From contig JACPSH010000038.1 in NCBI GenBank assembly GCA_016193395.1, positions 1 to 45,544 on the forward strand: a stretch of DNA of 45,544 bases, given 5' to 3'. The notes under the pieces were generated by a model. It was given only the letters and a program-made list of their open reading frames with translations. It was not told the origin of the DNA and did no database searches. The DNA is from Gammaproteobacteria bacterium. GTDB taxonomy: Bacteria > Pseudomonadota > Gammaproteobacteria > Eutrophobiales > Eutrophobiaceae. This document shows positions 1 through 45,544 of the stretch, piece after piece. The number at the start of each line of letters is the position of its first letter. Positions within the stretch are counted from its first letter, which is position 1. Made by a program: the position numbers and the translations under genes.

Positions 1-1122
1 CCGGCCCCAATTGACGCCGGTCAGGTGGAAACCGTCCTCGTTCGCGCCGCAAACGAAATCGGCGCTGTGCGCGGCGTCGCGATCGGCGATCACCGGGATC
101 GGGAGTTTCACCGGGCCGAGCGATCCGATCCCGCAGCCCAGTGCGGCGCGTACCGATTCCGCCGAAGCGAATGACAGCGGGCGCTGCACGGCGGGCGCGC
201 TTTCCGCCTTGAAGCGGTTGAGTTCATGATCGCCGCGCAGAATGAGGGCGACCAGAGGCGCGCTCGAACCCTTCACAACCAGCGTTTTCAGGCATTGCGC
301 CGGCGCGACGCCGAGCAGAGTGGAAACGTCGTCAATAGTGTGCTTCCCCGGTGTGGCGATGCGTTGCATCGACTGTGTCGCGGCCGAACGCCGGCCTTGC
401 GGCGCGGGGGCAGGCGTCATTTCGATATTGGCCGCGTACCCGCCCGGAGCGGTGAATACGACGCGATCTTCGCCGGATTCCGCCAGTACGTGAAACTCAT
501 GCGACTGGCTGCCGCCGATGTTGCCGGTATCCGCAGCCACCGCGCGGTAGGTCAGACCGAGCCGGTCAAAGATACGGGAGTAGGTCCGGTACATCAGGTC
601 GTAGGTTTCCTGCAGCGATTCCTCGCTCAGGTGGAACGAGTACGCATCCTTCATCAGGAATTCGCGCCCGCGAATGATGCCGAAACGCGGCCGGATCTCG
701 TCCCGGAATTTGGTCTGGATCTGGTAGAAATTCGCCGGCAGCTGCTTGTAGCTGCGGATCTCGCGCCGGACCAGATCGGTGATGACTTCCTCGTGGGTTG
801 GCCCCAGGCAGAAGTCGCGTGCGTGCCGATCGTTCAGCCGCAACAATTCCGGGCCATACTGGTCCCAGCGCCCGGATTCCTGCCACAATTCGGCCGGTTG
901 TACGCCGGGCATCAGGATCTCCTGCGCCCCCGAACTATTCATTTCTTCGCGGACGATGGTTTCGACCCGCCTCAGGACCCGCAGCCCCAGCGGCAGCCAC
1001 GTGTAGATCCCGGCGGCGAGCTGCCGCACCAGTCCCGCCCGCAGCATCAGCCGGTGGCTGACGACTTCCGCGTCCGCAGGCGCCTCGCGAAGCGTGGCGA
1101 GCAGGATTTGCGAGGTGCGCAT
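1..1122 (-). CDS. proS: Prolyl-tRNA synthetase, C-terminal part beyond window
   Basis: Charges tRNA-Pro with proline in the cytoplasm. The minus strand reads an uninterrupted frame from the ATG at 1122 to position 1, giving 374 codons with the C-terminus outside the window. The N-terminus ([20 protein letters not shown]) is that of bacterial-type ProRS. Class II motif 2 is visible around residues 130-160 ([12 protein letters not shown], then [17 protein letters not shown]). The part after about residue 220 enters the inserted editing domain typical of long bacterial ProRS. No convincing Shine-Dalgarno precedes the ATG. The gene is transcribed away from ilvB. Confidence 0.95.
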
Positions 1123-1252
1123 GGATGGGTCCGGGGAGGCTCAGATCATGGCGTGGGCGGCGGCGTATGTTACCGCATTCCGCCCGTCCGCCCATGCCGG
1201 GCGGAGGCGCGCGAATGGTTTCGGATCCGCCGTGGATGATGCAGGGCACAAC

Positions 1253-1281
1253 TTGACCTAGTTTTTGAATATCAGTAACTT
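1253..1281 (+). promoter_or_regulatory. Candidate sigma-70 promoter for ilvBHC
   Basis: A TTGACC -35 box (1253-1258) and a TAACTT -10 box (1276-1281) are separated by 17 bp in a locally AT-rich stretch between proS and ilvB. The predicted leader of about 55 nt carries a small CTCGCG/CGCGAG hairpin (1308-1325) just before the ribosome binding site. It has no start codon for a leader peptide and no T-run, so classical attenuation is not supported here. Confidence 0.4.
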
Positions 1282-1344
1282 GCAGAAGCTTACGCAAAGC
1301 AAGTTTGCTCGCGGGCGGACGCGAGGCGGTGAAGGGAGGAAGTG

Positions 1345-3072
1345 GTGATCCAGAAGCGGGACACATTGCGTGGTGCGGAGATCTTCGTGCGGTCACTTCG
1401 CGACGAAGGGGTGGAGTACGTCTTCGGTTATCCCGGCGGCGCCGTGCTGCACATATACGACGAGCTGTTCAAGCAGTCCGAGGTCAAGCACATCCTGGTC
1501 CGCCACGAGCAGGGTGCGGGACACGCGGCCGACGGCTATACGCGCGCTACGGGCAAACCCGGCGTTGTGCTGGTGACCTCCGGCCCGGGCGTGACCAACT
1601 GCGTCACGCCGATCGCGACCGCCTATATGGATTCAACGCCGCTGGTGGTGTTCAGCGGCCAGGTGCCGACCCGGCTCATCGGCAACGACGCTTTCCAGGA
1701 GGTCGACGCCGTCGGCATCACGCGCCCATGCGTCAAGCACAATTTCCTGGTGAAGGACGTGCGCGATCTCGCCGTGACGATCAAGAAGGCCTTCCACGTC
1801 GCGATGAGCGGCCGGCCTGGCCCGGTGCTGGTCGACATCCCGAAGGACGTGACGGCGGATTCCTGCGAATACACCTATCCGGATTCGGTCGATATCCGCT
1901 CCTATCGACCGGTGGTCAAGGGGCATCCCGGCCAGATCAAGAAAGCCGCGAAGCTGATCCTTTCGGCGAAGCGGCCCATGATCTATACCGGCGGCGGCGT
2001 GATCCTGGGCAACGCCAGCGCGGAACTGCGCGAATTTACGCGCATGCTGGGCTATCCGATCACGCAGACGCTGATGGGCCTGGGGGCCTTCCCCGCGACC
2101 GATCCGCAGTTCATCGGCATGCTCGGCATGCATGGTACCTACGAAGCGAACATGGGGATGCACTATTGCGACGTGCTGATCGCGATTGGCGCGCGCTTCG
2201 ATGACCGCGTGACTGGCGATTTGAAGCAGTTCTGTCCACAGGCGCAGATCATCCACGTCGACGTCGACCCGTCATCCATCTCCAAGAACGTGCGCGTGGA
2301 TATTCCGATTGTCGGCGACGTGAAGCACGTGCTCGTCGATCTGTGCGCTGCGCTGCGGGCCCACGGCGGCAAGCCGGACGCGGAAGCGCTGAAAACCTGG
2401 TGGGCGCAGATCAAGGAATGGCAGGCGGTCGACTGCCTGCGCTACAACCGCAATTCCGAAGTCATCAAGCCGCAGTTCGTGATCGAGAAGCTCTACGAGT
2501 TGACGCAGGGCCGGGCGTACGTCACCTCCGACGTCGGCCAGCACCAGATGTGGGCGGCGCAGTTCTACAAATTCGACGAGCCCAGGCACTGGATCAACTC
2601 GGGCGGGCTCGGGACCATGGGCTTCGGGCTGCCGGCGGCGATGGGCGTGCAGCTCGGTTTCCCGAGGGAGACCGTCGCCTGCATCACCGGCGAGGCGAGC
2701 CTGGTGATGTGCATCCAGGAGCTGTCCACCTGCCTCCAGTACGGGCTGCCGATCAAAATCATCAACCTGAACAACCGCTACATGGGCATGGTCCGGCAGT
2801 GGCAGGAGTTCTTCTACGACAAGCGCTACTCGCATTCCTACATGGACGCGTTGCCGGACTTCGTGAAACTGGCGGAGAGCTTCGGCCACACCGGCATGCG
2901 CGTCGAGAAAACGAAGGACGTCGAGACGGCGCTGCGCGATGCGCTGAAGATGAAGGACAAGCTCGTGCTGCTCGATTTCATCACTGACCAGACCGAGAAC
3001 GTCTACCCGATGATGGCCTCCGGCAAGGGGCAGCACGAGATGCACCTGTCGCCGGATCGGGAACTGGCCTGA
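1345..3072 (+). CDS. ilvB: Acetolactate synthase large subunit
   Basis: Thiamine-diphosphate enzyme that condenses pyruvate with pyruvate or 2-oxobutyrate, the first common step of valine/isoleucine synthesis. The 575-aa length fits the family. The ThDP-activating glutamate lies in VRHEQGAGHAADGY (E55), and the metal/ThDP motif runs from about residue 449 to the NLNNRYMGM segment. That motif begins Gly-Glu-Ala instead of the usual Gly-Asp-Gly. Two in-frame GTG codons (1342, 1345) follow GGGAGGA (1334-1340); 1345 has the better spacing. It is followed 12 nt later by the regulatory subunit gene. Gene symbol could equally be ilvI. Confidence 0.95.
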   Translation: MIQKRDTLRGAEIFVRSLRDEGVEYVFGYPGGAVLHIYDELFKQSEVKHILVRHEQGAGHAADGYTRATGKPGVVLVTSGPGVTNCVTPIATAYMDSTPLVVFSGQVPTRLIGNDAFQEVDAVGITRPCVKHNFLVKDVRDLAVTIKKAFHVAMSGRPGPVLVDIPKDVTADSCEYTYPDSVDIRSYRPVVKGHPGQIKKAAKLILSAKRPMIYTGGGVILGNASAELREFTRMLGYPITQTLMGLGAFPATDPQFIGMLGMHGTYEANMGMHYCDVLIAIGARFDDRVTGDLKQFCPQAQIIHVDVDPSSISKNVRVDIPIVGDVKHVLVDLCAALRAHGGKPDAEALKTWWAQIKEWQAVDCLRYNRNSEVIKPQFVIEKLYELTQGRAYVTSDVGQHQMWAAQFYKFDEPRHWINSGGLGTMGFGLPAAMGVQLGFPRETVACITGEASLVMCIQELSTCLQYGLPIKIINLNNRYMGMVRQWQEFFYDKRYSHSYMDALPDFVKLAESFGHTGMRVEKTKDVETALRDALKMKDKLVLLDFITDQTENVYPMMASGKGQHEMHLSPDRELA

Positions 3073-3084
3073 GCGGCCGCGGCG

Positions 3085-3576
3085 ATGCGCCACATCCTGT
3101 CCCTGCTGGTGGAGAACGAGGCCGGCGCCCTGTCGCGCATCTCCGGGCTGTTTTCGGCGCGCGCCTTCAACATCGAATCGCTTACCGTAGCGCCGACCGA
3201 GGATGCGAGCGTCTCGCGCATGACCATCGTCACCAACGGCTCGGACGAGATCATCGAGCAGATCATGAAGCAGGTGAACAAGCTCGTAGATGTCATCAAG
3301 GTCATGGATCTCAGCGAGAGCGACCATATCGAGCGCGAGCTGATGCTGATCAAGGTGACCGCGAAGGGCGAGGCGCGCGAGGAACTCAAGCGCATGGTCG
3401 ACATCTTCCGTGGCCGCATCATCGACGTGACCGACAACACCTACACCGTGGAGATGACCGGCGACGGCAACAAGCTCAACGCCTTCATCAAGGCTCTGGA
3501 CCCGAAACTGATCCTTGAAGTGGTGCGCACGGGCGTTTCCGGGATCGCGCGCGGCGATCGGGCGATAAGGACGTGA
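3085..3576 (+). CDS. ilvH: Acetolactate synthase small (regulatory) subunit
   Basis: Regulatory subunit that activates the IlvB catalytic subunit and confers valine feedback inhibition. The 163-aa protein starts MRHILSLLVENEAGALSRIS, the signature of the N-terminal ACT domain (about residues 2-77). The conserved C-terminal domain follows, with the DIFRGRIIDV segment. Length equals that of E. coli IlvH. It lies 12 nt after ilvB and is surely co-transcribed with it. The symbol ilvN is used for the same protein in many genomes. Confidence 0.95.
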   Translation: MRHILSLLVENEAGALSRISGLFSARAFNIESLTVAPTEDASVSRMTIVTNGSDEIIEQIMKQVNKLVDVIKVMDLSESDHIERELMLIKVTAKGEAREELKRMVDIFRGRIIDVTDNTYTVEMTGDGNKLNAFIKALDPKLILEVVRTGVSGIARGDRAIRT

Positions 3577-3622
3577 AAGGAAGTAGATAATAGATGGTAG
3601 ATAGGGAAAACCATTCCATTGA

Positions 3623-4696
<1,074 letters not shown>

Positions 4697-4729
4697 ATCT
4701 CACGACTTCGAGACTGCTGGCAGATAGAG

Positions 4730-4828
4730 GGACGGCTTGGCCGGGTTTGCGAAGCGTCATGAGCAGCGCACGAAGCCAGGAAGGTGGAGTGCGCAGCGTG
4801 AGCGGAGCAAAGCCCGGCCAAGCCGTCC
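4730..4828. repeat. Intergenic long palindrome (element C)
   Basis: Between ilvC and pssA, a 16-bp arm (GGACGGCTTGGCCGGG, 4730-4745) has a perfect reverse complement at 4813-4828. The 67-nt interior contains GTGCGCAGCGTGAGCGGAGC. Its layout (outer GGACGG arm, asymmetric interior with a CGGAGCA segment) resembles the A/B repeat family found further right, but the sequence is divergent. It may act as an RNA hairpin or be a repeat subfamily. Confidence 0.65.
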
Positions 4829-4868
4829 GGGTGCAAACGGGCCTGGAGCGCAAGATAGGTTTAGCAGC

Positions 4869-5627
4869 ATGAAAGTCCGTCGTCGTGGCATCTACCTGCT
4901 GCCGAATCTTTTCACCACGGCGGCGCTATTCGCCGGATTTTATTCGATCGTCGCCGCCATCAACGGGCGTTTCGAACCCGCGGCGGTCGCCATCTTCGTG
5001 GCCATGGTGCTGGACGGCATGGACGGCCGCATCGCGCGCATCACGAAGACCGAAAGCGACTTCGGCGTTCAGTACGACAGCCTGTCCGACCTGGCCTCCT
5101 TCGGGCTGGCGCCGGCGCTGGTCATCTACCAGTGGTCATTGTCCGGGCTCGGCAAACTGGGCTGGCTGGCCGCGTTTCTTTACGCCGCCGCCACCGCCCT
5201 GCGCCTGGCGCGCTTCAATACCCAGGCGGCGAACGCCGACAAGCGCTTCTTCCAGGGTCTCCCCAGTCCGGCGGCGGCCGCAGTGGTCGCGGCCATGGTC
5301 TGGGCCGGCGCGGCTTACGGCCTGGAGGATGGAAAGGCGATGTTCGTATTCACATTCCCGCTGACGGTGGCGGCGGGGCTGCTGATGGTGAGCAACATCC
5401 GCTACCACAGTTTCAAGCAGATAGACCTGCACGGGCGGGTGCCGTTCGTTGCCATCCTGATCGTGGTGCTGGTCTTCGTGTTCATCGCCAGCGAGCCGCC
5501 GCTGGTGGTCCTGCTGATTGCCCTGTCGTATGCGGCTTCCGGGCCGATCCTGACCCTCGCCGCCCTGCGCCGCCACCGGGCAGCGCGGCGCATTCAGGAG
5601 GAGCCCCGGCAGAACGAAGGGCCGTGA
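4869..5627 (+). CDS. pssA: CDP-diacylglycerol-serine O-phosphatidyltransferase
   Basis: Makes phosphatidylserine from CDP-diacylglycerol and serine at the inner membrane, the committed step to phosphatidylethanolamine. The 252-aa integral membrane protein has the CDP-alcohol phosphatidyltransferase motif DGx2ARx8Gx3Dx3D from D49 (DGMDGRIAR...) to about D74, followed by several hydrophobic segments up to residue 240. The ATG at 4869 gives the usual family N-terminus (MKVRRRGIYLLPNLFTT). Longer upstream reading would translate the palindromic repeat and is rejected. It lies between ilvC and leuA, an arrangement I know from other proteobacteria. Confidence 0.93.
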   Translation: MKVRRRGIYLLPNLFTTAALFAGFYSIVAAINGRFEPAAVAIFVAMVLDGMDGRIARITKTESDFGVQYDSLSDLASFGLAPALVIYQWSLSGLGKLGWLAAFLYAAATALRLARFNTQAANADKRFFQGLPSPAAAAVVAAMVWAGAAYGLEDGKAMFVFTFPLTVAAGLLMVSNIRYHSFKQIDLHGRVPFVAILIVVLVFVFIASEPPLVVLLIALSYAASGPILTLAALRRHRAARRIQEEPRQNEGP

Positions 5628-5629
5628 AG

Positions 5630-5657
5630 TTGCAATTTCCGGGCACAAAGTTATATT
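5630..5657 (+). promoter_or_regulatory. Candidate promoter of leuA operon
   Basis: TTGCAA (5630-5635), 16 bp, then TATATT (5652-5657). The expected transcription start, 6-8 nt past the -10 box, falls at about 5663-5666, on or next to the ATG of the leucine-rich leader peptide at 5664. The leader mRNA would therefore be leaderless or nearly so. Confidence 0.5.
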
Positions 5658-5663
5658 AATGCC

Positions 5664-5753
5664 ATGATATTCGATGGGATCCGCTCTCCGCTCCTTTCTC
5701 GCCGCTCCGTTGCGTGGGCAGGCGCCCTGCTGCGCCTGCTGCTGCCCTGCTAA
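5664..5753 (+). CDS. leuL: Leucine leader peptide (attenuator), 29 aa
   Basis: A 29-codon reading frame starting MIFDGIRSPL and ending ALLRLLLPC, then TAA. Five of six consecutive codons near its end are CTG leucine codons (CTG CTG CGC CTG CTG CTG), as expected for a leader whose translation senses charged leucyl-tRNA. It lies 107 nt upstream of leuA, and a GC-rich hairpin follows before leuA. A 6-bp CTGCCC/GGGCAG hairpin (5742-5759) surrounds its stop codon. No Shine-Dalgarno precedes the ATG, consistent with a start at the mRNA 5' end. The role is inferred from position and codon content. Confidence 0.7.
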   Translation: MIFDGIRSPLLSRRSVAWAGALLRLLLPC

Positions 5754-5804
5754 GGGCAGACACACACTCTCTACATACAATCCGTTCGTTTCCAAGTGCC
5801 CAGT

Positions 5805-5841
5805 TGCAGCGCCGCTGTGCGGCGATCTGCAGTATTCTTTA
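5805..5841 (+). terminator. Candidate leu attenuator terminator
   Basis: Stem TGCAG-CGCCGC (5805-5815), loop TGT, stem GCGGCG-(AT)-CTGCA (5819-5831), then GTATTCTTTA. The T-run is imperfect, so strength is uncertain. GGGCA (5754-5758), after the leader stop codon, can also pair with TGCCC (5797-5801), which lies directly before this stem. That gives a possible alternative fold. Confidence 0.5.
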
Positions 5842-5860
5842 CGGAAGCGGGAGTTGAGCC

Positions 5861-7399
5861 ATGAGCCGAGACAAGTTGATCGTTTTCGACACGACGCTCC
5901 GGGACGGGGAACAGAGCCCCGGCGCCTCCATGAACCGCGACGAAAAGGTGCAGATCGCGCGCGCGCTGGAGAAACTGCGCGTGGACGTGATCGAGGCCGG
6001 GTTCCCAATAGCGAGCCCCGGCGATTTCGAGGCAGTCGAGGCGGTCGCGCGCATGGTGCGCGACAGCACGGTATGCGGGCTCGCCCGCACCGGCGACAAG
6101 GATATCGACGCGGCCGCCGCGGCCCTGAAGCCCGCGAAATCAGCGCGCATCCACACCTTCATCGCGACCTCGCCCATCCACATGGAGCGCAAGCTGAAAA
6201 TGAAGCCCGACGAAGTCGTGGAGGCCGCGGTACGCGCGGTGAAGCGCGCCCGCCAGCACACGGACGACGTCGAGTTTTCGCCGGAAGATGCCGGCCGCTC
6301 GGAAATCGATTTCCTGTGCCGCGTGATCGAAGCCGTGATTGTCGCCGGCGCAACCACCGTCAACATCCCGGACACGGTCGGATACAGCGTGCCGCAGCAG
6401 TTCGGTGAGACCCTCCGCAAGCTGATCGAGCGCGTCCCCAATTCGGACAAGGCCGTGTTCTCCGTCCATTGCCACAACGATCTCGGGCTCGCCGTGGCCA
6501 ATTCGCTCGCCGCGGTGATGAACGGGGCGCGGCAGGTTGAGTGCACCATCAACGGCCTGGGTGAGCGCGCCGGGAACGCCGCGCTGGAGGAGATCGTGAT
6601 GGCGGTGCGCACGCGCCGGGACGTGTTCAACTGCGACACGGACATCGACACGCGCGAAATCGTGCACTGCTCGCGCCTGGTGGCAAACATCACCGGGTTC
6701 CCGGTGCAGCCGAACAAGGCCATCGTCGGCGCGAACGCCTTCGCGCACGAGGCGGGCATCCACCAGGACGGCGTCATCAAGAGCCGCGAGACCTACGAGA
6801 TCATGCGCGCCGAGGACGTGGGCTGGAAATCGAACCGCCTGGTGCTCGGCAAGCATTCCGGCCGCAACGCTTTCCGCACGCGGCTCAGGGAGCTCGGCCT
6901 CGAATTCGGCAGCGAGGAGGATTTGAACGAGGCCTTCACGCGCTTCAAGGACCTCGCCGACAAGAAGCACGAAATTTACGACGAGGATCTGCAGGCGCTC
7001 GCCACGGACACCCTGCAGCACGCCACGAACGAGCGCGTGAAGCTGATCGCGCTGAAAGCCGTCAGCGAAACCGGCGAGCGGCCGGTGGCGGATGTGACGC
7101 TGTGGGTGGACGGCGAGGAACGGACCGGCCACGGCGTGGGCGACGGGCCGGTAGACGCGACCTTCAGGGCCATCGAGGCGGTAGTGGACAGTGGCTGCCA
7201 GCTGCAGTTGTACTCGGTGAACAACATTACGGGCGGAGCCGATTCGCAGGGCGAAGTGACCGTGCGCGTGAATCGCAAGGGGAGAGTCGTCAACGGCCGC
7301 GGCTCGGACACCGACATCATCGCGGCGTCCGCGAAGGCCTACATCAACGCCATCAACCGCGTCATCGACGGCGCAGAGAGGCTGCACCCGCAGGTATGA
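5861..7399 (+). CDS. leuA: 2-isopropylmalate synthase
   Basis: Condenses acetyl-CoA with 2-oxoisovalerate, the first step specific to leucine. The 512-aa protein has the HMGL-like TIM barrel at the N-terminus with [11 protein letters not shown] (catalytic R14, D15), the metal-binding [12 protein letters not shown] (H203, H205) and [15 protein letters not shown]-terminal LeuA allosteric domain from about residue 385 ([20 protein letters not shown]) would bind leucine for feedback control. Upstream leader peptide and hairpin suggest transcriptional attenuation as well. Its stop codon overlaps the next start by 4 nt. Confidence 0.96.
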
Positions 7400-8085
7400 A
7401 CCTCTCCGAGCGCCAGCGGCAGTGCCTGGAGTTGCTGGACATCGACGTCTGGGTGCGGCGCAACCTGCCGCCGGAACGCCAAGCAAATCCTGCGCCCGCC
7501 ACGCTGCCGGCGAAAGTCATCGACGAGCCGGCCTGGCAGGCGCTGCGTGCCGAAGTCGCGGCCTGCACCCGGTGCGCGCTGCACCGGGGACGGACGCAGA
7601 CTGTGTTCAGTGCCGGAAACCCCGCCGCGGAGTGGCTGCTGATCGGGGAAGCCCCGGGGAAGGAGGAAGACCGGCAGGGAGAGCCGTTCGTCGGACGCGC
7701 CGGCAAGCTGCTGAACTCCATGCTGGCCGCCATGGGGCTGCGGCGTGACGACGTCTGCATCATTAATATTCTCAAGTGCAGACCTCCGGACAACCGCGAT
7801 CCGAAGCCGGAAGAGGCGCTGACCTGCGAGCCCTACCTGAAGCGGCAAATCGCCCTGATCCGGCCTAAAATCATATTGGCACTGGGGCGGATCGCCGCAC
7901 AGAATCTGCTCCAGGTGGAGACGCCCATTGGCCGGATGCGCGGACAGGTCTATGAATACCCCGACCCCAGGACACCCGTGATCGTGAGCTACCATCCCGC
8001 CTACCTGCTGCGAAAACCGAGCGAGAAGCGGAGATCCTGGGAGGATCTCAAGTTCGCCATGCGCGTATTCCGGGAACAGTCATGA
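7396..8085 (+). CDS. Uracil-DNA glycosylase, family 4 (Fe-S)
   Basis: Removes uracil from DNA, starting base excision repair. The 229-aa protein shows the family 4 motif [17 protein letters not shown] from residue 84 and the HPAYLLR motif with H200. Four cysteines suited to the 4Fe-4S cluster are visible at C57, C60, C128 and C144. The N-terminal extension of about 45 residues before the core is usual in proteobacterial members, which older annotations call DNA polymerase-like. The ATG at 7396 overlaps the leuA stop (ATGA), so translation is probably coupled. The frame is open further upstream within leuA, but that part has no family similarity. Confidence 0.9.
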
Positions 8086-8549
8086 GCGCGGTACTCAAGC
8101 CCGTCCCGGCGCGATGCCGGCCTATGGTGCTCCCGGACCTGCGCCAGGTGCTGGAAATAGAAACGGCCGCCTACGAATTCCCCTGGAGTCATGGCATTTT
8201 CCAGGACTGCCTCCGGGTCGGTTACTGCTGCTGGGTGCTGGAGAGGCAGTACGCGGTCATCGGCTACTGCGTCATGTCGGTCGGCGCGGGCGAGTGCCAC
8301 ATTCTCAACCTGTGCATTCGGCCGGAACTGCATAACCTGGGTTTCGGCCGCATGCTGCTCGATCATCTCCTCGATGTGGCGCGCAACCACCATGCGGATT
8401 CGGCGTTCCTCGAAGTCAGGCCGTCGAACGAAATCGCCAAGCGCCTCTACCTGGGCGCCGGTTTCGACGAGGTCGGCATGCGCCGCAACTACTACCCGGC
8501 GCAGCGCGGCCGCGAAGACGCGATCATCATGGCGCGCAGTCTCGTCTGA
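8082..8549 (+). CDS. rimI: Ribosomal protein S18-alanine N-acetyltransferase
   Basis: GNAT acetyltransferase that acetylates the N-terminal alanine of ribosomal protein S18. The 155-aa protein has the RimI features EIETAAYEFPWSHGIFQDCL near residue 27, the acetyl-CoA loop region around LCIRPELHNLGFGRMLLDHL (about 77-96), and EVRPSNEIAKRLYLGAGF (about 108-125). It overlaps the glycosylase gene by 4 nt. The pairing of this glycosylase type with rimI is recurrent in gammaproteobacteria. Confidence 0.9.
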   Translation: MSAVLKPVPARCRPMVLPDLRQVLEIETAAYEFPWSHGIFQDCLRVGYCCWVLERQYAVIGYCVMSVGAGECHILNLCIRPELHNLGFGRMLLDHLLDVARNHHADSAFLEVRPSNEIAKRLYLGAGFDEVGMRRNYYPAQRGREDAIIMARSLV

Positions 8550-8644
8550 CTGATGAAGGTGAAGCTTGCTGGTTTGCAAATAGTTTCAGATGGTTGGACG
8601 CCATAATTCTGGTCATGTCTCGATCAACACCGAAGACCTAAGAT

Positions 8645-8731
8645 ATGAGGCAACTCCTGACTATACTTATACTGAGCGCCGTGGTGGTGGCGCTTTCATC
8701 ACTACGGCGTAGATGTTGGTTTGACCCCTAA
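8645..8731 (+). CDS. Possible 28-aa hydrophobic peptide or gene remnant
   Basis: ATG at 8645 opens 28 codons (MRQLLTILILSAVVVALSSL..., stop TAA). The first 20 residues look like a signal peptide or single membrane segment. There is no clear ribosome binding site, and no other coding sequence lies between rimI and the gene at 8829. It could be a tiny membrane protein, the leftover start of an exported protein gene, or chance. Confidence 0.22.
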   Translation: MRQLLTILILSAVVVALSSLRRRCWFDP

Positions 8732-8786
8732 TCCCGTGCTTAAGGGAGCGGGCGACTAAGTAGAGTAGTGTCTGCTTGCCCTCTCG

Positions 8787-8807
8787 CGATCCCGGGCACC
8801 GGGATCG
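8787..8807. promoter_or_regulatory. Perfect 9-bp hairpin upstream of FIST-like gene
   Basis: CGATCCCGG (8787-8795), loop GCA, CCGGGATCG (8799-8807). It ends 9 nt before the strong ribosome binding site of the next gene and has no T-run. A role in mRNA stability or translation control, or an operator, is possible. Function unknown. Confidence 0.4.
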
Positions 8808-8828
8808 TCATATGACGAGGAGGCGAGT

Positions 8829-9866
8829 ATGAAACGCTCATCAGGTGCCGCATTTGTACATCCTCGCGCCGATTGGCTCCATGGCCGGATGTGCAGCGTC
8901 GACGAGGTCTCCGCTGCGATTGAGGACGGTAGCATTCTCTGGTCGGCGGGCGACAGCAGGCTGTTGGCAAAGCTCCCTAACGGACGTTGGATCGGCGGTT
9001 CGATTCCCTATTTCATGGCCGAGGACGGTGGCCAGACGACCCGCGACAGAATCTATTGTTCCGAGATGATCGCGGAGTTGGCGACAGCCGTGGAAGTGAA
9101 GTCCTACGATACGGATTCGATTCACAGGATTGCCAAGGAAGCGCCCGACAACGGCTTTACTATTCTGCTCATCCCGGCGTTCACCGATCTGCATGTGAAG
9201 TACGCACAGTACGCGCCCGGCTATGAAGAGATGTTTAAGAAACCCATCGTCGGGTGGGTCACCGGGGTTCACCTCGACGACTTGGGCCGCGTGCGTCCGA
9301 GCGTGTTTAACGGAGTCACGGGTGAGCACCATAATGAGAAGGCGGTGGCGATGCACGTGTCGCTGCGTCCGGATAAGAAGGCGACAGTCAATATTGTCAA
9401 TACCTTCGGCCAGGGCGAGGGCGACGAGATACAGTTTCAGGAAATTGGGTTCACCGCGAGTCGCTGCCTTATCAACGGCAAGGAGCGTAATTTCGCCGAA
9501 TATACGGCGGAGAAACGCCTCGACACCCGGCTCCCTCTGGTAGCCGAATACTCCGGCACGATGGTCAACGTCTCCTTTCAGAAGGTGGATTCCGCCACGG
9601 GCACAGTGTCCTTCTATGCGCCGGTATTCAGCGACGTGCGGTACCGGCTGGCGGCGCCGGTCACGGACTTCGTGCAAGCCTTCCGGGCCGCGTTGCCTCG
9701 GTTGAAGGACCCTGTGATTTTCTCCTGCAACTGTGTGCTGAATTACCTGCATTCAGAGCTCGCCGGCAAGACGACGGGGGACATGACTGGACCGATGACC
9801 TTCGGCGAGATCGCCTACCGGTTACTCAACCAGACGCTTGTCTACCTGGCTATCGAAGAAACGTAA
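8829..9866 (+). CDS. FIST-like conserved protein (probably DUF6976)
   Basis: A 345-aa cytoplasmic protein without signal peptide or membrane segments. I believe it matches the uncharacterised DUF6976 family. Its C-terminus has SCNCVLNYLHSEL (about 300-312) and GPMTFGEIAYRLLNQTLVYL (about 321-340). These resemble the closing part of FIST_C sensory domains (a conserved Cys/Asn patch, then a GE motif and an N-x-T-L strand), so I infer a FIST-like ligand-sensing fold. Function is unknown. GAGGAGG (8817-8823) lies 5 nt before the ATG, the best Shine-Dalgarno in this region. The gene is monocistronic: a 279-nt gap precedes it and a terminator follows. Confidence 0.75.
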   Translation: MKRSSGAAFVHPRADWLHGRMCSVDEVSAAIEDGSILWSAGDSRLLAKLPNGRWIGGSIPYFMAEDGGQTTRDRIYCSEMIAELATAVEVKSYDTDSIHRIAKEAPDNGFTILLIPAFTDLHVKYAQYAPGYEEMFKKPIVGWVTGVHLDDLGRVRPSVFNGVTGEHHNEKAVAMHVSLRPDKKATVNIVNTFGQGEGDEIQFQEIGFTASRCLINGKERNFAEYTAEKRLDTRLPLVAEYSGTMVNVSFQKVDSATGTVSFYAPVFSDVRYRLAAPVTDFVQAFRAALPRLKDPVIFSCNCVLNYLHSELAGKTTGDMTGPMTFGEIAYRLLNQTLVYLAIEET

Positions 9867-9903
9867 CCTTTCGGGCGCACGCATCGTGTCCTGTATCGCC
9901 TGT

Positions 9904-9934
9904 AACCGCCGCCGGTGGTGAACCGGCGGCGGTT
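9904..9934. terminator. 13-bp GC hairpin after FIST-like gene
   Basis: AACCGCCGCCGGT (9904-9916), loop GGTGA, ACCGGCGGCGGTT (9922-9934), then AAATTAGGGATTTTTC. The stem is perfect and strong. The T-tract is delayed by about 11 nt, so it is a probable but not textbook rho-independent terminator, and it can fold on either strand. Confidence 0.65.
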
Positions 9935-10109
9935 AAATTAGGGATTTTTCATCGGATTTCGGGAAAGGCGGCCCGATCTTCAGAAAAGAGTCCTGGCCTT
10001 CGCGAAATCCGCAGGCCATGCGCGTGATCACCTTTATGTGGTTGTTGATACCATCGATCAGGGTAATCAAATGGGGTGAGACCCTGTGGGTTTCGATATT
10101 TTTGACCGG
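9933..10109 (-). pseudogene. C-terminal remnant of ISL3-type transposase
   Basis: The minus strand reads 58 codons ending in TAA at 9933-9935. They include THRVSPHLITLIDGINNHIK and then VITRMACGFREGQDSFLKIG. This is the pattern of the C-terminal end of ISL3-family (DDE_Tnp_ISL3) transposases: a GxNNxIK core, then RMAxGFR and FLKI. No start codon, catalytic domain or terminal repeat is present, so only the last portion survives. It lies on the opposite strand between two plus-strand genes, evidence that a mobile element once inserted here. The family assignment is from memory of the motif. Confidence 0.6.
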
Positions 10110-10123
10110 CGGAGGAAATTACA

Positions 10124-10564
10124 ATGACTAGGCGGGGCTTTATTTTAAAAGCACTTCTTTCGCTGACGCTCATGTCCTTTTTTCCTTCGTCCGCGTTTGC
10201 TGCGCAGTACACGTGCACGATTACCGGCGTCCTGGGCCTGACGGATTCCGGCCAGTACGCAACCCACGAATGGGAGAATTTTTACCTGGGGAGAAAATTC
10301 GTTGTCGACCGGGAACCGGGCAAGGTCATCAGCACGACGGCGTTGAAGGCCCGCCTCAAGAATTTTGACGAAATACACAGTCCCAGGGTCCTGAGTCGTG
10401 GAGACGGCAAGAGCCCGTTCAAATCGATCACGATGATTGAGGAGACCGGGGAATTATCCGTGCTCCAGATCAACGAGAACGCCGCCGGCCCGCAAAAGCC
10501 GTTCTATTACCAGACCTTCATAGGCATGCTCCTGGCCGGCACCTGTGCGGGAGGCGCCCAATAG
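10124..10564 (+). CDS. Small exported protein of unknown function
   Basis: 146 aa with a clear Sec signal peptide: MTRRGFILKALL, hydrophobic core, and SSAFA-AQ as the likely cleavage site near residue 27. The mature part (about 119 aa) has two cysteines, one near each end (about C31 and C141), which could form a disulfide. I recognise no domain. GGAGG (10111-10115) is 8 nt before the ATG. It directly follows the transposase remnant and precedes cysM by 100 nt, so it may belong to an acquired patch with the FIST-like gene. Confidence 0.7.
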   Translation: MTRRGFILKALLSLTLMSFFPSSAFAAQYTCTITGVLGLTDSGQYATHEWENFYLGRKFVVDREPGKVISTTALKARLKNFDEIHSPRVLSRGDGKSPFKSITMIEETGELSVLQINENAAGPQKPFYYQTFIGMLLAGTCAGGAQ

Positions 10565-10664
10565 ATCTCGGCCGCGGTCCTGCCCTAGCTTCGTAATATC
10601 AAGCTTTGAAAAGGGTATTAGACACAGAGAAACCAGGCGCCTTTTTTGTTGTAGAGTAAGGATT

Positions 10665-11597
10665 ATGAGCACGCGCCCGGCCGCTGCGTTCCGTCCCGGC
10701 AACCTGCCGGATTTTCCGACGCTGGAGGCCTGTGTCGGCAACACGCCGCTGGTGCGTCTTCAACGCCTGCCCGGCAAGACCAGCAACATCCTGCTCGCCA
10801 AGCTCGAAGGCGACAATCCGGCGGGTTCCGTGAAGGACCGGCCGGCGGTCAGCATGATCCGGGGCGCGGAGGAGCGCGGCGAGATCAAGCCGGGGGATAC
10901 CCTGATCGAAGCGACCAGCGGCAACACCGGCATCGCGCTCGCCATGGCCGCGGCGATCCGCGGTTACCGCATGGTGCTGATCATGCCCGAACACATGAGC
11001 GCGGAGCGCCGCGCCGCCATGCGCGCCTTCGGCGCCGAGATCATCCTGGTCACGAAGCAGGAAGGCATGGAAGGCGCCCGCGATCTGGCGGAGAAGATGC
11101 AGCAGGAAGGGAAGGGCCGGGTGCTCGATCAGTTCGCCAATCCCGACAACCCGCGCTCGCATTACGAAGGCACGGGCCCCGAGATCTGGCGCGACACGGC
11201 CGGCTGCGTGACGCATTTTGTAAGCTCGATGGGGACGACAGGGACCATCATGGGCGTGTCGCGCTATCTGAAGGAACAGAACCCCGCAATTCAGATCGTG
11301 GGCGTGCAGCCGGCGGGCGATGAGAACATCCCGGGGATCCGCCGCTGGCCGCCCGCCTATTTGCCGAAAATCTTCGACCGCCGGCGCGTGGACCGGATCA
11401 TAGACATCACGCCGAAGGAAGCCGAGGACATGACCCGGCGGCTGGCCGCGGAGGAAGGGATCTTCGCCGGGATTTCCTCCGGTGGCGCGATTCATGCCGC
11501 GCTCAGGCTCTCGGCGGAGATCGAGCACGCTGTCATCGTGACCATCGTCTGCGATCGCGGCGACCGCTATCTCTCCACCAACGTTTTTCCCGCTTGA
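10665..11597 (+). CDS. cysM: Cysteine synthase B
   Basis: PLP-dependent enzyme that makes cysteine from O-acetylserine and sulfide or thiosulfate. The 310-aa protein has the PLP lysine in NPAGSVKDRPA (K57), the phosphate-binding loop EATSGNTGIALA (about 86-97), and a C-terminal GIFAGISSGGA loop. The compact length and the VKDRPA motif favour CysM over CysK. The ATG at 10665 follows AAGGA and gives an N-terminus suited to the family. Its TGA stop (11595-11597) is the first base triplet of a 37-bp segment that is duplicated around the adjacent insertion. Confidence 0.92.
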   Translation: MSTRPAAAFRPGNLPDFPTLEACVGNTPLVRLQRLPGKTSNILLAKLEGDNPAGSVKDRPAVSMIRGAEERGEIKPGDTLIEATSGNTGIALAMAAAIRGYRMVLIMPEHMSAERRAAMRAFGAEIILVTKQEGMEGARDLAEKMQQEGKGRVLDQFANPDNPRSHYEGTGPEIWRDTAGCVTHFVSSMGTTGTIMGVSRYLKEQNPAIQIVGVQPAGDENIPGIRRWPPAYLPKIFDRRRVDRIIDITPKEAEDMTRRLAAEEGIFAGISSGGAIHAALRLSAEIEHAVIVTIVCDRGDRYLSTNVFPA

Positions 11598-11759
11598 ACG
11601 TTCTCGTCTTCGATATCGAAACCGTCCCGGAAACCGAAAAAGGGGACAGATTTATTTTCAGTCCGCTTCCCACCCCCCGCTGAATCAACGTAGAAAATAA
11701 ATCTGTCCCCTTTTTCATTGGATGAACGTTCTCGTCTTCGATATCGAAACCGTCCCGGA
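11595..11759. repeat. 37-bp direct repeats flanking a MITE-like element
   Basis: Positions 11595-11631 and 11723-11759 are identical over 37 bp (TGAACGTTCTCGTCTTCGAT...CCCGGA). The segment encodes the exonuclease start NVLVFDIETVP. The left copy overlaps the cysM stop and could be read from TTG 11594 for only 29 codons. The right copy has an ATG at 11722. The inverted-repeat element 11637-11715 sits between them. Confidence 0.9.
11637..11715. mobile_element. MITE-like element with 23-bp perfect inverted repeats
   Basis: AAAAAGGGGACAGATTTATT... (11637-11659) is perfectly inverted at 11693-11715, with a 33-nt GC-rich interior. The A/T-rich GGGGACAGATTTATTTTC arm contrasts strongly with the surrounding high-GC genes. 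I recall the same arm as a dispersed palindromic element in many proteobacterial genomes, often thought to be moved by IS200-like (RAYT) transposases. It carries no gene of its own. Confidence 0.8.
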
Positions 11760-12469
11760 CACGGACGCCGGACGGCGTCTCTACAACCTGGAAGGCCTGG
11801 AAGATCGCGAAGTCGGCGAAGTGATGTTTGCCCGTCGGCGGCGCGAGACCGAAGGCGCGCGTCGTGGCCATCGCCGCGGTGCTTTCAGTCAAGGATCGCG
11901 TCAGCGTCTGGTCGCTCGGCAACCCGGATTCAGGCGAGGCTGAACTGATCCAGCGCTTCTTTGAGGGCATCGAGAGGTATTCGCCGTTGCTCGTATCCTG
12001 GAACGGGCGCGGATTCGATCTGCCGGTGCTGCATTACCGCGCGCTTCTGCACGGCGTGCCGGCGCCGCGCTACTGGGAAACGGGCGCGGAGGATCAGTCT
12101 TTCCGCTGGAATAACTACCTGAACCGCTTCCACGAGCGCCACACCGATCTCATGGATGTGATCGCGGGATACGAGGCCCGCGCCGCCGCGCCGCTCGCCG
12201 AGATCGCGGGCCTGCTCGGCTTCCCCGGCAAGCTCGGCATGTCGGGCGCGGACGTCTGGGATCACTTCATCGCGGGGAACATCGAGAAGATCCGCAATTA
12301 TTGCGAAACCGACGTGCTGAATACCTACCTTGTCTTCCAGCGCTTCCAGTTGATCCGCGGCCGGATCACGCCGGAGGGGTACGGCGCGGAGTACGCGCGT
12401 GTGCGGCGGATGCTGGAGGCGGAAGACAAGCCCCACCTGCGCGAATTCCTGCGGGCCTGGAAGGAATGA
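11722..12469 (+). pseudogene. PolB-like 3'-5' exonuclease, frameshifted
   Basis: Predicted RNase H-fold 3'-5' exonuclease (family of the PolB exonuclease-like proteins, PF10108). The first frame (ATG 11722) gives MNVLVFDIETVPDTDAGRRL, with the catalytic DxE of Exo I, then VMFARRRRETEGA. The remaining homology (RVVAIAAVL..., LVSWNGRGFDLPVLHYRALL with Exo II, NYCETDVLNTYLVF with Exo III) continues in another frame to 12469. The switch is near 11855-11865. Relatives have about nine more residues there, so I infer a small deletion that is not a multiple of three. An ATG at 11828 would restart without Exo I. Its end overlaps rlmD by 4 nt. Confidence 0.75.
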
Positions 12470-13779
12470 CCCGACGCGGCGAGCCGGTCGCGGCCGATGT
12501 CGTCTCGCTTTCCCACGAAGGGCGCGGCATCGCGCGCCCCGGCGGCAAGACGGTATTCATCGACAACGCCCTGACCGGCGAGTCCATCCTGTTTCGCTAC
12601 TTCCGGCACCGCGCGAGCTTCGATGAAGGCGTGGCGATCGAGATCCGCAATCCGTCACCGGCGCGCGCCGAGCCGGTATGCCGCCACTACAGTGTCTGCG
12701 GCGGATGCAGTCTCCAGCACCTGCGTCCGGACGAGCAGGTGCGCCACAAGGAATCCGTGCTGCTGGAACAACTGCATGCGATTGCGGGGATAGAGCCGCG
12801 CGAAAGCCTTCCGCCGATCAGCGGGCCGACCGAAGGCTACCGCCGCCGGGCGCGTCTTGGCGTCCGCTTCGTGCACGCCAGGGGCCGGGCGCTGGTCGGC
12901 TTCCACGAAAAGCGCAGCAGCCGGGTCGCGGACATCGACAGTTGCGAGGTGCTGCATCCCGAGGCCGCGCGCCTGCTCGCGCCGCTCTCAACGCTGATCG
13001 GCACGCTCGATCATCCGGAAACCTTTCCCCAGGTGGAACTGGCGATCGGCGAGAACGGCTCGGCCTTCATTCTGCGCCACCTGCGCGAACTCCCCGAACG
13101 CGATCTCGAACGGCTGCGCGAGTTTGAGCGCACGCAGGGCGTGCGCGTGTTTCTGCAGCCGGGCGGGGATGATTCGGTGCATTCGCTCATCCCGGGCGCG
13201 GATCGGCCGTTGAGCTACCGTCTGCCGCAGCACGACGTGGAGATCTTTTTCGAACCGACCGATTTCACGCAGGTCAATTTTGACGTGAACCGGGCCCTGG
13301 TCGGCCGGGTGATCGAGCTGCTCGCGCCCGGGTCCGCGGAGCAGGTGCTCGATCTCTATTGCGGGCTGGGAAATTTTTCGCTGCCACTGGCGCGGCGGGC
13401 CGCGCAGGTCATCGGCATTGAAGGATCGAAGCCGCTGGTGGCCGGCGCGCAGAGGAATGCCGCGCACAACCGGATCGCGAACGTCGAGTTCCAGTGCGCC
13501 GACCTGGCCTCCGAGTCCGCCCCGCACGCGTTTCTGCAACGCCGTTACGTGAAGGTCAGTCTGGATCCGCCGCGCGCCGGGGCGCTGGAAATCCTAAGGC
13601 GGCTGGACCTGTCGGGGACCTCCCGGATCGCCTATGTTTCCTGCAACCCGGCAACGCTGGCGCGCGATGCCAGGCTGCTGACCGGCGCGCCGGGATTTAT
13701 ACTGGACAAGGCAGGGGTCATCGACATGTTCCCGCATACTTCACACAGCGAGACGCTCGCGATTTTCGAGCGGGCCTGA
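12466..13779 (+). CDS. rlmD: 23S rRNA (uracil-1939-C5)-methyltransferase
   Basis: SAM-dependent methyltransferase acting on U1939 of 23S rRNA (formerly RumA). The 437-aa protein has an N-terminal TRAM domain (about 5-62) and 4Fe-4S cysteines C72, C78, C81 (VCRHYSVCGGC) and C160. The SAM motif VLDLYCGLGNFSLPLA is near 298 and the catalytic cysteine is in YVSCNPATLARD (C393). The ATG at 12466 overlaps the upstream exonuclease stop (ATGA), so translation may normally be coupled to a gene that is now frameshifted. Confidence 0.94.
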   Translation: MTRRGEPVAADVVSLSHEGRGIARPGGKTVFIDNALTGESILFRYFRHRASFDEGVAIEIRNPSPARAEPVCRHYSVCGGCSLQHLRPDEQVRHKESVLLEQLHAIAGIEPRESLPPISGPTEGYRRRARLGVRFVHARGRALVGFHEKRSSRVADIDSCEVLHPEAARLLAPLSTLIGTLDHPETFPQVELAIGENGSAFILRHLRELPERDLERLREFERTQGVRVFLQPGGDDSVHSLIPGADRPLSYRLPQHDVEIFFEPTDFTQVNFDVNRALVGRVIELLAPGSAEQVLDLYCGLGNFSLPLARRAAQVIGIEGSKPLVAGAQRNAAHNRIANVEFQCADLASESAPHAFLQRRYVKVSLDPPRAGALEILRRLDLSGTSRIAYVSCNPATLARDARLLTGAPGFILDKAGVIDMFPHTSHSETLAIFERA

Positions 13780-13781
13780 GC

Positions 13782-14285
13782 ATGGCGCGCGGCAAGGCAG
13801 ACGGGCCGATCCACCTCGAGATCTCGCTCGCGCGGCAGCGGCTGGAACTGCGGCAGGGCGACAGGCTGATCCGGGAATACACTGTTTCCACCGCGAAAAA
13901 AGGGGCAGGCGAGCAGGTGGACAGTCTCTGCACGCCGCGCGGCCGGCACGAAATCGCGGAGATGATTGGCCGAGGGAGCGGGCCGAACACGGTATTCATG
14001 AGCCGCCAGCCGAGCGGCGAGATTTTCCGCCCGGAATTGCGCGCAAACCATCCGGATCGCGACTGGATCCTCACGCGCATCCTGTGGCTGCGCGGCACCG
14101 AACCGGGCGTGAACGCGGGCGGCCAGGTTGATACCTACCAGCGTTACATCTATATACATGGAGCGCCCGACGACGTGAGGATGGGCGAGCCGGGTTCCGC
14201 CGGCTGCATCCGCATGCGCAATGCGGATGTGATCGAGCTCTTCGATCGCGTCGCCGTCGGTACACCGGTGATCATCAGGGAATAG
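13782..14285 (+). CDS. L,D-transpeptidase (YkuD fold)
   Basis: Predicted peptidoglycan cross-linking or anchoring enzyme. The 167-aa protein is almost entirely a YkuD domain, with the catalytic signature YIYIHGAPDDVRMGEPGSAG and the following CIRMRN: H126, S139 region, C142, R144. No signal peptide is visible from the ATG at 13782, as in other short gammaproteobacterial members I recall (starting HLEISLARQRLEL). Export route is therefore unclear. The gene begins 2 nt after rlmD. Substrate specificity cannot be told from sequence. Confidence 0.88.
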   Translation: MARGKADGPIHLEISLARQRLELRQGDRLIREYTVSTAKKGAGEQVDSLCTPRGRHEIAEMIGRGSGPNTVFMSRQPSGEIFRPELRANHPDRDWILTRILWLRGTEPGVNAGGQVDTYQRYIYIHGAPDDVRMGEPGSAGCIRMRNADVIELFDRVAVGTPVIIRE

Positions 14286-14404
14286 CCGCAAATCCCGTTT
14301 TGTCCCCTTTGCGGGGGATTCCGCAGCAGGCCGCGGGTGCTATAGTCGTTCGCGCTCGCCCGGAAGCGAGCAAGTGCGTGTTCCACACGCGGGGACGGAT
14401 CGCC

Positions 14405-16543
14405 ATGGAAACGGCCGCAGCCACGGAAGGCATCGATACCGGACTCGCCTGTCTCGCGATTCTCGCGCGCCTCCACGGCCTTCCCGCCGATCCCGGCCGC
14501 ATCCGGCACGAATTCGGTTCCCCGGGCGCGCCGCTCAGCTCCACCGACCTCATCCGTGCGGCCCGCGCGCTCGGCTTCAAGGCCCGTGAGATCCGCTGCG
14601 CCCCCGACCGGCTCGACCGCATGCCCCTGCCTGCCATCGCGCCGCTGAAGGAAGGAGGTTTCCACATCGTTGCCGGGGTCAATGGCGAGGAACTACTGGT
14701 GCAGGACCCGGCCCGACCGGGGACGCGCCGGTGGAGCAGGGAGCAACTGGAAGCCTTCTGGACGGGCCGGATGATCCTGCTCGCACCACGCAGCGCGGTG
14801 GCGGCGGGCTCCGGCCGCTTCGGTTTCTCCTGGTTCGTGCTGGCCGTGCTGAAGTACCGGTCGCTGTTCGCGGAAATCCTGCTCGCCTCCTTCGTGATCC
14901 AACTGTTCGCGCTGGTCACGCCATTGTTCTTTCAGGTCGTGGTGGACAAGGTGCTGGTCCAGCACGGGTTGACGACGCTGGATGTCCTGGCGGCGGGCCT
15001 GCTGCTCGTCTCGATATTCGACGTTTTGTTGAACGGCCTGCGCAACTACGTGTTCGCGCATACCTCGAACCGCATCGACGTCACGCTGGGCGCCGATCTT
15101 TTCCGGCACCTGCTGCGCCTGCCGCTCGGCTATTTCGCGACGCGGCGGGTGGGGGACCTGGTGGCGCGGGTGCGCGAGCTGGAGCAGATCCGCAATTTCA
15201 TCACCGGCTCCGCCATCACGCTGGTCATCGATCTGTCATTCGGTTTCGTGTTCCTCTCGGTGATGCTCCTCTACAGCCCCACCCTGTCCCTGGTCGTGCT
15301 GGGTTCGCTGCCGGCGTATTGCGCGCTGGCCTGCATTGCCACGCCGATGCTGCGCGCGCGGCTGAACGAGAAATTCAGCCGCGGCGCCGAGAACCAGGCT
15401 TTCCTGGTGGAGACCCTGCTCGGCATCGAGACGCTCAAGGCTGGGGCCGTCGAACCGCACAGCGGGAGGCGTTGGGAGGACCTGCTGGCCGGCTACGTCA
15501 GCGCCAGCTTTCGCGCCGCCAGTCTCGGCAACGTGACGGCACAGGCCGCCGCGCTCGTCAACAAGCTGGGCGTGGTCCTGATCCTGTGGCTGGGTGCGCG
15601 GGCCGTCATCGAGGGCGCGATGAGCGTTGGCCAGTTGATCGCCTTCAACCTGCTGGCCGCGCGGTTCAGCGGACCGGTCCTGCGTCTTGTGCAGGTCTGG
15701 CAGGATTTCCAGCAGGCCGGGATTTCCCTGCAGCGCCTCGCGGAGATCCTCGATGCGGCGCCGGAACCTACGGTCGAAACGGGAACAATCGCGCTCCCCG
15801 ATCTGCAGGGCCGGATTGCCTTTGAGGATGTGACGTTCCGGTACGTCCCGGACGCGCCCGAGATCCTGAGTCGCGTCTCGTTCACGATCGAGCCCGGAGA
15901 GATTATCGGCATCGTCGGCCGATCGGGCTCCGGCAAGAGCACCCTCGCGCGGCTGGTGCAGCGGCTGTACGTCCCGGAGCAGGGCCGCGTACTCGTGGAC
16001 GGCGTGAACCTGGCCATGGTGGACGGTGCGTGGCTGCGGCGCCGCATCGGCGTGGTCCAGCAGGATACCTTCCTGTTCAATCGTTCGATCCGGGACAATA
16101 TCGCGCTCGCGGATCCGGCGGCATCCATGGAACGCGTGGTGCATGCGGCGCGGCTTACCGGGGCCCATGACTTCATCGCGGAGTTGCCGGCCGGCTACGG
16201 CACCCAGCTCGAGGAGCACGGTGGCAACCTCTCCAGCGGTCAGCGCCAGCGGATCGCCATCGCCCGAGCCCTCCTCGGCAATCCGCGCGTCCTGATCCTC
16301 GATGAGGCGACCAGCGCGCTCGACTATGAATCCGAAAACATCCTCCAGCGCAACATGCGCACCCTCTGCAGCGGACGCACCGTGCTCATCATTGCCCACC
16401 GGCTGAACACGGTGCGCGACGCCGACCGCATCCTGTTCATGGAACGCGGACAAATCATCGAGGCGGGCACGCACGGCGAACTGATGGGTCGCGGTGGACG
16501 TTACGCCCGCCTCTATTCGCTCCAGTCCGCGGCGGCCGGCTGA
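14405..16543 (+). CDS. Type I secretion ABC transporter (HlyB/LapB-like)
   Basis: Inner-membrane ATP-binding exporter of a type I secretion system. The 712-aa protein has three parts. Residues 1-130 form a C39 peptidase-like domain whose catalytic Cys position reads DTGLACL (Thr instead of Cys), so it is probably a non-cleaving substrate-binding domain as in HlyB. A six-helix ABC membrane domain spans about 150-430. The nucleotide-binding domain has Walker A GRSGSGKST (505-513), signature LSSGQRQRIAIARAL (609) and Walker B VLILDEATSALD. The ATG at 14405 is 105 nt inside a longer frame; a TATAGT -10-like box lies at 14341-14346. Paired with the HlyD gene 1 nt downstream. Confidence 0.92.
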   Translation: METAAATEGIDTGLACLAILARLHGLPADPGRIRHEFGSPGAPLSSTDLIRAARALGFKAREIRCAPDRLDRMPLPAIAPLKEGGFHIVAGVNGEELLVQDPARPGTRRWSREQLEAFWTGRMILLAPRSAVAAGSGRFGFSWFVLAVLKYRSLFAEILLASFVIQLFALVTPLFFQVVVDKVLVQHGLTTLDVLAAGLLLVSIFDVLLNGLRNYVFAHTSNRIDVTLGADLFRHLLRLPLGYFATRRVGDLVARVRELEQIRNFITGSAITLVIDLSFGFVFLSVMLLYSPTLSLVVLGSLPAYCALACIATPMLRARLNEKFSRGAENQAFLVETLLGIETLKAGAVEPHSGRRWEDLLAGYVSASFRAASLGNVTAQAAALVNKLGVVLILWLGARAVIEGAMSVGQLIAFNLLAARFSGPVLRLVQVWQDFQQAGISLQRLAEILDAAPEPTVETGTIALPDLQGRIAFEDVTFRYVPDAPEILSRVSFTIEPGEIIGIVGRSGSGKSTLARLVQRLYVPEQGRVLVDGVNLAMVDGAWLRRRIGVVQQDTFLFNRSIRDNIALADPAASMERVVHAARLTGAHDFIAELPAGYGTQLEEHGGNLSSGQRQRIAIARALLGNPRVLILDEATSALDYESENILQRNMRTLCSGRTVLIIAHRLNTVRDADRILFMERGQIIEAGTHGELMGRGGRYARLYSLQSAAAG

Positions 16544-16544
16544 C

Positions 16545-17918
16545 ATGCCCGCGGGGTGGAACCGCAGGCGCGGCCGTGGGGAATGGCTCGAGTTCCTCCC
16601 CGCGGCGCTCGAAATCCAGGAAACGCCGCCGCTGCCCGTGGCGCGGTGGCTGCTGCGGACCATCCTGCTGTTCTTTGCCGCCGCCGCCGCGTGGGCATGG
16701 ATCGGCAAGGTCGACGTTGTGGCCACGGCGGCCGGGCATACAGTCCCGGCCGGCCGCGTCAAGATCATCCAGTCGCTGGAGATGGCCGTGGTCAGCCGGA
16801 TCCGGGTGAGCGAGGGCGAGCGGGTTGGCCGCGGGCAGGTGCTCATCGAGTTCGATCCGACGCAGGCCGCCGCGGATCGGGCGCGGCTGTGGGCGGAAGC
16901 GCTGGCGCTGCATGTCGATCGGGAGCGGCTTGAAACGCTCCTCGAGGCCGCACAAGCCGGATCCCATCCGCCCCAGGTGCTGGAGCCCATGCTGCGTCCC
17001 CGCCTGCCCGCGGAACTCGATCCGGGGCAGGCGGGCGTGACGCTGCAACGCGCATCGAACGAGTGGGCGGCGCACGATGCAGAACTGCAGGCGCTTGATC
17101 GGGACATCGCGGCGCGGCGTGCCGAACGGGACTCGGTGCGGGAACACATCCTTCAGCTCGAGGCTACGATCCCGCTGGTCGCGGAACGGGCCGAATCCGC
17201 CCGCCGGCTGCTTGCGCGCCAGCTCGCGGCGCGCGTGCAGTGGCTCGAGCTGGAGCAGCAGCGGATCGAGCGCGTCAAGGAGCGCGACATCGAATCGCGC
17301 CGCCTGGCGGCGCTGAATGCCGCGACTGCCGGACTTGAGCAGCAGAAGGCAGCGCGCGCCGCGGCGTTCCAGGAGAAGCTGTCCGCAGGCCTGGAAGAGA
17401 CCCAGCGGCGCCTGAATGCCATTGACCAGGAACTGCGGAAGGCCGACGACCGCGTCGCCCGGCATACGCTCGTTGCGCCGGTTTCCGGGACGGTCCAGCG
17501 CCTGGCCATGCACACGGTGGGCGGGATCGTCACGCCCGCCCAGGAACTCATGCAGATTGTGCCCGAAGCGGACATCCTGGAAGTCGAGGCATGGGTCCAA
17601 AACCGCGACATCGGTTACGTGCGCAGGGGCCAGGCGGCGGCGGTAAAGGTCGAAACGTTTCCCTTCACGAAATTCGGGACGATCGCCGGGGTCCTGCGAG
17701 ACGTAGCCCTGGACGCGGTTCCCGACGACCGGCTGGGGCCGGTCTACCCTGCACGCGTCCGGCTCGCGCGCCAGAGCATGACGGTCGACGGCGTTCCGGT
17801 GCCGCTCATGCCCGGCATGGCCGTCACGGTCGAATTCAAGCTTGGCGCGCGGCGAATCATCGAGTTCATCTTGAGCCCCCTGCTACGCTATCGCGACGAG
17901 TCGCTGCGCGAGCGGTAG
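16545..17918 (+). CDS. HlyD-family membrane fusion protein (type I secretion)
   Basis: Periplasmic adaptor linking the ABC exporter to an outer-membrane channel. The 457-aa protein has a short cytoplasmic N-terminus and one membrane helix (about 32-52, LLRTILLFFAAAAAWAWIG). A lipoyl half-motif follows (KIIQSLEMAVVSRIRVSEGE), then a long coiled coil rich in Arg/Glu/Ala (about 105-300), the second lipoyl half (VAPVSGTVQRLAMHTVGGIV) and a beta-barrel. The end (MPGMAVTVEFKLGARRIIEF then LSPLLRYRDESLRER) is the classic HlyD C-terminus. It starts 1 nt after the ABC gene stop. No TolC homologue or RTX-type substrate is present in the window. Confidence 0.92.
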   Translation: MPAGWNRRRGRGEWLEFLPAALEIQETPPLPVARWLLRTILLFFAAAAAWAWIGKVDVVATAAGHTVPAGRVKIIQSLEMAVVSRIRVSEGERVGRGQVLIEFDPTQAAADRARLWAEALALHVDRERLETLLEAAQAGSHPPQVLEPMLRPRLPAELDPGQAGVTLQRASNEWAAHDAELQALDRDIAARRAERDSVREHILQLEATIPLVAERAESARRLLARQLAARVQWLELEQQRIERVKERDIESRRLAALNAATAGLEQQKAARAAAFQEKLSAGLEETQRRLNAIDQELRKADDRVARHTLVAPVSGTVQRLAMHTVGGIVTPAQELMQIVPEADILEVEAWVQNRDIGYVRRGQAAAVKVETFPFTKFGTIAGVLRDVALDAVPDDRLGPVYPARVRLARQSMTVDGVPVPLMPGMAVTVEFKLGARRIIEFILSPLLRYRDESLRER

Positions 17919-17953
17919 TCTGGATTTCCACATGATCGCCTGGCCCATGTGGC

Positions 17954-18057
17954 GGACGGGTCCTGTCACTGGGTACCGCCGTTCGTGCTCGCTTGAACCT
18001 GCCGCCGGAGGTGCCCTCCCGCTGCGCGCGAACGACAGTACCCGGTGCCACCCGTCC
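17954..18057. repeat. Bulged palindromic repeat, copy A4
   Basis: Left arm GGACGGGTCCTGTCACTGGG (17954-17973) pairs with the right arm ending in GGTGCCACCCGTCC (to 18057), leaving the CCTGT bulge. The interior has CGTGCTCGCT and CTGCGCGCG. It lies in the 263-nt hlyD-nagZ gap. The rest of that gap is AT-richer just before nagZ; I see no gene in it. Confidence 0.85.
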
Positions 18058-18181
18058 GGTTATCGCAGATTGCCCCTGGCGGCCGCCGCCTCATACCCGA
18101 GCCGTTTATGAACAATTAGCATTAGAGGGTTGGCAAGGGCGATTTGTTATCATCTTCCGTGCAAGCGCGGAGGATGGTGAA

Positions 18182-19240
18182 TTGTCGTTTGGGCCGATCA
18201 TGCTGGACCTGCGCGGCACGGCGCTCGAGGCGGACGAGCGCGAGATTCTGCTTCATCCGCTGGTCGGTGGAGTGAACCTCTTCTCCCGCAACCATGCCGA
18301 TCCCGCGCAGTTGCGCGCGTTGACTGACGCCATTCACGCGCTACGACAGCCGCCGCTCCTGATTGCCACGGATCATGAAGGTGGGCGCGTGCAACGATTC
18401 CACCAGGGGTTCTGCGCCCTGCCGCCCTGCCGTGCCTATGGCCTCCGCTACGACGAGTCACCCGATGGGGCGCGCCGACTGGCGGAGCAGGGCGGCTGGC
18501 TTATGGCCTCCGAGCTGCTTGCCGTCGGCGTGGACTTCAGTTTCGCCCCGGTGCTCGACCTGGACCGCGGTGTGAGCGCCGTGATCGGCGAACGCGCCTT
18601 CCACGGCGATCCCGATGTGGTGGCGACCCTGGGCCGCAGCTTCGTCCGGGGCATGCGCGCCGCGGGCATGGCCGCCGTCGGGAAGCACTTCCCCGGGCAC
18701 GGGGGCGTCGGCGCGGATTCCCACCATGAGACGCCCGTGGACGGGCGGACGCTGGAAGATATCCTGCTGAGCGACCTCGTGCCCTTCGAGCGGCTGATCG
18801 AAGCGGGCCTGCCCGCTATCATGCCGGCCCACGTGATATTCCCGGACGTGGATCGTCTTCCCGCGGGTTTTTCGCGGGAATGGCTAGGCGGGATCTTGCG
18901 GCGCAGGCTGGGTTTCACCGGCGCCATTTTCAGCGACGATATCAGCATGGCTGGAGCGGAAGTGGCCGGTGATTACGCCGCGCGCGCCGCCGCGGCGCTC
19001 CGCGCCGGCTGCGACATGGTGCTGGTCTGCAATAACCAGACGGCCGCGGCGGGCCTCCTGGATTCGCTGCAGCTCGATTCGCAGCCGGCGTCGCAGGTGC
19101 GGCTGATCCGTATGCACGGGGCGCGGGTCGAGGGCGGGCTCGAATCGCTCCGGGATACGGCGCGGTGGCGCGAATCTTCCCGCGCGCTGGCCGAGTTGAA
19201 TACCACCCCGGAACTCGGTCTTGGCGATGACATGGCATGA
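18182..19240 (+). CDS. nagZ: Beta-N-acetylhexosaminidase
   Basis: Cytoplasmic glycoside hydrolase family 3 enzyme that removes GlcNAc from recycled anhydromuropeptides. The 352-aa protein shows the GH3 signature KHFPGHGGVGADSHHETPVD (K168, H169, with the catalytic His/Asp loop following) and the nucleophile region FSDDISMAGA (D252/D253). The TTG at 18182 is the chosen start: GGAGGA (18169-18174) lies 7 nt upstream and it yields the family N-terminus SFGPIMLDLRGTAL. The next ATG (18200) has no ribosome binding site. Longer reading would translate the A4 repeat. Confidence 0.92.
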   Translation: MSFGPIMLDLRGTALEADEREILLHPLVGGVNLFSRNHADPAQLRALTDAIHALRQPPLLIATDHEGGRVQRFHQGFCALPPCRAYGLRYDESPDGARRLAEQGGWLMASELLAVGVDFSFAPVLDLDRGVSAVIGERAFHGDPDVVATLGRSFVRGMRAAGMAAVGKHFPGHGGVGADSHHETPVDGRTLEDILLSDLVPFERLIEAGLPAIMPAHVIFPDVDRLPAGFSREWLGGILRRRLGFTGAIFSDDISMAGAEVAGDYAARAAAALRAGCDMVLVCNNQTAAAGLLDSLQLDSQPASQVRLIRMHGARVEGGLESLRDTARWRESSRALAELNTTPELGLGDDMA

Positions 19241-19244
19241 CACG

Positions 19245-20168
19245 ATGAATCGGGCACTGTTCAGGCTTGCCGTGCTGCTTGCGCTGCTGGTCTGCGGGAA
19301 CGCGCAGGCGGAGCCCGCGGCGGGAGAGTGCCGGCCGTTCAGGGTCGTCGATGGCGATTACGCCGGGCCGCCGAGATTCGACCGGGGGCTGCTCTGGAAG
19401 CTGAGCCACAACGGCGGCGCCAGCAGCTTTCTGTTCGGGACGATCCACGTCGCCGACGAACGGATCGTCAGCCTGCCCGATCCCGTGGCGGAAGCGCTGG
19501 ACCGGAGCGAGGTATTTGTCATGGAGGTGCTCCCGGACTCCACGCAGATCCTGCTCATGACGGAGCGCATGTTTTTCGGCGACGATCGACGCCTGGACGG
19601 GCTGCTTTCGAAGTCGATGTACGAGCGTACCGTGGACATCCTCAGCGCATACAACCTCCCCGAGGAGGCGATCGCCATGATGAAGCCGTGGGCCGCCTAT
19701 CTCACCATGAGTTACCCACCGGACATGCGCACCGTGCTCGATCTCCAGCTCCTGGAGAAAGCCCAGGAGCGCGGCGCGCGCATCCATGGTCTTGAGTCCC
19801 TGGAGGAACAGGGAAGCGTGTTCAACGACCTGGAGCTCCACGACCAGGTGCAGTTGCTGACCGACGCGGTCTGCCATTACGACACGGCCACGGACGACTT
19901 CGAGCGCATGAAGGATCTGTATCTCGACCGCGATCTGAGGGGACTCTATGAATACGGCCAGCGCTACGCTTTCGAGGACAACAGGCTCTACGAGCGGCTG
20001 ACCGAGCGGTTGCTGACGCGGCGCAACGGCATGATGGCGGAGCGCATGATTCCCTACCTGCGGGACGGCGCCGCCTTCGTGGCCATCGGCGCGATGCACC
20101 TGCCCGGCCGGGATGGCGTCCTGCGGACGCTGGAGCACGAAGGGTTCGAGGTCGAGAGGGTGTACTGA
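19245..20168 (+). CDS. TraB/GumN family exported protein
   Basis: Putative metalloprotease-like protein of the TraB/GumN (PF01963) family; biochemical role not established. The 307-aa protein has a signal peptide (MNRALFRLAVLLALLVCGNA, cleavage near A22). Family motifs are LWKLSHNGGASSFLFGTIHV (a GTIH near residue 61), a mid-region HGLESLEEQ (about 185), and a C-terminal AFVAIGAMHLPGRDGVL (GxxHL). The ATG at 19245 best fits the signal peptide; upstream starts at 19221 and 19227 overlap the nagZ end. The 116-nt gap to dapF shows nothing certain. Confidence 0.85.
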   Translation: MNRALFRLAVLLALLVCGNAQAEPAAGECRPFRVVDGDYAGPPRFDRGLLWKLSHNGGASSFLFGTIHVADERIVSLPDPVAEALDRSEVFVMEVLPDSTQILLMTERMFFGDDRRLDGLLSKSMYERTVDILSAYNLPEEAIAMMKPWAAYLTMSYPPDMRTVLDLQLLEKAQERGARIHGLESLEEQGSVFNDLELHDQVQLLTDAVCHYDTATDDFERMKDLYLDRDLRGLYEYGQRYAFEDNRLYERLTERLLTRRNGMMAERMIPYLRDGAAFVAIGAMHLPGRDGVLRTLEHEGFEVERVY

Positions 20169-20284
20169 GAAGAAGCAGGCAGTCGATGTGCATTTTCCAC
20201 GGTGTTCGCGCTTCGGAAGTTCGTATGCGCGTTCGTGCCGTGATCTTTGCAACTTGGCTCTCTGCCTGTAACCTGTAGCCCGCC

Positions 20285-21115
20285 ATGACGCTCGAATTCA
20301 CCAAGATGCACGGGCTGGGAAACGATTTCATCGTGCTGGATGGAATGACCTGCAAGCTCGGACTGCCGCCCGAGCGCATCCGCGCCATCGCGGATCGCAG
20401 AGTGGGCATCGGTTGCGATCAGGTGCTCCTGCTCGAACCCGCGCCGGCAGGGGAAGCAGACGCGATATTCCGGATCTTCAATGCGGACGGCAGCGAGGTC
20501 GATCAGTGCGGCAACGGCGCCCGGTGTGCGGCGGATTACCTGATCCGGCACGGCTACGTCCACGGGGAGTCCGTGACGCTGAAAACCGGATCCTGGCGCG
20601 TGCAGGTGCAGCGTGAACGCGCCAACCACTATCGCGTGAACATGGGCGTGCCCAGATTTGACCCGGCGGAGATCCCCCTGCGCGCCCCGACGCGCCAGCC
20701 GACGTACAGCCTGAGCCTGCCGGCCGGGCGCGTCGAGTTCAGCGCGCTGTCCCTCGGGAATCCCCACGCCGTGATTGCCGTGAAGGATGTCGAGCATGCG
20801 CCGGTTGAATCCGTCGGCACCGCGCTGCAGGGGCACGAGATGTTTCCGCGCGGAATCAATGCCGGTTTCATGCAAATCCAGGACAAGGCGCACATCCGAC
20901 TGCGCGTTTACGAACGCGGAGCGGGGGAGACGCAGGCCTGCGGCAGCGGCGCCTGTGCTGCGGTCGTCGCCGGACGCCTGCGGCGCGATCTCGACGAAGA
21001 CGTGGAGGTCGAACTGCCCGGCGGCCGACTGGACATAAATTGGCGCGGCGAGGGCCAACCCGTGTGGATGACCGGACCGGCGGTTACCGTGTACGAGGGG
21101 CGGACGGAACTATGA
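20285..21115 (+). CDS. dapF: Diaminopimelate epimerase
   Basis: Converts LL- to meso-diaminopimelate for lysine and peptidoglycan synthesis, without cofactors. The 276-aa protein starts MTLEFTKMHGLGNDFIVLDG and has both catalytic cysteines: C75 in DQCGNGARC and C219 in ETQACGSGACAAV. Length is standard. No strong Shine-Dalgarno precedes the ATG. It overlaps the DUF484 gene by 4 nt, the usual gammaproteobacterial dapF-DUF484-xerC order. Confidence 0.96.
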   Translation: MTLEFTKMHGLGNDFIVLDGMTCKLGLPPERIRAIADRRVGIGCDQVLLLEPAPAGEADAIFRIFNADGSEVDQCGNGARCAADYLIRHGYVHGESVTLKTGSWRVQVQRERANHYRVNMGVPRFDPAEIPLRAPTRQPTYSLSLPAGRVEFSALSLGNPHAVIAVKDVEHAPVESVGTALQGHEMFPRGINAGFMQIQDKAHIRLRVYERGAGETQACGSGACAAVVAGRLRRDLDEDVEVELPGGRLDINWRGEGQPVWMTGPAVTVYEGRTEL

Positions 21116-21819
21116 AGGATACGGAAGACGAGACGGTCCGGGCCGGCGCGCTAACGGCGGACATGGTGGCCGAATTCCTGCGTCGCCATCCGGACTTTTT
21201 TGACCGACACCACGAGTTGCTTGCGGAGCTTCAGATCCCGCACGCAAGCGGGGCCGCGGTGTCGCTCGTGCAGCGGCAGGTGGCCGTGCTGCGGGAACAA
21301 AACGAACAAAGCCGCAAGCGCCTGCGCGAGCTTATTGATATCGCGCGCCGCAACGAGGAACTCGCGACGCGCATGCACCTGCTTGCGCTTCAGTTGATGG
21401 ACGCGGCGGAGCCGAGGGACATATTCGCGACGTTGTATGAAAACCTGCGGCGTAATTTCAACGCGGAGCGCGTGTCGGTTCGGCTGTTCGCGGAACCGGC
21501 GTTCGTGGACTCCTGTGCCGGAGATGAATTTGCCGGCAGCACTGCCAAGGAACTGGTGCTGTTCAAGTCCATCATCGAAAAGCGCAAGCCCTTGAGCGGC
21601 AAGCTGAAGCGGCAGCAACAGGTATGCCTGTTCGGCGACGGCGCGGACGACATCAAGTCTGCCGTGATGATCCCGCTGCAGGGCCGCGGTTGGGGCGGGA
21701 TCCTCGCCATCGGCAGCAGCAACCCGGAGCGTTTCCATGAGGGCCTGGGCGTCGAACTGCTCAGGAACCTGGGCGAGATGCTGAGCCTGATCGTCAAGCC
21801 CTGGGTCAAAGAAACGTAG
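21112..21819 (+). CDS. DUF484 family protein
   Basis: Uncharacterised cytoplasmic protein always found between dapF and xerC in gammaproteobacteria. The 235-aa sequence has the family N-terminus (ADMVAEFLRRHPDFFDRHHE, about 15-34), a short coiled coil (VSLVQRQVAVLREQNEQSRK), and a GAF-like C-terminal half ending in AVMIPLQGRGWGGILAIGSS and a GEMLSLIV segment. A GAF-like fold would suggest ligand or protein binding, but no ligand is known to me. ATGA overlap with dapF. Confidence 0.9.
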   Translation: MKDTEDETVRAGALTADMVAEFLRRHPDFFDRHHELLAELQIPHASGAAVSLVQRQVAVLREQNEQSRKRLRELIDIARRNEELATRMHLLALQLMDAAEPRDIFATLYENLRRNFNAERVSVRLFAEPAFVDSCAGDEFAGSTAKELVLFKSIIEKRKPLSGKLKRQQQVCLFGDGADDIKSAVMIPLQGRGWGGILAIGSSNPERFHEGLGVELLRNLGEMLSLIVKPWVKET

Positions 21820-21827
21820 GCATCCCG

Positions 21828-22721
21828 GTGCGCAAAGACGAACTCGCCCGGCTCGACGCGTTCATCGATTCCATCCCACATCTGTCTCCGCGCACGCGGG
21901 AGGCGTACGGGCGCGACCTGCGAAACCTGAAGCAGTTCTGTGAGCGCGAGGGTATCGAACGGTGGCGCGACATGGACGGGCGCCTCCTGCGCGGCTTCGT
22001 TGCGGCGCGGCACCGCGGCGGCATCGGCGGCCGCAGCCTGCAGCGCAACCTGTCCGCGGTGCGCGCGTTCTACCGTTTCTTGATCCGTGGCGGGCATGTA
22101 AAGCAGAACCCGGCCCAGGGCGTGATCACGCCGCGCACGGCGAGGAGGCTGCCGGCCGCGCTCGATGTCGACCAGGCGGCCGCGCTGATGGCCGTGCCGG
22201 GCGACGATGCGCCGGCGGTGCGCGACCGGGCCATGCTGGAATTGATGTACTCGTCCGGGCTGCGGCTGTCGGAACTCACGGGACTCAATCTCGATGGCGT
22301 CGATTTCCAGGACGCGACCGTGACGGTGCTCGGCAAGGGGCGCAAGAGCCGCGTCGTGCCGGTGGGAAGGCATGCGATCGCCGCCCTGAAGGCATGGCTC
22401 GCGGTGCGGCCATCAGTGGCGTCGGTGGGCGAGCAGGCGCTGTTCGTGAGCGGCCGCGGCACACGCATCTCGTCGCGCTCCGTGCAACTGCGCCTGCGCC
22501 ATTGGGCCCTCAAGAACGGGCTCGCCACCCGCGTTCACCCGCACATGCTGCGCCACTCCTTCGCCACGCACCTGCTCGAATCGAGCGGCGATCTGCGCGC
22601 CGTGCAGGAACTGCTCGGGCATGCGGACATCAGCACCACGCAGGTATACACCCACCTCGACTTCCAGCACCTCGCCAAGGTCTACGATGCCGCGCACCCG
22701 CGCGCGAAGAAGGGCGGCTGA
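21828..22721 (+). CDS. xerC: Tyrosine recombinase XerC
   Basis: With XerD, resolves chromosome dimers at dif. The 297-aa protein has an N-terminal core-binding domain (about 1-90) and all catalytic residues: R146 (SSGLRLSEL), K170 (GKGRKSR), H239 and R242 (HPHMLRHSFATH), H265 (LLGHADIS) and Y274 (TTQVYTH). It starts at GTG 21828, 8 nt after the DUF484 gene. Context dapF-DUF484-xerC supports XerC over XerD. Confidence 0.94.
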   Translation: MRKDELARLDAFIDSIPHLSPRTREAYGRDLRNLKQFCEREGIERWRDMDGRLLRGFVAARHRGGIGGRSLQRNLSAVRAFYRFLIRGGHVKQNPAQGVITPRTARRLPAALDVDQAAALMAVPGDDAPAVRDRAMLELMYSSGLRLSELTGLNLDGVDFQDATVTVLGKGRKSRVVPVGRHAIAALKAWLAVRPSVASVGEQALFVSGRGTRISSRSVQLRLRHWALKNGLATRVHPHMLRHSFATHLLESSGDLRAVQELLGHADISTTQVYTHLDFQHLAKVYDAAHPRAKKGG

Positions 22722-22787
22722 CCGCATTTCCCCTTCCGTTCATCGCCGGAGTGTGAATCCGGCCGAACTCAGGCTTGTGTGCCTAAC

Positions 22788-22870
22788 GGGTGGGTGACAT
22801 CGGGTCACCGCTCTTCGCGCGCAGCGCCAGCGAGCACGAAGACGGTACCCGATGGCAGGACCCGCCCGCC
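22788..22870. repeat. Bulged palindromic repeat, copy B1 (inverted orientation)
   Basis: Arm GGGTGACATCGGGT on the left and ACCCGATGGCAGGACCCGCC on the right enclose CTCTTCGCGCGCAGCGCCAG and CGAGCACGAAGACGG. Compared with the A copies it reads in the opposite direction: the CCTG-type bulge is in the right arm, next to the CGAGCAC segment. It is preceded by GAATCCGGCCG and followed by CCGGCCGGATTC. Confidence 0.85.
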
Positions 22871-22916
22871 GAAGGACGCGCGCTGAAGCCGGCCGGATTC
22901 CTGTAGGCATGGTGCC

Positions 22917-23007
22917 GGACGGGTCCTGTCACCGGGCACCCCTGTCCGTGCTCGCTCGGTTCCCTCAACTGCGCGCGGAGCAGGGGAATGCCCGGTGCCA
23001 CCCGTCC
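22917..23007. repeat. Bulged palindromic repeat, copy A1
   Basis: GGACGGGTCCTGTCACCGGG (from 22917) pairs with GGTGCCACCCGTCC (to 23007) leaving a CCTGT bulge. The interior holds CCTGTCCGTGCTCGCTCGG and GCGCGCGGAGCAGGGG. Outer CCGGCCGGATT (left) and AAATCCGGCCGG (right) form a second inverted pair. Together with B1 it fills most of the 389-nt gap between xerC and hslV, which shows no gene. Confidence 0.88.
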
Positions 23008-23110
23008 GTTCAGCGCCGCCGCATAAATCCGGCCGGGTGTTCCAGGCCAGGGCCGTCGCGACGCGGCATCTTGTAAAATGAGGCGTACCCCGTATAGCGT
23101 GTCTACCGTC

Positions 23111-23653
23111 GTGAAGCAATTCGAAGGAACCACCATCCTGTGCGTGCGCCGCGGCGGCAGTGTCGTCATGGCCGGTGACGGCCAGGTCTCCATGGGCGAT
23201 ACCATCATGAAAGGCAACGCGCGCAAGGTGCGCCGTCTTTACGACGGACGGATCATCGCCGGGTTCGCCGGCGGCACCGCGGATGCCTTCACGCTGTTCG
23301 AGCGCTTCGAAGGAAAGCTCGAAAAGCACCAGGGTAATCTCACGCGCTCCGCGGTGGAGCTGGCCAAGGACTGGCGCATGGACCGCATGCTGCGCCGGCT
23401 CGAGGCCATGCTCTGCGTCGCCGACCGCACTGCCCTGCTGGTGGTGTCCGGCAACGGCGACGTCATTGAGCCCGAGGATGACATCATGGCCATCGGATCG
23501 GGCGGCGCCTATGCCAGGGCGGCCGCCCGCGCATTGCTTCGGAATACGGAACTCGGCGCGCGCGAAATCGCGGAGCGAGCGCTGAATATCGCCGCCGACA
23601 TCTGCATCTACACCAATCATTCCATCATCCTCGAAGAACTCAGCGCGGACTGA
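23111..23653 (+). CDS. hslV: ATP-dependent protease subunit HslV
   Basis: Proteolytic chamber of the HslUV protease. From GTG 23111 the protein is 180 aa, starting with a propeptide-like KQFEG followed by [19 protein letters not shown]. The first Thr of TTIL would become the N-terminal nucleophile after processing. [20 protein letters not shown] is typical. An ATG at 23078 would add 11 residues, but GTG 23111 gives the usual length and N-terminus; neither has a good Shine-Dalgarno. hslU starts 9 nt downstream. Confidence 0.93.
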
Positions 23654-23662
23654 GGAATCCCT

Positions 23663-25000
23663 ATGGCGGGAACAAGAGCGCTCACGCCCAGGCAGATCGT
23701 GAGCGAACTGGACAAGCACATCATCGGCCAGGACGCCGCCAAGCGCGCGGTCGCCATCGCGCTGCGCAACCGCTGGCGCAGGGCGCGCGCGCCCGAGGCG
23801 ATCCGCAACGAGATCACGCCGAAAAATATCCTGATGATCGGGCCGACCGGGGTCGGCAAGACCGAGATTGCGCGCAGGCTGGCGCGGCTGGCCAATGCGC
23901 CGTTCATCAAGGTCGAGGCCACCAAGTTCACGGAAGTCGGCTATGTCGGCCGGGACGTCGAGTCGATCATCCGCGATCTCGCGGACGTCGCCGTAAAGAT
24001 GCTGCGCGAAGCCGCAGTCGAGAAGGTGCGCGACCGCGCCCGCGAAGCGGCGGAAGAGCGCGTGCTTGACGTGCTGCTGCCGCCTCCGCGCGGTTACGAA
24101 CAGGGCGAGAGCGAACAGGAGAGCAGCGCCACGCGCGAGCGGTTCCGGCTGATGCTGCGCGAAGGACAGCTCGCGGAGAAGGAGATTGAAATCGAGGTCA
24201 GCATGCCGGCGGTCGGCGTGGAGATCATGGCGCCGCCCGGCATGGAAGAGATGACGAGCCAGCTGCAGGGATTGTTTCAGAACCTCGCCAGTGGACGCAG
24301 GCGCACTCGCCGGATGCGGGTCCGCGAAGCGCTGAAAATCATCGCAGAGGAGGAAGCGACCAGGCTCGTGAACGAAGACGAGATCAAACTCGCCGCCCTG
24401 GAGAGCGTCGAGCAGAACGGACTGGTGTTTCTCGACGAGATCGACAAGGTGGCCGGCCGCGAAGGCAGCATCGGGCCGGATGTCTCGCGCGAGGGTGTGC
24501 AGCGCGACCTGTTGCCGCTCGTCGAAGGCTGCACCGTGTCCACGAAGTACGGGATGATCCGGACCGATCACATCCTGTTCATCGCCTCGGGTGCGTTTCA
24601 CATGTCCAAGCCCTCGGACCTGATCCCGGAACTGCAGGGGCGCCTGCCGATCCGCGTGGAGCTGAATGCGCTTGGCGTGAACGAGTTTGTGCGCATCCTG
24701 ACGGAGCCAGATGCCTCGCTGACCGAGCAGTACGCGGCGCTGCTCGCCACCGAGGACGTCAGGCTGGAATTTACTCGCGACGCCATCGAGCGGATCGCCG
24801 AGATCGCCTGGCGCGTGAACGAATCCACGGAGAATATCGGTGCGCGCCGGCTGCACACCGTGCTGGAACGCCTGCTCGAGGAGATCTCCTTCGAGGCCCC
24901 GGAATCAGCGGGCCGGACGGTCGCCATAGACGGCAAATACGTCGATGAGCGACTTGCCAAGCTGGCGGCCAACAACGATTTGGCGCGGTATATCCTGTAA
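23663..25000 (+). CDS. hslU: HslUV ATPase subunit HslU (ClpY)
   Basis: AAA+ unfoldase that feeds substrates to HslV. The 445-aa protein has Walker [10 protein letters not shown] (60-68), the pore loop region in GYVGRDVES, an I-domain rich in charged residues (about 110-240), Walker [10 protein letters not shown] (about 253-261) and a C-terminal ending DLARYIL, which inserts into HslV. Length and end match the family. Confidence 0.96.
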
Positions 25001-25007
25001 GCGTGAA

Positions 25008-25093
25008 GCGTATCTCGTGAAACGTATCTCGCAGATCGAGCGGCGGGCGCGTTAGAATTCTGCGAGATACGAATAACGAGATACGAGATACGC
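25008..25093. repeat. Inverted repeat of CGAGATACG motifs between hslU and DUF971
   Basis: GCGTATCTCGT (25008-25018) is inverted at 25083-25093, and CGTATCTCGCAGA (25023-25035) at 25059-25071. Together they form a long interrupted hairpin with tandem CGAGATACGAGATACG in the right arm. It starts 8 nt after hslU. It could serve as a terminator-like fold or be a MITE-like intergenic repeat; no gene is inside. Confidence 0.75.
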
Positions 25094-25102
25094 AAGCCGC
25101 AC

Positions 25103-25480
25103 ATGACGCCTCATCCCGTCTCAATCAATCTCCGCCAGAAGTCCCGCGTGCTCGTCATCACCTTCGATGACGGGTCCGAGTTCGAGCTGAGTTGCGAGTT
25201 GTTGCGCGTGTGCTCGCCTTCGGCGGACGTCCGCGGCCATGGCCCGGGGCAGGAAGTGCTGCAGGTGGGCAAGGAAAACGTGAATATCCGCGAAATCGAG
25301 CCGATCGGAAACTACGCCGTGCGTCTCGTCTTTGACGATGGCCACTCGACCGGCCTCTATGCCTGGGATTACCTGTACGATCTGGGCAGGAACCGCGACG
25401 GCTACTGGCGGAAATACCTGGCTGCGTTGAAGGCGGCCGGCTACGAACGCAACACCGGGAAAATGAATGGATCAGGTTGA
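25103..25480 (+). CDS. DUF971 family protein
   Basis: 125-aa protein of the DUF971 (GBBH-like N-terminal) family; small beta-rich domain of unknown role. Visible features are VLVITFDDGSEFELSCELLR (about 16-35) and VRLVFDDGHSTGLYAWDYLY (about 73-92). It lies between hslU and ubiE, its usual gammaproteobacterial place, and overlaps ubiE by 14 nt. Confidence 0.9.
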   Translation: MTPHPVSINLRQKSRVLVITFDDGSEFELSCELLRVCSPSADVRGHGPGQEVLQVGKENVNIREIEPIGNYAVRLVFDDGHSTGLYAWDYLYDLGRNRDGYWRKYLAALKAAGYERNTGKMNGSG

Positions 25481-26207
25481 TTTTGGCTACGAGCGGGTGA
25501 CGCCGGAAGAGAAATCGGCGCGCGTCCAGGGCGTGTTCGCGTCTGTTGCCCCGCGCTATGACCTGATGAATGACTTGATGTCCTTCGGCATCCACCGACT
25601 GTGGAAGCGTTTCGCAGTGGGCATTTCCGGCGTGCGCGCCGGCGCGCAGGTGCTCGATGTCGCCGGCGGCACCGGCGATTGCACGACGCTGTACCGGCGT
25701 GCCGTCGGGGAGTCGGGGAGCGTGACGCTGTGCGATGTCAATGACGTCATGCTGCGTATCGGACGCGATCGCCTGCTGGACGCGGGCCTGGCTTCCGGCG
25801 TCCACTACGCGCGGTGCGACGCCGAGTGCCTGCCGTTTGCCAGTGGACGCTTCGATTGCGTCAACATCGCCTTCGGGCTGCGCAACGTCACGCGGAAGGA
25901 ACGTGCGCTCGAATCCATGCACCGCGTGCTGAAATTCGGCGGCGTGGCCATCGTGCTGGAATTCTCGCGCGTGGTTTTGCCGATGCTGCGCGAGCTGTAT
26001 GACGCTTGGTCGACGCGCGTCATTCCCTACCTGGGCGGCAGGGTGGCTGGCGACGAAGCGAGCTACCGCTACCTGGTCGAATCTATTCGCGTGCACCCAG
26101 ACCAGGAATCGCTGCAGCGTCTGATGGAGCAGGCGGGTTTTTCGAAGGTGCGCTACTTCAACCTCTCCGGCGGGATCGTCGCGGTACACCGAGGCTACAA
26201 GCTGTAG
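25467..26207 (+). CDS. ubiE: Ubiquinone/menaquinone C-methyltransferase UbiE
   Basis: SAM-dependent methyltransferase adding the C-methyl group in ubiquinone (and menaquinone) synthesis. The 246-aa protein has VFASVAPRYDLMNDLMSFGI (about 25-44), SAM motif I VLDVAGGTGD (about 62-71), and signature NIAFGLRNVTRKERAL (about 130-145). The C-terminus SGGIVAVHRGYKL is typical. Followed by ubiJ and ubiB. Confidence 0.95.
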   Translation: MDQVDFGYERVTPEEKSARVQGVFASVAPRYDLMNDLMSFGIHRLWKRFAVGISGVRAGAQVLDVAGGTGDCTTLYRRAVGESGSVTLCDVNDVMLRIGRDRLLDAGLASGVHYARCDAECLPFASGRFDCVNIAFGLRNVTRKERALESMHRVLKFGGVAIVLEFSRVVLPMLRELYDAWSTRVIPYLGGRVAGDEASYRYLVESIRVHPDQESLQRLMEQAGFSKVRYFNLSGGIVAVHRGYKL

Positions 26208-26209
26208 CG

Positions 26210-26376
26210 CGGATAATTCATGAACGATACAGGCTTCAGGCGGCCGGGTCCTGTCACCGGGTACCTCCATCCGTGCTCGCTCCACCCATCCCCCGGTGGG
26301 GCCCTTACGCTGCGCGCGGATGGAGGTACCCGCTGCCACCCGTCCGTTCATTGCCCTCGCGTTCATGAATTATCCG
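26210..26376. repeat. Nested palindrome, copy A3 with perfect 17-bp outer arms
   Basis: CGGATAATTCATGAACG (26210-26226) is perfectly inverted at 26360-26376. Inside it lies an A-type core: CCGGGTCCTGTCACCGGGTA, CCGTGCTCGC, CTGCGCGCGGATGG, then TACCCGCTGCCACCCGTCC (to 26345). It fills nearly the whole ubiE-ubiJ gap and shows the two-level structure of the family most clearly. Confidence 0.88.
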
Positions 26377-26386
26377 GCATGAGATC

Positions 26387-27022
26387 ATGAGACCCGGAAT
26401 GGGAAGCGCAGCCGCGTCGTTGGCCGAAAGCTGGCTCGGGACGATCGAGTCGATTGTTAACCGCACACTGGAACTGGATGGGTTGACGCTTGCGGCTCTC
26501 GCGGAGTTGAGCGGCAAGGTCGTTGCAATAGAGGTGCGCGAAACCAGGATCCGATTCGTCGTTACGCTCCGGGAGCACGGCATCCAGCTCGGCACCACCC
26601 ATGACGGCGCGGTGGATGTATGCATCCGCGGCTCGATCCCGGACGTGCTCCATTACCTGTTCGCCGGGCGCGCCGCAGGCGCCGCGGGCGGTTTCGAGAT
26701 CAGCGGCGATGCGGCACTGGCAAACAGCCTACAGGAGATCTTCGCGCGGATGGAGCCAGACTGGGAGGAAGCCGTGGCGCGCCGTATCGGGGACACCGCC
26801 GCGCGCAAGGCGGGCGTTCTGTTCCGGTCGGCCCGCGCGTCGGGGCGGGAGGCGCGCCACGCCTTGGGCATGGATTTCAGCGAATACCTGCGCTTCGAAA
26901 AGGGGCTGGTCCCCGAACGCAGCGAGGTCGAGCGGTTCCTTTCGTCCGTCGACGGGTTGCGCGACGACGTCGCCCGGCTGCGGTTCCGGCTGGACCGCCT
27001 TCTGCGCCGCGACAACGCCTGA
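26387..27022 (+). CDS. ubiJ: Ubiquinone biosynthesis accessory factor UbiJ
   Basis: SCP2-domain lipid-binding protein that organises the Ubi complex with UbiK. The 211-aa protein has an SCP2 fold (about 10-110): LIRGSIPDVLHYLF-like segment, GAAGGFEISGDAALANSLQE, and a C-terminal helix with charged residues (VDGLRDDVARLRFRLDRLLR) suited to coiled-coil contact. Position between ubiE and ubiB is the standard one. It ends 7 nt before ubiB. Confidence 0.88.
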   Translation: MRPGMGSAAASLAESWLGTIESIVNRTLELDGLTLAALAELSGKVVAIEVRETRIRFVVTLREHGIQLGTTHDGAVDVCIRGSIPDVLHYLFAGRAAGAAGGFEISGDAALANSLQEIFARMEPDWEEAVARRIGDTAARKAGVLFRSARASGREARHALGMDFSEYLRFEKGLVPERSEVERFLSSVDGLRDDVARLRFRLDRLLRRDNA

Positions 27023-27029
27023 GGCGGAC

Positions 27030-28688
27030 GTGCTGACCCCGGGCCAGGTCATCCGGCTGTTGACGATCCAGAGCGTCCTCATCCGGCACGGACTGGATGA
27101 GCTCGTGTTCGCCATGCACCTGTTCCGGCCGGTCCGGTTTCTCTTCTACCTGCTGCCCTGGAATTGGGTACCGCGCGACCGGGGACCGCGGGCCGAACGG
27201 CTGCGCCGGGTGCTCGAGGATCTCGGACCCATATTCGTGAAGTTCGGCCAGCTCCTGTCCACGCGCCGCGACATGCTGCCGGAGGACATCGCGAACGAGC
27301 TGGCACTGCTCCAGGATCACGTGCCGCCGTTCCCCGGCGCCATTGCGCGCGGCATCATCGAGCGCGCCTTTGCCCGGGATCTCGACGAGGTATTCCAGGA
27401 ATTCGACGAGGCGCCGCTCGCTTCGGCATCGATCGCCCAGGTGCACGCCGCGCGCCTGAGCGACGGCCGCGAAATGATCGTCAAGGTCGTGCGGCCGGGG
27501 ATCGAGCGGCTCATCCGCCGCGATCTGGGCCTGCTGCACCTCCTAGCCGACATGGCGGAACAGTACTGGGAGGACGCGCGGCGCATCCGGCCGAGCAACG
27601 TCGTGCGCGAGTTCGAGAAGACCCTGCTGGACGAGCTCGACCTGATGCGCGAGGCCGCCAATGCCTCGCAACTACGGCGGAATTTCGCGGAATCGGATCT
27701 CCTGTACGTGCCGCACGTGGAGTGGGAGCTGACGCGCCGCAACGTCATGGTGATGGAACGCATTTCCGGGATCCCGGTCAGCGACATGCAGGGCCTCAGG
27801 CGCGCGGGGGTGGATTTGAAGTGGCTGGCCGAGGCCGGCGTGGAACTGTTCTTCACGCAGGTATTCCGCGACAGTTTCTTCCACGCGGACATGCATCCCG
27901 GAAACATCTTCGTCAAGCCGGAGGAGGGGAGGTTGCCGCGCATCCTGGTGGTCGACTTCGGCATCATGAGCTCGCTCAGCGAATACGACCAGCGCTACCT
28001 CGCGGAGAATTTCATGGCATTCCTCAACCGCGATTACCGCAAGGTCGCGGAGCTGCACGTGGAGTCCGGCTGGGTGCCGGCCGCCACGCGCGTCGATGAA
28101 TTCGAATTCGCGATTCGCACGGTGTGCGAGCCGCTCTTCGATCGCCCATTACGCGAGATCTCCATCGGCACCCTGCTGCTTCGCCTGTTCCAAACCGCGC
28201 GGCGGTTCAACGTGATCATCCTTCCGCAACTGATCCTGTTGCAAAAAACGCTCGTCAACATCGAGGGGCTGGGGCGGCAGCTCTATCCGGATCTGGACCT
28301 GTGGCAGGTGGCGCGGCCGTTGCTCGAGCGCTGGATGAGCGAGCACCTGGGGCTTCGCGGCCTGTGGCGGGGGACACGCGAACACCTTCCGCACTGGCTG
28401 CACCGGCTGCCGGCGCTGCCGGGCCGAATCATCGACATCATCGATCGCCTGCGCGACGGGCGGTTGCAGCTCGAGTGGCGGTCTCCGGATCTGGATCGGC
28501 TGCGGGACGATTTGAACGCGGCCAACCGCCGCACCACGTTGACCGTGATCGGATCGGCATTCTTCCTCGGGGGCGTGATCCTGTACGGCACGTGGGCCGC
28601 ATCGGTATCGCAGGCCTATATTGCCGTGCTCTCCGGCCTGCTCGGCATCATCGGCCTCGCGCTGCTGTTCCTCGCCCTGCGGCGCTGA
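27030..28688 (+). CDS. ubiB: Ubiquinone biosynthesis regulatory kinase-like UbiB
   Basis: Membrane-anchored atypical ABC1/ADCK ATPase needed for ubiquinone synthesis. The 552-aa protein has the KxGQ motif (FVKFGQLLSTRRDMLPEDI, about 69-87), the Ala-rich loop ASASIAQVHAA (about 130-140), HADMHPGNIFV (about 287-297) and DFGIMS (about 311). Two C-terminal membrane helices follow (VIGSAFFLGGVILYGTWA; AVLSGLLGIIGLALLFLAL). GTG 27030 is the first suitable start after ubiJ; the frame is open far upstream but only as antisense-like overlap of ubiJ. Confidence 0.94.
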   Translation: MLTPGQVIRLLTIQSVLIRHGLDELVFAMHLFRPVRFLFYLLPWNWVPRDRGPRAERLRRVLEDLGPIFVKFGQLLSTRRDMLPEDIANELALLQDHVPPFPGAIARGIIERAFARDLDEVFQEFDEAPLASASIAQVHAARLSDGREMIVKVVRPGIERLIRRDLGLLHLLADMAEQYWEDARRIRPSNVVREFEKTLLDELDLMREAANASQLRRNFAESDLLYVPHVEWELTRRNVMVMERISGIPVSDMQGLRRAGVDLKWLAEAGVELFFTQVFRDSFFHADMHPGNIFVKPEEGRLPRILVVDFGIMSSLSEYDQRYLAENFMAFLNRDYRKVAELHVESGWVPAATRVDEFEFAIRTVCEPLFDRPLREISIGTLLLRLFQTARRFNVIILPQLILLQKTLVNIEGLGRQLYPDLDLWQVARPLLERWMSEHLGLRGLWRGTREHLPHWLHRLPALPGRIIDIIDRLRDGRLQLEWRSPDLDRLRDDLNAANRRTTLTVIGSAFFLGGVILYGTWAASVSQAYIAVLSGLLGIIGLALLFLALRR

Positions 28689-28741
28689 CCCCCTGCCGGC
28701 AGCCGACAAGTTCCTGTCGGATTCATGAGCGGGCACCTACC

Positions 28742-28822
28742 AGGCGGGTGACATCGGGTCACCGCTCTTCGCGCGCAGCGCCAGCGAGCACGAAGACGGT
28801 ACCCGATGGCAGGACCCGCCCG
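28742..28822. repeat. Bulged palindromic repeat, copy B2
   Basis: GGCGGGTGACATCGGGTCAC on the left and ACCCGATGGCAGGACCCGCC on the right, with an interior identical to B1 (CTCTTCGCGCGCAGCGCCAG, then CGAGCACGAAGACGG). It lies between the convergent ubiB and deacetylase genes. Confidence 0.86.
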
Positions 28823-28873
28823 CCGAATGACGTGATGCAAAGTCCGGCCGGATCCATCTTTGCGCGGCTTGCC

Positions 28874-28964
28874 GGACGGGTCCTGTCACCTGGCACCCCT
28901 GTCCGTGCTCACTCGGTCCCCTCGCTTGCGCGCGGAGCAGGGGAGTGCCCGGTGCCACCCGTCC
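28874..28964. repeat. Bulged palindromic repeat, copy A2
   Basis: GGACGGGTCCTGTCACCTGG (from 28874) pairs with GGTGCCACCCGTCC (to 28964), interior nearly identical to A1. Outer GTCCGGCCGGATC on the left and GAATCCGGCCGGAC on the right are inverted. B2 and A2 follow each other in the same order and spacing as B1 and A1. Together they fill the 367-nt convergent gap, which has no gene; the hairpins may serve as terminators for both strands. Confidence 0.87.
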
Positions 28965-29055
28965 GTTTACCTCCTGCGCGTGAATCCGGCCGGACCGCTC
29001 GATATGACGGACGGCGCGGAACGAGCACCCGGCGATCCGCGCGCGGGGCGAGGGA

Positions 29056-29859
29056 TCAACGTCCGGACAGGGACTGGGCGACGGGGATGAAGCGCGGGGT
29101 GGACTGCTGAAGCATGTGCCGCAGGCTGACCAGGGTCACGCCGTAGGCATCGAGCTCGCGCAGCCGGCGTTGCAGCACGGCGATGGTTTCCGGATGCGGA
29201 TGGCCGATGGCGATCGCCCGGCCGCGGCGGCGCGCGACCCTGATGAGCTCATCGAACTGGTTCTGGATATCCGGCGCGTCCTGTGCGTTGTCTAGAAAAA
29301 CGTCACGCCGGAGGATGGGAAGTTCCTTCAGCTCCGCCATCGTGCCCGCGATACTGAGGTGGCTGGTCATGCTGTCCACGTAGAAGTGGTTGCGCGCCTT
29401 CAGAAAATCCATCAACCACTCCATCTGCATCGGGCTTTGGGTCAACAGGCTTCCCATGTGGTTATTCACGCCGACCGCGCCCGGTACGGATCGCAGATTG
29501 AATTCGACGGTGCGCAGGAATTCGTCTCGGCCCATGTGGGTGGTGAGCGCGCCGGGTCCCAGGAACTCGTTGTGGCGCATTGCGTCGGGCTCCATGGGCA
29601 TGTGCACCAGGACTTCCTTGCCGTTTTTCGCGGCGAGCGCCGACATCATCTCCGCAAACGGCGCGCGCGGCATGACGGCGTAGGCTACCGGTCCCGGGAG
29701 ATCGAGCGCGCGCTGGTCGTCCATGTGGCGGTAGCCGATGTCGTCGATGATGATGCTGATGGTCGGCCGCGGCCAGGGATCCCGGGCCAGGGCGGCGTGG
29801 GACAGGAGAAGGATGAGCGCGGTGCCGGTGATGCCCATCCGGAACGCGCGCCGCGGCAT
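29056..29859 (-). CDS. Divergent polysaccharide deacetylase (YibQ-like)
   Basis: Exported protein of the divergent polysaccharide deacetylase family (DUF610, E. coli YibQ); enzymatic activity unproven. The 267-aa sequence has a signal peptide (GITGTALILLLSHAALA, cleavage near residue 25), the DD motif TISIIIDDIGYRHMDDQRAL (about 33-52), VLVHMPMEP (about 82), GVNNHMGSLLT (about 127) and a C-terminal RAIAIGHPHPETIAVL (about 211). It is last in the minus-strand operon gpmI-envC-ctpA-this gene, 6 nt after ctpA, as in other gammaproteobacteria. Confidence 0.88.
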   Translation of the reverse strand: MPRRAFRMGITGTALILLLSHAALARDPWPRPTISIIIDDIGYRHMDDQRALDLPGPVAYAVMPRAPFAEMMSALAAKNGKEVLVHMPMEPDAMRHNEFLGPGALTTHMGRDEFLRTVEFNLRSVPGAVGVNNHMGSLLTQSPMQMEWLMDFLKARNHFYVDSMTSHLSIAGTMAELKELPILRRDVFLDNAQDAPDIQNQFDELIRVARRRGRAIAIGHPHPETIAVLQRRLRELDAYGVTLVSLRHMLQQSTPRFIPVAQSLSGR

Positions 29860-29865
29860 GACGGC

Positions 29866-31230
29866 TCAGTCCGCCTTTTTCTGCGCGATGACCAGCCCCT
29901 TCAACACGTTGAGAGCCTCATAGAGGGCGTAGTCGCCATCCGCCGGGGAGGCTTCCGGAATGACCTCTTTCTGCGGATCAGGGGCCTGCTGCACCTGCGG
30001 AGCGTCCTTTCCCTCTTGTGGCTCCGTTTCTTGCGAGCCATTTTTGAGGTGTCCGCTCAGATCGGCCTCCGTGACCACGTCGCCGGCGTCGGCCACGTCC
30101 TCGATACGCACCAGCTTGATGGCGATGTCCGGCACGATGCCGGCGGCCTGTATCGACCGGCCCGAGGGCGTGTAGTAGCGCGCGGTGGTCAGCTTGAGGG
30201 CCGCATCGTTTGCCATCGGCAGGATAGTCTGCACCGATCCCTTCCCGAACGTCTTCTGACCCATGATGATCGCGCGCTTTTGGTCCTGGAGCGCGCCCGC
30301 AACGATTTCCGATGCCGAAGCGGACCCTTCGTTGACCAGGACGACCATCGGCGCCCCGGCCAGGACGTCCGTAGGTTTGGCCGTGAATTTCAGTTTGGAA
30401 TCCTTCACGCGTCCTTCCGTGTAGACAATCATGCCGCTTTCCAGAAACAGATCGGCCACGCCTACCGCGGCGCTCAGGATACCGCCGGGATTGTTGCGAA
30501 GGTCGAGCACGGCGCCTTTCAATCCGGCGCCGTTATCCTTGAGCAGACGTTCCAGTTCATCGCGCAAATCCTCCGCCGTGTGCGTCTGGAAATTCGAAAC
30601 GCGCAGGTAGCTGAAGCCCGGTTCCAACATGCGGCTCCTGACGCTCTTCACCTTGACCACGTCGCGAGTCAGGGTCAGGTGGATGGGCTTGTCCTCGCCC
30701 TCGCGGATGATGGTAAGCCTGATTTGCGTTCCGGGCTTGCCGCGCATGCGGTCCACGGCGTCGTTCAGCGACATCCCCTTCACGGGCGTATCGTCGAGGC
30801 GGATGATGATGTCACCCGGTTTCACGCCCGCGCGCTGCGCCGGCGTGTCGTCAATCGGGGAAATGACCTTGATGAATCCGTCCTCCATACCGACCTCGAT
30901 GCCAAGGCCGCCGAACTCGCCGGTCGTGCCTTCCTGCAGATCGCGGTACGCCTCCTGGTCAAGGTACGTCGAGTGGGGATCCAGGCCCTCGAGCATCCCG
31001 CGGATCGCGCTCTCCAGCAGTGCGCGATCGTCGACCGGCTCCACGTAGTCATTTTTGACCTTCGCGAAGACCTCGGTGAAGGTGCGGATCTCGTCCAGCG
31101 GGAGCTCCCCGCTGCCCGTGGCGGGCGCGTCGCTCTCCGGCCCGGCTTGATCCTGCGCGGGCAGGCACGCGGGAGAAAGGAAGACAATCACGGCGATCAG
31201 TGCGCGTCGCATGGCCGATGGAAAAATCAT
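29866..31230 (-). CDS. ctpA: Carboxyl-terminal processing protease (S41)
   Basis: Periplasmic serine protease of the CtpA/Prc family. From ATG 31230 it is 454 aa with a signal peptide (MRRALIAVIVFLSPACLPAQ within the first 26 residues). An ATG at 31212 is an equal alternative. A PDZ domain (GLGIEVGMEDGFIKVISPID, about 108-190) precedes the catalytic domain. The latter has the serine motif NEGSASASEIVAGAL (about 300) and lysine GQKTFGKGSVQ (about 328). The C-terminal tail after about 400 is acidic, Gln/Pro-rich and low-complexity. It lies 95 nt downstream of envC. Confidence 0.93.
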   Translation of the reverse strand: MIFPSAMRRALIAVIVFLSPACLPAQDQAGPESDAPATGSGELPLDEIRTFTEVFAKVKNDYVEPVDDRALLESAIRGMLEGLDPHSTYLDQEAYRDLQEGTTGEFGGLGIEVGMEDGFIKVISPIDDTPAQRAGVKPGDIIIRLDDTPVKGMSLNDAVDRMRGKPGTQIRLTIIREGEDKPIHLTLTRDVVKVKSVRSRMLEPGFSYLRVSNFQTHTAEDLRDELERLLKDNGAGLKGAVLDLRNNPGGILSAAVGVADLFLESGMIVYTEGRVKDSKLKFTAKPTDVLAGAPMVVLVNEGSASASEIVAGALQDQKRAIIMGQKTFGKGSVQTILPMANDAALKLTTARYYTPSGRSIQAAGIVPDIAIKLVRIEDVADAGDVVTEADLSGHLKNGSQETEPQEGKDAPQVQQAPDPQKEVIPEASPADGDYALYEALNVLKGLVIAQKKAD

Positions 31231-31325
31231 GAAATTCGGGGACAGGATTCTGGACCGCTGGCCGGCAATACCGTACGGGACAGGATACAGGTGCCGCGCC
31301 TCAGGTGACAAGACTGGCCGCGGGA

Positions 31326-32459
31326 TCACCCGCGGCACCACTGATAGGGATCGAGCGGATTGCCGCTCTGCCGGATTTCGAAATACAAGCCGGCCTGTTC
31401 CTGTCCCCCGGTGTCCCCGACCTTGGCGACGATTTCGCCGGCCTGCACGAAGTCGCCCGGCTTCTTCAACAGGGACTCGTTGTGCCCGTACAGGCTCATG
31501 AACTCTTCGCCATGATCGATGATGACGAGCAGTCCCATGTTGCGGAACCAGTCCGCGAAGATCACCTTGCCGGTGCCCACGGCACGGACGTCGCTGCCGG
31601 TCGGCGCGCCGATGGTGACGCCCTGGAAGCGAAGCCGCCCGCCCATCCTCGGATCGCCGAAGCGGTGGGTGAGGGGGCCGGCCGCCGGCCATTTGAGTTT
31701 CCCTTTCAGGCTGATGAACGGCGGCACATCCTCCAGCGGCCGCGCGGCCGGTCCCGCCCCGCGCAACTTGTCGAGGAGCCGGGCCAGTTCCTGTTCATTA
31801 CGTTGCAATAGCGCCAGTTCCCGATCCCTGGATGAAATGGTTTCCCTCAGCCGCGCGAGCACCAGGCCACGCGACTCCCGCTGCGTTTCGAGCTCAGCCA
31901 GCCGCGCTGTCTCCAAGGTTTGCAGCTCCTCCAGCCGGATGGCCTCATTGGCGATGTCGCTTTGAGTGTCTGCCAGGCTGTTCAATGCCGACACGACGAC
32001 TTCGATGTCCCGGGCGCGTGCGCGGCTGGCGTAATCGTGGTAGGCCAGCATTCGGCCGAGCAGCGCCGGATCTTCCTGGTTCAGGAGCAGTTTGAGGTAG
32101 TCGTGCCGGCCGCTGGCATAGGCCGTGCGGATCTGGTCGGCCAGCTCCGCGCGCTGTTGCGCGAGGACGGAGCGCTGGGACTCCTCCTGCATCCTGAGTT
32201 CTCCCAGCCTGTCCGATTTCCGCTCCGCTTCGGCGCCGATCCGGGACACGCGTGCGCGCGTCTGGCCAATGGCCGCTTCGGCATGCTGCAACTCGGCGAG
32301 CAGCGCGTCGGACTCGTCATGCGCCTTGCGCAGCGCCGTTTGCATGTCCTCGATGCGCCCGCGGATCTCGTCGAGCCGCGCCGCCTCGTCCACTGCCCAT
32401 GCCGGCGCGGCGATGCAGATGCACAGCATTATGCCCACGGTGAAGTGGCGGGCTTTCAC
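31326..32459 (-). CDS. envC: Murein hydrolase activator EnvC
   Basis: Periplasmic LytM-type factor that activates amidases during cell division. The 377-aa protein (GTG 32459) has a signal peptide (KARHFTVGIMLCICIAAPAWA), a long coiled coil (about 25-235) and a C-terminal LytM domain (GPLTHRFGDPRMGGRLRFQG). The HxxxD and HxH zinc ligands of active LytM enzymes are replaced (FQGVTIGAP; LYFEI), as expected for a non-catalytic activator. The start is uncertain: GAGGGA almost touches this GTG, while ATG 32486 would add nine residues encoded in the flank of repeat B3. Confidence 0.9.
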   Translation of the reverse strand: MKARHFTVGIMLCICIAAPAWAVDEAARLDEIRGRIEDMQTALRKAHDESDALLAELQHAEAAIGQTRARVSRIGAEAERKSDRLGELRMQEESQRSVLAQQRAELADQIRTAYASGRHDYLKLLLNQEDPALLGRMLAYHDYASRARARDIEVVVSALNSLADTQSDIANEAIRLEELQTLETARLAELETQRESRGLVLARLRETISSRDRELALLQRNEQELARLLDKLRGAGPAARPLEDVPPFISLKGKLKWPAAGPLTHRFGDPRMGGRLRFQGVTIGAPTGSDVRAVGTGKVIFADWFRNMGLLVIIDHGEEFMSLYGHNESLLKKPGDFVQAGEIVAKVGDTGGQEQAGLYFEIRQSGNPLDPYQWCRG

Positions 32460-32502
32460 TCCCTCGCTGGAGCCGGCCGGATTCATGGTTATGCAGGGTG
32501 CC

Positions 32503-32580
32503 GGACGGGTCCTGTCACCGCTCTTCGCGCGCAGCGCCAGCGAGCACGAAGACGGTACCCGATGGCAAGACCCGCCCGCC
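32503..32580. repeat. Chimeric palindromic repeat, copy B3
   Basis: The left arm GGACGGGTCCTGTCACCG is that of A copies. From there on (CTCTTCGCGCGCAGCGCCAG, CGAGCACGAAGACGG, ACCCGATGGCAAGACCCGCC) it is nearly identical to B1 and B2. Both arms therefore carry the CCTG/CTTG-type bulge. Flanking GCCGGCCGGATT (from 32472) and AATCCTGCCGGC (to 32601) form imperfect outer arms. It occupies the gpmI-envC gap. Confidence 0.85.
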
Positions 32581-32613
32581 CCATTGCTAAAGGAATCCTG
32601 CCGGCGCGTGGCC

Positions 32614-34203
32614 TCAATCTCCTGCGACGGCCTGGGCGGGAACATCGGCAAGCTGGAGAAGCAGGTGCCCGGTCATCTCGGCCGGCCGCGGCAGGTCCAT
32701 GAGGTAGAGCAGGGTCGGCGCGATGTCGCACAGCGCACCGGCGCCGTGCAGCATCTCGGCCGGACGCCCCACATAGATCAGCGGGACCAGGTTGCTGGTG
32801 TGGGCCGTGTGCGGTTGCGCCTTCACTTTCTCGGTAATGAACGACCGCATCTGCTCCGCATTGCCGTGATCAGAGGTGATCAGCATTTCGCCGCCGGCCG
32901 TCAGAACTGCGTCCTTGATGCGGCCGAGACATTTGTCGATGGTCTCCACGGCCTTGACCGCGGCATGGAAATCCCCCGTGTGACCGACCATGTCGGCATT
33001 GGCGAAGTTGCAGACGATCACATCGTACTTGCGGCTGTTAATTGCCTCCACCATCCTGTCGGCGACTTCGGTCGCGGCCATCTCCGGTTTCAGATCGTAG
33101 GTCCGGACGTGCGGCGAGGGCACGAGTATCCGGTCCTCGTTGCGGAATACCTTTTCCTCACCGCCGTTGAAGAAGAACGTCACGTGTGCGTACTTTTCCG
33201 TCTCGGCGATGCGCAACTGGCGCAGTCCATGCCGCGCGACCACCTCGCCGAAACCGTTGATCAGACGTTCAGGCGGGAAAGCCACGGGGAAATCGTATTC
33301 GGCCTTGTACTTCGTCATGCTGATAAAGGCCTGCGTCTTCGCGCAATAGCGACGCTCGAAGCTCGTGAAATCGGGCTTGGTGAAGGCGCGGGCGAGTTGG
33401 CGCGCCCGGTCCGCGCGGTAGTTGGCAAAGACGACGACGTCGCCGTCCTCCACGCGTACTGTCTTGCCGCCGCGGCGGACGATCGCGGTCGGCCGGACGA
33501 ATTCGTCGCTTTCGTTCCTCGCGTAGGCCATGTCAACGGCGATAAAGGCGTCCTCGGACTGGAAATCGGCCCTGCCTTCGCTGATCAGGTCGTAGGCGAG
33601 CTTAGTCCGATCCCAGTGGTTGTTCCGGTCCATGGCGTAGAACCGGCCGACGATGCTGGCGAACCGGCCGTGCCCGATGTCCAGCATCTTGAGTTGCGCC
33701 TCGTGCAGGTACTCGCTCGCGCTTCTCGGCGGTGTATCGCGGCCGTCGAGAAAGGCGTGCAGGTAGATATCCCCGATGCGGCAACGCGCGCCCAGTTCGA
33801 GCAGCGCGAAGACGTGATCCTGGTGGCTATGCACGCCGCCGGGGGAGAGCAGGCCGAGGATGTGGAGCGCCTTTCCGTCTACGGCGGCGGCGTGGAAGTG
33901 TATATTCAGCGCCTCGTTCGCGAAGAACGAGCCGTCTTCGATGGCGCGCGTGATGCGCGTGGAGTCCTGGTTCACAACCCGACCCGACCCGATGTTCATG
34001 TGGCCCACCTCGGAATTGCCCATCTGCCGATCGGGCAGACCGACCTCGACCCCGGAGGCGTTGATCAGCGTGTGCGGGTATTCCTCCCACAGCTGGTCCC
34101 ACACCGGTTTTTTGGCGCTGTGGATGGCGTTATAGACGGTGTTTTCCGAATAGCCCCAGCCATCGAGCACAATGAGGACCATGGGTTTGCGGGGCGGTTT
34201 CAT
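32614..34203 (-). CDS. gpmI: 2,3-bisphosphoglycerate-independent phosphoglycerate mutase
   Basis: Mn2+-dependent glycolytic mutase interconverting 3- and 2-phosphoglycerate. The 529-aa protein begins MKPPRKPMVLIVLDGWGYSE (metal ligand D14). It has the phosphoserine nucleophile in RQMGNSEVGHMNIG (S64), HSHQDHVFAL, FLDGRDTPP and the C-terminal metal site TSDHGNAEQM. It is about 15 residues longer than most, mainly at the C-terminus. ATG 34203 gives the family start. First gene of the minus-strand operon leading to envC. Confidence 0.95.
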   Translation of the reverse strand: MKPPRKPMVLIVLDGWGYSENTVYNAIHSAKKPVWDQLWEEYPHTLINASGVEVGLPDRQMGNSEVGHMNIGSGRVVNQDSTRITRAIEDGSFFANEALNIHFHAAAVDGKALHILGLLSPGGVHSHQDHVFALLELGARCRIGDIYLHAFLDGRDTPPRSASEYLHEAQLKMLDIGHGRFASIVGRFYAMDRNNHWDRTKLAYDLISEGRADFQSEDAFIAVDMAYARNESDEFVRPTAIVRRGGKTVRVEDGDVVVFANYRADRARQLARAFTKPDFTSFERRYCAKTQAFISMTKYKAEYDFPVAFPPERLINGFGEVVARHGLRQLRIAETEKYAHVTFFFNGGEEKVFRNEDRILVPSPHVRTYDLKPEMAATEVADRMVEAINSRKYDVIVCNFANADMVGHTGDFHAAVKAVETIDKCLGRIKDAVLTAGGEMLITSDHGNAEQMRSFITEKVKAQPHTAHTSNLVPLIYVGRPAEMLHGAGALCDIAPTLLYLMDLPRPAEMTGHLLLQLADVPAQAVAGD

Positions 34204-34445
34204 GGTCACGGAACGGGTCGTCCTGGCATTTGCGATGGAACCGGGCGGACGCCGGGCCTGTCGATTGGCGCGCGTTGCCGCAGCGTCCAGGTCCGCTGCT
34301 GCGTGGATTGTGGGCGGGCTGCCGGCATTTTTGCACTGGAAGTTGGGGCAGTCGGACGCGGCGTAGTCTAGCATGAATCCGCGCCCGCACGGAGGCGACG
34401 CGGCGGCGGAGGGCGCATCATGACTGGGCGTTTCAGGCGCTCCAG

Positions 34446-34474
34446 TTTCACGGGCCGTGCATATCACGTATGAT
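34446..34474 (+). promoter_or_regulatory. Candidate promoter for rhodanese-secB-gpsA
   Basis: TTTCAC (34446-34451), 17 bp, TATGAT (34469-34474), in the 320-nt divergent gap between gpmI and the rhodanese gene. The predicted start is about 40 nt upstream of the rhodanese ATG. The remainder of the gap (34204-34445) is ordinary GC-rich sequence; it should hold the gpmI promoter, but I see no clear box there. Confidence 0.5.
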
Positions 34475-34523
34475 TTTTTCGGATTCACACTCGGTGCGAC
34501 GCGGAAGCGATGCAGGACAGATT

Positions 34524-34955
34524 ATGGAGCGGATCCCTGAATTCATCGGAAACCATCTTTTTCTGGTCACGCTGTTCATTGCGATCCTTGCGCTCCTGTT
34601 GTGGAACCTGTTCGGCGCCACGCTCACCGGCGTCGCGCAGCTCGAACCCGCGGAGGCGACCCGCATGATCAACCGCGAGGGCGCCCTCATACTCGATGTC
34701 CGTCCCGCTGCGGAGTTTCAGGAGGGACACGTCCTGAATGCCGTCAACATCCCCGAGGCGGAGCTGTCGTCGCGACAGAAAGAGCTGGAGAAACACAAGG
34801 ACAAGCCGGTCATTGCGTGTTGCGGCAATGGATCCGCATCTACGCGCGCCGTGAGCCAGCTCAAGGCGGGAGGATTCGAGAAACCCTATTGCCTGAGGGG
34901 CGGACTGACGGCGTGGCGGAGCGCCGGTCTGCCTGTGACGCGCGGGCAGGCCTGA
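34524..34955 (+). CDS. Membrane-anchored rhodanese-like protein
   Basis: 143-aa protein with an N-terminal membrane anchor (about 9-30, HLFLVTLFIAILALLLWNLF) and a single rhodanese domain (about 45-138). The domain has LILDVRPAAEFQEGHVLNAV and the active-site loop ACCGNGSASTRA, where a cysteine opens the loop. It is probably a sulfurtransferase or persulfide carrier; substrate unknown. The ATG at 34524 follows AGGA with suitable spacing. Relatives are found between gpmI and grxC-secB; here a grxC gene is absent and secB follows after 26 nt. Confidence 0.88.
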   Translation: MERIPEFIGNHLFLVTLFIAILALLLWNLFGATLTGVAQLEPAEATRMINREGALILDVRPAAEFQEGHVLNAVNIPEAELSSRQKELEKHKDKPVIACCGNGSASTRAVSQLKAGGFEKPYCLRGGLTAWRSAGLPVTRGQA

Positions 34956-34981
34956 ATTCGGACCACGGGAGCGGAACAGAC

Positions 34982-35482
34982 ATGGCGGAATCCATTCCAG
35001 ACGGCGCAGGCGGCGCACCGGAGCAGGCCACGCAGGGCCAGTTCGGAATTCAGAAGATCTACGTCAAGGATCTCTCGTTCGAAACGCCGAATTCGCCGGA
35101 TACCTTCCAGAAGGAATGGAATCCGTCGGTGAACATGGACGTGGCGAACACCGCCAGGCCCCTTAGCGACAAGCTGTTTGAAGTGGTTTTGTCGGTGACG
35201 GTGACCGTCCGATTCGCAGAGACGACCGTCTACCTGACCGAGGTCCAGCAAGCCGGGATCTTCCACATTGAAGGGTTCCCCAAAGCCGCCGTGAACCGCA
35301 TTCTCGCGACCCTCTGTCCGAACATCCTCTTCCCATTTGCCCGCGAGGTCGTGGCGGATCTCGCGATGCGCGGCGGGTTCCCGCAACTGCTGCTCGCGCC
35401 GATGAATTTCGACGCGCTCTACGCGCAGCACCTGCGCGAGGAAGCGGCCAGGGCGCCAGCCGACGCGGCACTCAAGCACTGA
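34982..35482 (+). CDS. secB: Protein-export chaperone SecB
   Basis: Cytoplasmic tetrameric chaperone that holds precursors unfolded and delivers them to SecA. The 166-aa protein has the family sequence FGIQKIYVKDLSFETPNSPD (about 21-40), EVVLSVTVTVRF (about 67-78), the conserved QAGIFHIEGF, and CPNILFPFAREVVADLAMRG followed by GGFPQLLLAPMNFDALY. Its TGA is 3 nt before a MITE-like element that separates it from gpsA. Confidence 0.95.
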   Translation: MAESIPDGAGGAPEQATQGQFGIQKIYVKDLSFETPNSPDTFQKEWNPSVNMDVANTARPLSDKLFEVVLSVTVTVRFAETTVYLTEVQQAGIFHIEGFPKAAVNRILATLCPNILFPFAREVVADLAMRGGFPQLLLAPMNFDALYAQHLREEAARAPADAALKH

Positions 35483-35485
35483 GCC

Positions 35486-35566
35486 AGGGGTCAGGTCTTG
35501 CATTCACGCATCGGTCGAATCGCCGGTCACGGGCTGAGTGATGCATGAATGCAAGACCTGACCCCT
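35486..35566. mobile_element. MITE-like element with 21-bp perfect inverted repeats
   Basis: AGGGGTCAGGTCTTGCATTC... (35486-35506) is perfectly inverted at 35546-35566. Pairing continues through GCATC/GATGC after one mismatch, giving arms of 27 bp. The interior is 27 nt. I recall GGGGTCAGGTCTTGCATTC-type arms as dispersed elements in many proteobacterial genomes. The right arm contains the gpsA start codon and its first codons. No target duplication is visible. Confidence 0.82.
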
Positions 35567-36555
35567 TGCTGATCCTCGGCGCCGGGTCCTGGGGAACGGC
35601 GCTGGCGCTGGTCCTGGCCCGCAAGGGCGTGGTGACTCGATTGTGGGATTGTGATCGCGCCCACGTCCACCGGCTCGCCGCCGAACGGTGCAATCAGCGT
35701 TACCTGCCAGGCATTCCTTTGCCAGGAGAGATCGTCCCGGTGCCCGACCTCGGCTCGGCGCTTGCGGACGTGCGCGACATCGTGGTGGCGATTCCCTGCG
35801 AGGGTCTTCGCTGCTCGATGCAGCAACTCGGACTGCTGCGCCGGGGCAACATGCGCATGTGCATCGCGTCCAAGGGGCTGGAACCGGGCACGCTCGCGCT
35901 CAACCACGAAGTGATCGCGGACTGCCTGGGCCCGGTGCCGGTGGCGGTTCTCTCCGGACCGTCATTCGCCGCCGAGGTCGCGGCCGGCCAGCCCACCGCC
36001 GTTACCCTGGCGTCCGCATCCGCGGAGATCGTTGAAGTGTTCGCCGGGTATTTCCACGACAACCTGTTCCGCATCTACACGTCCAGCGACATCATCGGTG
36101 TGCAGGTTGGCGGCGCGGTCAAGAACGTGATTGCGATCGCGGCCGGGATCGCCGATGGCCTGGGTTTCGGTGCCAATACCCGCGCGGCGCTCATTACGCG
36201 CGGCCTGGCCGAGATCACCCGTCTCGGGCTCGCCGTGGGCGGCAGGCGCGAGACCTTCACCGGTCTGGCCGGGCTGGGCGATCTGGTGCTCACGTGCACG
36301 GACGACCAGTCGCGCAATCGCCGACTGGGCCTGGCCCTGGCACGCGGCCGCACCCTGGAAGAAACACAGGCCGCGATCGGCCAGGTCATCGAGGGCGTTC
36401 GCACGGCCCAGGCCGTGCGCCTGCTGGCCGGACGTCATGGGATCGAAATGCCGATCACCGAGCAGGTCGTCAACGTCATCGAGGGAACAGCGACGCCCGC
36501 GGCGGCCGTGAAGGCCCTGCTGGCGCGCGAACCCAGATCGGAGTTGGGCGCATAA
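35545..36555 (+). CDS. gpsA: Glycerol-3-phosphate dehydrogenase [NAD(P)+]
   Basis: Makes sn-glycerol 3-phosphate for phospholipid synthesis. The 336-aa protein has the nucleotide-binding motif LILGAGSWGTALA (about 9-21), SGPSFAAEVAAGQPTAVTLA (about 132-151), the catalytic lysine in GGAVKNVIAIAAG (about 190), and GLAGLGDLVLTCTDDQSRNR (about 240-259). The first eight residues (MNARPDPL) are encoded by the right arm of the MITE-like element, including the start codon. Family members normally start only a few residues before the GAGSWG loop, so the core is intact. No Shine-Dalgarno is evident. Confidence 0.94.
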   Translation: MNARPDPLLILGAGSWGTALALVLARKGVVTRLWDCDRAHVHRLAAERCNQRYLPGIPLPGEIVPVPDLGSALADVRDIVVAIPCEGLRCSMQQLGLLRRGNMRMCIASKGLEPGTLALNHEVIADCLGPVPVAVLSGPSFAAEVAAGQPTAVTLASASAEIVEVFAGYFHDNLFRIYTSSDIIGVQVGGAVKNVIAIAAGIADGLGFGANTRAALITRGLAEITRLGLAVGGRRETFTGLAGLGDLVLTCTDDQSRNRRLGLALARGRTLEETQAAIGQVIEGVRTAQAVRLLAGRHGIEMPITEQVVNVIEGTATPAAAVKALLAREPRSELGA

Positions 36556-36567
36556 CGCCGGGATCCC

Positions 36568-37098
36568 ATGGCGGATGCTCGCGAACTCCTGCGCCGCTAC
36601 TGCCAGGACAGCGATCAGTCCGGCTTCAGCGAATTTTACGGCCAGGAGTCGGGGCGCCTGTGGCGATATCTGCGCGCACGCGGTTGCAGCCGGGACGGCG
36701 CTTACGATCTGCTTGCCGAGTCGTTCCTGCGTTTCATCCAGGTGGTCTGCCGGGATCTGCGCGCGCCGGTCGCGCTGCTGTACCGGATCGCAATCAATCT
36801 GCACATTGACGGGCACCGGCGCGCCGCGGCCTCGCCCGTCGTCTCCATGGATGCGGACGCCGATGAGCGGCCGGATGAGTCGGCGCAGATCAGCGACGAG
36901 CAGGATTACGTGCGCGCCTTGCTAGAAACCCTCTCCGAAGATGAACAAAACATGCTTCTCCTTCGTTACTGGATCGGGCTGAACCACCGGGAAGTCGCCG
37001 AAACCATGAATCTACCCGAAGGCACCGTGCGCAGGCGCTGCGCGGCGGCGATCCAGCAACTGCGCGTGCGTTGGCAGGAGGACAGCCGTGGCGGTTAG
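36568..37098 (+). CDS. ECF-type RNA polymerase sigma factor
   Basis: 176-aa sigma-70 family protein with only regions 2 and 4. Region 2 is FSEFYGQESGRLWRYLRARG then DLLAESFLRFIQV (about 20-58). Region 4 is LETLSEDEQNMLLLRYWIGL then NHREVAETMNLPEGTVRRRC (about 118-158), a helix-turn-helix. It starts 12 nt after gpsA and overlaps the following membrane protein gene by 11 nt, the usual sigma/anti-sigma arrangement. Its target genes are unknown; the adjacent MshQ-like gene is a candidate. I found no convincing ECF promoter motif. Confidence 0.88.
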   Translation: MADARELLRRYCQDSDQSGFSEFYGQESGRLWRYLRARGCSRDGAYDLLAESFLRFIQVVCRDLRAPVALLYRIAINLHIDGHRRAAASPVVSMDADADERPDESAQISDEQDYVRALLETLSEDEQNMLLLRYWIGLNHREVAETMNLPEGTVRRRCAAAIQQLRVRWQEDSRGG

Positions 37099-37501
37099 AT
37101 TCCCATTGCCGGAGGAGGGCCGCATCGGAACGCTGATCGCGCAGGCGTATGACCGCATGCCGGGACCGGAACCAGGACGGATTGCACAGATAGCGGAGCG
37201 CCTTGCTGGCCGGCAGCCCGTCGTGCGTGTTCGCTCCGGCCTGAACAGATTGCCCTGGTGGATCGTTTTACTGGCGGTGGGCGGTGCAGCCGCGGCTGCC
37301 TGGTACGCCGGAGAAGTATGGCGTCATGGACAGATCCCCGTCGCGGAGTCGCCTGAACGGGATGGGCAGGTGCGGCAGCAGGATATTCGACCGCCCGCGG
37401 GTACGCCGCGGGACCCGGCCAAGGCACAGGTCCCGCCGCCGGAAACGGCGCCGATCCAGGAGGCCCGCCCGGAAATCATTTACCGTCGTGAGCGCGAGTA
37501 A
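37088..37501 (+). CDS. One-pass membrane protein, putative anti-sigma partner
   Basis: 137 aa, GTG start at 37088 inside the sigma-factor gene. It has a cytoplasmic N-terminus (about 1-55), one membrane helix (about 57-76, WWIVLLAVGGAAAAAWYAGE) and a periplasmic Pro/Gln-rich tail. Topology and the overlap with an ECF sigma gene suggest an anti-sigma factor, but no known anti-sigma motif (such as a zinc-binding HxxxCxxC) is present. It could also be a structural partner. The 66-nt gap to the next gene shows no clear promoter. Confidence 0.6.
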   Translation: MAVRFPLPEEGRIGTLIAQAYDRMPGPEPGRIAQIAERLAGRQPVVRVRSGLNRLPWWIVLLAVGGAAAAAWYAGEVWRHGQIPVAESPERDGQVRQQDIRPPAGTPRDPAKAQVPPPETAPIQEARPEIIYRRERE

Positions 37502-37567
37502 GATGCATGGGAATGGCATGGAAACCGGTGCAGGGTCTGCGAGGACGCCACCTTTGCGAGTTGTTGA

Positions 37568-40500
37568 ATGATTAAGGACTTCGAACCATCCGGTAGTCGC
37601 CGCGGATCCAGGCCGTCCCCGGTCCTGTTCGCGCTGCCGGTTCTCGCCTGCCTGCTGGCCGGGCCGAATGCCGCGCTGGCCGCGAACAAGACCTTTACCG
37701 GTCCCGGGAATTTCAGCACGAACACGCTCTGGAATGGCAACCAGTTGCCGGCGGCAGGCGATAACCTGACCATCCGGGGCAATTGCACCTTCGACAATGC
37801 CGCAAGCAACCTCGCCTATGGAACGCTGACGCTGGGGACAGGGGGTGGGGGTGGCGTTACCGGTAATCTGAGTTGGCCCGCGGGAGGCACCAATACGCTG
37901 AATGTCACGGCGGTGAGCTCCAACAGGGCGGGAAGCTCCATCGACATGACCAACGGCGGGACGCTCCAGATCCGCACATCCTGGAACCTCACCAACTTGA
38001 CCTTCACCCCGGGTGCCGGGACCCTCCACTGGAACGTCACCAGCGGCAATTCCACCCTGCCCGCGGCGGTCGCTACCTACAACCACCTGACCATCACCGC
38101 CGGCACGCGCATTGTCAGCCTTGGCGCGGCGACGACGCTGAACGGCAACCTGCTGATCTCCACCGGCACGCTGGACGTCACCGCCAGCAATTTCGCGCTG
38201 AACGTCGCGGGCAACTTTACGGACAACGCGAGCTTCACGCCGCGCAACGGGACGGTCACGTTGAACGGCGCCGGTGCCCAGACCTTGGGGGGGACCGCCT
38301 CCACGACCTTCAACCATCTCACCCTGAGCGGCGGCGGCATCAAGACCCTCGGGGCGGGAACGAAGACGATCGCCGGGAATTTCACGCTCAATACCGGCGT
38401 GACCTACAACGGCACCACCAACAATCCGACCGTGAACCTCGCGGGGAACTTCAGTAACAGCGGCACCTTCAATTCCGGCTCGGGGACCTTCACTTTCAAC
38501 GGCGGCAGCGCGCAGAGCCTGACGGGGACAACCACCTTCACCAACCTGGCGCTCGACAACACCTCCACCGGCCTCACCCTGAACGATGACCTCACCGTGA
38601 CCGGCACCCTGACCTTCATCAAGGCCAAGATCACGACCGGCGCAAACAAGGTCATTATCGGTTCGGCGGGGAGCATTGCCGGCGCCAGCGGCTCCAGTTA
38701 CATCGTGGGCACCCTGCAAAAGGCCTTTACCGCGGCCAGTTCCTTCACCTTCGCCATCGGCGATTCCACCAACTATACGCAGGTCGAACTCACCATTACC
38801 GCGCTGTCTTCAGCCGGGAGCCTGGAAGTATTCCAGACGCCGAGCGAGCATCCCAATATCGCCACCTCGACGCTGGACCCCGCTTTGAGCGTCAACCGCT
38901 ACTGGACCTTTGCCGATTCCGGAGGTCTTGCCGGGACTTACGACGCCACCTTCAATTACGTCACCGGCGACAAGGATTCGGGTTCGAACCCGCCGGATTT
39001 CGAAATTGAGCGATATTCCGGCGGAACCTGGTACACGACCACCGAAGGAACGAAGTCCGGGAACAGCACGCAGGCGACGGGCCTCACCTCGTTCAGCTCA
39101 TTCGCCATCGCCGAGCCCGCGACCACGGCGAATCATTTCGTCATCACTCACGACGGGACCGGGGTCAACTGCGAGCCCGAGGTCGTGACCATCACGGGCC
39201 ACAAGTCGAATCACAACGTCCTGACCACGTTGACCAGCACGATCACGCTGGAAGCCTTCAAGGACGGCACCGGAACCCTGCACGGGGACTGGACGTTGAA
39301 TACCGGGCTCGGCACGTTTACGCCCGGCGCAGCCGACAGCGGCACGGCGACCTACATATTTGTCGCCGGCGACAACGGCGTGGCGTCCTTCAATCTCCGC
39401 TACACCTATCCCGAAACCGTGAATATCAATGTAACCTCGGGAGCACGGACGGAGAATTCCGGCACGGCGAACAACGGTTCGGAGCCCACGCCCACCGATC
39501 CGACACTGACTTTCTACGATTCGGGCTTCCGCATCACCGACGGCAGCAACGGCGTGGTCACCATTGGCCAGCAGATCTCCGGCAAGGAGTCCGACCTCAA
39601 TCCCGGGGCTCAGACCCTCGCCCTCCAGGCCATACGCACCGATACCAGCACCTTTGCGTGCGTCGCGGTCTTCGCCAATAACGCGGAGGTCGATATTGAC
39701 CTTGCTTCCGAATGTGCCGATCCCTCTGCTTGCGCGGGCAAGGAGGTGCACATAACAACGCAGGCAACGAGCAACAACAGCGTGGATATCGCCAATTACG
39801 ACTCCGGGACGGTGCCGGCCCTGCCAAGCGCCCTCACGACCGTGACATTCAAGTTCGTCGGCGCCAATTCAGAAGCGCCTTTCACGCTGAATTACCCGGA
39901 CGCCGGGACCATCACCCTGCACGCGCGGCGCAATATCCCGCTGGAGAGCGGCGCCGGCTCCGGCAATTTCATGGTCGGCAGCGAAGGTCCGTTCCTCGTC
40001 CGTCCGTTCGCGTTCCGTCTTGAGATTCCCGGCAACCTGGCGACGGCGGGCGACGAAACCGACCCCCTGTTCGCGAAGGCAGGCAACGATTTCACAGTGA
40101 ATGTCAGTTCCCTGAACTGGCAGGCCGCGGACGATGACGGAGGCGGAGGCGGCGCCGCCAATGACGCCATCGCCGATCCCGATGCCGACCTGTCCGACAA
40201 CACCGTCACGCCGAATTTCGGCAATGAATCGACCTCGGAGACCGTGACGATTACCCGCACCTTCCTGGAGCCGGCCGGCGGGTCCTCCGGGACCCTGACG
40301 GGCGGCGGCCCGATCAGCCTGACCAGCGGCGGGCCGACCGCGGCGAGCCTCTCGTTCAGCGAAGTGGGGATCATCCGGCTGGACGCGGCGCTCTCCAGCA
40401 GCCCCTATCTCTCGAGCAGCGACAATGTCACCGGATCGAGCCGCGGACCCGGCAATACAAACGGCTATGTCGGCCGCTTTGTGCCGGATCGGTTTGCGGT

Positions 40501-41476
40501 CTCCCCGAATTCACCCGCGTTCGCCCACTCCTGCGATTCAGACACGGACGATTTCACATACATGGACCAGCCGTTCTATTACGACACAGCGCCGGTGCTG
40601 GCGGTGACAGCCCTGAATGAAGCGGGCGCCACTACGCTCAACTACGGGGGGGCATACTGGATGCTGACTGCCTTGCTGGAGGGGCGTACCTATACGGACC
40701 AGAGCGGACACGGCCCGCAGTTCAGTACCTTGCCGGGCGACGATGCGACACTTACGGATACCGGTGATCTGGATGGCGACGGCACGCTGACGCTGGAAGC
40801 CGGTTCGACCGACGGGGACACATTCATGTACGAGCGCGCGGATACGCCAGAGGCCGCGTTCAACGCGGATGTCGATTTCACGACGTCGATTGCGGACCTC
40901 ACGGATACGGACACTATCTGTTACGACTCCGACAACGACGGCACCTGTGAAGCTTTCACCATCGCCGGTATCACCGGCACCGGCGCCGGTACCGAGCAGC
41001 AGCGCTGGGGCCGGCTGGTCATCGGCACGGCGGCAGGCTCCGAGCTGCTCGCGCTCCCCGTGCCCATGCAGGCCGAGTACTTCGACGGCACCGCCTTCAT
41101 CGTGAACGGTGACGACGACTGCAGCGCGATTGCCGCGACCGATCTGGTCCTCGACAGCAGCGTCGAAGCCACCCAGACAGACGGCACTATTGATGTCTCG
41201 AACAACGCCGGCTGTGCCGACGGCACCTCCACCGCGACGATTGCCAACACCCCGGAGATCGAGGATGGCCTGGCCGGCCTGTCCCTGAGCGCGCCGGGGG
41301 CGTCCTGCACCGGCAAGGTCGAGATCTCCATTGACTTGAACGCCATCGGCCTCGACTGGCTGCGCTTCAACTGGGTAGGGGGCGGCGCGCCCGACGAGGA
41401 TCCGTCCGGGGAGGCCGCCTTTGGTATCTATAAGGGCGAGGACGAATTCATCTATCGGAGGGAGCCTTGGAACTGA
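37568..41476 (+). CDS. Large MshQ-like surface protein (DUF6701)
   Basis: 1302-aa exported protein. It has a signal peptide (about 1-38, ending AALA-ANKTF) and a Ser/Thr/Asn-rich N-terminal half (about 40-390) beginning WNGNQLPAAGDNLTIRG. Recurring blocks such as GAQTLGGTASTTFNHLTLSG and SAQSLTGTTTFTNLALDN look like beta-solenoid repeats. Linker beta-domains follow. The C-terminal half is of the DUF6701/MshQ type, ending FNWVGGGAPDEDPSGEAAFG then YRREPWN. Two DxDxDG motifs (1067-1072, 1120-1125) could bind calcium. It probably is a pilus-associated adhesin or surface component. The gene precedes the msh cluster and follows the sigma pair. Confidence 0.82.
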   Translation: MIKDFEPSGSRRGSRPSPVLFALPVLACLLAGPNAALAANKTFTGPGNFSTNTLWNGNQLPAAGDNLTIRGNCTFDNAASNLAYGTLTLGTGGGGGVTGNLSWPAGGTNTLNVTAVSSNRAGSSIDMTNGGTLQIRTSWNLTNLTFTPGAGTLHWNVTSGNSTLPAAVATYNHLTITAGTRIVSLGAATTLNGNLLISTGTLDVTASNFALNVAGNFTDNASFTPRNGTVTLNGAGAQTLGGTASTTFNHLTLSGGGIKTLGAGTKTIAGNFTLNTGVTYNGTTNNPTVNLAGNFSNSGTFNSGSGTFTFNGGSAQSLTGTTTFTNLALDNTSTGLTLNDDLTVTGTLTFIKAKITTGANKVIIGSAGSIAGASGSSYIVGTLQKAFTAASSFTFAIGDSTNYTQVELTITALSSAGSLEVFQTPSEHPNIATSTLDPALSVNRYWTFADSGGLAGTYDATFNYVTGDKDSGSNPPDFEIERYSGGTWYTTTEGTKSGNSTQATGLTSFSSFAIAEPATTANHFVITHDGTGVNCEPEVVTITGHKSNHNVLTTLTSTITLEAFKDGTGTLHGDWTLNTGLGTFTPGAADSGTATYIFVAGDNGVASFNLRYTYPETVNINVTSGARTENSGTANNGSEPTPTDPTLTFYDSGFRITDGSNGVVTIGQQISGKESDLNPGAQTLALQAIRTDTSTFACVAVFANNAEVDIDLASECADPSACAGKEVHITTQATSNNSVDIANYDSGTVPALPSALTTVTFKFVGANSEAPFTLNYPDAGTITLHARRNIPLESGAGSGNFMVGSEGPFLVRPFAFRLEIPGNLATAGDETDPLFAKAGNDFTVNVSSLNWQAADDDGGGGGAANDAIADPDADLSDNTVTPNFGNESTSETVTITRTFLEPAGGSSGTLTGGGPISLTSGGPTAASLSFSEVGIIRLDAALSSSPYLSSSDNVTGSSRGPGNTNGYVGRFVPDRFAVSPNSPAFAHSCDSDTDDFTYMDQPFYYDTAPVLAVTALNEAGATTLNYGGAYWMLTALLEGRTYTDQSGHGPQFSTLPGDDATLTDTGDLDGDGTLTLEAGSTDGDTFMYERADTPEAAFNADVDFTTSIADLTDTDTICYDSDNDGTCEAFTIAGITGTGAGTEQQRWGRLVIGTAAGSELLALPVPMQAEYFDGTAFIVNGDDDCSAIAATDLVLDSSVEATQTDGTIDVSNNAGCADGTSTATIANTPEIEDGLAGLSLSAPGASCTGKVEISIDLNAIGLDWLRFNWVGGGAPDEDPSGEAAFGIYKGEDEFIYRREPWN

Positions 41477-41742
41477 TGTAAAATCATATAGTTAACTATT
41501 TTCGTGATATGCTTCCCAGTTTCGCTTGATTTAACCGTGCCCCATCGCGTTGGTCCTCTGATTGCTCCTATACGAGTTTGGATTTACCGAGATTGCACAA
41601 GGCGCTATGGTCAGAAATCGCATTGACAATATGTAGTTAGGATGAAAAACTTAAGTTGTATATCAGAAACAGACGAATTGAATTTGTCGCCTGGGGGAGA
41701 CAAAGGGATCTTATTTCCCTGCGCGCGGCTGGAGTCGGATCC
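41477..41742. other. AT-rich intergenic region before mshI
   Basis: 266 nt of noticeably lower GC than the flanking genes. It holds the palindrome ATAGTTAACTAT (41488-41499), just after mshQ and followed by TTTCG, and a consensus TTGACA (41623-41628). At 17 bp the latter has only a poor -10 (AAAACT, 41646-41651). GGAG (41731-41734) serves the TTG start of mshI. The region most likely carries the promoter of the msh operon; no gene is visible. Confidence 0.4.
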
Positions 41743-42684
41743 TTGTTAGCGCTGCTGAAGAAGAAGATCGATAGGCAGAAGCTGGTCGCCGTTTGCGCCG
41801 ACGAGGACGGGATCATGCTCGCGCGCGTCAGCCGTCCGGCGGGCCAGCCTCCGATCCTCGACCTGTGCGAATTCCATTCGACCGCGAGCATCTCGGTCCA
41901 GGGCGCCGACGTGGCCCAGTTGAGCAAGAGCCTCGGCCTCGATCGGAACCCGTGCGTCACGACGCTTTCCCTGGGCGCGTACGCGTTGCTGTTCGTCGAG
42001 GCGCCGGACGTCAAGCCCGCGGAGCTGCGGGCGGCGATCCGCTGGCGCGTCAAGGACCTGATCGATTTCCATATAGACGATGCGGTCATCGACGTGTTCG
42101 AAGTGCCGAACCAGAAAGCCACCGGCAAGAACGCCATGATGTATGCGGTGGTGACGCGCAGCAACACGGTCAGGCAGCAGGTCGACCTGCTCGCGGGCGC
42201 CGGCCTCAACCTCGACGTCATCGACATTCCAGAACTCGCGCTGCGCAATATCTCGTCGCTGCTTCCCGAGGACGTTGCCGGCGTGGCGCTCCTGTATCTC
42301 AGCCGGCGCAACGGACTCATCGTACTGACGCGGCAGGGGACGTTGTATCTCTCCCGGCGCCTGGAAGCGGGACTGGAGCAACTGGGCGGAAGCCTGGATG
42401 ATGCGGAACCTAAGCTCGACCGTATCGTGGTCGAAATTCAGCGCTCGCTTGATTATTACGAAAGCCATTTTCTCCAGCCTGCCATTACCAACGTCGTCAT
42501 CACGCCCTTGCCGGAGCCACTCAAGGGCACGCCGGAATACCTGGCCGAACAGCTCGGCATCTCCGTGCGCGGCATGGACATCAATTCCATGATCGACGTC
42601 GATCCCCCTCTTTCCCCGGATGTCCAGGCGCGCTGCCTGCTGGCGATTGGCGCCGCGCTGCGCCAGGAAGGCATGGAGCTATGA
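41743..42684 (+). CDS. mshI: MSHA biogenesis protein MshI (PilM-like)
   Basis: PilM/FtsA-like cytoplasmic platform protein of the MSHA-type IV pilus. From TTG 41743 it is 313 aa, starting LLALLKKKIDRQKLVAVCAD, with GGAG 8 nt upstream. An earlier frame start (41656) has no ribosome binding site and gives a non-family N-terminus. LRAAIRWRVKDLIDFHIDDA (about 98-117) and the late segment IQRSLDYYESHFLQPAITNV (about 232-251) are typical MshI/PilM features. It opens the run mshI-pilN-mshJ-mshK-mshL. Confidence 0.88.
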   Translation: MLALLKKKIDRQKLVAVCADEDGIMLARVSRPAGQPPILDLCEFHSTASISVQGADVAQLSKSLGLDRNPCVTTLSLGAYALLFVEAPDVKPAELRAAIRWRVKDLIDFHIDDAVIDVFEVPNQKATGKNAMMYAVVTRSNTVRQQVDLLAGAGLNLDVIDIPELALRNISSLLPEDVAGVALLYLSRRNGLIVLTRQGTLYLSRRLEAGLEQLGGSLDDAEPKLDRIVVEIQRSLDYYESHFLQPAITNVVITPLPEPLKGTPEYLAEQLGISVRGMDINSMIDVDPPLSPDVQARCLLAIGAALRQEGMEL

Positions 42685-43286
42685 TGCAGCAGATCAATCT
42701 CTATCAGCCGATTTTCCGGCGGCAGAAAAAGATTTTTTCCGCCGTCACCATGCTGCAGATCGTCGGCTTTTTTATCGTTATCCTGGGGGCGTTGTACGCG
42801 TATGCCACGTTCGGGCTCCAACCGTTCCGTGGGGAACTGCTGAAAACAGAGGCGGATTTCGCGAAACTCACGAAACAGATCGAGTTGTACCGCGCGAAAT
42901 ACTCGGAAGAAGGGAAGAGCAAGCTGCTGGAAACGGAAATCGCAAGATTGACGAGGGAACTGGCGGAGCGGCGCAGATTGAAGGAAACACTGGCTGCCGG
43001 GTCGTTCGGCAATATCCAGGGATTTTCCAGTCTTTTCGAGGCCCTCGCCAAGGGACACGTTGACGGCGCATGGCTGACAGGGATCCGTATCGGCAAGGGC
43101 GGCCACGTGATCAGCCTGTCCGGCAAGACGGTGGATCCGGAGTTGATCCCCGTGTACATCCGGCGCCTGTCCGATACCGCGGCCTTCCGGAACCGCGGTT
43201 TCAATGTCCTGGACCTGGCGCGTTCCGAGGAAGAGGAGGAGGCGGGTCTGATCAACTTCAACATCGCCACCGAGACCCAGGGCTGA
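42681..43286 (+). CDS. PilN-like pilus assembly protein
   Basis: Inner-membrane PilN-type partner of MshI, corresponding to the second MshI-like gene of Vibrio MSHA loci. The 201-aa protein has the PilN start QQINLYQPIFRRQKKIFSAV, one membrane helix (about 24-44, LQIVGFFIVILGALYAYATF), a coiled coil (about 55-100) and a periplasmic alpha/beta domain. Its start overlaps the mshI stop by 4 nt. Confidence 0.85.
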   Translation: MMQQINLYQPIFRRQKKIFSAVTMLQIVGFFIVILGALYAYATFGLQPFRGELLKTEADFAKLTKQIELYRAKYSEEGKSKLLETEIARLTRELAERRRLKETLAAGSFGNIQGFSSLFEALAKGHVDGAWLTGIRIGKGGHVISLSGKTVDPELIPVYIRRLSDTAAFRNRGFNVLDLARSEEEEEAGLINFNIATETQG

Positions 43287-43289
43287 AAC

Positions 43290-44000
43290 ATGGAGATCCG
43301 CGAGCGCATCAAAAAGGTTTTCGCCCGTATCGACGATCTGACGCTGCGCGAGCGGGCCGTGGTGTTCGGCGCGCTCATGACTGTGCTGTTCCTCGGCTGG
43401 TACGCATACCTGATGGAGCCGCTCGCCAAGGAGGAAAGGGCGCTGGTGTCGGAACTCGAAGCCAAACGGCGACAGTTCCAGGATCTGAATGACCAATTCG
43501 TTTTGATGACGCAGAAACAGGGCACGGGACAGGACGCGGCCAATCGCAGGCATCTCGCCGAACTGCGCGCGGAAGAGGCGCGCGTCAAGGAGGAGTTGAA
43601 CATCGCTACCACTCACCTTGTGAAGTCCGAAGCGATGCCGGATGTCCTGCGCCAGGTGTTGAACAAGTCGCAAGGACTGGAACTCGTCAAGCTGAACGGG
43701 CTGGGCAGCGTGCCGCTGGTTCCGCCCGCTCCCGCCGCCAAGGGCGAGGCCAAAGTGGAAGAACCGGCGGTGGAGGGCCCGAAAACCGATGGCGAGCTGG
43801 CGTCCGCCTACAAGCACGGGATGGAGGTTCAGTTCACCGGCGACTTTTTCTCGACGCTGAATTACCTGCGGAAGCTGGAGCAGCTGGAATGGGGTTTCTT
43901 CTGGGACAGCGTGGACTTTTCCGTGTCGGATTACCCGCGGTCCGTGGCGTCCATCCGCGTCTTCACGCTGAGCCTCAACCCTGACTGGATAGGTACCTGA
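43290..44000 (+). CDS. mshJ: MSHA biogenesis protein MshJ (PilO-like)
   Basis: PilO-type inner-membrane assembly protein. The 236-aa protein has a short cytoplasmic N-terminus (ERIKKVFARIDDLTLRERAV), a membrane helix (about 22-41, FGALMTVLFLGWYAYLMEPL), a coiled coil (about 45-105), an Ala/Pro/Glu-rich linker (about 145-170) and a PilO-like domain ending FFSTLNYLRKLEQLEWGFFW. It starts 3 nt after the pilN-like gene and abuts mshK. Confidence 0.85.
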   Translation: MEIRERIKKVFARIDDLTLRERAVVFGALMTVLFLGWYAYLMEPLAKEERALVSELEAKRRQFQDLNDQFVLMTQKQGTGQDAANRRHLAELRAEEARVKEELNIATTHLVKSEAMPDVLRQVLNKSQGLELVKLNGLGSVPLVPPAPAAKGEAKVEEPAVEGPKTDGELASAYKHGMEVQFTGDFFSTLNYLRKLEQLEWGFFWDSVDFSVSDYPRSVASIRVFTLSLNPDWIGT

Positions 44001-44381
44001 ATGTGGGGCGTTGACTTCCTTTTATTGGGCGCTCTCGCGGCCCCGACGGCGATGGAGCCACCGGCCGCCGAACTGCCGGATCCGACGCGCCCATACCAGT
44101 ATTCACAGGCGGTGGACCTTGCCAGCATTCCGGCGTCGGCCGAGGCGCAGCAATGGCGTTTGAGCGGCATACAGGTCCGGGACGGTCAGAAACGCGCCAT
44201 CCTGAATGGCAAGCTGGTCAAGGAAGGGGACAAGGTGGGTGAGGCGGCGGTGGCCGCGATCGGCACATCGGATCTGACTTTGTCGATCGACAACCGGCTC
44301 GTCGTCCTGCGGCTCCTGATCCCCTCGGTCAAGCAGGACGTCGCCGCCAATCAGGACCAGGCGCCGGCTGGAAACAAATGA
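44001..44381 (+). CDS. mshK: MSHA biogenesis protein MshK (PilP-like)
   Basis: Small PilP-like periplasmic protein that links the inner-membrane complex to the secretin. The 126-aa sequence has a short hydrophobic N-terminus, LPDPTRPYQYS (the DPTRP motif of MshK/GspC-type proteins), and a beta-domain with WRLSGIQVRDGQKRAILNGK then LVKEGDKVGEAAV. It starts directly after the mshJ stop and overlaps mshL by 4 nt. Confidence 0.82.
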   Translation: MWGVDFLLLGALAAPTAMEPPAAELPDPTRPYQYSQAVDLASIPASAEAQQWRLSGIQVRDGQKRAILNGKLVKEGDKVGEAAVAAIGTSDLTLSIDNRLVVLRLLIPSVKQDVAANQDQAPAGNK

Positions 44382-45544
44382 AATATACGGTCAATACTGC
44401 CTTGCGTTCGACGTGGATCGTTTGCGCATTCCTGTGCCTGGCGCTGGCCGGTTGCGAAACGCAGCCCGCGCGCGAAACCGCGACCGAGAAGATAGGCACT
44501 GAAGTCGATGAGGGAATGGAGAACAATGCCCGGCAGGAAGTACCCGCGGCCGTGTCCTCGGCGCTGGTGCCGAGCATCAGCCTGGGGGCAACCGATCTGC
44601 CGGAACTGAAGGACGAGCAGCATTTCGATATTGCCGTCAATGACGTTCCGGCGCAGCAATTCTTCATGAGCCTCGTGGACGGCACCCGTTACAACATGGT
44701 GGTGCATCCGGAGGTTTCGGGTTCGATCACGCTCAACCTGGGCAACGTGACGATCCCCGAGGTCCTGGAAGCCGTTCGCGACGTCTATGGCTACGAGTTC
44801 GTCGCCACGGAGTACGGCTTCCAGGTTTTGCCGGGCCGGCTGCAGGCGCGCATCTACCAAATCAATTATCTGAACGTGGAACGATCCGGACGATCCCAGA
44901 CCGTGGTGAGTTCCGGCTCGCTCACGTCGCTGTCCGATGACGCCGGCTCCTCGAGGACCTCGGGCGGCGGCGGGGACGGTACGGCCACGGAACCGACCAG
45001 CACCATTCTTGGCACGGTCATCCGTACCAATCAGCCGGAGTCGCTCTTCTGGCAGCAACTGGCCGATTCCGTAGCCGCCATCGTGGGCGCGGGTGAAGGC
45101 CGCAGCGTCGTCGTCAACCCGCAGTCGGGCGTGGTCGTGGTCCGCGCCCTGCCCACCGAACTGCGGGAGGTCGAAGCCTACCTCGAAGCGACGCAGCTCA
45201 TCGTGCAACGGCAGGTGATCCTGGAGGCAAAGATCCTGGAAGTGCGCCTGAAGGACGGATTCCAGTCGGGCATCAACTGGAGCATGCTGCTGACGCCGGG
45301 GAACGACCGGATCCGGGTCTCGAACCTCGGGGGCGGCACGATACTGACCGACGAAGCCGGCGCGAGCGACATCGCAGGCAGCTCGGGGTCGCTCGATGAA
45401 TCGCAATTCCCGTTTGCCGGCACGCTGACCTCCGCATTCGGCGGCGCCTTCACCGTCGCCCTGGCGGTGGGCGACTTCACCGCGTTCATCGAACTGCTCG
45501 AGACTCAGGGCAGCGTGCAGGTGCTGTCCAGCCCGCGCGTCGCC
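44378..45544 (+). CDS. mshL: MSHA secretin MshL, C-terminal part beyond window
   Basis: Outer-membrane secretin of the MSHA pilus. 389 codons are present and the frame is open to the window end. A lipoprotein signal (CLALAGCETQ, lipobox LAGC, C26) is followed by an N0/STN-like domain (HFDIAVNDVPAQQFFMSLVD, about 87-106). Next comes the N1 region with VVVNPQSGVVVVRALPTELR (about 246-265), and the start of the secretin domain (VQRQVILEAKILEVRLKDGF, about 277; VQVLSSPRVA at the end). A Ser/Gly-rich low-complexity stretch lies at about 182-210. ATGA overlap with mshK. Confidence 0.93.
   Translation, partial: MKYTVNTALRSTWIVCAFLCLALAGCETQPARETATEKIGTEVDEGMENNARQEVPAAVSSALVPSISLGATDLPELKDEQHFDIAVNDVPAQQFFMSLVDGTRYNMVVHPEVSGSITLNLGNVTIPEVLEAVRDVYGYEFVATEYGFQVLPGRLQARIYQINYLNVERSGRSQTVVSSGSLTSLSDDAGSSRTSGGGGDGTATEPTSTILGTVIRTNQPESLFWQQLADSVAAIVGAGEGRSVVVNPQSGVVVVRALPTELREVEAYLEATQLIVQRQVILEAKILEVRLKDGFQSGINWSMLLTPGNDRIRVSNLGGGTILTDEAGASDIAGSSGSLDESQFPFAGTLTSAFGGAFTVALAVGDFTAFIELLETQGSVQVLSSPRVA

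Follow-up and report, generated by a model that had tools for sequence, protein, structure and literature searches.

The window, by which is meant the whole 45,544-nucleotide stretch of DNA analysed, comes from an uncultured gammaproteobacterium and has a palindromic repeat between secB and gpsA (Table 1). Judged by its two Pfam domains and a solved homologue (3k96), the product of gpsA is a good GpsA. The GGGG with which the element begins is at 35487 (35486 if an outer A-T pair is counted) and so is 3–4 nts past the secB stop, in agreement with the 3 nts given by an initial reading of the letters alone (the sequence-only reading). Such a site just past an upstream stop codon is typical of REP-like repeats (PMC3733652). 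Scanning of the junction for a promoter or a terminator revealed neither; the stem is without a U-tract. Decoding from the ATG at 35545 would yield MNARPDP from within the element (35545–35565), followed by host-encoded LLILGAGSWG. The right arm had been credited with encoding MNARPDPL; the ATG and MNARPDP are indeed inside it, but the L which follows, specified by TTG 35566, falls at the boundary of element and host. As the TGA at 35539 closes the gpsA frame, GpsA initiation further upstream is impossible, and the ATG at 35545 and the TTG at 35566 are what remain.

Table 1. Features at the secB-gpsA junction, and Y1-type transposase genes associated with matching arms in other genomes
Feature	Position	Strand	Basis
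secB, upstream gene of the pair	34982..35482	+	Pfam SecB 1.7e-55; ORF and sequence
secB stop codon, TGA	35480-35482	+
gpsA, 336 aa, NAD(P)-dependent glycerol-3-phosphate dehydrogenase	35545..36555	+	Pfam NAD_Gly3P_dh_N 4.8e-44, NAD_Gly3P_dh_C 2.5e-56; solved homologue 3k96
Most probable gpsA start ATG, 11 codons 5′ of GxGxxG	35545..35547	+	sequence, relatives, fold
TTG, sole alternative in-frame start before GxGxxG; first host codon past the element	35566..35568	+
In-frame TGA stop, two codons 5′ of the ATG	35539..35541	+	sequence
secB frame past its own stop, 21 open codons across the element, to TGA 35546-35548	35483..35548	+
79-bp palindromic TIR doublet, GGGGTCAGGTCTTG...CAAGACCTGACCCC	35487..35565	.	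inverted repeat, dispersed copies, fold
Inverted repeat including the outer A-T pair	35486-35566
Left arm of stem	35486..35513	+	fold
Right arm of stem, with gpsA ATG and codons for MNARPDP	35539..35566	+	fold, sequence
Y1-type transposase between inverted arms, Pfam-confirmed	L182 532-1377
Y1-type transposase between inverted arms, Pfam-confirmed	L193 1299-2156
Putative Y1-type transposase adjoining two arms, recognised from its MSNHYHLL motif only	L197 1349-2371

The arms of the palindrome are GGGGTCAGGTCTTGCATTCACGCATC and GATGCATGAATGCAAGACCTGACCCC, giving a doublet of the form GGGG…CCCC. In the predicted RNA fold, 35486–35506 pairs with 35546–35566 (21 bp) and, further in, 35508–35513 pairs with 35539–35544 (6 bp), for a total of 27 bp. 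The single mismatch in the stem is C35507 opposite A35545, the latter being the A of the gpsA ATG, while the T and G of that codon are paired. The minimum free energy is −58.2 kcal/mol compared to −25.6 ± 3.1 for 200 shuffled sequences (z −10.5), so the stem is not due to chance. The hairpin is also predicted to form when a 501-nt context is folded, and there is one dominant fold. The inverted repeat, the position of the ATG within it and the reading frame are all as the sequence-only reading described them.

Both ends of the doublet are GGGGTCAG, which fits the terminal motif GGGG[AT][CG]A[CG]. This GGGGWSAS motif was described for the terminal inverted repeats (TIRs) of Y1 transposases (TIRYT/TIRtrons), repeats that are found in dimers and clusters too (Di Nocera et al. 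2013, PMC3733652); the transposases involved are mostly of TnpAREP subclass 2.1 (PMC6006769). Copies of the present element are likewise dispersed as singles, dimers and clusters. In its own genome the complete doublet is accompanied by a small number of arms that are single or degraded, and G019, a relative within the taxonomic family, has about 20 doublets (29 element matches by score). Allowing ≤2 mismatches, the arm pattern occurs at 44 sites in G019, mostly as inverted pairs, and at 8 in the genome of the window, with the reversed control pattern giving 0 sites. The G019 doublets share the arm, while their spacers vary. Within the class, the arm is present in 16 of 203 sampled genomes. 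Autonomous copies in other gammaproteobacterial genomes (L182 and L193) have a Y1 (HuH) transposase between GGGGTCAGGTCTTGCAATCAAGCAT inverted repeats (PF01797 matches of 3.6e-12 and 4.9e-11, respectively).

No cognate transposase was found in the genome of the window, in an assembly that is 96.65% complete. The Y1 transposases of this genome and of G019 were considered as cognates and rejected, as there are no GGGGTCAGG arms nearby. The sole Y1_Tnp protein in the genome of the window (L051; G000:C22:55953-56282) is amid GGGGACAG repeats and not GGGGTCAGG. The GGGGACAGATTTATTTT repeats surrounding it constitute a second GGGGWSAS-type family, and a pair of repeats of that type directly adjoins a GGGGTCAGG arm at G000:C4:134292 (L012).

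The ends of the element are GGGGTC/GACCCC and the GTAG tag of classical REPs and REPINs is absent from them, nor is there at the window junction the direct target duplication of a classical DDE-transposon MITE. No target-site duplication was seen across the copies; instead the flanking bases tend to be mutually complementary, at 19 of 20 doublets for the first pair (10.9 expected) and 13 of 20 for the second (5.2 expected), counted on rows that include L004, L088, L092 and the window (35486/35566), some of which overlap and represent a single site. Small palindromes or inverted repeats seem to be preferred as insertion sites. A literature search with the arm sequence gave no match. On sequence criteria the element fits a mobile-type, non-autonomous repeat, TIR/REP-like with GGGGWSAS ends, of a type that Y1 (HuH) transposases mobilise. 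For its earlier designation as 'MITE-like', GGGGWSAS-type TIR doublet is the more precise term.

A gpsA gene was found in 49 of the 53 genomes of the family, and the element is absent from all 47 same-family gpsA junctions compared (29 + 18). It is also absent from 73 of 73 placeable named database loci (80 were taken from the genome collection and 7, without the motif searched for, could not be placed; some may be from the same genomes as the family junctions). At the junctions of L100 and L200, sequences resembling the arm (CATGACCCC, and a native Shine Dalgarno sequence, CAGGAGTCAGG, respectively) were dismissed as due to chance. In the assembly of the element-rich relative, G019, neither gpsA nor secB was detected. 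The closest relative, L020, whose GpsA is 69% identical, has the junction TGAGCC-GGGACGTGCGTGCCGAAGCCTCA-GTGCTGGTCCTTGGC, where the window has TGAGCC-A-(element)-TTGCTGATCCTCGGC. The end of secB, CACTGAGCC, is common to both, and in L020 gpsA resumes 23 nts on with GTGCTGGTCCTTGGCGCC. Those 23 nts comprise a GTG start and the codons for RAEAS; in the window one A and the element take their place, which means that the native start region has been lost rather than shifted. Inverted-repeat replacement as in IS1272 would be compatible with the missing 23 nts, at this one junction only. By comparison of sequences the insertion is lineage-specific: no relative has the arm as ancestral coding sequence, a finding that by the sequence-only reading's own terms would have refuted it, and the proposal of a mobile repeat at gpsA is upheld by the dispersed copies and the element-free junctions.

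Starts in relatives are mostly 7–13 codons 5′ of GxGxxG; the ATG, at 11, is within that range and the TTG, at 4, is outside it. In L020 and other relatives the counterpart of TTG 35566 is an internal Val codon of the first beta strand (GTG in L020), a strand that initiation at the TTG would shorten. Shine Dalgarno-like pairing is −2.8 kcal/mol for the ATG, close to the relatives' median of −3.0, and −0.7 for the TTG, which in effect has no Shine Dalgarno sequence. Start distance, the Val alignment and the pairing values together favour ATG 35545. Nevertheless, TTG is a legal in-frame start, and the element could be a 5′-untranslated insertion with synthesis beginning MLILGAGSWG, the open ATG frame being coincidental. 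Di Nocera et al. cautioned that many N-terminal REP-like repeats are perhaps extragenic, being really 5′ untranslated with translation possibly starting downstream, though they also noted that expression is reported for Rickettsia conorii proteins whose NH2 terminus carries RPE-1 (PMC3733652). The energetics of unfolding also point that way: if the sequence as far as 35492 is kept unpaired, it takes 1.2 kcal/mol to free the TTG and 16.8 to free the ATG, values that refer to each codon with its immediately adjoining nucleotides only. Against the positional and alignment evidence from relatives, we nevertheless regard initiation at the TTG as unlikely. Most likely, as far as sequence can indicate, the element supplies the gpsA initiation codon and the first seven residues, MNARPDP. 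The original contention that a repeat provides the start and N-terminus of GpsA is thus probably right, given the start distances in relatives and the open fused frame.

The capacity to provide a start is a general property of these repeats. In a census of exit frames at the 32 ends of 16 distinct doublets, the frame equivalent to that used at gpsA has an open outward start codon in 31, 14 of them ATG. A second exit frame has an open start codon at 29 ends, and the third is closed in all. With outward-open starts in two of three frames, the repeats are able to donate starts wherever an insertion is in phase. In G019, doublets are fused in phase 5′ of an aceA-like (isocitrate-lyase-like, L007) gene and of a uppP-like gene (L081). 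Neither is a clear further case of a donated start, as a plausible native start persists downstream of the arm in each.

Initiation at ATG 35545 would have to contend with considerable structure. Opening of the initiation region is predicted to cost 39.4 kcal/mol, compared to 13.1 ± 4.4 (maximum 27.1) in 96 relatives; in this model the window gpsA start is the most occluded of those examined, and the suggestion that the stem could hide the start codon is to that extent backed by prediction. When left-arm nucleotides to 35492 are held open, as they would be by a terminating ribosome, the cost is 29.7 kcal/mol, and with the arm held open to 35497 it is about 20 (these costs are equilibrium predictions, not rates). 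An ATG within a 27-bp stem preceded by a weak Shine Dalgarno-like stretch should be inefficient in initiation. The next TGA in the secB frame, 35546–35548, overlaps the gpsA ATG as ATGA, and since that frame is open as far as the overlap, a ribosome that failed to terminate at the secB stop would unwind the stem and finish on the gpsA start. For this to arise, one of three phases has to be hit and 21 codons have to be open, a rough estimate for its occurrence by chance being one in eight; it is not improbable, and the ATGA overlap is a lead only.

These features are what a regulatory switch would exploit, with the hairpin hiding the ATG until a signal turned gpsA translation on (candidate signals are the level of secB translation, cutting by RNase III, a factor that binds the RNA, or leaky readthrough of the secB UGA as far as the ATGA). 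The strong predicted occlusion, the open secB frame ending over the gpsA ATG and the location of the A of that ATG at the single mismatch of the stem are all consistent with it. However, the arrangement is conserved in no relative examined, there is the one dominant fold where a switch would have alternative structures conserved around the start codon, neither an alternative pairing nor a ligand nor any regulation was found, and the matching phase with its 21-codon open frame has the chance expectation just given. The switch suggested from the sequence alone is left without backing beyond prediction, a tolerated insertion fitting equally well, and we consider it quite improbable. A simpler expectation from the modelling is lowered or secB-coupled gpsA translation. 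It is likewise improbable that the doublet has been co-opted as a portable translation-start cassette, giving an ATG and N-terminus, with the hairpin and the open secB frame tying GpsA synthesis to translation of SecB.

The description of gpsA as essential is weakened because the genome of the window has another GpsA-like gene, divergent in sequence (L002; G000:C23:4698-5234, − strand; 34% identity over 180 residues; Pfam NAD_Gly3P_dh_C 1.7e-23), with which gpsA is perhaps not strictly essential. That paralogue, and the draft state of the assembly (60 contigs), could be taken to mean that the junction is chimeric or that gpsA is untranslated with the paralogue doing the work, but this is very improbable, as the assembly contains the complete doublet a single time and repeat collapse need not be invoked, the end of secB and the beginning of gpsA are each native, and gpsA has an intact 336-codon frame, strong matches to both Pfam domains and the identity to its closest relative given above.

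The account that we favour, and consider probable as a whole, is as follows. In this lineage a palindromic element, non-autonomous and of the GGGGWSAS TIR/REP-like type, would have inserted directly behind the secB stop, with loss or replacement of the native gpsA start and first codons (about 23 nts in L020). By chance the exit frame of the right arm was open and in phase, so that gpsA would now be translated from the ATG of the arm and the element-encoded MNARPDP would precede an intact Rossmann core. Initiation in vivo at this ATG would be inefficient and would be helped chiefly if the left arm were disturbed, be it by a ribosome terminating on secB or by RNase cleavage; translation would then be reduced or dependent on that of secB. 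The disturbance may come from secB ribosomes, from breathing or from RNase III.

Several known systems have features in common with this one. Like GGGGWSAS TIR elements, it has ends of the expected type, inverted dimers and clusters, and a Y1 transposase between matching repeats in autonomous copies (PMC3733652), but, unlike the usual ones, no cognate transposase was found in its own assembly. It resembles a REPIN or BIME (Bertels and Rainey 2011, PMC3116915) in being a short inverted doublet that forms a hairpin close after an upstream gene and whose kind is associated with Y1 transposases, and differs in its GGGG-type ends, lack of a GTAG-type REP tag and low copy number here. With Rickettsia palindromic elements (RPEs) and intragenic REPs it shares the presence of a palindromic repeat in frame with a housekeeping protein. 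RPEs are longer, whereas the gpsA repeat gives the start codon and only seven residues. ERIC and RU elements with ORFs are also small mobile repeats whose frames fuse to host genes, some N-terminally (Delihas 2007, PMC2759123), but they are a different family and donation of a start codon is not discussed in that work. That a palindromic repeat can add coding sequence to the end of a gene is thus already known from RPEs, intragenic REPs and ERIC/RU elements; the gpsA case is a further example, with a start that is unusually occluded on the modelled structure.

The junction is a clear-cut instance of a palindromic repeat that, once inserted, appears to have become the place where translation of a conserved metabolic gene is initiated, and relatives display the repeat-free arrangement. 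The placing of a very stable stem on the initiation codon of a presumably needed gene makes the tolerance of translation for structure testable.
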